Below, piece after piece: positions 1-64,000 of a stretch of DNA of 64,000 bases (positions are counted from its first letter, which is position 1; every line of letters begins with the position of its first letter). Position numbers and translations under genes: made by a program. The notes beneath the pieces were generated by a model that was not told the DNA's origin, did not search any database, and saw only the letters and a list, made by a program, of their open reading frames with translations. This DNA is from Ectocarpus siliculosus (Eukaryota > Sar > Phaeophyceae > Ectocarpales > Ectocarpaceae): assembly GCA_000310025.1 (NCBI GenBank), contig FN649734.1, positions 2,623,245 through 2,687,244 of the forward strand, read 5' to 3'.

Positions 1-1632
1 TGGCTGTCCGGTATTTATACACCTCGTAGCGATGGGTCTCTCGGACGGAAGTAGGTAGGCGGCACTGACTGTGGCCGCCGCGAAGATGTTTGTTGACCAG
101 CCGAAACGAGTTGTGCTTGCTTGTAACATAGATCCTTGTCGTCCTGTTTGTTTGTTTTTTTCAACTTTTTTTGCGCATTTTTTTTGTGTCTTGTTTGCGT
201 TGTTTGTGCCCGAAGCTGTTGACGGTTGCATTTCCGGGGGGTTCGCGTGTGGAACCGACGCGGGTGGGTGGGTGGGGGTGGGGGGCAAAGAATCAAGTAG
301 CCTTGCCGGCATCCGCCGTGGAAGACAGGTTTGGTCGGCCGTACGATAGAAAGTACCGTTGATTTTTTCCCCTCATCTGCGTGCGGTTAGAGACGGAAAT
401 GGCGTCCTCTTCGTGGGTTTTTCCGCCGAAGGCCATGCCGATAGTAGTTGACCGCGGCGAGAGTGTAGCGCAATTACTTGTGATCTGTTTTTTTGAAAAT
501 CGGTTTTGTCCCCCCTTGTGCATACATACCACCACAAATTCTTGTTCCGAGGTTGTCGTGAAAACGTGGATTTTTATTTGGTGCCAAGCCCATCGTCGCT
601 CGTCTAGGGAGCGGAAAGCTTGAGTGATTTTTGTCCTCCCGCGAAACGAGGAGGAGGTTGTCATTGTACGCCAATAGGTGTGGTCCGAAACCGCTCCAGT
701 AATGGTACTGGGTTCTACTGTGAGTGCGCTCCCACGTTCTTTTGTGGGGGAGAGGGGGGGAGCTTGGGTGAAGCAAAATGCTGCACCATGTACCAGAACA
801 AGGCCCCCCTCACCTACCTCGTCAGAAAAGCCCTTTCCAATACACAGACAGCACCTGTGGTGTGCACACATCCAGAACGTTCGGATAATGGATACCCCAG
901 GTCGAAAGAGATCCTCACTCCCACAGACCTGTCTGTGCATGCGCCACTGCTGCTGGTCAAAAACTTCAAAATCGTAAGCACACATCTTTCTCACAGCGTT
1001 TGGCGATATCTCCTCCTCCAGGCTGAGTGAAACAAAAAAAAAATTAACACATAGAAGAAAACAATCAACAAAACTTGGCACAACGTTACCCCCTCCCCGC
1101 AAAAAAAACACAGCAGGAGGCCTCCGCCGAAGCGCAAGGGGCAGCAGAACATCGGATGACCTGTCGCGGACGCGACTCTACGTTCTAGTCATGCCCGTCT
1201 ACCTTAGGCTGGAGCAGGTGTACAGACGAAACAACACATGACGAAGAGAGAACCCTAGATCCCGTCCAAGCATTGGGAGCTGCGGTATAACTGTACACGC
1301 TCGCGACTGACCGTTGTCTACACTCGCTCGCACACACGCATCGATCGAAGAAACCACATCATCAACCTCAAGCTAGTTTGGCAAACCATCAAGGCGAGGC
1401 ACGCGCCAACTCTCTTAGACCGACATGTCAAAAACCAAAGGCGTAGCTTTCCTATTCAATACTCATCCATCCAACAAAAGTACATTAAACCAACCCATCC
1501 TCTTCTATGTTGGAGTTCCTCATTGGTGAGGACCTCAACGGCTTCCCAGCGGGAAAAAATGGCAACGACAAGGACGACGACCACCACGTAACCAACAGCA
1601 AACACGCCAACAACAATACCGGTAGGGAAGAA
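1..1632. other. Left-edge intergenic stretch, no supported gene
   Basis: No exon with recognisable protein similarity and matching splice signals was found. The minus strand carries a long uninterrupted frame (293-1111, 272 codons) of unusual composition that I cannot assign. The sequence between 1020 and 1110 is rich in A-runs on the plus strand. It lies downstream of the reductase gene that ends at 1633, so its right end probably contains that gene's 3' UTR and polyadenylation region. Confidence 0.4.
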
Positions 1633-4600
1633 CTATAGACACGTGTACCCTCCGTCGACGCAGATCGTCTGCCCGAGGCACATGGTGCAAGCGTCGCTCG
1701 ACAGGAATACCACCATGTTCGCGATCTCCCAAGGCTCCACGAAGCGGCCGATCGGCGTCCTCTCCAGCATGGGCCGCGACTTGGCCGGGTCACCCCACGT
1801 CTTGATTCCCATGTCGGACCACGCCACGGTGGGTGCAATGTTGTTCACCTGATGCATTCGGCGGAGCCCCCCCCCGCCCCCCCGCCCGGGTCAAGAGCAA
1901 GCAAGCACATAAGTTGGGGGTCCCGGCGTACCGTAGGTTGCAACGCGTAAGATATCACACCCCCTGGACCGATTTTCAAAGCTCAACTACTCGGCGAGAA
2001 AAGCAGTGACGGTGTCGAAACTTGCAGCGTTTGAACCGTCTTGTCGAGAGCTTTCCAAAAACGTATCTCAATTGAAATCGGCATTCTTTTGGTCGTGGAG
2101 AAACGGAGCTTTGAAAATCGGTCCGGGGGGTGTGGTACCTCACGCAACCCACGGTACTGTTGTTGTTCTGCTCAACGCCCGAACCAGTAATGAGCGAAAG
2201 CGAGCTAAAATCCCACTCTCCTCGCATTCGATCCAAACGACTTCACGATTGTTTGTAAAATATTGTGTTGATTGACGCTTGCTGACCGCACGCGGCGCGG
2301 GCGCAGCAGAAGCGCTAGTGGCGGGGTCGTTTCCGCAGGTGCGTGCTGCAAGGGCGGCAGCAACGCCACAGGATAGAACAGCGTGCACGTTCGTGTACCT
2401 CTTGCTTGTTTTGTTTGCGGCGTGTACCCGTTTGGGGTAGGTGGACTGTGACCACGGAAGGGGTCCGTGTACAGTTGGACCGATATCCGGGTGAATGCAG
2501 GTACTGAGCACATGCCGGAACGGTTCATTGATGTAAATACATCATCATCATCAACAACATCAACAACAGCAGCAACAGCAATCGCAATAGCAACAAGACG
2601 ACGCCACCAGCGGGCAGGCGTGATTCTACGATCCCCCCCCCCCCCCCTCACGTGCCCACCATAACACAAAGGGGAGAATCCAGCGAAGAGCACCGAAGCA
2701 ACCGAACGACGTTCGCGGAACGGAGGGCCATGCGAGTGCGCTACGCAAAAGTGTACACGAACATGCTGGATAGATGGTTAACCAAAGCCGCGTTGCGGAC
2801 TTTCGCTGAACGCACAGGGCAGGACCATCATTGCGCACGCACCTGAATGTTATGCTGAGCCAGATCGCACACCAATCCGTGCAAGAGGCCGTCCATTGCA
2901 GCCTTGGACGCGCAGTCTACGGAAAATATAGCCGCGACAAAAACAACACGTTTCCGGAGGACAACACGAAAAAAAAATGGCTCATGGCAAAAACGATTAT
3001 GATGTTTGTGAAAATCGCTGTCGCCTGGAACCGAAGAAGGTCATAAACAAACCCATATCCCCTTTTTCGTGCCAATAGGCCACTTGCCGTACCCCAGACA
3101 TCTGCTACATCATCATCACATCACCAACAGTTTCACTCGAGTTTAGGGCAAATACGTTCGGAGATGACAATTCGCCAGTCGAAGTTCCTTGTCTTGTCAA
3201 ACCCACCCGTAGTGAGTGGCCAATCCTGATGCGTTGCCGCTACACACGTCAATCATGGCGATAATGCGCCTGTGGGGACGGCGGTCCAAACCGCAAACAC
3301 CGTGCGTCTCATTTCCCCTCTCGACCCCGGCATGAGTCTCGAAATCGCCCCATCCGTACGCATGCCTCTCCTACCAACCCCCGAAAAGGTAAAGGCTCAT
3401 CGCTACACACCGCACGGCGGGGGGGAGAGAGCAGTGCGAATTAAGTCGCCACTCACAGGACGCGTGCGCTTTCGTTGCGATGACGGCGCTTTGCGAAGTG
3501 ATGTTCACGATCTTCCCGGACTTGTTCTTGATCATGCCTTGGAGGCACACCTGCCCAAGGGTCGGTGTCGTCGGGGTTAGAGAGGCTCAGGGAGAGCGAG
3601 GTGGAAGGAGATAAACGAAAATCCAAACACAGTGATCCAAAATAAGCACCAAGCGTATGGCACCTTGTTCCCCCCCCCCCCCTCTTTTGTGCGCCATTCG
3701 TCTGGAACAAACCGTCGTGCGCATATGTTCGGGGCTACACTTTTCTGGAATCGTAAACGCTTGCACCAGCTGTGCAACTCGCACCCTTCTGTTAGCTTGT
3801 GTTTCGTGTTCGGCTGTGTGCAGCGACCGCAGGGTTGCGAGCTGGTATGCTATACGCTATGGCACCACAGTCTGGGGACAAAGCAAGGGGTGCGACGATG
3901 AAACAAGCAGGAACGAAATGATGATATTATCGCACGGGAGTAATCGCAGTGTGTGCGATAATTCCATCACGACCTCACTTCCGATGCGTGTCCCTTGCGT
4001 GTAGTGCCAAGGGCTCCGGGACGCTTCTTGGGCCGGAACGTTTTTACCGCAAACCTTAGGATACCGAGGTGTATATCGTGCGGGGTTCAGTGCACTATCT
4101 ACACGTTTTGCACACTGCCGGTGCCCCCCTCGCAATGAGTGAGGAAAAAACGACCATTCGATCGGCACGCGGTATATATATATACATGACGATATGTACA
4201 ACCAGCCCGCCGATACAAAACAGTCCGGTATTTCCCCACATACCGTATTTGTATCCACTCCGGAAAAACGGAAAATGAAATGAGAAAAAGAACCAAAGAC
4301 AGGACAGGGACCATTATTTTTCCCTCAACTCTCCCTTTTCTAAGGACAAAAAAGATATTGTGTTGTTCCTGCAAGACAATAAAGAAAGTAAAAGGACCAA
4401 CCAATAACTGCGGAAGAAGCCAAAACGCGCGTGCGGCGGAATCTTGCACAGTTGCCGCCTTTGCTGAAAGGCACCAAAAGGTTTAGGTTTCCTTTGTTGT
4501 GACGGGGTTGCTGCTGTACAGCATGACCCACGCGCAAGTGGCTGCCGTCTCCTCTCGCGGTGAGAAGCCCGGTCGTACCTGGGAGACCAGCAGCGGAGCG

Positions 4601-7035
4601 CGCGTGTTGATGGCGATGACCTCGTCGAACGTGTCCGACGAGATGTCCATGAAGTCTTCCAGCACGCAGATGCCGGCGTTGTTCACCAGGATGTCCAGGC
4701 TGCCGCCCGCCCAATCCACGGCCTTCAGGCAAAATCAGCGGTAGAGAGCAAAAGAGACCGAACACACTCTTAACCGGAACAACCAAGGCCGAACATAGGT
4801 CAAAAGCGGGAGCACACAAGCAAAGACAAAACCCCGCATCTCGGTAAAATGAAAACAAGAAAACACACAGGGCCCTTGTGGCAGAAAATGAAAACAGCAG
4901 TCGGGGCGTGTGTGTGGGGCAACCGGCAAAAAAAAAAGGCGAGTGACGACGTGTACCCCCGGCGCCGCCGATGGCGGCAAAGCAGTGCACAGAGATTGTC
5001 TGGGTGCAGCAGTTTCGGCCCAAAGAGAAGAAGTTCACCCGAGGCCTTGTACACTTATCTACCAGTGATAGACATGAAGGATGAGGCAAGACGGGCCCCG
5101 CGCGTCATGTTCCATCATACCCATATTATCATCCACGTAACCCCCCAGAGGTCCTGTACATCCACTCTGCCGAGCACCCGGCCTCCGGGACTCGAGTGTT
5201 AGCTGTGTTTACCAGGAGAGAGAGGCATAGGCGTAGCACAGGCTTTAGCAGACCTCGCTTCTCTTATGAAAGCAATTTTTGTTGGTCAAAGCAGAGTCCA
5301 AAAGCAATCAACGCCACACAAGGTGATGATGTTGGACATACAGAGAAGGCCTGTGACCTAGGCTGACGTGCATAAACGCGCTTTGCACAAGGTCTGTTCC
5401 AATCAAGAGCTTCCGCGGTTGCTTCCGACAGGTTTCGTAGTTGAAACCCTCACGACTTACAGGTGGAACCTTGCCATCCTCGTGCAAAAAGTGAACTGAT
5501 ATGTCCACCTACCCCCCCGGAGTCACACCTACCTTTTGCGCGCCGGCGATGGCTTCGGAAGGCACCCTCAAGTCCGCCTGTACCCAATATACATTACCGG
5601 TGCCCTCGGTATCATCGAACCCGTGCCTCTCCACCATATCCCGATACGCCCTGTCGTGGAAAAGGCCACACGGGGGCGGGAGCAGCGGGGGCATGAAAAA
5701 CTGTGGCACAACAATCAGCTCTATTTCTCGTTACAGACGCATCGATACTCCGCCAGAAACACCCGCACGCACGCCCCGCGCCAAGCAGCCGCACCTTGAG
5801 CGTGCACGGCAAAAAGTGTTGTGGGTCAAGGTGGGCCGGTGGGGCGGTTCTTGCAAGAACGACGCAATGACTAACCCAAGGGATAGCCTCAACCGGGTAA
5901 TCATACAGAAGTACGGGCCCGCAGTTGATATGCGGCATTTTGTTAGGGAGCGGAGGCTCACATTTTCACGAGAAATGAGAAAAATGGGTCGAGAAACACA
6001 CTTCATCGATCGGTGGATCCTTACACTGACGTCTCTACAAAGGCCGTGCTCGACAGTGGCGACGAAATAGGAATCGAGCCTAGACCCGATGTTGATTTCA
6101 TATCTCCGGGCCCGTACTGCTGTACGCCAGGCGTGATCATAGAGTAGCGGCCGAGCCGTTGCCGCAGCAACTCCGGCAGGCACAGCCAACTCACGAGCAC
6201 AGATGTGGAGGGGCATCTTGAGTTGAACATGATGGTGTGCATGGGAACCGTGTGGGTTAGGAAATGAATCGGGACTTGGATGGGTTCTACATATGCCACG
6301 CGATCGATCCGGGAGGGGCGTGGTGGTTTAGCTCTGTCACACACATTAGGAAACAAAAATACAAACACAGAAAGACTACCCATTCTACATTTACATGTAG
6401 AGCCGCACAGGGATGCAATGATCTACATGCAGCCGACGGAGGCTACAGCAGTATAGTAGGTGATACTCACTGACGGAAAAAAACATCGAAACTGTTGTAC
6501 GAAGCAAGACATACTTACGGTATTTTCTGATGTTAAACCAAAACACCGCCTTCCTATGGTTGCAGCACACGACCATAATGGTACCTGAACAGCGTCGTTG
6601 TTACTTGTCATCTCGCGGATCCATTCGTCAGCAATTGAACATGCACACTCACGCTTCGTTGCCAGCCATGACACAAACGTGCGCCCCCGCCTTCACTAGA
6701 GCGACCGTGATGGCCTCCCCTATGCCCCGGTTGCCTCCCGTGACGAGCGCCTGTTTTCCGCTGAGCAGATCGGGAACGAACGGCCGGACCGGTTCCTGCG
6801 GCCCACGCCCGATCATCACGTCCGATTCTTCTTGACCTGCTGCTGCTGCTGCTGCTTCTCCTGGCCCTGTCGAGGCGGCGGCATCCACCGACGATCCGCC
6901 CCGCCATCGCAAGTTGGCGCTGGAAGTTGTAGTAGAGACGGCTCCGCCCACGAAGGACTGAGCCTGTTGCAGAGGAAGTAGTAGTACCACGAGGGGGAGC
7001 AGCAGTGGCATGCGGATCATGTTGAACATATGCAT
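1633..7035 (-). CDS. DCXR-like short-chain dehydrogenase/reductase, putatively plastid-targeted
   Basis: Six exons splice in frame to 342 residues: 7035-6653, 5650-5533, 4722-4579, 3550-3457, 2916-2843 and 1848-1633, all with GT-AG introns. The classical SDR fold is complete: TGGNRGIG cofactor loop (residues 99-106), NNAG (181-184), the Ser block ITSQS (232-236) and catalytic YCASK (247-251, the Tyr codon split by an intron). The C-terminal third, with APTV, WGDP and the closing DGGYTCL, resembles L-xylulose/dicarbonyl reductase (DCXR), so NAD(P)H-dependent reduction of a sugar or dicarbonyl is likely; the substrate is inferred. The N-terminus is a hydrophobic signal peptide (about residues 8-24), then AQS-F and a Ser/Thr-rich, acid-poor stretch, as in bipartite plastid leaders of stramenopiles. 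The mature SDR domain begins near residue 90. It is head-to-head with the S1P lyase. The last intron contains a MITE. Confidence 0.9.
1951..2139. repeat. MITE family A, copy 1 (189 bp)
   Basis: The ends are inverted copies of each other over about 34 bp: GATATCACACCCCC then TGGACCGATTTTCAAAGCTC at the left, and the reverse complement of GGTACCACACCCCC with the same inner part at the right. Flanks read TAA on the left and TCA on the right, which may be a degenerate 3-bp target duplication. It carries no coding capacity and sits in the last intron of the reductase gene. Confidence 0.75.
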
Positions 7036-7698
7036 GTGTCGTCGTCCCTTGCTGCTGGCGTTGTATGTAACGAAGTTGCTTGTCCTCTGCAGCAGCGGGT
7101 TTTCGGAGAACGATTGGTGTGATAGTGTTCGTTCTGATCAGCGTGAGAGCACGGTATTGCTCCTGTGTGTTCCAGCAGCCGGGCGCGTACGTTGCAACCG
7201 TGCCCTTCCCGCTAGCATCGCCCCAACCAACGGAGCACAGCAGAGGACGTGGGGAAAACCAACACGCCGCGAAACCCGCGTGGACCACCTTTTTTCGCCG
7301 CGCTTTCTTCGAGGTGAGGCTTTCTTCACCTGATTTTCTGATACGAGGATACGCAAGGTATTAAATGTTAACATTGCACATTATTCGTTCGGTTGCCTAC
7401 AGCACTCAGAGGGTGAAAGACACGGCTGTGTGACTGCCGCCGGTCACGATTACCAGCAGGGTGGGGTTCGTTGCGTCTCAAAGTTTCGATTCGGGAAAAC
7501 ACAAAACTCGCCGCCAAATCCCGCGAAGCAACGAAGTGCCCGAACCGGAAACTCTGTCCGCCTGTGACACCCCTGCTCACACTGCTGTGGCTCGATCCAC
7601 AGCCTCCTGGTAACACCGACGTTCCCGTGAGTTACCCGCCGCTCCGAATTGTACCTATTCGACGCTGGGCGATCGATCCTTCTGAACGCGACAAGACC
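7036..7698. promoter_or_regulatory. Shared divergent promoter region
   Basis: This 663-bp stretch separates the start codons of two genes transcribed away from each other, the reductase (minus) and the S1P lyase (plus). Both promoters and 5' UTRs must lie here. I see no clear TATA box and no convincing binding-site array. The function follows from gene orientation alone. Confidence 0.5.
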
Positions 7699-10600
7699 AT
7701 GTCTACTTCAGATAAGCGTAGGTCTGGAATGTCTTTCGCTGCAGTCAGCAGCATCTGCAACATCGAGCGGCGAACATGGCTCAGCGGGAGAGGCCTCGCT
7801 GCGATGGCAGCCGGCTTCGTCGGCACCTGGTGGTTCTTGTTTTGTGCACATAAGGTGAGTGCTATTTTGCTCGTTGGCGGAAATGAGCCGCGTGATTTTT
7901 CCCGAGGATTACAGCGGACTCCAGCAGTACATACAAGTACAAGTCTGCGGTTAGAGCACCCACTGCTGTGCAGCGGTTAGACCCCGCGGTTAAGAAACAA
8001 ACATAGGCTTAGATTTTGGCGATAAATAAAAAAATCTACTAGAAACACACCTCAGCCGTGTATCCTACACGAACGAAACTCTATGGAATGGCCTATGCTC
8101 GACCGTGGTGACGAAGTAAGAAATTGTAGCCTCGACCCAACATTGACGTCTAAAACGCCTGCCAACATGACGCTGGCTCTATTTTCATACTTAATCTAAT
8201 ATGCAAAAAGACAGCCTTCCCGCCGGTCTATGTATACCCTAGTTACGTGATCAGTAGAGGACACCATGAAGAGGCGTCGTGTGTGCTGGCATGTTCAGGA
8301 TTGCTGCTGGAGCTGAAATATCGAAGGTCGCAGCAGTCTCTGAAAACGGTCCGCAATCTGCGCCGAAACTCAACATTTGTCACAGCCATGCTCGCCGCAA
8401 CGGACCGTAAACCCCTGAACGGTGGGTCGACAGCAGTAGGTAGTGGCATCAGGTACAGCAGTAAACCTACGTTTCAGGAGATTGGGGTCAGTTGCGGCGA
8501 GCACAAGCAGTACAAGACACCTGGGTGTCGGTCTACTTTGCGGAGATTGCAGGCCACCTACAACACTCGGTATCACCCCCCAAGGAGCAGATTAGAGCGC
8601 GCCAACACACACGCCCCGCTGCATAGGGTGTCGTCTATATTGCAGCATCAGTAGAATGCATAAGACAATATAGAATGCGAAACCGACCTTGTTAAACTTG
8701 TGTGAATTCCTATCTTGATTTCAAAGGAAGCGTGTGGAGGTAGACCGCCACCAATGGTCACACCGGCACGTCCACAAGATTGACCTCTCTACGGACGGGG
8801 TGGTCACCTTGTGGCACTCTCATGTTTCTCAACACGTCGAAGGGGTGACAATTGCGTTGAAGTCTGTCCTTGTTCCATGCCGGTTTTCCTCACGGCCTGG
8901 TGGTAAATGTTAGAGGCGCATGCCTGTGCCTCGCTTTGTGCGCGGTGATGATCACGGCGTCCACTCCTTGCTTCTCTGCCCTCGTCGTCAACACTGCAAT
9001 AGGTGTAGCAACAAACAGCAGTGCTTGTGAAGGCTTCGCAATCGCTGGATACTTGTTTGTTATTGTCATCGTTGCCTTCTGCTATGAATAGGGAATCCGA
9101 CTTTCGGAGCCGAACATGTCAACCCGCGCCAAGCCTTCGCAATGGGTTCGTCAGAAACCACTCTAGCCACAAATCAGCAAGCCCTCCGTTGTCCTAAACC
9201 CTTCGGCAAAAACGTAACTCTCAGGCGGTGGGACGGACTCGGGGGCCTTGGATACATCCACGCATCTCCCGTCCAATCCATCGGTTCCGAGGAGCCTTTG
9301 TCTGGGGAAGCCTGTTCACCATCTTGCTCATGCGGGTGAGGTATTATTCTGACGTGGATCTCTCCCCTCCCGGCTGGTGCTACAGCCCAAACGCATATTT
9401 CCGACGTTTGATCGTTGCGCCTCAGCCATCGTCGAGGTGTACACGCGGTTCCTGACTCGGAGCTGAAGCAAGAGACGGCAGCACAACACGCCTCCATGGA
9501 GTCATGCTGTTATGTAGCCCTTCGTGGTTTTTGCTGGAGATTGTTTTCTGCTCGCGATCTCCAACCTCGGCACGTACCTTTGTAGGTCGTGTGACCCTCT
9601 TGCTGTTTTCGCACGCGCCGTTTTGGACTATCTATTGTTTCTCCGTCGATGGGTCTTCGACGTTCCCTAGGCCTTGGACTACGGACAGAGCAAAGGAGAA
9701 GACGGGGAGCAGCCAATCAAGCACAGCTTCTTGGAGGAATTGCTCGATGCTCTCCGTGGGGCGGTGCCCGAGGGCCCCCGCCTCCTGTTCGTAGAAGACA
9801 CACTCGCTGTACGTGACGTGTAGACAACGGTAGAGCGCGACGGTGTTGCAGAGAGGAACAATCAAGAGGTCGTGGACGGGGTTGTGTAGAAAGGGTGTGT
9901 GGCGATGAACATCCGTGCATTTTTTTCCCACACCGTTTCGGGGCGACTTGTTTCGACTGCCATGCCGTATTACGTATAGAGTGCGCAAGGGAATACACGC
10001 ATGCGGCAATCACATTGACACGTATTAGCGATCGGTTCGACGCCTATTGAACCAGGTTGTTCTCGTGGCCGTAGCGGTGAGGGCGTTACGACAGGTGTGG
10101 GAAATACTCGCCTCTCCGTTAGCGGCGAAACAGGTACGCGATACGTTGTTTTTTTTTGCGCTCTGGGTTCGACCTCTCATGTCGGAATGTTGTCGCAGAG
10201 TTCCACCAGAGCATCCTTGTACTTTGTTGTTTTGATCGTGTCCTCCTCGGTGTCTTGGAGTTATTTGAGAAACCGTTTCATGCTTCTCACTCTCTCGTCG
10301 GGCTTTCCCTCTTGTCATCGGACAGGCGTTCGTCGCCGACCATGGCTTCGCAGTGGTGCGGAATCTGCCAGCAGTAGCACGGCTCCTGCAGAAAGAGGTA
10401 CGACAAGATGATCTACCCAGTAGTGTTTTGTTTGCTCCAAGCTACGTCAGCATGCTTATCGTCGTCATTGGCGTAGCCAAGACAAGACAATCTCACCCAC
10501 CCACGCGCTCGTTTTTCTGAGGGCTGGGTGTGTCTGTGCCGATATGCATGATGGTATCCTAGGCTTCGATTGTCATGTCAACGCTTGGTGGCGGACAAAA

Positions 10601-13407
10601 CACCCGAAGGCCGCTTGCCTCTGAGCGGGGACCCTCTCCGACGCCACCAGCGAGCCTCCCCCGTTTTGCCGCGTGTTACTCCTCATATCACGCTTTGCGA
10701 TGGAACACCCCCCCCTTCTTGTCGCAGGTTGCGAAGACGGAGGCCCACCTCCAAGCCACCCTGAGGCCCGGGAAGGATGACGAAGAGACTCTGCGCTCTC
10801 TCCCGGCAGAGGGAAAGCAGCGGGAAGAGGTTATCGCCGAGGCACGAGCGCACGCGAATGAATTCTAAGATGAAGGGGAACACCACCCGTCGGCGGGCTC
10901 GATGGGGTTAGCGTTGAAGCGAACTGCGCGCGGGCAACCGTATTTGTTTCAAGAGTTTCCGCGACACATGGAAATGTTGCCGTAGAATCACGCAACAACC
11001 GTCGTAGCTACGACTTTTACGAGAACAATATCAACAGCAGTACCACCACAAACCAAACAAGAGCGACGGCAACGCCGTTGACGACCAGGTACCTGTTGAC
11101 CACAACCATCGCCACCGTCACAACTTCGCGCAGCAAACCCCAAGCCGTCCTTCGTCTTTTTCCCCGCGTGACAAACAGATGAAGCTCCTGGCGCGGCGCG
11201 AGCGAGCCAAGTGGGACGCTGGGAAGGCTAGCGGCGCGGTGTACAGCAACGACGAGGAGCACTCGTCCACCGTCACCGAAGCCTACCGCCTCTTCTCTCG
11301 CAGCAACCCGCTGCACCCAGACTTGTGGCCGTCGGGGCTGAAGTTCGAGGCGGAGGTGAACCCCTTCTTAGCGTGGTATTGGTTCTGAAAAATGTGTAGG
11401 CCGATGCATATCCCCATCGCGCGCCAGGTTTGCAACACTTCGCGGGGGTATGCGGGGGTATCTGCGACATCGGCCCATTCCACGTGAACCCCAATCCTCT
11501 CCCCTCACTTGTAGCTGCCAGGGGCGAAGATTAGAGTACTGTGTAGGCGCGTGTCGTTGTTTCGGTCTGTTGTATTGTACCGGCCTGGCTTGTTTTTGTC
11601 CTTGGACTATCGTAAGCTTCTCTCCTACTTGTTCGTTTCCACCCTTTTTGCGTCTGTGTAATCCCTTTCGGCCGTCAACTCCATCAACAACGTGAAAACC
11701 ACAACAAACCGACAAAAGAAACGGTGCTCCTCAGGTGATCTCGATGACCGCGAGGCTGCTGGACGGGGGCGATGCCGGTGTTTGCGGGGTCCTGACCAGT
11801 GGAGGGACAGAGAGCATCGTCCTGGCCGCCAAAGCTCATCGGGATTTCTACAGAGAGGTGGAGTCTCCGTTCCGGTTTGGTGGCGTGTGTTGCCCGGACG
11901 TTCTTCTGGTCGGTTTGTGGCCTTGTTGGCGATGAAAATGCCTTTTCCCCCTTCATCGCCCGAGCAGGCTGGCGTGTTCGTCTTTTGCCATGCCCGCTTG
12001 TCACTTTTCCTTTACCGTGATGCTAGCCGGAAGAGAGAACGTATTGCCTTGCAAGATGTCTTGGTCGTATTGCGGGGCATTTGTGTGAGAGACGGCTTCC
12101 GCAGGTCCATGGTACGGTGTTGTCTAGTTTTGGCAGCCGGGTGGCTCACACGCACATAGTAATTATTCTGTGCTTCATTGTTTTTCCCTCCACCACGCCG
12201 TTTTCCGTGCCCAATCGACGTGCCGGTTCGTTGCTGTCGCTGCCAGAGAGGAGTGACGTCTCCGGAGATCGTGGCGGCCACTACCGCACACGCGGCAATC
12301 GACAAGGCGTGCTCGCTCATGAAGATACGCCTGATCAAGGTGGGCCAAGAGTCTAAATAGTCTGGATGGTGCGAGCCTTCGTGGCTGGGAGTGTTGTGCA
12401 AGATACAACCGACTTTTTAAGATCCAGTGTTCCACAACACAAGGAGTTGCGGTACCGAATTTGACGGCGTTGGATCCGTCTCGTCGAAATATTTCCGAAA
12501 ACAAACATATATTGTATCGCTTGAGTTTGGCATCCTCTTCGTCGTGGAGTGGCCGAGCTTTGGAAATCGATCCACGGGGTATGGTACCTTGTGTCCGTAT
12601 TCTTATCCCCTGAAGCTGTCGCGTGTCGAAGCACACTCGTTAGTGCAGCAAAGTTGACGCCTCTCATGAGGCGAGGGGTACGGAGGGGAATTGAGTTGTT
12701 GCGTCATCAAGTGGTGCTCAGCTTCGTCGCGAGAAATTTCCAAATCCACCGGAATTATGTACCCGCACAACTGTGGCCAGCACGACGTGAAGCGATTGGT
12801 GCGCATATTGGCAGCGGTTACCACCGCTTGTTCGGCGGTCTTGAGGTCATTGTACACACGACATCGGTGGCCCGTGGCCGTGGAAGCCCGTTGGCTTAGG
12901 TGCGCGAGTGTTCGTCGTTTGTCGGAGCAAGAAGAAGTATATATTGATTGTCATCTTTCGCTTCCGCTCGTTTGACTTACTGCCCGTCGCGATGGCCGTG
13001 GAAACATCCACGATTTTTCAACGTAACCCATTCTTGCAAACGGGACGAGGCACATTTCCTAGTTTCACGCCCGGTTAATCCACACGGAAATGGTGGACCG
13101 GTATTTGGATTCTCCTAGACACTACCCGATGCACGGAACGGCACACGTCTCTCTATAATATTGCACGTCTTGTGCATGCAGGTGCCCGTGGATCCGGTGA
13201 CGATGAAAGCGGACGTGAAGGCCACGGCCAACGCGATGTCGGCCAACACTATCATGGTCTACGCGTCGGCCCCGAGCTTCCCTCACGGCGTGATCGATCC
13301 TGTCGAGGAGTTGGCACGGCTGGCCACAAGATACGGGGTGAGGGGCTGCAGTAGCAATACAACACACAGTGGGTATTTTCGTGACGTTGCTGTTGCTTCT
13401 GCTGCTA

Positions 13408-13488
<81 letters not shown>

Positions 13489-16400
13489 CGTCGTGGCTTG
13501 TATATGTCCACACATGACCCCGGGGTGAATCACCCCTGGGACGCGCAAAGCTCACGGTAGCGAAGAAATCTGGTCACGCCCCCCCCCCACGCAACAAGAC
13601 TCTTTTCCTTCACTTTGACGGAGTTCAACGCCGCTGTGTACGCCATTGCAGTGCGGCCTGCACGTGGACTGCTGCCTCGGCGGCTTCGTGTTGCCGTTCG
13701 CGAAGAGCCTGGGTTATTCGGTGGAGCCCTTCGACTTCGGGGTGGAGGGAGTCACCTCCATCTCCGCCGACACGCACAAGTACGGGTACGCGCCCAAGGG
13801 GACGTCGGTGGCGCTGTTCAGGAATAAGGAGGTAAGGCGCAAGCGGAGAGGCGGCGCTCAGGGGATTGCAGCTCGTTTGTGATTCTTGCCGGTTGTGTGG
13901 TGGTGTTAACTGGTCAGTCACGAGTTAATAAAGGTTTGTGGACGCTTCGCTTCGAAGATTGTTTCATTTGCTTGAACGGTTTGCTCCTTCTGTTCGGACG
14001 GCGGCGCCTCCTACGCATGTTTCCTCCGCACCAAGTTCGCTGTTCAGTAAGGAAACTTTTCGCTGTTTTCTCCGCACCCTTCCACTCCTCCCTCTGTAGC
14101 TGCGACACCAGGCGTACTTCTGCTTCCCGGAGTGGACGGGGGGGCTGTACGTCACTCCCACCATCGCCGGAAGCCGCCCTGGCGGGCTGTCCGCGGCCTG
14201 CTGGGCATCCATGGTGAGCGCCTGCCGGTGGCCTCACACGGCGAACATGCCTACAGCATATGTAGTTATCCCTGGTCATCCGTTTTTGTTGCCTCTTTGG
14301 CAGTGGGGGTGGACCCGTTAATGCAGATAGGCACCCAACAGGGGTACTGCTGTGCAGACATGGTTCCGTGGTTGTTTATCTCTACAAGTGTCCGCACCGG
14401 ACAAAGATCAAGGCCCGCGGGTCTTTTAGTGTGTGACGCTACGGCCCTGCGCAACGACGAGAGCGCACGTCCCCGGAATACTAGACAACCAACAACCACA
14501 CGCAGCCTCCTTTCGGTCCCTATTTCTCACGTCGAGGAAGTTGTGCGTTCCCCGTTTTTTATGTCCTAGCTTTTCCTCCATCGATAGACAACTCGTGGCG
14601 ACGTCGCCACCAGGCAGATGGTGCTCTTCTCCCGAAAACTTTTCCCCCATCATCTTTGTTATCCCCCGGCCCCTCCCCCGGCCCGCCCGCCAATGGTCGG
14701 CATGCGAAACATGAGTACGCCGCTGCCTGCCCCTCCTTCTTTTCCACGGCGCCCCCCCTGTTCCGAACGTCCTCGAACCCTTGCCTTTATACAGGTCGGC
14801 ATGGGCCGGGACGGTTACGAGAAGGCGGTCACGGGCATCATGGAAACGGTCAAGGCAAGTGCGCTGGTCTCGCTACTTTTAGACGCCAAGCACAGCCAGT
14901 CTGTCTCAATGCCGTATATGACATAAGATATCACAGCCCCCCTGGACCGCTCTCTTAAGCTCGATCGCTCCACACCAGAAATGATGCCAAAAATGGCTTT
15001 GAAACCATCTCACCGGGGACTTTTCCGATTACGCATGGTAGAATACGATATCCGCTTGGTCACAACGTAGCCGAGGTTTCTAACTCGGCCCACGGGGGTT
15101 GGTATCGTAGGTAGGTAAAACCTCCGTCCGAGCGCGAGGGTGCATGCTGCGTAGAACACGAGAGGAGCGTCATATATATTTTTTCTTCACTCGCTCCATC
15201 TGCGTGCGACTGATGTTGCTGAGCTCCCACCACCCGCCTCGAACCCCTGTAGTCGCGATGTGCCGCTTTCCGCCGAGTTGGCTGTGGCGGACCAGCGAGG
15301 TATCTTCTAGCTTGTGTTCTCCTGTCATGATGTCCACCGTGTGTGTGTTTTCGTCTTGCCGTCGCGCGCAGGAAGTTGCGCAAGGTGTTTCCGACATCTC
15401 TGGCCTTTCTTTGTTGGGGGAACCCAGGGCAATGGTGGTGTGCTTCCGCGGAGACGGCGGCGTCAACATTTACAAAGTTGTGAGTGCCTCGCGGGGACTT
15501 CGGTAGTCCCAACGATAGTCGCGTCGGAAACGTTTTTCTCACGCCAGGATCACGCGCAAGAGAGTCTTGGCTCCTGCTCTCCCCGTCTCACCTTCCTTCT
15601 TCTCTGACCACAACCTTGGAGCAGGGAAGAAACATCGATGTGAAACCATTTTTTCCGAACATCGCTGGATCTACACCCCCACGCTATCAGTAGACAATAA
15701 TTACGACCTCACTCGGAGGAGCCGGGGGAACGCAAGGACAATAGCGGCCGCATCTCACGTATAGAAGCAACGATGACCTTACGTCTCCTCAAAAACTCTC
15801 CCCACAACTTTTTCACAAACACATACTGTATCTATTTGTTTTTAATCAAAAACCTGCAGGGTGACCGCATGAGCCACCGGGGATGGAGCCTGAACGCGCT
15901 CCAGCATCCCCCGTGTCTCCACCTCTGCGTGACGATGTGCCACGTTGGCAAGGCGGGGGTGTTCCTGGCGGACCTGTTGGCGTCGACGTTGGAAGCTGCG
16001 GCGGCGGCCGGGGAGGTGAAAGTGTTCGGATATTTTTTTTGTGCTCGACGACCGGCGGTGTGACGCCCCCCCTCTGACCGGTTTGTTTTTACCGGCAAAC
16101 AGCAGGTGCAGAGTGTACGTCGCACCTCGGCGAAGACGTTTTCAATTAGGGTGTTCTTGCGATGGTCGGTCTTGCCCTAGTGCGTGGTTCGTACGACCTC
16201 GCACCCGTTGGCACCGACTACGTCGGGCAGCTTGTGATTTTTTTTGTTCCAGTGTTGTTGGAAATATCATTTTTTTCCGGTTTTCCACGAGTATCCAGAG
16301 ATGTGACATTTCTCGTGATGCCGTGCTGGTTACCACCGTCTCGTTGGGGCAGTTCAAAGTGTCGCCGCTTCTTTTGCAGTCCTTACCTCGAGTCTTGGCC

Positions 16401-16682
16401 CTCCCCTACCTCACATCGCCACTGGGGTCACACCGCCTACAGTAGAGTGTATGACTGTCAAGCATGTGATGATATCCCTGCCGATGTATCTCGTATCCGT
16501 CACCGGACTTGCTTTGAACCACAGACATAAATAAATTCTCCGTAACGCCGCCGCGAATCGCTTGGTCGTCGCAGGGGGACGAAAACAGCACCGCGGCGAT
16601 CTATGGCATGGCCTCTTCCATGCCGGCCGGCCCGGTAAACGTGCTTCTTCGCACCTACACCGACGTCACGTTGGGGTCGTAA
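7699..16682 (+). CDS. Sphingosine-1-phosphate lyase
   Basis: This pyridoxal-phosphate enzyme of the ER membrane cleaves sphingoid-base phosphates to a fatty aldehyde and phosphoethanolamine. Fourteen exons give 551 residues, near the usual 550-590: 7699-7854, 10056-10094, 10326-10397, 10728-10841, 11179-11355, 11735-11857, 12247-12339, 13182-13337, 13652-13831, 14100-14213, 14795-14854, 15372-15479, 15860-16015, 16575-16682. Visible hallmarks are a membrane segment (about residues 32-62), [48 protein letters not shown] with the Schiff-base Lys at 353, and [14 protein letters not shown]. All introns are phase 0. Two donors are GC rather than GT (after exons 4 and 11). The start Met at 7699 precedes the membrane segment; an upstream frame stays open but lacks support. 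Exon 2 (39 bp) is the least certain. Confidence 0.93.
8390..8502. repeat. Short foldback element in intron 1 of the lyase gene
   Basis: A 113-bp inverted repeat starts GCTCGCCGCAAC and ends with the reverse complement, GTTGCGGCGAGC. Imperfect pairing continues about 50 bp inwards, leaving almost no loop. It has no coding capacity. It could be a tiny MITE or a structured intronic RNA element. Confidence 0.6.
12402..12588. repeat. MITE family A, copy 2 (187 bp)
   Basis: This is a diverged copy of the 1951-2139 element. The right half, with GTCGTGGAG, GAGCTTTGGAAATCGATCC and GGTACC, is well preserved; the left terminus GATACAACCGAC is more decayed. It lies in the intron between exons 7 and 8 of the S1P lyase gene. 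Confidence 0.65.
13409..13488 (+). repeat. (TTG)n microsatellite
   Basis: About 80 bp of nearly perfect TTG repeats directly follow exon 8 of the S1P lyase, inside an intron. It would read as poly-Leu, poly-Cys or poly-Gln/Asn in various frames, so the open frames here are repeat artefacts. Confidence 0.97.
14927..15106. repeat. MITE family A, copy 3 (180 bp)
   Basis: It begins TAA-GATATCACAGCCCCCC TGGACCG and ends GGGGGTT-GGTATC, the inverted counterpart. The interior differs more from copy 1 than the ends do. It lies in the intron between exons 11 and 12 of the S1P lyase gene. Confidence 0.6.
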
Positions 16683-19336
16683 AGTCTCCCCGCGCAATCA
16701 GACCCAGCACAAATGGAGTAATGATAATTCTTCCGTGCGGGTAAGTATTACACAGGCACATTCAGTCAATACCGAAGAGGCAGTAAGGATGCATTGACAA
16801 GAACGCGCGTGAGGTGGGTGAAAGGGGTGGGAAATGACAAGAAATACCAACGAAGGAAAGAAGATTTCGGGTTGAAAGAACAACTCCGGACGAGGTGTTG
16901 AACATGTGTGTGTGTGGTACGTATGTCCTGTTGTCGCGGCAATGCTGATCTGTCGCCGAGGTGAAGGCGTAAATTGGAGCGCTGTTGTTTCCTCCTTGTT
17001 TCCCCGTCCACTTTCATCATTCTGGTGTGACGTGGATGAAAGCTAATGCGCATCGCAGATGCCGATGGTCGCGTTGCGCGTCGCGGTTAAGGAGTACCTT
17101 CTTTCTCTCCAGGCGACCGTAGAGCTTCTTCGACTGATCTGCGAATCCACCGCTCAAGCTGTGATCGGACGACGGCGTATTCGATGTTAGCAGGCCCGTT
17201 CCCACGTGTTCGTGGATCTCGTGCGCCGGTGGATGCAGAACGCAGAGATGTTGTGCGGTGTTGTAACTCGGCTAAACGCACGGAAAGCCAGCCGCTAACC
17301 CCATCATTCGAACGTCGCTCTTGCACGGTTCAAACACGGGATGAGAGAGGAGGGCCAAGAAAGCCCTGGCCGATCCGGCATGCCTGACTTGTTGCTGAGA
17401 GGGCGTTTCTATCATATGTCTGATTTCGACTTCCACAGCGTTGGATGTCATCGAAAAATTTGGCTATTTTTTCAAAAATCCGAAAGTGAGAAGGGCCCAG
17501 AAAGTTTGAACAGTAGCTCGTAATAGCAATTGGCCTTCCGGAACTCACTTTTCAATGTTCGCTGCTTTGGAAACATCCCCAAAAAGTGTTGGGGGAAAAG
17601 TGCTCTGTTTAAAACGTCCCTTACTTGCCGACTGATCCTGCATTATCCTGCACTAGGCCTGGCAACACGCAGAGAGCAGCCACCACGATCAGCCCCGTAT
17701 GACCTGTCGCCATGCTTGAGAGAATATTACTTGAAAATGTACTGGTAGGTTTTGTTTCAGGCAAAATTCCAGGCGAATATCAGGCATTATGGAATTGCAC
17801 GTCAGGCGAACCCCTTACATGTTGCGGGATGCCTGATCGGCCAGGGCTTACGGCCAAGCACAAATAACCAAACGATGTGCCTGTCGCACGAATGGCTACA
17901 GGAGGTCGTTGCCTTTGCTCTTGTCAACTCATCTGTACGAACACTCAGTGACTAACTTCTTAGCGAGCGTCGAGGCAGCCACAGTAACCGTTGTGGTTGA
18001 TCTGATAAATAGCGGATGTGACACTACTACTTTGGTTGGCGTTGTTCATTGACTGTTGGTTAGTCAGTCTTGGAGGAGATACATACCGGGTTGGTCTCGA
18101 AAATCCCGTGGGTGAAAGGTGGTGGCCCACAGGGACAGCGGCAACGACGACGTCAAACGAAAACTAGGGAGTTCATGTTGTTGTTGTCTTCACCTTAATA
18201 ACCGTTCCAGTCTCCGCTCAGTACCTTCTGATGTCCGTATACTACTGGTCCAACTGACGCGGACGCGCGGACGCCTTCCTCCGTGGTCACAAGCCAACTG
18301 CCCCCGAAAGGCGTCGGGAAAAAAGAAGAGAAATACAGAACATCTGATCTCTCGGTGAAAATTGAACCGGGCGGCCGGAAGGCGCGTATGCCTACACGTC
18401 AACCGGTACACCTACAGCTTCTGCTATGTGTACACGTTGAGCTATGTATGTATATATCTCGGCCAGAAAGTGGCCGTTGGATTACTGCCACAATGCACTT
18501 TCCGGAATGATTGTTGGTCATAGACTAAATATGATCCTCCGTATCTTCTGCGTTTCATTCCCAATTTTCGGTATTTATTCACGGAGGAAGCGAACTTGGC
18601 AGCGGTACTATGCATACATGCACACCTTGCCACGTTGGTTGTTACTGCTGTTGTGCGCGGACGGAAGATTCTTCGAGGATATTTTTCGGGATGATTCTCT
18701 CACATAGACTACAACATGGTCGACATGTAAATTCTTCTAGACTACTGTTCCAACGTACAATCTACGGAGATGGTGACAAGACTCTCCGGAGATCTTCAAA
18801 GGGACGCATAGTCTCATAGTCTATGCCAAAGAGACGACGGTTGTTCTTCTTAATCTCGCCGCCTTTCACGCCATCTTGTGACCAAGCTATCCATACCCGA
18901 GGATCCGTGTGCTGTTGCGAACCAAGGTTGGGCGCAAGCTGCTACTTCGCGGTGCCCTTTTCTTTCCCTCCAGTTGTGGGTTCGAGACACGTCTTGCAAC
19001 CGCCCGAATATCCAACACCGCCCACGGCGCGCCACCACCCAGCCAGAGAGGAAAAAAGCGGCGCGGGTGCATGTTGTATCGCTCGTGAGCGAGTCCCTTC
19101 GTGCTGTGGTGGTGCCGGGATAGTCTACACATCATTCAACCAAGCATTCTGCGAATTGGATTCGTGCCTCCCCCTTCGTATCGGTCAGATACGCATCTGT
19201 CTGAGGCAGCCACAGGCGCAGACACTACAGCAGCTGTAGACTCCGCGGTCGAACGATTCCGCGCGAGAGGACGTGAACTTGATTTTTCAACGGCGGGGGA
19301 AAAGGGAGGCGGTATAAGTAGGCACTTAGAAGAGAC
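16683..19336. other. Intergenic region between lyase and beta-helix gene
   Basis: No coding exon was recognised in about 2.65 kb. It contains the inverted-repeat element at 17353-17855. Otherwise it should hold the lyase 3' UTR and the promoter of the secreted protein that starts at 19337. A TATA-like GTATAAGTA sits at about 19311-19319, roughly 20 bp before that start codon, which is probably too close to be its TATA box. Confidence 0.4.
17353..17855. repeat. Inverted-repeat element, about 500 bp
   Basis: The left end reads GGCCAAGAAAGCCC then TGGCCGATCCGGCATGCC. The right end is the reverse complement of GGCCGTAAGCCC TGGCCGATCAGGCAT. Inner arms show weaker continued pairing. There is no transposase-like frame. 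It is probably a non-autonomous DNA transposon; no clear target-site duplication was seen. Confidence 0.55.
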
Positions 19337-22300
19337 ATGTCGCTGCTGCGGTGGCTCTTGGCGCCTGCGGGGTACTCCCTGCTACTCGGGATCGTCGGGT
19401 GTGAAGGTGAGAAGGAGTCGAGGTGCAGAGAGTCAGTCTCGGTGGATCATCAGAGTGTATCCTTCAAAGAAGCCGCGTTCGCACAATCTTGCTTCGCAGT
19501 ACAGGAACTACGGTACTTCTACTGTACGTCCGCGTCTGCGTCTAATTTTCGGAAGAATTTTTAGCTCAACAGGGACTATCCTCCGCTCGCAAAAAGTGCA
19601 GTGCTGTACTGTGTAGATCGCCGTTTCACTTGGCGGCGCAAGGTCGCATTGCGAATGCATCTGAAGTAAACGTATATAGTCTACAATATATCGTGAAAGG
19701 GTGTCTCGTTCTGTGATTGATTGTAGACTGTAGATTTTGCGAAAGTTATTCGACCTACACGGCGATCAACGAACGCTGCAACTTCAGGTAAGATCTTTCG
19801 GCGCGATCGACGCTTGTTTAGTCTTCTTCTTTAGCTTGCACGATGTGCATTTTTCTATTTGCCTCACGAACGGTAGGAGATATTGATTATTGGTATTTTT
19901 ATTGTAAGTCTACATAGATACAGAAGTTCAGAAACACTTCTTCTTCAGTGAAGACTGAGGTAGGTGCAGAGAGTCAGCCTCTCTTCTTGTGTTTCACCAC
20001 CACCGCCGGACGCGTACTCTCTACAAAAAGCCGGCTCGGCATCATCTTGCTCGAGAAAAAGCCTAGTGCTGGTACCGGGTAAGCGCCTACAACCACTGTA
20101 CTTCGGAAGAATTATCTCAACGGGTGTCCTCGGCGCGCTCGCAATGATACGGTGCTGAAAAATCGACGGTGCACTTTGCGGTGCAAGGTCACCCTGCCTA
20201 TACAATATGAAGAAATGCAATATATCCCGATCCCGAAAGGGTTAGGGTTAGACGTTAGATTAGACCATAAACTCTATGTACCATGTGTTAGTCTAATATC
20301 TGTTTTATGTAGAAAGTAAGATATTTGAGAGTGCGAACTTTTCGACACATTCATATTCGGAGATCAACGAACACTGCAACTCCAAATCATGTCGTCAGCG
20401 AGGTCGATGCATTCGATTCTTTGCCTCACGACCAGTAGGGAGAAATATACATTGGGGTGGGCTAAATGCAGAAATCAGGAAAACTTCGGTGAAGACCACA
20501 ACAACAAATACGTACGGAGTGTAGGCAAGAGCGTTGCTTGGCCGCGAGGGATAAAGCGTGAATTTAATTACATATTAACGTAGCTGCTGCGCGCCTTTCG
20601 GTTCCGAGATGAGGGGTCAGCAGTAGCATCAGGGACGAGTGTCAGAGACAACGAAGGGCTACAGAGCCACATTATTCGTATCCGCCTCCCCGTCGCCCCA
20701 CACCTTCTTTGTCAGCGATCAGTGTCGAACTGTCGGAAGTTCTACCCATCGAAGAAGCGTACGCTACCGGAGAGCACGCCGGCTTGTCGGCGTCCTCCAT
20801 CGAGGATTTCTATGGGGGCGAAGACCCTATCGACGGGGACTGCGCCGTCGGGAGATGTGTGGGACTGTTGACTCGTGATGGCTCTCTTGAGTTGGACTCC
20901 CGTTACGGCTGCACACCACCCTACGCTGGCTTCTGCGGCGTAGACTTCGCCCTTTCCGCCGACTTTGTGGACAAGAGCATTCTGGGGGGAGTAACAATTG
21001 GTGAGTTCCATGCACTTGACGACACCTGGACTGTTGTATCCATGACGAGAACGTATGGAAAAGGTGAATGCAGTGGACGGCGTGTGGAGGTTAAAGAGGG
21101 AAGCGAATCGAGCTGGAGGTGGTGGATAGGAAAAACTATTGTTGTGGCGACGCATTGGGAGTTACACAGGCGAAAGAGCAAGAACTGAGGGCTGTCGGAG
21201 TCGCTTCACGAGCAAGTAATCACTGACAACGCGGGCGGCGACAGCGAGCATGTGGTCGTGTTATGAACTTTAAGCTGAATCCGACCATATCTGCGGTTCG
21301 TCGGCCGATCCAATCAGCGGGCACGATCAACACTTTCCGAGAAAACTAGGGAGTGCGTCGTATCACCACCCCTCGTCGTCTTTTGAATTTTTTCGCTTCG
21401 AACTCGGTAGTGAGGTCAACGACGTAGTCACCGCCCAGCAACCACTTCCGGGTTGCGCTTGGACACCGTTGTCGTCACCCAGGGGACCCACCCAGGGAGC
21501 GCTTTCGTAGTTCTTCCCAAAATCGTCGACCTAAATACGCTTGAAACCCGACCCCTATTCCGTTCGGCGACTGACGGCCGTCTAGCGCTTCACCCTGACA
21601 GCATGAGCAAGCTCCGGGTGCTCGTGGACGGTGCCACTATTCTGGAGGAGTGGGACGCCGTCCCCGGGTCATCGGAGCTGCAAGAAATCCCCGGCCTTGA
21701 AGGTGTCGAAGGCGGACGCCTCAGCATCGAAGGCGTCGAGGGCGCCGGGGATTATCTCGCCATCCTTGAGGTGAGATGAAAGCCCATGCACGCTTGTTCC
21801 ATAGGTTCAGAAACTCCGATTGTTTTCAAACAACTTTGGCTGCTGAAGAACCGATGCATTCATCGAAATATCCCGTCACCTCGACAATACGAAATGGAAA
21901 CATGGTATCTTTTTTGCCACCCGGACTAAAAACACACTTGTTGAACAGGTGGGGATCTACATCGTTGTTGACGAGGTGGAGCCTCTCGGCGTGTCAGCCA
22001 GCACCCGGACGTCGATCTCCGCCACCGCAACCACCAACAATGCCTCGGCCATCCTAACCTTGGTAAGCCGCAACACTGTCATTCCCACCAGGACCGTAAC
22101 GCAACCGGGCGAGCAAGGCGAAAGAGCGGATAGGGATCCACTCGTCGCGGGGCCCGGCGTGAAACACGTTCAGAGCGAAATTTCGCCACTGATCCCAGAA
22201 CAGATAAACGGACCCTGGCAAGTGTATTTCGCGGTAACTCGCGTGTCTTTCCAGTCCCGGAACCCCCCACACCAACTCCTTACGTGGTTCCGATTTCACC

Positions 22301-25300
22301 GAATACAGGACGGCGACGCAACGGACGGGTCGTCGTGGGCTTGCCTGTCGTCGGAAGGGGCGTGCGAAATCACGTACGATCTGCAGGCCGTGGAATCCCT
22401 CCAGCAGCTCCGTATTGGTGAGGCGTAATGATCCATATACCTACAGTTTCGTGACCCCCCGCGAGCACACCAGTGTTGCAGGTTTTGCTCAACGGTCGTC
22501 TTGTGTACGATCGTTCTTATTTGAGAAACGCGTGATCGCAGCTTGTCACCATGCCCGTCTTGGTGGTGAGAGAGAGTGGATACCGTCAAGGCGACGCATT
22601 TTCATGTGACTCCAGTACGAAAAAAACTCCTTCTGTGTGCATTATCGCGGTATAGATCGACAGCGGAGGTGTGTGTGTGTGTCCTCTCGCAGTTTGCACC
22701 CGGGTGATGCATGCATGCGATAAATATTGTCGAGAACGCCCTGCAAGAAGTCCGAAAGCAAGGCGGCTTAGAACGATGTACTTCCACGTATATCAGCCCA
22801 AGATGAAAGCAAGTTTTGCGGCACACCTACCCCGACCCGAGTCATTGCCTGGGTGTGGGGTGAATATGTCTTGGCCGGGGAGCGCCCCGGTGACATTGGG
22901 TCACCGTGGCACGCGAACTCCGGCTCCCTCGTCACGCTGCCATACTTTTCAATGTATCCTCGGTCCTATCCCTTTGCCAGCCCATCACACCCCTTCCCCC
23001 CTTTGCCTTCGTTGCTGGTTCTTCCCCCTCCCCCACCGCCGCCGCCGCGGCGGTCCCAGCATTCTCTACCAACACCGACGCGGGCGCCAAGCTCAACGTC
23101 TTGGCCGCCGGCGAGTCCGGGGTGTTCTCCTACGTGAGGTCGGGCCTCGAGGCCGGAGGCCGGCCCCTCGGGAGCGACGGCTTGCAGACCTTCGGCGGCG
23201 TGCTTGCCCTGGCTCGCTACGTCAGAATTGAGGCCGTGCCCTCCGGTGAAGGCGGAGCAATCGTGATCAACGAGGTACGAGGTGTGAGCGCTCGACTGAC
23301 GGCCTAGGACGTTTGTTCGCACGAGATTGTTTTTTTTTAGGCTAGCGGGTACTGTATGAAAGAGCCGCGTGGGTTTTGTCAACGCCATCGCGCGCATACT
23401 TTATAGCACTAGACTCTGCACGCAACGAGACTCGCTGGAACATGGTGGAAACCCCAGACGATCCGTTTTTTCAACTCCGAACGGTCACGTCGCCCTCGGG
23501 GCTTTTCCGGACTCGCTTCACGGTCCATGCTCGAATCGTTAACGCCTCACCCCAGGTGGAACTCCGCGTCGGAGACGCTCCCGTGCGCCCTGTGTCCGAA
23601 AAGGCCTGGCTCCAGCCCACCGGCATGCTGCCGCTGGCGGCAGACACGGGCAGCTCCGGCCACCCAAACTTCGACAACAGGGAGCCCAGCGCCGGCGGTT
23701 GTGATTCTCCAGCCCACTTCGAGGGATGCCACGTGTATTACATCAAGGTAACTTGAGCTGCTGTTGCTGTTGTTGTTGTCATTGTTATTGTTACTATCGT
23801 CGTTGTCCTCCCCGTCATACTGTCGAGTTCCTTGGGACCCGATTGGCCTTTCGATTCTCAAGGCTAATTCTCGTGCGTCGGACGCTTGACGATCAGGACG
23901 GCGACATGTCGGACGATTCTCGATGGACCTGCGGCCCTCTAGCGGCGGGGAACTTGGTCTCCAACAACGAGGATTGCCACCTCATGCTCAGCCTCAACTA
24001 CTTCCGTTACGTCCGCCAAATTCAGTTTGGTGAGTCCGCTCCCACCACCACCCACGATGGCAGGCTGTCTACCACCATTAGAGCAGACTTTGATTTGCCG
24101 CTCGAACAAGCATTCAAGCAACACGCACACTTTGTCGGACCGGGAGGTGCATGCGCAGGTTACCGCGGAGGTGATGCTGAGATCCCGAGTGCGTGAGATT
24201 TGTAATTTTGCTACAGCCCTGAAAGAACACCACTCGAGGCGTCAGGAATAGGTGCGTCACGGCTTCCAGAATCGCTGTTCACAGTCGCTTGAGGTTGCCT
24301 GGAATAGTTAAAGTCCTACGCAGGAACATGGCGCAGTGCAACATCGTTTGCGAACAGCAGCATCAAAAGTCCTCACCCACACAGTCGCGCAAGCCTGACA
24401 ACCACGTTGTGTCTGTCGTGCGGACTGTCCATGCTGTTTCGTTCCCCCCAGACGTTTCTTATCTCCCTTCCTGCTCCCCTTCCTTATTTCTGTCCTTTTA
24501 TTCGGAATCCTGCAGCATTCCACATGGGCGACGAGCAATACAACGAGTTCAGCATTGAGGCCAACACTGTCGACAAGGGTTGGGTGGTAAGGAAAATCAC
24601 CTGGCCGACGAAGTTTCCTGATTGGTCAAAACACCTGCGGCGGAATTCCGCCCGGGACAAGCAAAGAACAGTCTTCTCACATCACTTCAAGCTCCCTTTG
24701 GGCGTACTGGCACCGCACACTGCTGTTTGAGGGGAATTTGTTGTTTTCCGTTCCCCAACCAGAAGGCATCCCAAACACCTGTGCGCCTCAAAGGACGTGT
24801 AAGGCATGATCGACATTTACTATATCTTGAATCATGTTTCTACCCGCACGAGGCAGTGCTCATTCGCCTTCCGAAGAACTAAGTCGGCACTCTGAAGTCC
24901 TCTCATGTGTGGGATGAAATCGCGATGCGTCGGAATTCCGTTGGTTGATGGAATGCAATGGGACAAGGGTGCCCTATTGACGGTGCGGGAAGCCGGCTGG
25001 AAACTGGCGTGAGACAGGCTGGACTTTTTCCCTTTGTCCCCTATTTTCGTTCACAAACTCGGCCAGAGTCGAACCTAGTTAGGTTTGACCAGGCCTCGAC
25101 AAAGCGGTTGCGAGATGGTTAGAATTGTTTGTCACCTCTAGGGCCATCTTCACCGCATCGTGCCAGGGTGGTGACCCTCGGCGGTTCTATGTCGTTTTCA
25201 ACCATCCGATAGCTATCGAGTGCGACGCTGGAGTCATGCGTGCGACGCTGGAATCATGCGTCGCACACGGTGAAGACCAATGCGTGCAAAGGATCCAAAA

Positions 25301-28300
25301 CTGATACCGATCATACGGTCTCTTCACCTGAATACTTTTAAAGATATCCTGACATAAAGAACACAAGCTGTTCCACACAACCGTATTTCCCCGAAAAGTT
25401 CCTGCCGCACGAAGCACGCTTCGCCCACCAACCATTTTCCCTGCTGCTGCTCTTCGTGTCACTGCTCTGCTGTTGATGCTCGCCCCAGACGGTCGTTTCC
25501 TCTGCGATCAGCTCGGGAGACTCCACGGACTATCAGACGTTCGACATTGAAGTGCACACCAACGAGATCAGGCTGGTGCCCGTGTTTCAACGAGTCGATC
25601 AGTGGATCGGCATCAAGGAGGTACGTTCTTGCGCATGCATCCAAGTCAAGTCTCGAGAGATGAGCGCTCCAAGAGCGTGGGTTGCCTTTTCCACGTACGA
25701 ACTCAAAGGCGTTGTTGGAAACTGGCTCAGGACAAGACGATGCTGATCCGGCACTCAAGTGTCGGGCTTGGATGTGAAGATCGTGCGGAATGTATCCAAC
25801 ATCACAGTTGGTCACCATCATTGTCGTTGATTCCACCCATGGAACGCCAGAGTGACCCGTGCGGATATCGACTTTGTGCTTTCCGATGATGACGACTTGC
25901 AGATGGTGATCCTCGAGACAAAGGAGATGGGCTTCATTAACGGGACGCTTCCGGTGTTCGACTACAGCTATTGGTTCGTGAGTGCAGCCCGCGACAAAAT
26001 TTGCGAGGAATGTTATGATTCCTTTCGCAGCCTATGCTTGCCAGTACACGTAAAATGTGACAAAAGGGGGCCGCCTCACAGTGGGGAGGCGGAGCAAGCC
26101 AAGTTGTCTAGGCCTTGGTAGGACTCGCGGAGCCATGGGGCCAAGAGCAACGCCGATCGTGGAGGTAGCAACCATCAACCATTTTTTCAGTACAGCCTGT
26201 GCCGTGCATTTTCATCGTTTCGTTCGCCCGCGTTGTTGTCAGCCACGTGGGGACGGCGGCGACGACGATAGCAGCGGTGACTCGGACGAAGACGTACCTA
26301 CCCGGTTCGAGTTCCACATGCCGAGGGTGAGACTTTCCTGGTTACGCTGCGAAGGCATCTTTTACGCATGGCCAGATATGCGCCCACGAAGAGCTTTCGT
26401 GCTCTGGGTATCGTTCCAATTTGTAAAACGGTCGAACCTATCAGACGAAATGTCGTTGTGATAAGGTCAGCCATCAAATCTCAAGATACGGTCGGTGAGG
26501 CACGACCTTTTCCGTTCACCGCGTCGTGCGGTTGAAAATTCCTGCGTGGGGCGGTTCGATCAGTTGCCGCGTGTCCATCTCAAGAGCGATGCCGGCTGTT
26601 GGGGCGCCCTATTTCGTGCGCACGTTCCCACAAGGTCGTAGCAAGGAGCAGACAATCGCCTCTGTACCTGTTTGGGGGAGCGTCTTGACACTCATGAATG
26701 AACTGGTGAAACCCGGCACATTTCGCTTGAGCCCGTATTGGTCGTTCAAGCGTGCATTAGAAGCCGCATCGCAGGAAATCGACCGTGTGTTGATGGGACC
26801 GACGTTGTGTACTATGAGCCAGACGTTCTTCAAGGTTCCATTATATTTCTTGCTGAGTCACCCACGAGCACCTTGGCTGTAGATCCTGTTCCCAGCGTGT
26901 GCCGTTCAGGTCACGACCGACGCACGAGTTGGGGCAAAGATTGCTTTTGAGACAGCCGTTCCTTGCGCCCCGCCTGTGCGAAACGTTTCCATTTGGTGCT
27001 GCAGCCGGAAGACTACTTCCAGTTCAGAGTACCCCCCTCGACGGTGACAGCGGTGAAGCTAAGGTTCCCTTCCGACAGGCAGTTCGTCTTCAGAGTGAGC
27101 TACGACGAGATCGAAACCGACGAGGAAATCGTGGAGGTGAGAAGGCAGTAAACACTGAGGGCGGTTCGCTCTCTCTGTGCTGAAAAGGCATACGATGGTG
27201 GAGAGCGAGACGCATGCACTCGCTTTCGTATCGCCGGACGACTCCTACGATGACCTAGGATCTGGATTTGTTGCGAAAGTGCAAAGTTATCTACTCTATG
27301 CGGAGCGGAAAAGTTGCGGCGTCTTAGTACACGCTACGCACTGCTATTCCTTCGTGGTGACCTTTCATCACAGAATTCGTTGACTGCCTCACCTTCGGGA
27401 TCAGAACAGAGGATAGCAACATTTCCGGCCACATGGGGAAGGACTGAGTGCTACAACAGCACCAGCAAAGGGCAACGCATGCCACCGTGCACTTGCATAC
27501 GTTCCTGTCCACGCCGCATGCTCAATCAAAGCTTACCATACCCGAAAATATATATATTACGTTGTCTACTGCCTCCGCAAAGAAAGTTGTTCTGTAAAAC
27601 ACGGGGGGGGGGTGCTGTTCTGAGAGTCCAGATATGTGTTGCCAGTGATCGTTTGTGCATAGGTTATTCTGTAGGTGTACAATATCTCGGCGACATGAAA
27701 ACAAACCTACCGTTAGTCTTTGCTCAATCTTCCCCCGTCCCTCCTACCTGCTGATGGGCGCCATCACTCGTTTTGGCCTCTCTATCCAGGAGTTCACCAG
27801 CGCCGGAGGACCCGACACCATGGAAACGTTCACGTTGTCAGCTCCAGCCGATGTCGAACGTTTTGTGTACATCACGGCCGTGAGCGGACCGACGTTCGAG
27901 AGCCAACCAGATTACCCGACCTTGAGGGTGATCGACTTCCAGATTGTGGGCGAGATCAAAAAGGACCCCGGCCACTTCGAGGTAGTTTGTGAGAGGGCGG
28001 TGCGATTCTTGGTATCGGCCAGTGTTCGAAGGCAGTTGGTGGATGCTCGCTGTTAATCCCGGCAGTGCTGCAAGAAAATTCGGGCTCTGGCGGTTGCGGT
28101 ATGTGTTGTATCCACTGCACGTTCCTCGGCATCCGCTCCCTATTGTTCGCTATTCTTGACGGATGTTCATGTTGCTGATTGTTGTGCGCCGGTGTCGGGA
28201 TTCCTCTTTCGTGCGAAAACCTTTCCGGGTAATCCGACGCAGGTCGTCACGACGACGATGACAGTGTGGAGGGTAGTGCCGGACATCATCGGCGACGGGG

Positions 28301-31300
28301 TTTCCGACCAGGAGGAGATCATGACGACCATCTGCGAGACCAAGGGGGGCGCCTTCGACGGCACGGACTGCGTCGGCGAGCTGGACGACTCTTCGGTCCA
28401 CGTGAGTGATAGATGTCAGTCCGAGAGAGGTTTCTCCTTTAGGTATTCGGGGGATGGGCACTCGGTGCCTGATCCATGGAAGATCATCGTGAGTATCGAC
28501 AGGGCCTCGGACGGCGACGAAATTTTTGATTCTTTGGTGTGAAATCTCTCAAACATTGACTCTCCACAAACATCAGCCTGAGGTCTGTACCTTTGCTGGC
28601 CATCACGCGACGTATGCACCCGCCGCTGGCCAACCTCTTTCCCTACCTTTCGCTGAACATCTTTGGGTGCTCGGCAAGTGAATCAGCGTTTCGGGGATGG
28701 TGCTTCAATGTTGCTCGCACATTTGTTGACACCATCACGTTTCGACATCAATCCCCCTCCCCCCCCCCGTACTTCCCCCCCCGGTGTTTGGGTTGAGTTT
28801 CGTCGCTTGGCAACGACGTTGTAAAACAAGCCGATCACTTCGTGAGCTCTGCAACCAGGTTATTATAACCGTGTTTTTCTTTGCCTCTGATTTGTTTTTT
28901 GCGGTAACCGTAATGGTGGTCGAGTAGATCATGTTGTGCGGGGCAGAGAACCCTCACTCCGCGCAAAGGGGATATCGCACCACGTTGTGTTTAATTGGTA
29001 AAGCACCCTCGAGGCAGTTACACAATGCATACAACTGTCTCTGGAAGTGAAAGCACAAGAAAACAAACTAAGTCATACGCAGCTGTCATCCGTACGCAAG
29101 GAAGTACGCACAAGATGCCGAACACCCTTAGCAGGATGCACCGCACCCTTCATGCGACTCGCGGAATACCTCACAATGCTTTGCGCTTGGTGATGTGACA
29201 GCCTGGTCCGGTGAGAACCCGGCGTGCTGCGTCCCGGCTTTGTAGGGATGCGAGGTCAATGGTCTAAGGACTACGGCATGCACGACTATGAGTACATGAG
29301 TACACCCCCCCCCCCCCTACTTTCCTCTCCAACTGCTTTCCTTGCAAACCACTCGCCATTCGGGGCCTAGTTGTGCACGCTCACAGCGCTCTCCTGCCCC
29401 TTTTGCGGTGGTGAAACGCCCCCTCGCCAAGAAACGCGAGGGCTACCCGGACGAAACCATTCGCCAAATATTTGCAGCGCTTCACCCCGGAATCCCTTTG
29501 AAATATTGCGATCTTAGCGTTTCAGACTTTCGTCAGTACACGGAAGTTCTGTGACAAAAATGTGGCGAAATTGTAGTTTACAGCGGTTTCAGGTGCTTCG
29601 CCCAAACAGTTCCGGGTGATGTTGCAATAGCTCCTGGTGCGCTGCGCGCTTTTCCCCTGTTAGTTGAGCTGCAAACGAAACGGTTTAACACTGTTGCCCC
29701 GCCGCTACATACCCCGACCAAACCGACCCACCTTCGGCATCAGATCAGCATGAAGAACGGGCACTACTTTTTGGACGGCCCTGTTTTCTTGAAGAGCGGG
29801 GTGACTTTGTCGGGCGGGGACTACTCGTACAATGAGCCTAGCAGAACATATCTCGTGCTACACAACCACACCAGGCTGGAAGACGCCGTGATCGTGATCG
29901 ATGGAGGTACGGTACGGCCCACCCGAGCCGATGTCATGACAGAGTGGCATCGGGTGCCATCTCTATGCCTTCGTCACTGGAAGGGTTCGCCTAGACGCCT
30001 TACGGGTTACCGTGCTAAATAGTGATCCAACAGAGGAAGCGTCCGGAGAATAGCGCCGTGGCCGTCGAATGTGCTTGTTGTCGCGCTAACGCCATAAATC
30101 AGCCAAAACTCCAAATCCTCATGCACTGTCCGTCACGCACGTCACGAAGGCAGTGTGTGGTCAAAGCATGTCCGGTGTGCTCCCTCCCCGTGTGCTGCAG
30201 GGACTTGCCTCACACCCTGATTCTGAGGAATTTGCGGGTCCACGTGGGAGCATTAACTGAACTTGTGTTCCGAAAGCGTTTCATGACACAATCAATTCAC
30301 CCGCAAGCTGCCTTGCCCACCGATGAACCCCTTGCGTGTGCACGATGTGTCGCGGCGATTTTTTCTTGGTTACAAGTGACCGGCGGCGAGGTGGATTCCG
30401 TCTACATCGAGCACCAGACACCCATGACAGGAGATATAACTCCTGGAACATTAGGAAACCTTTGCTTGGAGGTCCGGGGCTCACAGGTGCGGCGTAGTAG
30501 TAGCAGCTCTCCACGACCACTCCTATGTGGCAGCAATCTGGGGAACAAGCGACCTTTGGCATTTTTCTTTGATCCTATGTTTACCTGCGGCAGTTTGCCA
30601 CAGCAGAGAACGCCAAGTACGACACGTACCCTCCTATCGCTTGTTGAGCTCCCTGGTGGTGCTATGCATAGCACAGAATCTTGGCGGAGACTATTCACTT
30701 TGATCAAGGACAGTGATGTGCGGTACGCATCCGTCGCTCGTTACGAGGTGGTTGGCTGGCTTGCCCTCACTTATTTATCCCTTACATGCTAAAGGTCGCG
30801 TCGGACACTGGGCAAGATCCAAAAGCACAAAGCGCTTGTGATTTTCGACTATGGCTACTTTTTGCTGTTTATACTCCTTCTGTAGTCGACGCATGCCAAT
30901 CAATGCACAAGCGTTCCGATTCAGGCTCCCAAGTTGCTTGTTGCACCGAGCTGCGAAGCGAGACAACCACGTGGAAATCTATCGACTACTTTGGTTCGAT
31001 GGAGGAGGCCAGTTTGACTGCCATTTTCTCCGGTACTTCGCATGATAGATAGCGCCCGCCGGGGGGACAATTGGAGTCCCTTGCCCCGTACCTCCATAAA
31101 CGGGGAAGTCGGGGAGGTTGAACGCCCAAACTCCGAAAAGGTTTCACCGAGATCTTCACCCAGTCGCCCTTCAAGTTGTCGGGATATTGGTCTAGGCACG
31201 GTACCATGTGTTGTACGAGCTCGGTCTGTCACATAGAAGTACCTGTTTCTGTTCGCACCGCAGAATGTCTTCAAACGACGACGGCGGTTGGATGACAAGT

Positions 31301-34126
31301 AGCGAAGAGGAGCCCATGGACCCTAGGCAACGGTGTCTACATTCTTTCAGGGTTTCTGGCTTTTCCTGAACGAACGATGTATCGTAACGGTTTTCCTGCC
31401 GCCGTTGTGTTGTTAATGACTGAATTCGATCTGTTCCTGTGCTCTTGCCTAATCGCGTACAGGACCTCAAGCTTGCTGAAATCGACTGCCACCAGGCCCG
31501 CACGGGCGCCGCGCGATTCGTCGACTCCAAGAACATCTCGTAAGACGTTGAAATGTACCCCTCTGCCGTTCTTTAAATGATCAATCAAAATCTAAGAAGC
31601 TGTCTTCTTTGGATGCGGCATCGTCGGGAAACCCTTCCTCCTCCAGAGCATGCATGCCGTGGGACCACATACTGCATATTGGTTAACGCCGTAATCCGTA
31701 GTCTTTCACTTACAAAATGCGCTACACGAACGTTTGGTAGGAGTCTCGTACGCCTCCTACTATAGGCCTCAGCCCAGAAAACAGCCAGAACCGCGGACCG
31801 AGGAGTGAAAACTGTAGGTGTTATGACTCCTCCCCGTTTCCCTCCAGGGTGTCCGTCATCAGGGACGGCGAGTACGAGACGGGGAACTTCATGGAGGTCG
31901 ATGGTGTCGACGACTTCCATTTCGAGGGGATTCCCGTGAGCGACTGTTTGTTGTTGCTTTTTGAATCTTCATTTCACTCCAGTTTGAATGTGAACACTTT
32001 CTGCCCTCCGCAACACCAACGAATGATCTACACCCACCTGCTCTGAAGCTTCCCTCCCTCAGAATGACCGGAATGCATTTCTCCGAAACATGCTAAGGGC
32101 GTCGCAAGGGAAGCATCTGAGACATCCTCCGCCTGTTCGTGTCGTGCTTCTGGTCCGGTTCGCCCCAGTTAAATCTCACAGTGACGACGTCAGCAAATCT
32201 TCTTCGAGGATAACGTCGTTTCCGGGTAGTCCATTTCGATGCCATGCCATATCGTGTTATCGCGACAGCATCGAAAGGCCGAATTGCAACTGTCGACCGT
32301 ATGTTCCAACGGGCTTCGACCGTACGTTCCCATGGGCGTCACTGACGGGAGAATATATTACGTTTCACACGCCCTCCTCGTTCCCACCCGGAACACTCAT
32401 CCCAGAATATAGCAAGGTGGCGAAGGTTTCGCCCCCGATGGCAGCAAACGTCATCCCATAAACACCAACATAGTGAAGACGTAGTCGACCAATTCGTATA
32501 TCAAAATCGTCTCTCGCAGGAAGTCGCGGGGCTGCGAATCGAGGACAGCAACAACGTGGTTCTCCAGGGGGGAGCTTCAAACGTCTACGAAGTCCCAACA
32601 CCGGTGTTCTTGCCCCCTACCGGTGGAGATCAAGCGGCAAGCGTAGTGATCACCGGTGCATCGTCCGGGATAGTTTTCCAAGACTGCTCGATCTACGCTG
32701 GCGGTGACACCGGTGTGTGCTTCAGTACCCGTTGAAGATAACCTGAATTGACGTCTGTTTTGGGTGGGGGCAAGGGAAAAACACGGGCATGGCTTTGCTC
32801 TTTGTTTTCAAAATGGTAGTTGGTGCCGTGGATTGGGAAGAAACGACGGGATCCTTTGCTGAAAGTTGCCCGAAACTCGTATTGCATGGCTGGTAGAGCC
32901 GCGTATTTGGACGAAGCCGTTCGAGCCGAGCGGCTTTGTCTTTGACGAATCCTCCCAGCGTGCGAAGTTATGGTGATGATGGCAGTGCTTGTATCAAGCA
33001 TCCCTGACCCCGGCCTGTTTCATGCCGAACTTTGTTGTACTCCACCGCGTTGCCCCGATCAGCGCCTGTCCTGATGGAATCGACGGAACCCCTCACCCTG
33101 GACAACATCCTGGGGTACGAAGCAGCCGAGAGCGGCGACTGCATCATAGACGTCCCACCGGTGAGAAAGGCTCACCCCTGAAACAGAGCAGTCGATGGGT
33201 GTGCACCGAGCAGGGCTAGCTCGCCGCCAACGCTGACGGTGACGGAGCGACCCGTGGGTTATTGTAGCACGAAAACGACTACTGGAAGTATATTGTTGCG
33301 CCTCTACCCTCCTCGCGTTCTTGGTATGTATGGGTTGGTGGATATCAGGGGAACCCCGCCCACGTTCCCAAGCAACATTCGTAGAAAAGGTCGCGAATCA
33401 TGCATAAAACTGGCGGCCACTGCTAGCGACCGACTTGCGTCGGGCTGGTGCAAGGCGATACAGGAACCTACCCAGAATCCAACTAACGAAGAGCACGTTC
33501 AAATCAGCTTTCTGCGTTCCATCCGTCAACCGCGCTCGGCAATGTTTGCTTATTCCTTTCGTTTTGGAAACGCTTCCCCACGTGACGAAGTGTTGTGTAC
33601 TCTGGAATCATGTGCTGGACCCCAAGGTGACAACAAACTGCCTGGGGTAGCCCTCACGTTTGTCGAAAGGCACAGCGTGATACATATTCACCAGGGTTGA
33701 GTGTTTTGCATGTTGCATGGCGCGAAATCACCTTACCTTTAGGGAAGTTTCAATTGTCACGACGACCACAAAACATGGCCTGTCGTGCCCCAGTTTTGTT
33801 TGGGATCTGTTATCACGTGCCATGATGACGTCTGATCGTATTCGGTGCTGGGTTGTGAACGGGCTATGAATGTCAGGAGGAGCTCGAACATGAACGAAGA
33901 ACCCCTGAGAGAGAGAGAGAGAGCGAGCGAGAGAGAAAGAATACCAGTTCATGGCGTAGTTCGGGCAGCCTTGATCCCATCGGTCACTGTGCTTGCCGAA
34001 ACAATGCCCCCTTCGCTTTTCACCCCAACCGGTGTTTGTTGTCAGGAAAGCGGGGACGATCTTATCGTGCAACTGAATTCCTACGCGATCCTGTCCAAGG
34101 ACGGCGACTGCTGGGTTTGGGACTAG
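19337..34126 (+). CDS. Large secreted F5/8C-module and right-handed beta-helix protein
   Basis: Clear exons are 19337-19406, 20716-21000, 21439-21770, 21949-22062, 22309-22417, 23060-23274, 23346-23747, 23897-24029, 24516-24586, 25489-25620, ~25848-25977, 26243-26326, 27005-27136, 27790-27981, 28243-28401, 29744-29906, ~30375-30486, 31848-31935, 32520-32712, 33063-33160 and 34046-34126; one or more short exons near 25.7, 26.7 and 30.2 kb are unresolved. Exon 1 encodes a signal peptide (MSLLRWLLAPAG...). The middle carries repeated discoidin-like units (DGD...SRW.C, then a beta-strand ending in an intron at a split Ala codon, then a strand such as RYVRI). The C-terminal half, from GDGVSDQEE on, has short rungs such as GVTLSGGDYSYN and SGIVFQDCSIYAGG typical of pectate-lyase-like beta-helices. 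It probably binds and modifies an extracellular or cell-wall polysaccharide; a lyase, epimerase or purely structural role cannot be told apart. Confidence 0.75.
19405..20505. repeat. Tandem direct duplication, two ~550 bp units
   Basis: Unit 1 (about 19405-19955) and unit 2 (about 19960-20505) share, in the same order, AGGTGCAGAGAGTCAG, TTTCGGAAGAATT-like, CGCTCGCAA, GGCGCAAGGTC / GGTGCAAGGTC, GATCAACGAAC.CTGCAACT and GCCTCACGA...GTAGG. The units are diverged with indels. The first begins at the donor of exon 1 of the beta-helix gene, so the duplication fills its first intron. Unit 2 contains a short GGGTTAGGGTTA run. Confidence 0.75.
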
Positions 34127-34511
34127 GTTGGATGGAGCGGGCAGGACGTGGTGTGTGTGTGAGAGAAAGATTGGAGAGAAGGACCCTACGTTCACATGTA
34201 TAGTAGCCCGCAAGGACTAACCTAATAGAAAATAGACAGGATCCCACCTCTCGAACGTGAGGGGTCGCCATGCATCTCGCCGCCGGTGTTATGTCGTTGG
34301 GTAGGCGGTTTCGTGCCCGGGGTAAGAAGGTGCTGCGAGGTACGCTTCCCGCTTGTTGTGAGCAGGAATATAGCAGGCAGTGCTCGGGGATGTGCGGAGG
34401 GGATTTCGTGCTTGATCGTCCTTAGCTGCTGCCCGATGCTCTGTTTGCATGAACCACACAGGTGTTTGTGTATCGATTCTAGTCATGCAGGGCGAGATCC
34501 AGTGGTGGGGT

Positions 34512-34739
34512 AAGGTAAGGCTATCTCTAGCCCACTAATGGGGTAGATTGCGTTGTCTCCCCCACCGGCCGTGGCAGCACCTTTGTGTGAACCGTTTCGA
34601 CTTTATGATGGGTCCCAGGACTGCCCTGCAAGGCAAGAACACGCTCTTTTTATATTCCGTGTAGACAAGTCTTGTAGGGCGCGGTCCAGGCGGTGGAGGA
34701 AAAATAAAGGTGATCTACCCCACCAGTGGGGTATTTAGC
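34512..34739. repeat. Inverted-repeat element (about 228 bp)
   Basis: The left end GGCTATCTCTAGCCCACT followed by AATGGGGTAGAT matches the reverse complement of the right end, GGCTAAATACCCCACT then GGTGGGGTAGATC. Each end is also a small hairpin by itself, with CCCCAC pairing to GTGGGG. No coding capacity. It lies just downstream of the beta-helix gene. Confidence 0.55.
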
Positions 34740-37700
34740 CGCATCGATTCTCTCGAGTGTCGCCAGGGCTCAGCGAACGGTAACGTGGAATTCCTCCCTC
34801 GATTACCGACAGAGGTAACCGAGCGTGGCCGCGGTGGCCGCCTTCGTTTGACTCCAACGGCCGCTCTTGTGATCTTGCGACTTCTGGACACATGCCAGTA
34901 TTTGTTGGCTTTTGGTGGGCTCATCTCATCTGTCCCGGGCTCCGTCTCGGGTGGGATACTCCGTCTTCCGCCGATATTCACTGATTCCCGATAGCATGGC
35001 CCATGTGTCGGTGTCACTGCTCGTACGGCAGTACAACCCCTTCGGGAGTATGGCTCGTTCGGGAATTGTGTCCAACTGTTGTCGGTGCTTTGGCTTCTTC
35101 GCCTGGTCGTGACCCTCCTCTACCCGATCACGCTCTGATTTCGGGTCCTGCCCAGCCCCCAAAATGTGGCGGGTTGGCATCTCACCAAAGCGAAAAAACG
35201 CATGGCCCCGTGATGTCCCAGAACAGTGGGGGGTCCTCCCAACCCCTACGCCAGCATGTAGTCCCCCCTCGAACTTGTGTCACGGCCATAACAACGATTT
35301 TTTCGTACGCAAAAGGCTCCTTCAAGGAAATGCAGGGCCGGCCAACCCAGCACGACAAAAAGCGAATCAACGGAAAAGAGTCTAGAACAGGCACTGTAGG
35401 GCGAGCCCGTTGTTGTCACGCGTTCAACGTCTTCTTGCCCAACCAGCTCTCTGTCGCGCGTGTGCCCGGCGCGAAAGGGCACGGGAAAGTCTGGCGTAGC
35501 TGGCTTCATCGAGCTTGTCGAAAATCCGGTTGGCCCAATAGAAAAGCCCCAGCATCTGCGGGGAATCCGAATAAAACGCAGGCGGGGCTTGATGGATGAC
35601 GCACGTTTAGCCTTCAAGGCTTGGGCTAAATACTATAGTTGAAGCAAACGACTGTGCTTTCCACATCGGTTCGCTGCTTTGGGACAAGCAGAGGTGCCAC
35701 GGTAGCAGAAAAACGTTACATTAAGAGCCATAGTAATGGAAACCAAGCAGGACAATGGCAGACAAACTTAAGTAACACTCACCAGGACAACTATCGCAAC
35801 CTTGACAACGAAGTGCGGCTCGCTGGACGCGCACGTCAATTCCGAAGCCTCCGAAGTTTCTGCATAGCATGAAACAACAACGCCACGCGATGTGACAAAA
35901 ATGAAACGGTAATATGCCTAACTCATCTTTGCCGCCGCCACGCACTTGGTCCAAAGGCTTTCGGCAAGCGAACGCATGCATTCATGACGAACAGGCTTAC
36001 TGCTAGTCACGTGACCAAGCTCGTGTATATCTGGAAGACCAGGGTGCAGGGCTGCTGCTTCCACTACGAACATTCGGGCTCGTATCGATGCTTCCAACTC
36101 TGTGGTGCACGGGGTTACTTACTGTTGTTTTCCGCGAGGCTCGTGTGGATGGCTGAGACGACAAGCGTCAAGACGATGATTCGGCTCCACCTTGGCGATC
36201 CCCTGGCACACGTTCGCGAAAGGGGCGTCGTCCGAAGTTTGTCATTGACTGCGTCGCATTGCGGATACATTGGCAACGCGCTAATGTTACTGGTACGCGC
36301 ACAGAGCCCCCAAGCAATGATGGGTTGCACCAAATAGCAGATCATGCACCGTCCATCGTTGTTACCCGAGATCTGGGGGAAATGAAAAAAAACGGGCATA
36401 TAATTCGCTTGAGTACCTTGAGGCCCTTGAACAAAAGGACTCAAATCCCGTTCGCAGTGCGGATAGAGACGAGACGACATTGCTCTGTATGACACCGAGT
36501 CGCGCGATCGCAAAGAGGCATTGTATGCTGCCTTACCGAGGCGCGGCTGTGCGCCGCCAGTCACGGGGTGTGTTGTCGGCAGAAGGGCAAGTTTGCAGTG
36601 CCGACAGAAGTAATGTTGGTCGGCTCGTAACACGGCTATGGCTGCCCGGTCTGAAGAGAGAATGGCAACTCTGCTTCACGGCCAGGCGAAAAGAAAAGTC
36701 CCCCTGTACGTTTTCCCCTTCCAAACCGTTTGGCTGCGTACCTCGATAGCCGGGCTGGTGGCTTTTGGGCGTTTGGGGTTCTGGTCTCGACATATAGACC
36801 TCTGTAGTCCTTTGAAACAAGCCCCCGAGCTATGAGTCGCAGTTTGTGGAGAAGGACGGGCTCGCCGCCGACCGTAGACATTCCCGCATTCAGCGCCACC
36901 TCCCGTCCCCTTTTGAACAAGGAGGGCTTGCGGCAAACACAAGCATTGGAGGGAAACAGGTGATCGGTTAACACAATGCAACACTGCAAGTTCCTCAAAC
37001 ATATGTTCGGGATGACTGGCAGGTGGCACGAAAGCTCCCGCTGCCGCACATGACCACATTCGTTTTCGATATTTCCGGTGGAGTGAGTGCTGGGAAGTGG
37101 TTTGCACGAAACGGATCATTTGGGCACATCTCGGACGCCAAACAATAGCAGCAGTGTAGCGTGACCCAAGCTCAGCTACTTCTGCGGGAGCCTTGGTTTC
37201 GTTGTTCGTGCCACGATGTGAGCACCGCACCTCGCACACATCACCGACACCCAATCTGCCGAATTCGCTATGTGGGGAGGTGACGGTGAAGCAGGTAGAG
37301 CGGGTTAGGGCTATTGTTATCGACCAATAAAACACGAAAAAAAAAACGAAACCGTGTTTTCTTGAACATATATGGAGGCGTTTTTCCCCGAAAGCGTGAA
37401 AAGAAGGAGTCGGGTTTTTTTGGGGCTTGCTCTTTCAACGTTTTCGTTTTTTTGACAGAAACATCGGACAAGCGCACCGCGGGCGCTGTAACATCACTGA
37501 GAACGCTAGAAAGACCTGCCAGACTCACGTCCAGGTCTGTTGTGGAGATGGACAAGCGGCAAAAGCGGCGTTCAGTCCGTTCTTGGTCCAAAACTAGACA
37601 TTGCGTGGTGCTCTCGTCTTCAACTGCTGCTGTTGGTGCTGGGGAATTTTTTTCGATCACACATAGCAAACACGGAAACAGTAGAACGAGTACAGCAGCA

Positions 37701-40700
37701 CCACCAAGACCTCCAAAGCGCTGATTCCTTCGGTTCGGCTGTCAATATGATACCATCTCCCGGCGCCGTGCTGCTTCGTGGGTATTGGGTGCTTGGGTGC
37801 TGCTCAATAAGGTGTGTGAGAGACGTGTGCCACCTCACCAAAATGCCGTTGGAAAAATTGCGGCGAGATGATCTGTTTTTGGTCGGACACATCAACATCA
37901 ATCCACGGCGCCACGCAGCAGTAGAGCAACAGGGCCTCCAACACGCTAATTCTTTCGGATTGGCCATCTATATGATGCTGGCCGTCAGCGCGGCTGCCGC
38001 CCTATGATTGTTGAGCTCGTCTACCTTTGGGTAGGTGGTGGTCAAAGATGCGAGTCGCAACCGTGAAAAATGAGCTGGCAAACTGAAGAAATCGCAAGCA
38101 ACACCCAGGTTGCGACACTCTGCCGTGCGCCTGTTGTTGCTGAAAACTGAAAACAGCAGGCCGGATGGACGGGATCTTTCTAAGTGTGTTGTCCTCTGTG
38201 CCGGGTGCTGCTTATTGCGCTTTTATCGCTGCTCTATGGTGAGCAATACCATGTCAACCTGTTGTGTGCCGAGCAAAGCGTGTATTCAGGGAAGGAAACG
38301 TACTTTTTGCGATGACATCACGAAAAGAACAAGCAAAAAAAACTCGGGTTTTCTTTTAACCCTTCCGTTTTAAAAAGAACGATTTCGACGTTGCGTTAAT
38401 AATAACCCTTACGTGCAGACTTCCAGAACTCGAGAACGCACAGCTGTACTCGCCTTACTCAAGAGCTCCTGCTCTTCCCACAAGCGCACCAGCACAAAGC
38501 AGCCATGGGCTTGCCACCACCCGACGTGGAGGGCTGGCCACACCGGGGCTTGCTACCTACCACCAAGGCCTAGCATGATTGATCCATGACCAGTAATCAA
38601 CGCATTTACATTGATGTCCAAGGCGTTGCAATTTTCACTCGCCCGTTGGTGGACAGGAGGCCGATCCTGCCCTACTTGCCTATTATGCATATTTCTGCAT
38701 AGGGTTATCCAAGAGCACAGGTGAGATATATTGGCGGGAGATGCATCCCGTCATAATAGTCAGAACACAGGCTGCTCTGGGTGAGAGCGTTGACCACTTT
38801 ACAGCAGCAGCAGACGCATACATATAGCGTTTTGGAGTTGGGACGGCGTCTACCTCCGAAATTGTTGACCGAGATGTTTCGCCAACACAGCGAGGGAGGG
38901 TGAGACACACTCTCACTACCCCCAAAACGTTTGAAATGAAGGTATCAAAAACGGACATGCTCACCCGGAGTCTGGACCGCTTCGTGTTGCGGCGTTGACG
39001 ATTGGGGGGCAGGTGTGTACACATGTGCGGAGCAATCAGCAATAACCAGGGGGCTCCGTGTTTGTAGGACCGCGCATAACATGACACATGACACCCATTC
39101 AAAATGGAGCGTCACAAAAAAAATTTAACCAGCGCACCCGCTTGCAGCAGCAGCCGAGAGCCGGACCTGCGCAGCTGACGTGTAAACTTTCTTGTACCGT
39201 GACACAGGAGGACCTACCGCGCCGGTTCGTGTGACGAACAGATGGGAAACAAACAGGTGCGGAGATAGACTGCGCTGCATCCTTGTATCCTTGTGAGAAC
39301 ACCTGCGAAGTGGATTGCGGTATGCAACCAACATCGTTTGTTTGCAGACATCGCTCCAGCGTGCTGGTATGCTGGTATGCATCAGGCATAGCCACAGCGA
39401 CAGAGAAAAGGAACATAGACCAAGCGAGAAGGAGCAGACCGAGGGTGCACACAACCTTGTTGTCGTGCTTTCCAACGGCAAGCCGCATCACAAACCCGCA
39501 GCAACGAAGTTGAATCCGGTGGAGACGGCGGCTGCAACTTCCACACCGTCCATAACATCTCCGCCGCGCGCGCGCGGGTGTCACGATCTACGCCAAGGAA
39601 TAGAACATCGTGGGTGTACATGTCTGATTCTGTTCGGGTTTGTTTACCCATCGTCTCACGTCCGCAGGCAGGCCTACTGCCGTGTCTATCTGTGTGGCGT
39701 CCGTGCGTCGCTCGCTGGGTATGGAACTGGTACATTGTATGGAATATCAACAGCGGGATACAATCTGTCTCCTCTTGCATTTTGAACTGCTGTGGACCCG
39801 TCGCGATCATTTCAAGAGCAAGGCTCAGCGGACAACAAGTACCCAGAGAGCAAGGACGCACCCATCTAAGCATACGGCGTATCTTTGCATGCAATGCTGT
39901 TTGTTTGCAGTCCGCGCACACAGCTGGCCTATGAAGCCGCAAAGAGATTCTCGCTTGTGAGGCCACCTACAGCAGTGCATACGAGAGCGTACCTCCACCG
40001 AACAGCAGAGTACACAAGTTGTACAACAGCAGCAGCAGCATACAGCAAACTCAAGCCTAATTCGACTGTTACAAAATAAACACCAGTTAATTCTATCTGC
40101 TCTTCGAACAAACCTTCCTATTTTTGAAAATCCGAAAATATATCCGACAATCCGACAGTACAACAAGCAGTGGTTCCTCGAGACAAAAACCACAGCCAGC
40201 CTCGGTCCTACAGTCATAGACTAACCCGTTTATTATTTCTCTCTCCCTCTCTCTCTCTCCGATCACTTGAGGCACAATACTGCCGGTGGTGGATTGTAGA
40301 TACCTTGTGTCGGTGTGGACTACACGACAGTGATGTTGTATGTACGGCGGTAGATAATTTTGTCGGGATGATGGAAATCTGGGGAAGGTGCCTCAACTCG
40401 AAAAGGTACACAGCCAGCCTCGTTTGTTATACTTACTTGTAGAAACGTTTATCTTGAACGTGAGGTTTATTTTCAAGATGAACCAAACGGGCTCATATAA
40501 AGAGTATGGTCTGTCTTGTAGTCCTTACAACGAAAGCCCTCTCCGTGAGAGATTCAGCAGTCTAAACCCATCCGACCAAAGGTGGGACCCGAGTATTGTG
40601 GTTGCGTCTATTTATTGTCCACCGCCTCCTGCGGGGCAAAAAGGTTTTCTGCTGACGCGGCCTACGTGCGTCGCTTCGCGGAAAGCGAGATTGATGAGTT

Positions 40701-42001
40701 TACTTATTACTTCCGCGATTGATTACCACCTCCCATTCAGCATGTCGGTCGAGTACGTTCTTCGGCAGAAGACGCCTGCTTGCGGCACTCGGAAAAATCG
40801 GTATATTATTGTATTTCTTCACTAGATACAGGGAGGGATGGACGGGCTTTGCCCTCAGCTGCTGCCAATCGGGTGCGCCAGTGGGTCAGAACTTTCGACT
40901 CGCAAGTAATCACCACTACTCTGTGGATGCTGGAACCCAACGAATGGTGAATGCTGCGGATTTGCCTCCGTTTTGTGCGGGCCCCAAGCTCGTTTTAGTA
41001 TTACTCTTACTTTTTGTCGTCCAAACATGCTCAACGTTTGTTTGCCCTTGTCCCCTCTCTTCGTCCTTCCCTGCAGAGCACGATGATGGTGCCAGGAGCA
41101 GCGGCGGGGGTTTTGATCATGATCCCGGCCGTGTCTGCGGCTTCCAGCTCGGGTGAGCCCCGTCGCGTTTCTCCCCGTTGTTCCTAGTGCATCCCCGAAA
41201 CATGAAGATAAAACAATAATACCCAAAACCAACTTGCCCGAAACCAAAACCAAATCACACCCCAACACCCTTTTGGTTTTTCCGCAATTGTACGATGATT
41301 TGGTAAGTTTTTCGCGGTCCCTGACTCCTCTACAACGTAGTACGACTCCGCAAGGAAGGGTTCGTCCGCGCAACGTGCGATCCGTTGCATGAAGCAGAAT
41401 TATATGGATTCTAAGACCCGATAATTAAAATGACGCAACGTGCGCGAGAGATCAACAAAAGAAAGGCGGGCAGAGATCCCCCCAGTTTGGTCGGTGTGAG
41501 GAAGTAGGCCCCGTGTGATGAGAGAATACCACACAAACAACTCTTCACAGAGAGACAACTAATGGTAGGAGAAGAAGTACGTAATAATAGTCTTTGAGCG
41601 AATCGGCGCGAAGGAAAAATTGTTGGCAGAGCAACAGACAACCCTCAAGGACGCGTCGATAAACGTGGTGGACCTTTTTCTCGCCATGGATATCTTGGGT
41701 CCATCGTCTACAACACGGTGCCACTCGGATGCGTCAGTCTGTATCCACGGCACGGCATCTGCTTCAAAGTCGGAGTATTTCATGACAAGGCGATGGTCAG
41801 GATGAGTTCGCCGCTCGTCATGCGCGCGCAACGCTGTCGGCTACGTGCGGGGCATTGCTTCCGCCAGCCCTCTTCTTGTTGAAATCATGGGCGCCCTTTT
41901 GGAATTCGCAGGCAGGCGTCACCTGTCTCACGCTGGGACGCATTCTAGACCACCTCCGACAAGTTGAGCATTGGGCGACAAGAGTCCGCGCCACGCAGCT
42001 A

Positions 42002-42205
42002 CAGATGGCGCCCGCACTTAAGAACCTACCTGTTAAGAACATGAGGCTCAAAAAATCCAAAACTCATGAACATTAGCGCATTTTAGTGGTCCCCGTTAAG
42101 AACCTCACACTAAAACCTATATAATGGCCATTCGCAGCCTCAACAGGCAACTAAGAACCCCAGCCTCACGCAAATTAAGATGTTCTTAAGTGCGGGCGCC
42201 ATCTG
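42002..42205. repeat. TA-flanked MITE, copy 1 (204 bp)
   Basis: Perfect 24-bp terminal inverted repeats start CAGATGGCGCCCGCACTTAA. The element is flanked on both sides by TA, as for Tc1/mariner-type insertions. The interior has GTTAAGAAC repeats and the core ACTAAAACCTATATA that recurs in the next element. The perfect ends suggest a rather recent insertion. Confidence 0.88.
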
Positions 42206-42528
42206 TATGCGCCATGAACTCGACTGCGTCTGTCTGCTTTCGGGAACACCGCACTCAGTCCGCCTGGGTGATGTGCAGGGTGGAGTCATAGACGGACGAC
42301 TTGTCTGAAAAATAGACAAGTTTGGACACCAGATTCATGTCTTCCTCTGTCGGATGCTACTGCATGTTGCCAGCAGGTTGGAGTGGATGGGGAGTGGGAT
42401 CCACCGGCACCTGGGAGTGGGGGATATCGACACTCCGTTCGACATTGTTCCAGATCGTGGTGAGCACCAAAGCGTCATGTTCGAGTTGCAACACTTCGAC
42501 TCGGATCGTTTGCACTCCCATTCTACAG

Positions 42529-42754
42529 CAGTTTACGGTCGCACTGAATAACTTGGCAGTAACAAACCGAATTTGAGATCCTCGAAAAATCTCACAACCA
42601 AGGAACTTGAGCACCATTTTTGCGCCGGATAAGAAACCCTACACTAAAACCTATATATATATATCGCGACCATTCGTAGCATGACCCTACGAATACAGTA
42701 ACATCCACTGCCCCGGCCGAAACTAGGGGTGCCTTTACGTGCGGCCGCTAACTG
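42529..42754. repeat. TA-flanked MITE, copy 2, diverged (226 bp)
   Basis: The ends CAGTTTACGGTCGCAC and (inverted) CAGTTAGCGGCCGCAC are related to each other and to copy 1. The shared core ACACTAAAACCTATATA followed by CGACCATTCG is present. The right side is followed by TA; the left flank is AG, so the duplication is lost there. It lies 323 bp from copy 1 and looks older. Confidence 0.7.
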
Positions 42755-42857
42755 TAGTATGACATGCATTATGTTGTGTTGGCCCGTCAGCCTCTTCTTT
42801 TTCTTTTATCGCGTACTATGCCCGCCTCCAAACAACCCCAACGTCTATTCGTGACAG

Positions 42858-43256
42858 GTGGTGCGCCTCCTGAAGAAGATGTCGATCGATGTCGCTGCGA
42901 TAAGGGCCTCTCATGAAGCAAACCAGCTGAACGCACAGGGACCGGGTGGAATGGAGTCGGCCCACCCACCCGGTGGGCCCCGTGGGCCCCAAAATGCTCG
43001 GCCCATCGGTGCGGCCGGGAACGGCATGCAGGAGGCCGGCGTTCAAGCTCCCGCGCCCGCTGGGCCCCAAAATGCTGGGTGGTTTACCTGGCTCACCGAC
43101 CCTATCGGTGCTGCCTTCAACGGCATGGGGGGGGGACTACCCGGCATGGAGGAGACCGCCCCACACGGCACCGATGCTGCCGTTAGCGACATGGAGGAAG
43201 CCGCGGCACACAGCATGGAGGAGGCCGCCCTGGACGACAGGGAGGAACCCCAGTAA
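42858..43256 (+). CDS. Candidate terminal exon, unknown Gly/Pro/Ala-rich protein
   Basis: An open frame of 132 codons follows a plausible acceptor (GTGACAG) and ends TAA. The first in-frame Met is at 42879. Composition is protein-like: a basic start (VVRLLKKMSID), then repeated GPQNA, IGAA.NGM and EEAA.. motifs of a degenerate repeat, and an acidic tail. I do not recognise a family, and no upstream exon was established. It could be a single-exon gene starting at 42879, a transposon-linked frame, or chance. Confidence 0.3.
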   Translation: MVRLLKKMSIDVAAIRASHEANQLNAQGPGGMESAHPPGGPRGPQNARPIGAAGNGMQEAGVQAPAPAGPQNAGWFTWLTDPIGAAFNGMGGGLPGMEETAPHGTDAAVSDMEEAAAHSMEEAALDDREEPQ

Positions 43257-43269
43257 GAGCAGGGGCGAA

Positions 43270-43430
43270 GCACGAAGGGTAGTGAGCAATAGGCTTGTCC
43301 GCCAGTGCACCCCAGGATTACTGTAGAAACTATCATTGGGGCGGGGCGAGGGTTGAACAGTGCGAGCAATAGGCTTGTCAGCCAGAGTACCTGAGGACGA
43401 GAAACCATCATCAGTTTAGTTTAGGGCGGC
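43270..43430. repeat. Two-unit tandem repeat, ~80 bp period
   Basis: GAGCAATAGGCTTGTC followed by GCCAG occurs at 43287 and 43365. It is followed in both units by AC-rich spacer, GAAAC(T/C)ATCAT and GGGCGG. It begins immediately after the stop codon of the candidate exon ending at 43256. Confidence 0.65.
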
Positions 43431-43812
43431 GGGGGGAGGGGGTGTCGTGATGATGTTAATAAGTTGCATGAGCCACCGCAACAAACCAGGGGGCGTAGGG
43501 TGCTACGCGAAATGCCTCGTGCCCCACCCGTCCTCTCTGCCGTTGTCGATATTTATTGTTTAGCCCAAGGTTTTTACCATTTTCGGTTTCGTCGACAAGT
43601 AGATGCTCTTGTCGAACAGAGTCAGCTCGGAGAAGGTTGACTATTCGATTATATGCTCAAAAAGCAAAATGGCCTATTGCGTGTCGGCGTTGTCTTTAAG
43701 CCTTACGTATGTAAGTTGCTTCTCTTTCCAGCAGTAGGTGGTTACAACCTTCGGAGGATCATGTTGCTCTTAAGTGATACGCATGGATCGGTGATTTTAC
43801 GACCTTTTATCT

Positions 43813-43866
43813 CGTGATGTGCCGTGTTTGCAGTTTCCGCGTGATGTGCCGTGTTTGCAGTTTGCG
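43813..43866. repeat. 27-bp perfect-like tandem duplication
   Basis: CGTGATGTGCCGTGTTTGCA followed by GTTT is present twice in a row (starts 43813 and 43840). It lies in a non-coding stretch. Confidence 0.9.
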
Positions 43867-45861
43867 CGTGTGGTGTCCGCGTTGGATTGATCCTATTGAC
43901 TGTAGGATAGAAATTGAAGCTTGAAGCAGCTAACAACGCCAACACTGGAGTTGGTCCCCAAACAACATGGGAGCCAAAAGCTTCAGAGAGGTTTGATTGC
44001 GAACGGGCGATACGCGTTCTACGCTATTCCCTTGAGTTTCCCCGGCGGGAACAAGCTTGCTGTTACCACCGGTTCGGTGTGGATGTACTTTGTCGATGGA
44101 ACGAAATTCATTCAGGGTTGCCGCGAGAAACCCAGGTTTTCGGCGGGAAATCCGGGTTCCCGCGAGAGACATCTGCCCACCGCAGGAGTGTTCGTGGTGT
44201 GTCGAATCGAATGGATCTCGAAACAAGTTCCGCCCGGGGTTCTGAGGTTTCGCCGTCGTGCCCTAAAGTAAACATGTTCTTCTGTCCGGGTCATCATGAC
44301 ATCCAAAAGCTCCTAACTAGGTACACAGACGAGTTTGAGCCCAATGTCCGCGGCGCGAGCGCTTACTACCGCATCGCTTCTGGCATGGCTACACACGCCC
44401 TGCCCAGCAAGATAGAGCTTCATCGATGTTTCCTGCACCCCAAGAGTACACACACCCTTACGACCGTCCGAGGCGTCAACGACATTTCCTCAAAATCAAC
44501 ATTGTCTGTCTTATGTAGGCCGACCTATTGTACTGTGGCATGGATCCCTTTCAACAGCGACCTGTGGGTTGTCTAGCTCCGTTTCTATCACCATCATTTT
44601 CCGATCACCCTTTTTTTACCGAGAGACACCACGCCGTTGCCGAAGCCAAGAACATACCAGGTATGAGCACTTTCGCCGTCCCCTGCAGCCGTCGTGTTCG
44701 CAACTAACCGCCTCTATGCGTACGCGTACGTACGCTGTACCAGAGACTACCGTCCTGTAATGCGGGACCTGCATTTCCCGTTGTATTGGACCACCCGCCA
44801 GGCGTTTGGCACAGAAAAGTTCGAAACTCGGCCAGCGTTGCGTATCATCGTCGCCTCCGTCTCCAGGTCAATTCGGTGGCACACGCATGCGATCAGAGTT
44901 TTGCGAAACAAGTCAGTCGAGTCCTCGACTGCACTCTTTCACTTGTGGAGGTTCGTGTATGACACGCACTGAATCTTCTTGCGCTCCGGCCGGTCCACGT
45001 TTTCAGCATAAGATTAAAAAAAAACACTAAAAATTGCTGGCGTTCACTCTTTAAGCACGCCGAGAACCGCCCCCGCTTGTGCGCGGCCATTCAAGGTGAA
45101 AGTTCCTTTCAATGCGATGGAATTTAAAGGTTTTGCACGCCGTCTTTCATTCGCCCATCCATGTTCCTTTTGTATTTGGCTAACTAGCTGCTTTGTCTGC
45201 GACTGGCTTCCATGCCCCCTGTTTGTTATCTCTTCCCTCCCCCACCCCTTTCACGCCATTGTTGTTGTTGCTGTCCCTGTCGCTGCTGTTACCGCTACCG
45301 ACAAATACCAATAGGACAAATACCGACCTGCTTGGTTAGCGACTCGTAACAAACCTCGGCAAATACGACCCACGCCCGAGTACAAATACCGCAACTATTC
45401 CGTCTACATACCGAACAGATGCCCAAAAATACTAGGCGGACGCCAAACAAAGCCCACCGCACAACACCAACAAAACAACCGAACAAGTCGTCTGTCTGTC
45501 TGTCTGTCTGTCTACTGCCTCTGGCCGCTCTGGACACATGATGCCTAAAAATACAAGAAAATACGAGGCTATCCAGAGCAGCAACACACTATTATATTGT
45601 GGAAGCACCCAACACCTGAGAGCTGCTGTGTTATCGGGCTTAAGCTACCATCCACCCGCGCTGCCCCCCTAGCCTTTCCCCAGCAAAACGAGAAACACAC
45701 ACCCATACTCTGGAAATACTGATCTAATAGCACACAAAGACCTCGTGCTTTGAAATAAATAACAAATACTGTAAATAGCAGGTCTTTCAATGCGAAACGA
45801 GGTGCGTAAGGTATGTATATGCGTTGCTACAAAATAGTACATGCTTGCTGCCAGGCTGGTT

Positions 45862-46051
45862 CTACGAATCTATTCCAACACCACGCGAGCCTATCGCGTC
45901 GTGGGTAAAGCGCACCAGCATCAGCCTCCCTCCCCCCACTCGACCCAAGCCGTCACCCCGGTTTACGATTACGTCGCCGGATTCAACCCAAAAATGCCTC
46001 CCATCGTCCTGTAGACGCCAGCGAACCTCAGTAGCAGCAACCGATGATTGT
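45862..46051 (-). CDS. Orphan 3' exon candidate with PAS/PAC-like strand pattern
   Basis: After a plausible acceptor (CCTGAAAG at 46058-46052) the minus strand is open for 62 codons to TAG at 45862. The peptide includes EVRWRLQDDGRHFWVESGD then IVNRGDGLGRV, which resembles the end of PAS domains and the PAC motif (basic/aromatic strand, DG, strand WV.S, then R..G). No upstream exon was found, so the gene is incomplete as seen. It may be a fragment, a real terminal exon of a gene beginning before 46.7 kb, or chance. Confidence 0.28.
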
Positions 46052-46680
46052 CTTTCAGGAGTGACAGGACAGAGGGACCTACCTACCTCTTATTGGAGCA
46101 CACAACTACGGGCCCACTTTCGGATGGTTCTGAGGACACCGCATGTCCTTGCCTGCGGCAGCCCTGCGAAGAATCCTTGTCCCAATAACAGCGCCGCCCC
46201 CGCTTCGCCACAACAAACTCTCTCGACGTTACGTGCGATAGCAGACCCCGACGACCATCCGTGCGAGCGCGCAAGAGGAGGGGGCGTCGGCGGATAAAAA
46301 CGTGCTCTAGCTATCCCCCCGGCGGTCTTAGTTATCCTTCTCGCTTGCGGACCCCCCCCCCCCCCCTCTCTCTCTCTCCGGCAACTAGTAAACACACCGT
46401 CGAGGGGCAGAAACTCACACGCCAAATAAATAAGACGCCCTATGTTAGCGTGCGCAGCATGGAAGTCCCACAAAGTGTCTTGCCGAGACCACATCCTTCA
46501 GAAAGTACTTTAGAAGCTCGGAACCATTTCCTTGCGGTCTCTCTCCGACCTTCCTCAATCACTTCCGGACGAGATGGTCGTCTCCACGAGGTGCGGAAGC
46601 CTCTACAACCAGCCGTCGCCGTCCGGCCATACTCAGGGAACCTTCCTCTCTCTCGCTCAGTCTTCCATGAAACCCCCTCC
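46052..46680. other. Non-coding stretch between two orphan exons
   Basis: About 630 bp with a poly-C run and CT-rich run at 46351-46378. Open frames on both strands have low-complexity, Arg/Pro-rich composition and no family resemblance. Confidence 0.35.
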
Positions 46681-46923
46681 TTAGTTGAGCCTTGGGGTGA
46701 CAAAGTACGGTGGTAGCGGGCCCTCAAGAACGCCGGTTGCATAGCGCCAGCGGCCCTGCATAGCGCCGGCGAAATCGCTGGGCACGGACTGAATCACCAA
46801 GCCATCCTGTACTTTGAATACCGCCGGTCGTTTCGCCAGGCGGCACATGTCGGCCTGAGGCCCCACTCCCCGTGCCCCCCGTACCGTGCAGGTGAACGTC
46901 ATGCCGCCCAAAGTACATGATTG
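46681..46923 (-). CDS. Candidate terminal exon of unknown protein
   Basis: After a pyrimidine-rich acceptor (ATTTTTTAG) the minus strand is open in phase 0 for 80 codons to TAA. Composition is protein-like (GGMTFTCTVRGARG, CRLAKRPAVFKVQDG, SDFAGAMQGRWRYATG, LPPYFVTPRLN). It could be an alternative last exon of the DOT1-like methyltransferase, because a phase-0 GT lies just before that gene's stop codon, or the end of a separate small gene. I do not recognise a family. Confidence 0.35.
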   Translation of the reverse strand, partial: QSCTLGGMTFTCTVRGARGVGPQADMCRLAKRPAVFKVQDGLVIQSVPSDFAGAMQGRWRYATGVLEGPLPPYFVTPRLN

Positions 46924-47820
46924 CTAAAAAATGGGTAGGCGAGGCACACCCATTCCCGCGAAATGAGGAGGCGGGCGGGGAGAATTTACGCGTTCGCTCG
47001 TCGCGACCTGCGCGTTCGTCTGCGAGAAAAGATAAACAAACACACACACACACGAGAGGAGCGGAGAAAGGGAGAAAAGAGGGTGAGAACAGGGCGGAGT
47101 GAACGAACGAGTGAGAAAAGAGAAGGAAACACGACTAACATGGATAAAAAAGCGAGAAACATAGAAAGTACTTGTTGTAAATTTATGGCGAAAGGAATCA
47201 GACACACAGAGTTCGTTGACCGTGGAGTCAGCAACAACCGACACACAAAAATAGGACAAATTGGTGCGCTATGGGACTGTTTAGACCCTCCTGAGGATGC
47301 TATCAATTCTCTCTGACAATCACCGCAGAAGTCAGCGTGCCTCCATAGCGCCATGTGCAGTGCAAGGTGAACGCGAAAAGTGCAAGCTTTGTTGGAGGGG
47401 CGACAAACCAGCCAACTACAGACAACGAATGCTGTTTGGGATGATGATGACAATCACAACCTAAGTTAGAACCAAAGCGCATCATCGGTATGACGATCCA
47501 CTAGCTGCGGAGCCTCGCGGAATAAGAGAAGACGGGGTTGGGTACCCCTAGAATCACGACATCGTGGATAAAAAAAAAAAAGTGTTCCGGCCGGCGATCG
47601 TGAAGTTGCCCACACACCCACCCCACGAACTGCTTGCATGAGTTCGTTCGAAAGCCACTTCAGTGTGCGTCTCTCACGCGCGAAAACAGGGAAACAGGCT
47701 TCGCGTCTGCATAGATCTCGTGTGAAAACAGGCAATCAGGCTCTAATTCTGCATCGATAGCTAAATAGCTGCAGCAAGCAGTATACATAATACATCGCGT
47801 GTTTTCGTTAGGACAGCCAC
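46924..47820. other. Region downstream of the methyltransferase
   Basis: About 900 bp with a CA run near 47040 and A-rich sequence at 47568-47582, but no exon that continues a neighbour in frame. It probably contains the 3' UTR of the methyltransferase, or an intron if that gene extends to 46681. Confidence 0.35.
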
Positions 47821-50800
47821 TCACACTCCTCCAGATGTGTTCCTTTCGAAGGCGCCCTCGACGTGCGCGGTAAGCTCGGAACCGCCGCCCTCTCCCCGAT
47901 TCCTGCACAGCTTCACGCCCTCGGCGAAGAACGGATCCACCTGCCACGCCACGCCACGCCAACCACCGACGACCACCACTCAAACAATCAATCAAGGTTC
48001 TTGGGGAGAAAAGAGGTCTATCGGGATCTTTCATTTGGCATGATTTCGCAGATGAAGTTCACAAGCCCCACAGGGGGAGAAATCAGATGCTGGTGTTACC
48101 TCGTCGATGCGCTCGATCTTGAGGCCGGGCTCGACGTTCTTTCGCCTGAAGAGGTACATCGTGTGACCCTCCCCGGACCCTGCGGTGTTGACCCCAAGCG
48201 CAACAAAAACACGATGAAACCAGAGGTCAAGACGGGCAACCACCCAACGCCATTCATTCAGCGAACACATGTTTGGGCAGCGAGACAAAAGGGGTTTTGG
48301 TGCTAACCGTCGCAATTTGCTCCCACTAGCTGAGAAAACTCGATTCCTCGCGACGGATCTAGGTTGTGGGCCACAATCGTGAAAATAATAATAATCTCAA
48401 ACCCCGAACATGTCGCGAAGCAAGCCCCAAGAAAAGACGCAACGCCATGAGGATAGAGCGCATTGTCCAACCATTGAGCGGGGGTGCGTGTCTGTACATA
48501 TCTGCGTATCTATCTGTGAGCTAGCAAAGGCCACAGGTACCAACGCAACGCGCGAGTTGTCCCTGCCAAAACAGTGTCACGCGTCGGCGCAATGCACAGG
48601 ACCACCATGAATGAAACCCATGTTCCATATTTTGAAAGACGGGTACCTGTGAGGCTAAGCGGCTGCTGAAGGACTAGGTCGACGTCGAAGCCATAGACGT
48701 CGATAACCTTCTTGGGGACCTGGTAGCTCACCAGATGTCGCGCCTTTCACAAGAATGATTTTGGGTTTAACGCCGTCGGAAGCAGGGAGAGAGACGTTAG
48801 GAGCAACGAGACTCTCGGCGAGCAGAACAACACAGAGGGGGGTACCGTCGCTAACCGCGGAGCCCCGAACCCACCCTTGAGTACGGACACCGGCACGAGG
48901 GCAAAGCGCAACACCACCATGTCGACGCAAAAATAGATTTGAGAAAAAACGAACCATACCTTGGAGTTATTGAACTTCTTGGCGATCTCGTGGAGTGTTG
49001 CCGGAGGGAAACCTGCGAGCGGCACGCCACACCACACCGAGGGGCAGAAACAGAATGAATACAACAAGGAGGTATGCGAAACCAGTCACTCACGGGGAGC
49101 CCACCGTGACTAATTCGCTTCCGGGCGCGACAAAAGACATCATCGGAAAAAGAAGGGAAAAAAAAAGAAGTGTATACTAGAACGCGGATAACCGCCAGGG
49201 GAAACGAAACCGTCGCAAAAAGAAGGAAAGAATCAGACAAGTCAACACAACGTGGGGCACGTTCGTAGCCGTGTGCGCACCGATGTCGAACATGTAGACG
49301 TGGGTGAAGGGGTCAAACGTCTCGCAGCCGAGGATGTCTCCCCTGGCGAAGAAGAGGTTGTGCTTGGCGACGTGGACGCCGTTGTCGCCTTCGTCCTGGA
49401 GCACCCTGAAATCACGACACACCCCCGACCCAGAGAGAGAGGGAGAGAGCGAGAGAGAGAGGTGGAGACAAAAGAGAGACAGAGAAACAGCGAGACAGAC
49501 AAAAGAACAGAAACACGGAAAGACAGGCAGGCAGACAGGCAGGCAGGCAGGCAGAGAGAACGAAAGGCAGAGAGGGAGGGAGGTAGGGACAAGGTCGACG
49601 AAGTAGAGAGGCAGGCAGGCCGAGAGAGAGAGAGACAGAACAGACACCGTGACACTAACGGTTGTCACTGGCACACACCCCGAGCACAAAAATAAACGCA
49701 AGGCGTACAGTACAACAAATCGATCAACGGAGCCCCCCCACGGTTCGAAATGCCATGTACTAAAGTTGTGCGTTTGTCGTAGACCAAAGATCCGCCGCGC
49801 ACAGCCATGGCGGGCACGCAACGCCACTGCACGGAGCTACTTCTTTATCTTCGAATGATGGACGTAAACCTTCTTAACCTTCTTACATCCTGTGGTTAGC
49901 GATGCTGAGTTCCCACCGCACCACCTCCAGCTCCAGACCGTACGAGATTTCCACGCCGGGGTCTTGAGCCACGTGGAAGTTGGGCTTGCCGAGGCCCGCC
50001 CCTACATCGATGAAGCTCGACATCTCGTCGAAACCCGTATGCTCCTGTTACAAGAAACAAGAAAAATGCGTACGCATGCGAACAACGATCAACGAGAGAT
50101 ATAGGTCCATAAATGAGCAGTGGAGCTGGTGTCATGCACGTAGAAAGTACCAAGGACAACGAAACGACATAGATGAGAGCTTAATGGCAATGCGCGCGGA
50201 AATACGAGTTATCACAGCGAGTGTCGTCTGAATTCGACGCAACGCGACAGACAGCGTAGAGTCCAAGCAGAGCGAACATCACAGAATACACCGGATGGAG
50301 CCTGCTTTGTCACGATTGCAGCAGCGTTGGCGGACGTGTCACTATTCTTTGCCTGTTGATCGAACTGTCGACGCTTCGTCCGCTCGATTCGTGACGGAAT
50401 CTTACCACGCTCCTGACAAGAGCCTTACAGCAGTAGAAGCTTTACCGATCGTACGGTGGTGGTGATCTGTGTTTTTGTCTGTTCCTTGGCGCCCTATTGC
50501 GTCGCTTTTTTACCGTTGAGGAAAAGAGGGAATTTCCAGCGCGAGGGAGGCTGGAACCTTTTCCCGCCTGCTAAAAAGCTTGGAACAAACCAATAGTCTT
50601 CACCGCAAAGGACACCGACAACAACATCAACAACGAGCATTCCGGGAGGGCGAACGAAGAAAGCAAAACCTCCGCACCTTGAGCACGTTGACGACCTTCT
50701 GCATACCACCAACCGTGAGCTCTCCGTAGATCGCACCGTCGCTCCCTAAAATAGAACCGCAAAAAACAACAGAGAACAGAGGCCAGAAGAACACAGCCGT

Positions 50801-53190
50801 GCCCGCGCGGGTAGAGCAAATAGCCGATGGCTGTTAACGACAGCAGTTGGCTGTGTGGATTCTGCTGTGTTGCATCTCTCTGACCGTAAGGAGTGGTGTT
50901 CAGTGCTACACGGAGACTACAGGCGGAGCGTAAGAATCATCAACACGTCCGTCAACAAAGGGGGCTGAGTACAACAATCTACGGGGAAAAAAAGCACAAC
51001 ATGTCATGTCGTTGACCAAAAACAGCCACAGCGACGGAGAGAACGGCAACTTCCTGTTCTTCAAACGTTCGAAACGAACAAGAACCGGTGCACGAGAAAA
51101 AAGCTACGCATCAACAGAGAGGGGCGTATTCAAACAGAGAGGGGCTCGATCAGAGAATCTTGGGGCAGCCACAGCCAACGAAGCCGCATCACCCAACGCC
51201 CCCACCTGCAAACAGCCTGTTCGTGTGGATGCTGGCTGGCGGGGAGCGTGCCCTCGGTCTATCGCAGAAGTCGCATACATTTACCTCCACACACACGACT
51301 TTCATTTAATGGGTCGACCAGATAGCGCAGCCGGTGCTAAAACACACACACACACACACACACAAAAGCTACAAGACGGGCGTCTTTTCATTGCCTGCAG
51401 CCGGTAAAATATACCGTGGTCGATGCCAACATGCCAACAGAAAAAAACCGCACACACGTAGGCCGGCCCGTCTCTCGCTCCCATCCTCCTCTCACCGTTC
51501 CCCCCGATGTTCCCCGTGGCCTTGGCGACGATAGCGTAGACCCTGGAAACCTCCTCAGGCACGTCCACCCTCGCCTTCATGGGCGTGCCGTCCTTTCGCC
51601 CGAAGGCCCCTCTCTTCTTCTTGGTTGGCGTCTGCAACGAACGTTTGTGGGATGTGTGTATAAATAAAAATAACATTGATTTGTCGAGCAAGGTCAGGTC
51701 GCGATGGGTGTACCAGTTACGGGAGATTTAAACATCGAACACTTTTGAGCAAGGCCAGGCGGCGATGGGTTTGTTCTACGTTTTGTGGGTTTAGCATCGA
51801 ACAGTTGTGAGCAGGGCCAGGTCGCGACGGGTTTGTTCTTCAACTGCGGGATGAAGCATCGGAAATCTTGAGCAACGCCCAGGTCGCGATGTGTGTACTG
51901 TGGACACTCTAGCAGCGCCCTCGACCCCACCAAGAAATTTCGTACTATTCCCGGGGTTACGCTCCTTTCTTTCTCTCTCTGAATGTAGGGGGAACCCCAA
52001 AATTCGTGGGTGGCCTGGCCTGACTTAGACTATCAGGCCTCCAATCTTTCTTCCGTCCTCGCAACCTAGAACGTGGACAGTCAGGCAAAACTCAATTCAA
52101 GAGCGCAGTAAAGCATTCGCCACCGCCCTCCTCACCGGCCGCTGTTTGGCTACAATTGATATATTTCGTATTCCATCATCTCACTTCAACGGCAACACAT
52201 CTATTCGGTGTTGCAAGGCGTTGAACGCAGTCGAGCACGAAGTTTGTCTACCCCCCTCAACGCCATAGTGTGTAGCGAAACATGAAGGAACACTCGATAA
52301 ATCCCACGACATGAGCAACCCCAAGCATGCAATCCGCAACCGTGGCAAAAAGAGAAACCACCGCAAAAAAATCAATCTACTGGTAACCCAGCTCTCAGGA
52401 CAGTTGTTATGGAAATAATTCCCAACTGGGAATCCCGATATTACGCCTTTTACATCCAAACCCCTGTGCGCCAGCAGGAGTTCTGCGCACTTGGTGGGAA
52501 AAGCACACCGAAGCGCTTTGTCAATCAGTACTCGCCTCACAGAAACACGTTTGCGATCAAACCTTCGAGGTTGTAGGCTACATTGCTGTGAGCCTCTCGG
52601 AGCCAAGTTTGGGGAGCTGGAGTGTGTGTTCATGATGCTTAGAAAAATAAGATTCCAATCTGGGAATAGTGGACGATCCTGCGTGGGAATTCCTCATGGA
52701 TTCCAAACTGGAATTGGTTGAAATTCCAATCTGGGAATCGTGAATTTGCTTTCATATCCGAGGCTACTCTGTGCACACTCCATTCTAACTGGCCAAACTT
52801 GGCTCCGCAAAGCTCACAGCAGTGGACTGTACAGTCTCGGTGGTTTGATAAGGGACAGGTCTCTGTGAGGCGAGGACTAAGTAACGAAGTGCCGTGGTGG
52901 GCTCTGCTTGCTATCCAGTACGCAGACCTCCTCTTTTGGGGGGGTGACTTAACATTTTCTGTCCTCACCATCGAGAGAGTACGCACTGGCCCCTCCAGTG
53001 CTGCCTCGGTCTTCTTCTTCTTGCTTGGCGTAGCGCTCTCCCCCCCCTCTTCCTCTCCCTCTCCTTCCCCGTCCCCCCCCTGCCGCATGACCTTCACGTC
53101 CTTCGGAGTCCCGCGCTTCGCTGGAGTCTTGGACTGCGCCCTTCGACCACCACGTCCTCTAGACTTGGGCGTGCTCGGGGGCGGCGGCAT
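47821..53190 (-). CDS. DOT1-fold SAM-dependent methyltransferase
   Basis: Nine exons join in frame to 352 residues: 53190-52969, 51631-51496, 50745-50678, 50044-49887, 49405-49281, 49012-48960, 48743-48647, 48179-48100 and 47940-47821. The N-terminal ~90 residues are basic and Pro/Ser-rich (KSRGRGGRRAQSKTPAKRG, SKKKK, TPTKKKRG), as in nuclear DNA- or nucleosome-binding tails. The core shows IYGELT (125-130), motif I FIDVGAGLGKP (153-163), an acidic strand end YGLELEVVRWE, then VYMFDIGFPP, LHEIAKKFNNS and LVSYQVPKKVIDVYG, an order and spacing like DOT1-type histone H3K79 methyltransferases. Histone methylation is inferred; another protein or RNA substrate is possible. The start could lie upstream at 53298, which adds a Gly/Ser stretch. 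The exact C-terminus is uncertain. Confidence 0.82.
51686..51915. repeat. Minisatellite, ~61 bp unit, 3.7 copies
   Basis: Units start at 51686, 51747, 51809 and 51870. Each begins with GAGCA(A/G)GG(T/C)CAGG(T/C)(C/G)GCGA and most include GGGTTTGTTCT and AGCATCGAA. Copies differ at 10-25% of positions. It lies in intron 1 of the DOT1-like gene. Confidence 0.85.
52484..52945. repeat. Large foldback repeat with ~155 bp arms
   Basis: The left arm (about 52484-52636) is the inverted counterpart of the right arm (about 52773-52945). Shared blocks include CTCGCCTCACAGA, GCTGTGAGC, CGGAGCCAAGTTTGG and GAGTGTG. The ~135 bp centre contains the near-palindrome ATTCCAATCTGGGAAT twice, and a related CCCAACTGGGAAT word lies outside at about 52418. 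The arms end about 25 bp from exon 1 of the methyltransferase, inside intron 1. Confidence 0.82.
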
Positions 53191-53585
53191 GCTGCCGCTG
53201 CCGCTGCCACTGCCGGCGCCTGTCGTTACCAAAGAAGCAAAAAGACCGATGACGGGTTCATTCGGAATCCAAACCAGGGCAAGGATGAGAGCGTACATGT
53301 CTGCAGACCACAGCAGTGAACCCGACCGGAAACAGAAACATACCTTGATCGGTGACGGTTCATGCCATAACTATACATGTATTCATTCTGGACGTCGGTG
53401 CTCGCACCATTCGGTGCATCCTGGGTGCACTATCCGGGGTTACACAGGAGGAAGTCCGCAACGAAGCTTGTTCTTTCGTTGCCTTCCTTCTCCGGTGCTT
53501 GCCTCAGTCTCTACCCAACCCCGAGGAAACGGTCTACGCACGAACTGCGCTCAGCTACGAAGGTCCACGCACATACCGTACTCAG

Positions 53586-54725
53586 CTACGAAGGTGAGAA
53601 ATGTATGAGCGTTTTGTGTGAGCGTCTTTTTAGCTGTTTTAACATGGTGAGGCCGGGGAGATTGACAAAGGCAGCCAATAATGCGGCAACACTGTCGGCT
53701 GAATAGAGTTCTACCACATCTGAAGAAGAATCGTTATCCTGCTGACCGTCTTTGCGCCCACTGTCCTGCTCCGAGGAAAAAATCTCTTTAAGGGCTCCTA
53801 GGAGTTCTGTCCTCGAAAAAGGTTTTATCTTCGGTATTACATCATCTGAGGGGTCCAACGATCGTTTGTGGCTGACTAAATCTGTATTGGCTACCAAAGA
53901 GGAGTTGTTGCGTTGACGACGAATGATCTCATCTTGTGAATAAAACGTGGAGCCTCTGTTGGTTAAGCCACTGACGAACTGCGTGTGGATGTGCTTGACT
54001 GTTTCCCCCCTGTACACCATTGCCTGAGATAGAGGATTGGTTACATCTATCGGCATCGAAGACAAGTGATCCTTGATGTGACGTACTGCTGTAGATACCA
54101 TATGGGATTCAAGCGACATGAAATCAGCTTGGACCGGTAAAAAGAGGCGTCGTGTCCTAACAAAGCATCGTCAGGCATGAAGCTCCAGTGTAATAGGTAT
54201 TTAGATGTGTATGGTTTATGGTCATCGACATTCGCCGCTCTGAAGTGTAAAACCAGCCTTGCAGACGCGGAAGCCCAAGCCTCATTCTTTTGTAACTTAA
54301 TGGCCGATAGAGCTTGAACTGCCGCTTGTCTTGCCGCTGGTGTAGCTGCCAATTCCGCTACCAACAAACGTGTCCAATCTGTGATCGTGACTTGATCAAA
54401 AGGAACCATGATCAACACACGGCCTAGACTAGAGAGAGTTCAACACCACCCCGAATGATGGTCAAGAGTTTTCTGAAAGCGTTTTTTGGGCATGGAAAAG
54501 TCTCGGCAAAACAACACACACACCCAGAGCAACGTCTATGAAGAAGGCTGATCCACACAACAACGATAAAGAGGAGCTCCACACACCACGGAAGCTAGCA
54601 CCACGCACGAACAAGGCGAAGAAATCAACAGAATCACTTCTGTACAGCCAGCACAACAAGCAAACATGGGAGAAATAATATATAGAAGCGCTGAGGTGTT
54701 AACTAGCTCTGTGTGCGTTACACCA
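53586..54725 (-). mobile_element. Retroelement-like fossil (Gag-like region, possible LTR/leader)
   Basis: Two neighbouring minus-strand frames together look like an N-terminal retroelement polyprotein region of Gag-like character; the family cannot be named with confidence. Upstream of it, up to about 54725, lies a stretch that starts TGTAACG, contains a TATATATTA box and could be an LTR plus leader. No reverse transcriptase, integrase or second LTR was recognised, so the element is a broken fragment. Decay suggests it is not recent. Confidence 0.35.
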
Positions 54726-55659
54726 CCAACGTTAACGTTTGCGTCACCTAGATTCCGGTGTAAAATTTACGTCGTGTAAAATGCATGCACACATATATTA
54801 CTCATGCCATGTTTTCCCAAGATAACGTATACTTCCGGATGGCGGATACGCGGGTGCAGCTAGGCATCGGTCGGGGCAACCGTCGTGTGGGTTCGAAAAT
54901 CTTCGCGCTGGGCCGCTGAACACGCGCTGTTCGTTGGCGCACGGAAGGATCGGTCCCAAGTTTTTTTTTGTGTGGCCCCCCCGAGTGCACGTGGCGTGAT
55001 TTTTTCCGTTGGTTTTGGCGCGAAAAATCTGAGGTCCTCACCAACAGATCCAATACCCTGAGGACAGCTGCAACCGATGAAACTCAGGATCACCATGGCC
55101 AGAACATACGTGTCCATTTGCCAAGATCTCGTCTGGCCTGTGGTGTGCAGATCTCAGCATTTTTTGGATAATGCTTGACGGCGCGGCTTTTGTTCTATTT
55201 TGGCGCTCAGGCGAAACAATAGCGGAAAATGCAGGTGGTTGAGCCCAATGTACCTACTTCGCGTTGTTCGTGGGATCCTTCTCCTCGAAAGGCACAGAGG
55301 AGCGACACACTGCAAGCGTTCGGTTATCGCCGAGCCAAGCCTCAACATCGTGCCTCTTCTGCTGGCTCCGCTGGTGGTGGGGGTGACGGTGGTGTACATC
55401 TCATGTCCCACAACAACGCCTGTCCCTTGCGGGATAACTGGTTTTGCGCTTGCCAGAGTCGGGAGCACAACAACACCGCCATCGCCGTACGTGAGATAGA
55501 TTGGATGGATCAGACACCATAGATCGATGGTCTACTCCGGAGGCGTAGAGCAAAGCAAGAGGTGGAGTTCACCAGCTCATCCTTATGACTGGCAGCAGTA
55601 CACCCGGGCCGGATCGCTCTCAGTCCAAGCTACGTGTACATGTACGTATCATCGCTCAC
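54726..55659. other. Stretch with weak minus-strand exon candidates
   Basis: Minus frames contain a possible signal-anchor peptide starting MDTYVLAMVILSFIG (Met at 55117). Another frame at about 55447-55250 would continue, in phase 1, from the exon at 55912-55660. Neither has family resemblance. They might form a small membrane protein gene with that exon. Confidence 0.25.
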
Positions 55660-55912
55660 CGCCGAAGAGTTGGCGCCGATCAACCATTCCACCACCAGCA
55701 GACGGAGACTCCACGACAGCGGTGCTGCTCACGCTCTCCGGGGTGCGGGGCGGCGGCGACATGGGGATCACCGCGCTCTTCCGCTGCTTGGCGGGGGATG
55801 GGCTACGCGGCACAGCAGTCGCCCCTGCTCCTGCTTTGGCTCCTGCCCCACCGTGGCCGTTGGTGATACCCCTGATACCGCCAACGGCGGCTTTCGACTC
55901 CTGCTGTGCCAT
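55660..55912 (-). CDS. Candidate first exon, Ala/Gly/Pro-rich unknown protein
   Basis: The frame starts MAQQESKAAVGG and ends at a strong donor (GTGAGC) after RRQLFGG, giving 84 codons. It has SPSPAKQRK and SPPPRTP phosphosite-like motifs and low-complexity GAGAKAGAGA, as in disordered N-terminal tails. The plus strand is also open over this interval, so strand is not certain. It is head-to-head with the Zim17-type gene, which fits a shared promoter. No family is recognised. Confidence 0.35.
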
Positions 55913-56459
55913 TTTTTCTCTCTCTTCTCGCGCTAGGCTGTGGCAGACGACAGGAAGCAAACACACCAAACAGATTTGTTTTTAAGACAGCAGTCAAAGC
56001 GGAGCTTTGTACTGGATCCGAACGTGACGGCTTCTGGTGCGGATGCTTCTACAGGGTTACATACTGATGTGGAGTGGACAACGGCCCTGAAGCCGCCGCG
56101 ATTTTTGGCGGGAACGAGCATGCGTGCGTCTTTCCGTCTATGCCACAAAAGCCCGGAGCGCGATTCTTCTAAGCATAGTAGCGTGCACAAAGGGACGAGA
56201 GAGAACCACCTGTGAAGTCTAGCACCCAAAGAGTGTCGTGTAGTCCCACTCACTGCTTGTGTTTGGTGAACAGGCTGTGTTGTGTTTGGCGTTCTCTCTT
56301 AGGGGGGCCGTATTATGCATGCTTCTGTCTCAGGACCAACCGGATACCTACATTTCCCGCACTCTACCAACTGCGAAGTCCCTAAAGGCTCTGCTCAGCA
56401 GCCCAGCACAACCTCGTGCCTCCGCTGTCTCTCCCAACACGCACACACGTTAAATCCCC
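55913..56459. promoter_or_regulatory. Upstream region of the Zim17-type gene
   Basis: This 547-bp region precedes the start codon at 56460 and, if the minus exon ending at 55912 is real, is a divergent promoter. No clear TATA box or motif array is seen. It should hold the 5' UTR. Confidence 0.35.
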
Positions 56460-56836
56460 ATGACATCAAGAGTATCAGCTTCTGTTAGGTCGCGAGTTCG
56501 TGGTGTAGTTTTGTCGGGCAGCAGGCGCGAGCTCAGTTGCACCAAACCGACGGCCCTCCAAGGCAGCAACATCAACAGCAAGAGCAGCAGCGGAGTCTTC
56601 TCGAGCTCGTGCCCAGCAGGTCACCGCAGAACGGCGCCGTCGTTGCTGCTGCTGCCTCGACGCCAACAGCAGCACCGCGGCTACTCTTCGATCAGCAGCA
56701 GCTGTCCTGCAAGCTCCAGCTGGTCGTCGTCAATCCCGCCGTTGGTAGCAGCCAGGCCGTCCTCCTTGCTGTCCACGACCACCACCACCGCACGAGGGCT
56801 ACGCCGCCATGCACAACAACAACCCGCATTCTGTAC

Positions 56837-56889
<53 letters not shown>

Positions 56890-58716
56890 CCGGAAAGCTT
56901 GACGTCCACGTTACCCACATTGATGCTGCTGCGGCCGCCGCCAACAAGGCGGAGGATGACCGCGAGATGATGCCCGAGGAGGACCGGGTGCCGGTGGGGG
57001 CCGGGTCGACGGCGCAAGGTAGCGAGGACAAGCCAAACGTCGTGAGGTTTCTAGACGTTCCGGGGTCGGAGCAGACCCGGGAGGAGAAGATGACCATCGT
57101 CTTCACTTGCACGGTGAGGCGTGGATAAAGAGCTACATAAGGGAGGTACGACAGCAGTGGTGTTGTGTTCCTTTCTCGCCAATGAGAACACGCCACTGCT
57201 GCCGAACCTACCTGTAGGTGACACCGCAGATACCACACGCCCTGAACCGCTTGATTTCTCCACAACCGAGGGGGTGCAGAAAGAGCCCGATGCGTCTAGA
57301 AGCCCTCGGCGACATGCTTGCAAAACCACATTTGGAGGTGTAGACACGAGCTTGGTTGTGGAGCAATCGACCTTTGGAAATCGGTCCAGGGGTGTGATAT
57401 CTAATGTCGCGATGCGTAGCGTACGTTCAGTGAAAAAGCAGTCGAACGAGATCTTCGGACCCATGCCATTGCGGCGACGGCAACACCTTGCCGCTGTCGA
57501 ACGACTACATAAGTTGAAAAAAAAAGGGATGCTTGGCTCACACTAGCTGTCGAACTACTGTAAGTACGTCGTCGTCTCTCCTTTGGCACTGTGGGCCGCC
57601 AAGGCGCTGCTCTGGTGCTTCATGTGTAAGGCATGTCCAAGTGGCACAAAAAAATACTCTTTACCCTTTCAAGATCACTTGGAAGATTATTCGCAGGGGG
57701 CATGTGTTGAAATCTTGATATTTTACGATGAGGGCTGAATGACACCGGAACAAGTACAGCATTGGTCTTGCTGGACGTCCTTAGACAGACTAAGGGGGAA
57801 CCGGCGACACCGACTCTCCACCTTGAACGTCTGCGAGAATAACCAGCTTTTGAAGGACTGCATCTCATTTTTTCGAAACCTAAACTTTTACGATGTGCTC
57901 CCAAATCAGGTGTGCGAGACGAGGACAGCCAAGACCTTCGCCAAGCTGTCCTACGAGAAGGGGGTCGTCTTGGCCCGATGCCCCGGCTGCCACAACATAC
58001 ACCTCATCGCCGACCGATTAGGGTGAGTCGAGCTTTGCTACAAAGACTGCTGTGGTTATGATGCTTCATCCCGAGAGAATCTCTTTGCCTGTACGTGTAT
58101 TTTCTCGTAAAACGTTTCAGGAAGAGATAGACATGCACCCATCAAGACACAGCCGCCACCCGCTTCTGGTGATTGTGTGGGGAGGCGCTCGAAATGTATC
58201 CGTACACACAGGTTGGACCGCGATGATCTAGTTATCGATACATTTTCACGCCGCATGCTAGCGTGCCCCCCACGTCGCCCCGGTCCCTCTCTGCACCCAC
58301 AGAGGTCGCCAGGCGCGTTGTGAAGCGGTTGTTGTTGGCATGGGGCCAGATTTCTTTGCAGTGCTGAGAGCCTGGCGTGCAGCTTCTGTTGCGGCTGCCG
58401 CGTTGATGAAGGTGTGCGTCTGCCCTCTTTCGCCTCTGTCACCAAGTGATGATTTGTGTGTGTGTAAACCCCGTCATTTTTTTTTTTTGTAAGGTGGTTC
58501 GAGGAGGCAGGAGACGGCGCCGATGGGTGGGACATCGAGAAGATCACCAACCGCATCGGAGAGAGCGACTGCCATGTCGTGAACGAGGACAATGTCATGG
58601 AGCTCAACCTCGTCGATATCGCCGGCAAGACAACCCGGCGGAAAGACACGCCTCCAAAGGGAGGGGACGACAGAGATTCATCCCCGGAGTCGCCTAGCTC
58701 GGAGGGACAGAAGTGA
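56460..58716 (+). CDS. Zim17/DNL-type zinc-finger mitochondrial Hsp70 escort protein
   Basis: Three exons (56460-57113, 57910-58022, 58494-58716) join to 329 residues. The DNL zinc finger is complete: C217-x2-C220 and C242-P-G-C245, with YEKGVVL between, then NIHLIADRLGWFE. Family members keep mitochondrial Hsp70 soluble and help protein import and iron-sulfur assembly in the matrix. The N-terminal ~190 residues are rich in Ser, Arg and Thr and poor in acids early on, which suits a mitochondrial presequence, but they are far longer than usual and include a poly-Ser tract from an AGC repeat. The first zinc knuckle is split by intron 1 between its two Cys codons. A plastid location is also possible, since plastids have their own DNL proteins. 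The C-terminal tail (KTTRRKDTPPKGG onward) is charged and disordered. Confidence 0.93.
56840..56889 (+). repeat. (AGC)n microsatellite in coding exon
   Basis: About 50 bp of perfect AGC repeats encode a run of ~17 Ser in the N-terminal region of the Zim17-type protein. Length variation here would be in frame and change only the spacer. Confidence 0.97.
57229..57401. repeat. MITE family A, copy 4 (173 bp)
   Basis: The left end GATACCACACGCCCTGAACCG and the right end CGGTCCAGGGGTGTGATATC are inverted copies, and TAA follows on the right as in other copies. It lies in intron 1 of the Zim17-type gene. Confidence 0.7.
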
Positions 58717-60692
58717 CCTGTCTAGCTTGCTTGAGTCATGTTTTTTGGAGGTTTTTCAAACTGGCGTTTTCTTGCGGAGGTGGAAACGAAACGTTCACAC
58801 GCCCGTTCCGACGCAGCATACCTCCACGGGTTGTGAAACCTATTTTGATGCACGTCTATCGAGACCGAGAAGGCTCTACCCACGACGACAATTGTTTCTT
58901 TCGCAAAGATCAACGAGATTTCGTCGGGTGGGGAAGAAAATGGACGTGCGTGAGTTAGACTGCATATACGTGCATCTTTCGTGACGCGAACCGCATAAAT
59001 TCCGAGGGAACATACCTTTTGGACCGGCGAACATAGAGAGACACCCCACACGACAGAAAAAGGCCCTAAAACTGTGGTGAAATGGACATGATTTTTTGCA
59101 CAGGTCCGTCCATTGCTGCGCAAGACATTCCTATTAGATATTGCTCCACTAGCGGCCTATTTTCGGACTCCAAAATGTTCGGCAGCGAGGGTGAAGATTC
59201 TTGATTCGCTCTTGCATTCTCGTGGACTCGCTGCGTGAAAGGTTCTTCGAACGCAGGCGATCCTTGTGTAACGCTGACGGGTGGAAGATCCGGCATGACC
59301 ACGGCCCTTTTCGTGCTTCGCGCCGAGACCTTCTCCATACACACAACAGCTCAAAAACCGAAAGAAGAAACAACCGATTAGATGGCGCACCAGCCAACAC
59401 CGAATACGCCCGGCAAAGGCAGTGTTTTCCGGGGTAACCTCTCAGTTGATGTCCTGGGCGTCTCGAAGAAAGGTTGGTTTGCGTAGAGGGAGCGGTCATC
59501 GGCAGCTTGGCTGATGCTTGCTTCCAAACACATGGCAACAACATGGTTACCGTGGGGTTTCGAATTTGCCCATATCATAGCTTTGTGACGCTCGAAAGTT
59601 AACGGTCTTCGTGAGGATCGGAGATGGGCGGCGTGGTCTGATGCATCAAAACACATTGCTACGCTGGGATTTAATTTGTCAACGAACACCATATATTTGT
59701 GACGGTCGAACATGGTACTACGGCCAACGCTGAGCGTGACGACAGCGGATGACTAATCGCTAACCTTTACACCAATAACACTCAACAGTCGGGTGTGTGC
59801 ACTCACCACCTAAACTACATGGGGGATACATTACCACACCATGGGCACTTGACGTGCGCGCTTGTCCCTAGGCAGACAAGCTTATCTCTTGGAGACCGCA
59901 GTGCACACAGATACTGAGAATGGGGCGCAAACTCAGGCCACACTCGTTACCCGCATGAAACTGCTGATGACTGCTTCCGGCAGTCTCTCTACAACCCGAC
60001 ATGTGCTGCCTTTGAAACGCTTGTGGCTCTCTCTCTACACTCCCCCTCAAGAGTTGCACGAGAGACAAGACAACGAAAAGGTTGTGCACAGGGACCACCC
60101 AACTCTGGTCAGGCATCGTCGGTTCAAAGAGCTCCTGCACTGCACTCGCATCTGCATTTCGTTCCGGAGGGCAACCGAATCAACGACCAAAAATCTCAAG
60201 CCGACACAAGCAGTGCTTGTACACCGGTCTTGTCGTCGCACACTCTTGAGGCGCCAGGGAGCTCAAAAGGGAACATCTTGCCAAGACAGAAGGACCGCCT
60301 TTACTCAAGTATTGGTAATATGCTTCAGTGCACGTTTCGTTGTTCGAAAAAAACGCGCAACAGCCGCAGCTCTGGCAACCAAAGCCGGGCGAACAGCGCC
60401 AGTACAACCTCCCTCCCCCGACCGACCTAGACGAAATTGGAATCGTGCTCTCGTGGGCCTGTTGGCGTCTCGAACGAAACGCATGCCTCACGCGGCGAAA
60501 GCAAGCGCGACCCATACGCCATGGCCAATAAATGTTCCCCCATTCACCCAAGCAAATCCTGGCGCAACGCCCGCCGAGGTGAAAGTCAGGCCAGCGAGGC
60601 CGGTAGAAGAGGAGAGGGGCCCCACGCGGATTGGTACTGGGAACGGCGCCATTAGGCGGCGGAGCGCACACTGGCAAACACCCGCAACAAAT
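58717..60692. other. Convergent intergenic region
   Basis: It lies between the 3' ends of the Zim17-type gene (plus) and the FAM133-like gene (minus). A plus frame at 59862-60881 is open for 339 codons, Arg/Thr-rich, and overlaps the last exon of the FAM133-like gene in antisense; I cannot assign it. Nothing else is recognised. Confidence 0.35.
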
Positions 60693-63600
60693 TTAGTCGC
60701 TGTCGCTGCCGGAGGATCCCTGGAGAAACGCCGACAGCCGCCGAGGGTCCGCGCCCTTCGCCTCGGGCTCCTTGCCACAGAAAACGACGGAAGAGAGAGA
60801 AAGAGAGAGAGGGGGGAGGGGGGGGTCAAGGAGAGACAGAGTTTTAAAGAAGAGAGGAACGAGACAAAGGAATTGCTGTGAAAGTTAGAACGTTGCGAAC
60901 TTTGGCTGGGCCCGGTCGAGGATGAAGATACGAGGGTAGGGGCAAGGGATGAGGGAAGGGATAAAACAGGCAATAAGAAAGACACGGGCACACAGCACAG
61001 AGGGTTGAGGATGAAAACGCCATGTACAGACCCCACGCGCGACCAGTCTCTAGATCGTAATGCTTGCTTTCGTGTGAAAAGGCCAACCCTGGCCTCGCTA
61101 GCGACAACCGGTGGTTGACTTGTTTCCTTTGCGGGTACGAAGAGGAGCACGGAGCCAACATGCATAGTAGCTCCCCCAACCAAGTTGGTGTCAAAGTGTG
61201 GCGGGCTGAGAGAGGGGAGAACAAGAGCAAGACGAGCAATTCAAGCGGCTTGGCAAAAGTAAATGCAGTGTGGCGTTCATACCTTTTCCTCTTTCTTCTT
61301 GCTCTTCTTGTCCTTTCTGCGGCGCTTCCTGCTCTCCTCGGACTCGGCGTCTGTATCGCTGTCGGAGCTGTCTCCGCTGTCCCCGCCGCCGCCCTTCCTG
61401 GAAACCCCGCAAGCAAGCACACGCACACACACACGGGGCCACAACACCCATGACGACAAATTCAGAAAATGACCCAAAAAGGCGGGAAGCACAGGAGAGG
61501 ATACAGGCAAAGGCCCCCCAGGCATGCCGTACCAAAGCCGGAAAACGGGATCCACGACAGCATCACCGCAGCTACGTGCTAGGAGCACGGTCTGCCCTTA
61601 ACAGGAAATGCGTACACAAACACACGCCAAGAGCACGTCACCTGGCATTGGTCGACATCTGGAACACCAACTCCGTGGACGGTAACGTGGTGTGGGACAA
61701 GGAAATACTAAAGGGGGTCGACGACAACCCCGAACGCTACGACCACTGGCAGGTGCAACAATTGAGGGCAAGGCTACCATACACGTGACAAAAATGTCTG
61801 CGTGTTCCGGGTCTGATTTTTCCCGTCATCATCTTCGGCGCTCGGACTTCACCATCGGTTCCCTATCTACTGTCGCCTATTTCTTTGCACAATCTTTTCA
61901 AAGTGGGTCGGAAAGAGGGGGGGGGGGGCAAGGTCCAAACGCTTTGACTAGGGAAAAACTCACACAAGACTTGTGTCTCACGCGTATACTCAACTCCTCT
62001 AGGTCGCTTCCCCCGCACCTTCTCTTCGATGACTTCTTCGAAGACTTCTTGCTGCTGCTCCCCTTGCGCCTGCTCTTGTGCTTGCTGCTCTTCTTGCTCT
62101 TCTTGTCCTTCTTGCTCTTGTGCTTTTTTCGCCTCGAGCTAGACCCGCCGCCGTCCTCGCTGTCACTGCCGCCGCCGCCGTTCCTGTCGTCCCCCTCCCC
62201 CTCGCTCTCGGAAGAGCTGACCCCGAGCTGCCACAAACGCCGGGCGCGCGCGTCAGGCGAAGGCACGGAGGTAAGGAAAACAAGACCATGCGCGGTGGGG
62301 GTGCCCTTCCCGCGAGAAAAGTGAGCCCGGTACAACCCAGCCGTTTTTTTCTCCTCATCCCATCACCTCCGACTACCGCTATATCTCGAACGGGTATGAT
62401 AGTCTCTCTTTTGACCGTAATTTTTCTTACTAGCAGGGATCGGAACCCCTTTAACCCGGGTCGGAAACAGCGGTACAAACGGTGTTCCGTCTCAAAGGGG
62501 GTGGGGAGAGCGGAATGAACGTACGCGGGTAACACAAAACATTCGAGGATGCCTCCACCCATGCCCAGAGCGATGAGACTACTCCTTGCCGCTACCCAAA
62601 TCATACCCACGGCGGCATATCGTGTACTACTAGTTTTTCGTTATCTTCTGCAGCCGGTCTTACGGTACTCGTGCTCAAATTTTATGGACGACTTTCGTTC
62701 GGTCTAGGCAGGTTTCCAGTGCCGAGATGCACGCACAACTGGCACCCACCGTGCCAAACGACTGGCCAATGAAAGAACGCCAGTCGTACAGCGGGAAAAA
62801 CAAAGGTCAAAAACGTGCGATTAGCGTGTGTGTGTTTTCTTAGCTGGCATCGACCGCGAGCTAACCGGGTAGCCCATGAAACGACGTCAGTCTTAAAACA
62901 TGACAAACAACACGGGAGCGTGCGGGTGTGGCGGACGAATGAACAAAACGCCAGTCTCGTGGCGTGTGACAAAACACCGCCGAGTGTGCGAACTTGGCTG
63001 ACAGAGCAAAGGTGGGCATCGACAACAGGCTACATATCCGCGATCGCCGTCACAGCAAACCGCGACTCGTTTGCAAGACAAGGGGGACTTCGTCTGCCCT
63101 CTTCTCGCAAGAAGATGACCTGAATGGCCAGAGTGTGGTTCATACGAGTTACAATAGAAAAACCTTTACACAGAACCAGTCACACAGCCCTCAAGCCGCA
63201 GCCCACCTTCCGCTTGGGCCTGTTCCTGCCCTTCGCCAGCGCCGACTCCCGCTCCTTGTCCAGCTGCGCGCGGTACTCCACCATCTTCTTGCGGTCGGCC
63301 CCGGGGATATCGAGCTTGTCGGCGTTGTCCTGCGATTGGGCGGTAAGCGAAGGAGTTGTTAACGGATCAATTGAAGACAATCAAACGGGAGGAGGGGGGT
63401 GGTGGTGGTGCTGACGCTGGGCCGCCACAGAAAACGTGCTTCTTTCGGCCCAACCATATTACATCAGGACGGGTATATACACACCCAAGACCGTCATATC
63501 CCAAGCATGGGGATCGTTTTCCAAGCTTGTCGCAGACACAGTCGCCCGGGTTTCGAAGTCGACTTGTCGTCGTCATGCTCTCTTCCTGGCACGTAAAAAA

Positions 63601-63939
63601 CAATCGGCGCTTTGCGCGGCTGTGGTCTACATACAACCCACGGCAGCCGTTCCGGGAGCGTCGGGGTTTGAACCCGACTGGTCGTCATCCACTTTTGTAA
63701 CCGCTCCGTACGCCTCTGGCCTGCCTACCACTCACCTTCCGGAATTGCTCCCACGACACTCTGTTGGGGTCATTGATCTTGTCGGCAATGGTGCGGGTCT
63801 CCTGCCCGGTCTGCATCCGCATAAAGGCGTCGTATGTCGCGCTCGGGGCCTGCTCCGACTCCTTGCTCGCGCCCTGATCCGCCTGCTTCTGCAGCACCTC
63901 CTTGTGCTTGAGCTCTCGCTCGAACCGCTTGTCGTCCAT
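60693..63939 (-). CDS. FAM133-like basic nuclear protein
   Basis: Five exons (63939-63736, 63329-63207, 62227-62019, 61397-61283, 60770-60693) join to 242 residues. The conserved core is WEQFRK at the end of exon 1 followed by MVEYRAQLDKERE...KGRN in exon 2, which matches plant and animal FAM133 proteins (WEEFKKKQ and REYRAQLDAERA..GRNH). After it come alternating acidic-Ser and Lys/Ser blocks (SSSESEGEGDD, KKHKSKKDKKSKKSSKHK, SDSDTDAESEES), then an ending RRLSAFLQ that parallels the family's terminal LSxFF. Such proteins associate with splicing or nuclear speckles, but the function is poorly known. The start Met at 63939 gives an N-terminus unlike plant members, so an additional exon beyond the right edge is possible. 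Confidence 0.8.
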
Positions 63940-64000
63940 ATGTCTCTGTCGTTCGGGAGAGCGGGGCAGGCACAAAAGGGGTCGGTGTCGGGTTTCCACT
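63940..64000. other. Right-edge stretch
   Basis: This is 61 bp upstream of the FAM133-like start codon. It is either 5' UTR or the end of an intron whose upstream exon lies outside the window. Confidence 0.3.

Follow-up and report, generated by a model that had tools for sequence, protein, structure and literature searches.

A brown algal protein with three CBM32-like modules and a right-handed beta-helix belongs to a diverged subfamily lacking the uronate-contacting arginine of its relatives

Introduction

The 64-kb window of Ectocarpus siliculosus DNA analysed here, part of contig C9, raises the question of whether a long, many-exon gene on its forward strand encodes an undescribed polysaccharide-acting enzyme, and if so, whether alginate is the target. 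Alginate is both made and degraded by brown algae, for which the only reported lyase family is PL41, with carbohydrate-binding modules (CBMs) mentioned in general terms only, as far as the accessible part of the source goes (PMC11468063). We reconstructed the gene, searched the genome (189 Mb in 492 contigs) for its paralogues, and compared modules and helix with solved structures and with each other. A very probable Ectocarpus origin is also indicated by PF00195, which matches the genome at two places: at one of them, 90/90 residues of a stretch agree with PDB chain 4b0n ('polyketide synthase III'), a protein of Ectocarpus siliculosus.

Results

A complete 22-exon gene encodes a secreted-looking modular protein

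The gene is real. Its spliced model at 19337-34126 (+) comprises 22 exons and 21 GT-AG introns, and the coding sequence of 2949 nt, running from the ATG at 19337 to the stop at 34124-34126 with no internal stop, encodes 982 aa, so that the gene of about 15 kb and more than 20 exons proposed by the sequence-only reading is borne out at full length. The protein opens with a signal-peptide-like segment, which is followed by three F5/8 type C (CBM32-like) modules, a fourth domain and a C-terminal beta-helix. The exons, all on the forward strand, are as follows, each with its support.

Exon 1, 19337-19406 (+): start codon and signal-peptide-like segment; gene model.
Exon 2, 20716-21000 (+): first half of F5/8C (CBM32-like) module 1; both ends shifted by the retrained finder.
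Exon 3, 21586-21770 (+): second half of module 1; start from the twin (first model 21439, retrained 21602).
Exon 4, 21949-22062 (+): last part of module 1 and first part of module 2; end from the twin (retrained end 22095).
Exon 5, 22309-22417 (+): module 2 (DGDATDGSSWAC); twin match, retrained finder.
Exon 6, 23060-23274 (+): module 2; twin match, retrained finder; best Pfam F5_F8_type_C stretch, aa 204-321.
Exon 7, 23556-23747 (+): last part of module 2 and first part of module 3; twin match, gene finder.
Exon 8, 23897-24029 (+): module 3 (DGDMSDDSRWTC); twin match, retrained finder.
Exon 9, 24516-24586 (+): module 3; twin match, retrained finder.
Exon 10, 25489-25620 (+): module 3, with its weak CBM32 matches; twin match, retrained finder.
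Exon 11, 25903-25977 (+): linker; gene finder, first and retrained.
Exon 12, 26243-26326 (+): acidic linker and first part of the fourth domain; twin match, retrained finder.
Exon 13, 27005-27136 (+): fourth domain, no recognised relative; twin match, retrained finder.
Exon 14, 27790-27981 (+): fourth domain; twin match, retrained finder.
Exon 15, 28243-28401 (+): beta-helix N-cap, GDGVSDQEE at 28291-28317; genome search, twin match, retrained finder.
Exon 16, 29744-29911 (+): first helix rungs; genome search, twin match (retrained start 29795).
Exon 17, 30391-30486 (+): helix; genome search, first gene finder; absent from the retrained model.
Exon 18, 31463-31539 (+): helix; gene finder, first and retrained.
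Exon 19, 31848-31935 (+): helix; twin match, retrained finder.
Exon 20, 32520-32712 (+): helix; genome search, twin match, retrained finder.
Exon 21, 33063-33160 (+): helix; genome search, twin match, retrained finder.
Exon 22, 34046-34126 (+): C-terminal end and stop; genome search, retrained finder.

Exons were initially picked by eye and then called with a small gene finder based on codon log-odds, splice matrices and phase, the first version of which is circular because it was trained on this same gene. Retrained on a paralogue at C11:662 kb, the finder scored the gene's strand at 193.6, the opposite strand at 27.1 and 12 dinucleotide shuffles at -1.3 to 8.4; this control is only partly independent, since the exons of that paralogue were called with parameters from the window gene. 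The retrained calls agree exactly with 17 of the 22 final exons (18 starts and 19 ends), place other bounds on exons 2 (both ends), 3 (start), 4 (end) and 16 (start), and miss exon 17. Support independent of the finder comes from protein matches to a twin gene on contig C11, which run exon by exon and are colinear. Three candidates were rejected: an extra exon at 28483-28536 called by the first finder, which has no counterpart in the paralogue models and would break the join from cap to rung; the exon 3 start at 21439, dropped for 21586 on the support of the twin only; and a splice join from 29906, where the phase fails and 29911 fits.

The N-terminus (MSLLRWLLAPAGYSLLLGIVGC) is signal-peptide-like as judged by eye, and the most hydrophobic 19-mer of the protein starts at aa 15 (mean 1.68), which supports the earlier description of a secreted-looking protein. 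No 19-mer starting beyond aa 60 exceeds a hydrophobicity of 1.6, that is, a later hydrophobic or C-terminal anchor is absent.

Within the introns, the stretch at 29159-29304 (intron 15) matches C11:4256497-4256642 in translation at 77-82%, within the span of the twin but on the strand opposite to that gene, and is probably an interspersed repeat; in intron 1, an apparent imperfect duplication of about 200 bases is visible by eye at 19430-20200. Elsewhere in the window we observe short-chain dehydrogenase-type exons at 1636-1890 and 4486-4734 (-) (adh_short_C2, E 1e-13; adh_short, 5.3e-8), a pyridoxal-dependent decarboxylase-type exon at 13619-13879 (+) (Pyridoxal_deC, E 3.2e-7), which we take to be sphingosine-phosphate-lyase-like, and an exon of a DNL zinc finger gene at 57739-58023 (+) (zf-DNL, E 1.8e-17).

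The gene belongs to a family with two subfamilies

Searching the genome with the helix revealed at least eight helix genes: the window gene and its twin (C11, about 4.25-4.27 Mb), four further genes on C11 (581-667 kb), and one each on C21 and C72. The module-helix layout recurs in the better gene-finder models of the paralogues; those on C72 and C21 contain fused or missing exons and are reliable only in places, and the N-terminus of the twin is modelled in part only. The window helix is 50% identical to that of the twin and 27-29% to those of four other aligned members. We refer to the six genes besides the window gene and twin as the other subfamily; three of its members share 62-69% (three pairs). 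The four genes at C11:581-667 kb are packed into about 85 kb in both orientations, and the copies near 589 and 626 kb, which carry the R-D-H-E set described below, hardly differ along most of the helix, a recent duplication.

Modules of this type also occur in other gene contexts, with 62 matches of the CBM32-like module listed genome-wide. Gene-finder models place it with leucine-rich-repeat-like exons (C472:675-683 kb) and in a protein rich in Pro/Thr and Cys whose C-terminus is hydrophobic (C19:1432-1439 kb). Helix peptide patterns found no relatives in IMG/VR and GTDB contigs (two short patterns each, thus weak negatives), and among open-licence papers, leaving supplements aside, we found none on the family by title or abstract start.

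The modules resemble the CBM32 of an alginate lyase and have lost its uronate contact in one branch

The earlier description of several carbohydrate-binding-like modules holds. Pfam F5_F8_type_C matches the final model at 28.4 bits, just over the cut-off of 28.2 (E 1.9e-6, aa 204-321), and a preliminary model at 29.6 bits, while two modules taken singly and in part stay below the cut-off (15.8 and 16.5 bits). A seven-module profile, built from one module of the window gene and six of the other subfamily, identified in the PDB the CBM32 of the alginate lyase AlyQ as the closest relative of known structure for the modules of the family (E 8.4e-11 over 111 positions, two distinct sequences); eight sequences fell below E 0.1, and the six beyond AlyQ are weak (a 'CBM32 domain', 0.006; alginate lyases, 0.016 and 0.02; a hyaluronoglucosaminidase, 0.017; a lectin and protein RSC3288, 0.06). 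Searched alone, module 3 of the window gene hit five PDB chains within an E limit of 1. Each is a CBM32 or alginate lyase chain that the profile had also hit, and the matches are weak (E 0.006-0.32); module 2 alone gave AlyQ first at E 0.18. The family names rest on weak profiles, because the paralogue at C11:662 kb, whose modules resemble AlyQ, fails to match F5_F8_type_C even with an E limit of 1. A PDB search with a paralogue's version of the fourth domain returned nothing.

The CBM32 of AlyQ (PDB 7d29, 7d2a, 5xnr), a member of the F5/8 type C superfamily, binds alginate that has been cleaved but not the intact polymer; its R248 holds an acetate, possibly mimicking the carboxyl of a uronate, a Trp equivalent to its W303 is important in a relative, and D209 and T214 hold its structural calcium, according to the part of the AlyQ report available to us (PMC5651945). 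By our own count, the spacing of these key residues fits the printed chain. We aligned 17 algal modules with AlyQ, a chosen subset of the genome's modules: six from the window gene and twin, and 11 others, one of which comes from the C19 gene, with no helix in the stretch read. The calcium-site Asp, shared with AlyQ, is present in 17/17 modules, including all three of the window gene. At the R248 position, by contrast, all 11 other modules carry Arg and none of the six from the window gene and twin does; at one further position, Glu (11/11) is replaced by Gln (6/6); and the W303 position holds Trp in 8 of the 11 against one of the six. The three modules of the window gene read S, A and Q at the first of these positions and Y, A and W at the last; thus, of the residues that AlyQ has in common with the other subfamily, Arg and usually Trp, the window gene keeps Arg in 0/3 and Trp in 1/3. 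Since both the Arg and the Glu are present in AlyQ, loss in the branch of the window gene and twin is the simpler reading. The ancestral modules would resemble the CBM32 found in bacterial alginate lyases, and of the proposal that alginate is the target, the family-level part is supported indirectly by this similarity, whereas for the window gene it is undercut by the missing uronate-contacting Arg.

The helix is assigned by homology, and GDGVSDQEE lies in its cap

The C-terminus had been read as a right-handed beta-helix, and homology to paralogues supports this placement: PF13229 Beta_helix matches three of six aligned family members (best E 2.6e-9), including the paralogue at C11:662 kb (33.2 bits, cut-off 25.9), to which the window helix is 29% identical with exon-by-exon matches. 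The window copy itself, unlike these members, has no Pfam helix match at E up to 1; Pfam and NCBIfam searches with its helix were unproductive, as was a PDB search with the helix alone, and a helix profile found no relative in the PDB. Across the genome, PF13229 matches 16 places, to which neither the window gene nor any of the helix genes given above belongs, and a PF12708 search was unproductive. Brown algal mannuronan C5-epimerases (ManC5-E) are also beta-helices; a search of the Ectocarpus genome with an AlgE query was unproductive, ran with no positive control and is not informative on algal ManC5-E.

The cap and first rung, including GDGVSDQEE, align with AlgE chains over 65 columns (E 9.7e-5, probability only 58%). 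The first 46 residues of the AlgE query also match chains that bear adhesin names, 3zpp ('cell wall surface anchor family protein') and 4mr0 ('Plasmin and fibronectin-binding protein A'), and the cap is therefore no sign of catalysis. GDGVSDQEE was also rejected as a catalytic or calcium-repeat motif, the paralogues reading like GTGDQKAI or GSGDQNAI there. The position that the sequence-only reading gave this motif, at the helix start, agrees with the AlgE-type N-cap alignment, but the catalytic hint drawn from it falls away: GDGVSDQEE appears to be a helix cap. The family helix can thus be aligned with AlgE-type helices in N-cap and first rung, but the AlgE catalytic motif is absent from it: the mid-helix YGFDPH is not present, and none of the seven helices checked contains Asp-Pro-His.

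Most conserved charged helix positions differ in the window gene

Comparison of three to four members of the other subfamily yielded 33 conserved K/R/H/Y/D/E helix positions, of which the window gene keeps 11 and the twin seven. Both keep six: D14, K34 and D39 in the cap, and D64, D106 and D188, which by our own reading may be turn positions. In a manual rung register that slips at rungs 7-8, outward residues on four successive rungs of the other subfamily form a set of R (6/6), D (5/5), H (4/4) and E (6/6), a candidate active site; independent cases are fewer than these counts, because the copies near 581 and 622 kb are near duplicates. The alignment gives V-D-R-T at these positions in the window gene and T-T-L-T in the twin, and the rung table has G at the last of them, where the manual register slips. 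As the helices were compared with no outgroup, the set may have been lost in the window branch or gained in the other subfamily.

The window helix nevertheless has charged residues of its own on the face we call PB1, with R138 and E183 common to the twin, and 33 K/R/H/Y/D/E helix residues are identical between the two genes; a different active site is possible on these grounds. Other outward residues differ between window gene and twin, with R versus T at rung 4, and R and E versus L and D at rung 6.

Both halves of the gene are under purifying selection, the helix being less constrained (dN 0.449, dS 0.950 against the twin) than exons 4-10 (dN 0.257, dS 1.026). In the other subfamily, dN/dS is 0.21-0.35 for the helix (four pairs), 0.11-0.28 for module 1 (three pairs), 0.37 for module 4 with the fourth domain and 0.33 for module 4 alone (one pair each), so that its helix is not less constrained than module 4 and mostly more relaxed than module 1; with dS near 1, most of these ratios are rough.

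Discussion

The reading to which we give about half of our belief is that the window gene encodes a secreted extracellular-matrix paralogue that would bind or scaffold in the wall through a changed ligand, with no alginate-type catalysis. The window gene and twin constitute a diverged subfamily whose fold is retained under purifying selection, to judge from the calcium-site Asp, the helix cap and four cysteines, and from which the uronate-contacting Arg has gone in all three modules together with most of the charged helix positions conserved in the other subfamily. For the window copy, these losses leave the proposed polysaccharide-acting enzyme unsupported; the other subfamily, which has AlyQ-type modules and a conserved polar set, is predicted to be the better enzyme candidate.

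The enzymatic reading can be retained in a changed form, in which the window copy has shifted its substrate or chemistry, uses new catalytic residues in the helix and binds, e.g., a sulfated fucan through its modules. Purifying selection on both halves, the charged outward residues, with R138 and E183 common to the twin, and the replacement of Arg and Glu in all three modules, Glu by Gln in 6/6, which fits a shift of specificity, all point this way, but the outward residues at rungs 4 and 6 are unlike in window gene and twin and constraint on the helix is weaker than on exons 4-10, and we consider this form possible and on the doubtful side. A lyase or mannuronan C5-epimerase acting on alginate, towards which the sequence-only reading leaned, is very improbable: the N-cap does align with AlgE and the module relatives are located in alginate lyases, but YGFDPH and Asp-Pro-His are missing, the helix profile drew no enzyme from the PDB, and the window modules lack the uronate Arg.

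A role in adhesion or recognition, for cell-wall attachment or for self or partner recognition, would make binding surfaces of both modules and helix. It would suit the presence of the same module in the leucine-rich-repeat-like C472 gene and in the C19 gene with its hydrophobic C-terminus; the window protein, however, has no C-terminal hydrophobic anchor, and we regard such a role as distinctly improbable. A broader proposal concerns the family as a whole, namely that it is an undescribed class of brown algal polysaccharide-acting beta-helix enzymes, with the R-D-H-E ladder of the six-gene subfamily as active site, the alginate-type CBM32s for targeting, and the window gene and twin neofunctionalized in ligand and chemistry; we put this forward tentatively, as rather unlikely.

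In AlyQ, a CBM32 is joined to a PL7 domain, whereas the window gene joins three modules to a beta-helix in a eukaryote. The ManC5-epimerases and PL41 alginate lyases of brown algae are likewise polysaccharide-acting families, a likeness drawn from the accessible part of the published account rather than from algal sequences (PMC11468063).

This multigene family, in which CBM32s of the alginate-lyase type are coupled to a beta-helix that is unclassified, provides a candidate list for wall-remodelling or wall-binding proteins. The contrast between its two subfamilies, in which the module Arg and the R-D-H-E set are kept in one and lost in the other, makes the question testable with few constructs, and it suggests that the window gene may be the wrong member to test first.
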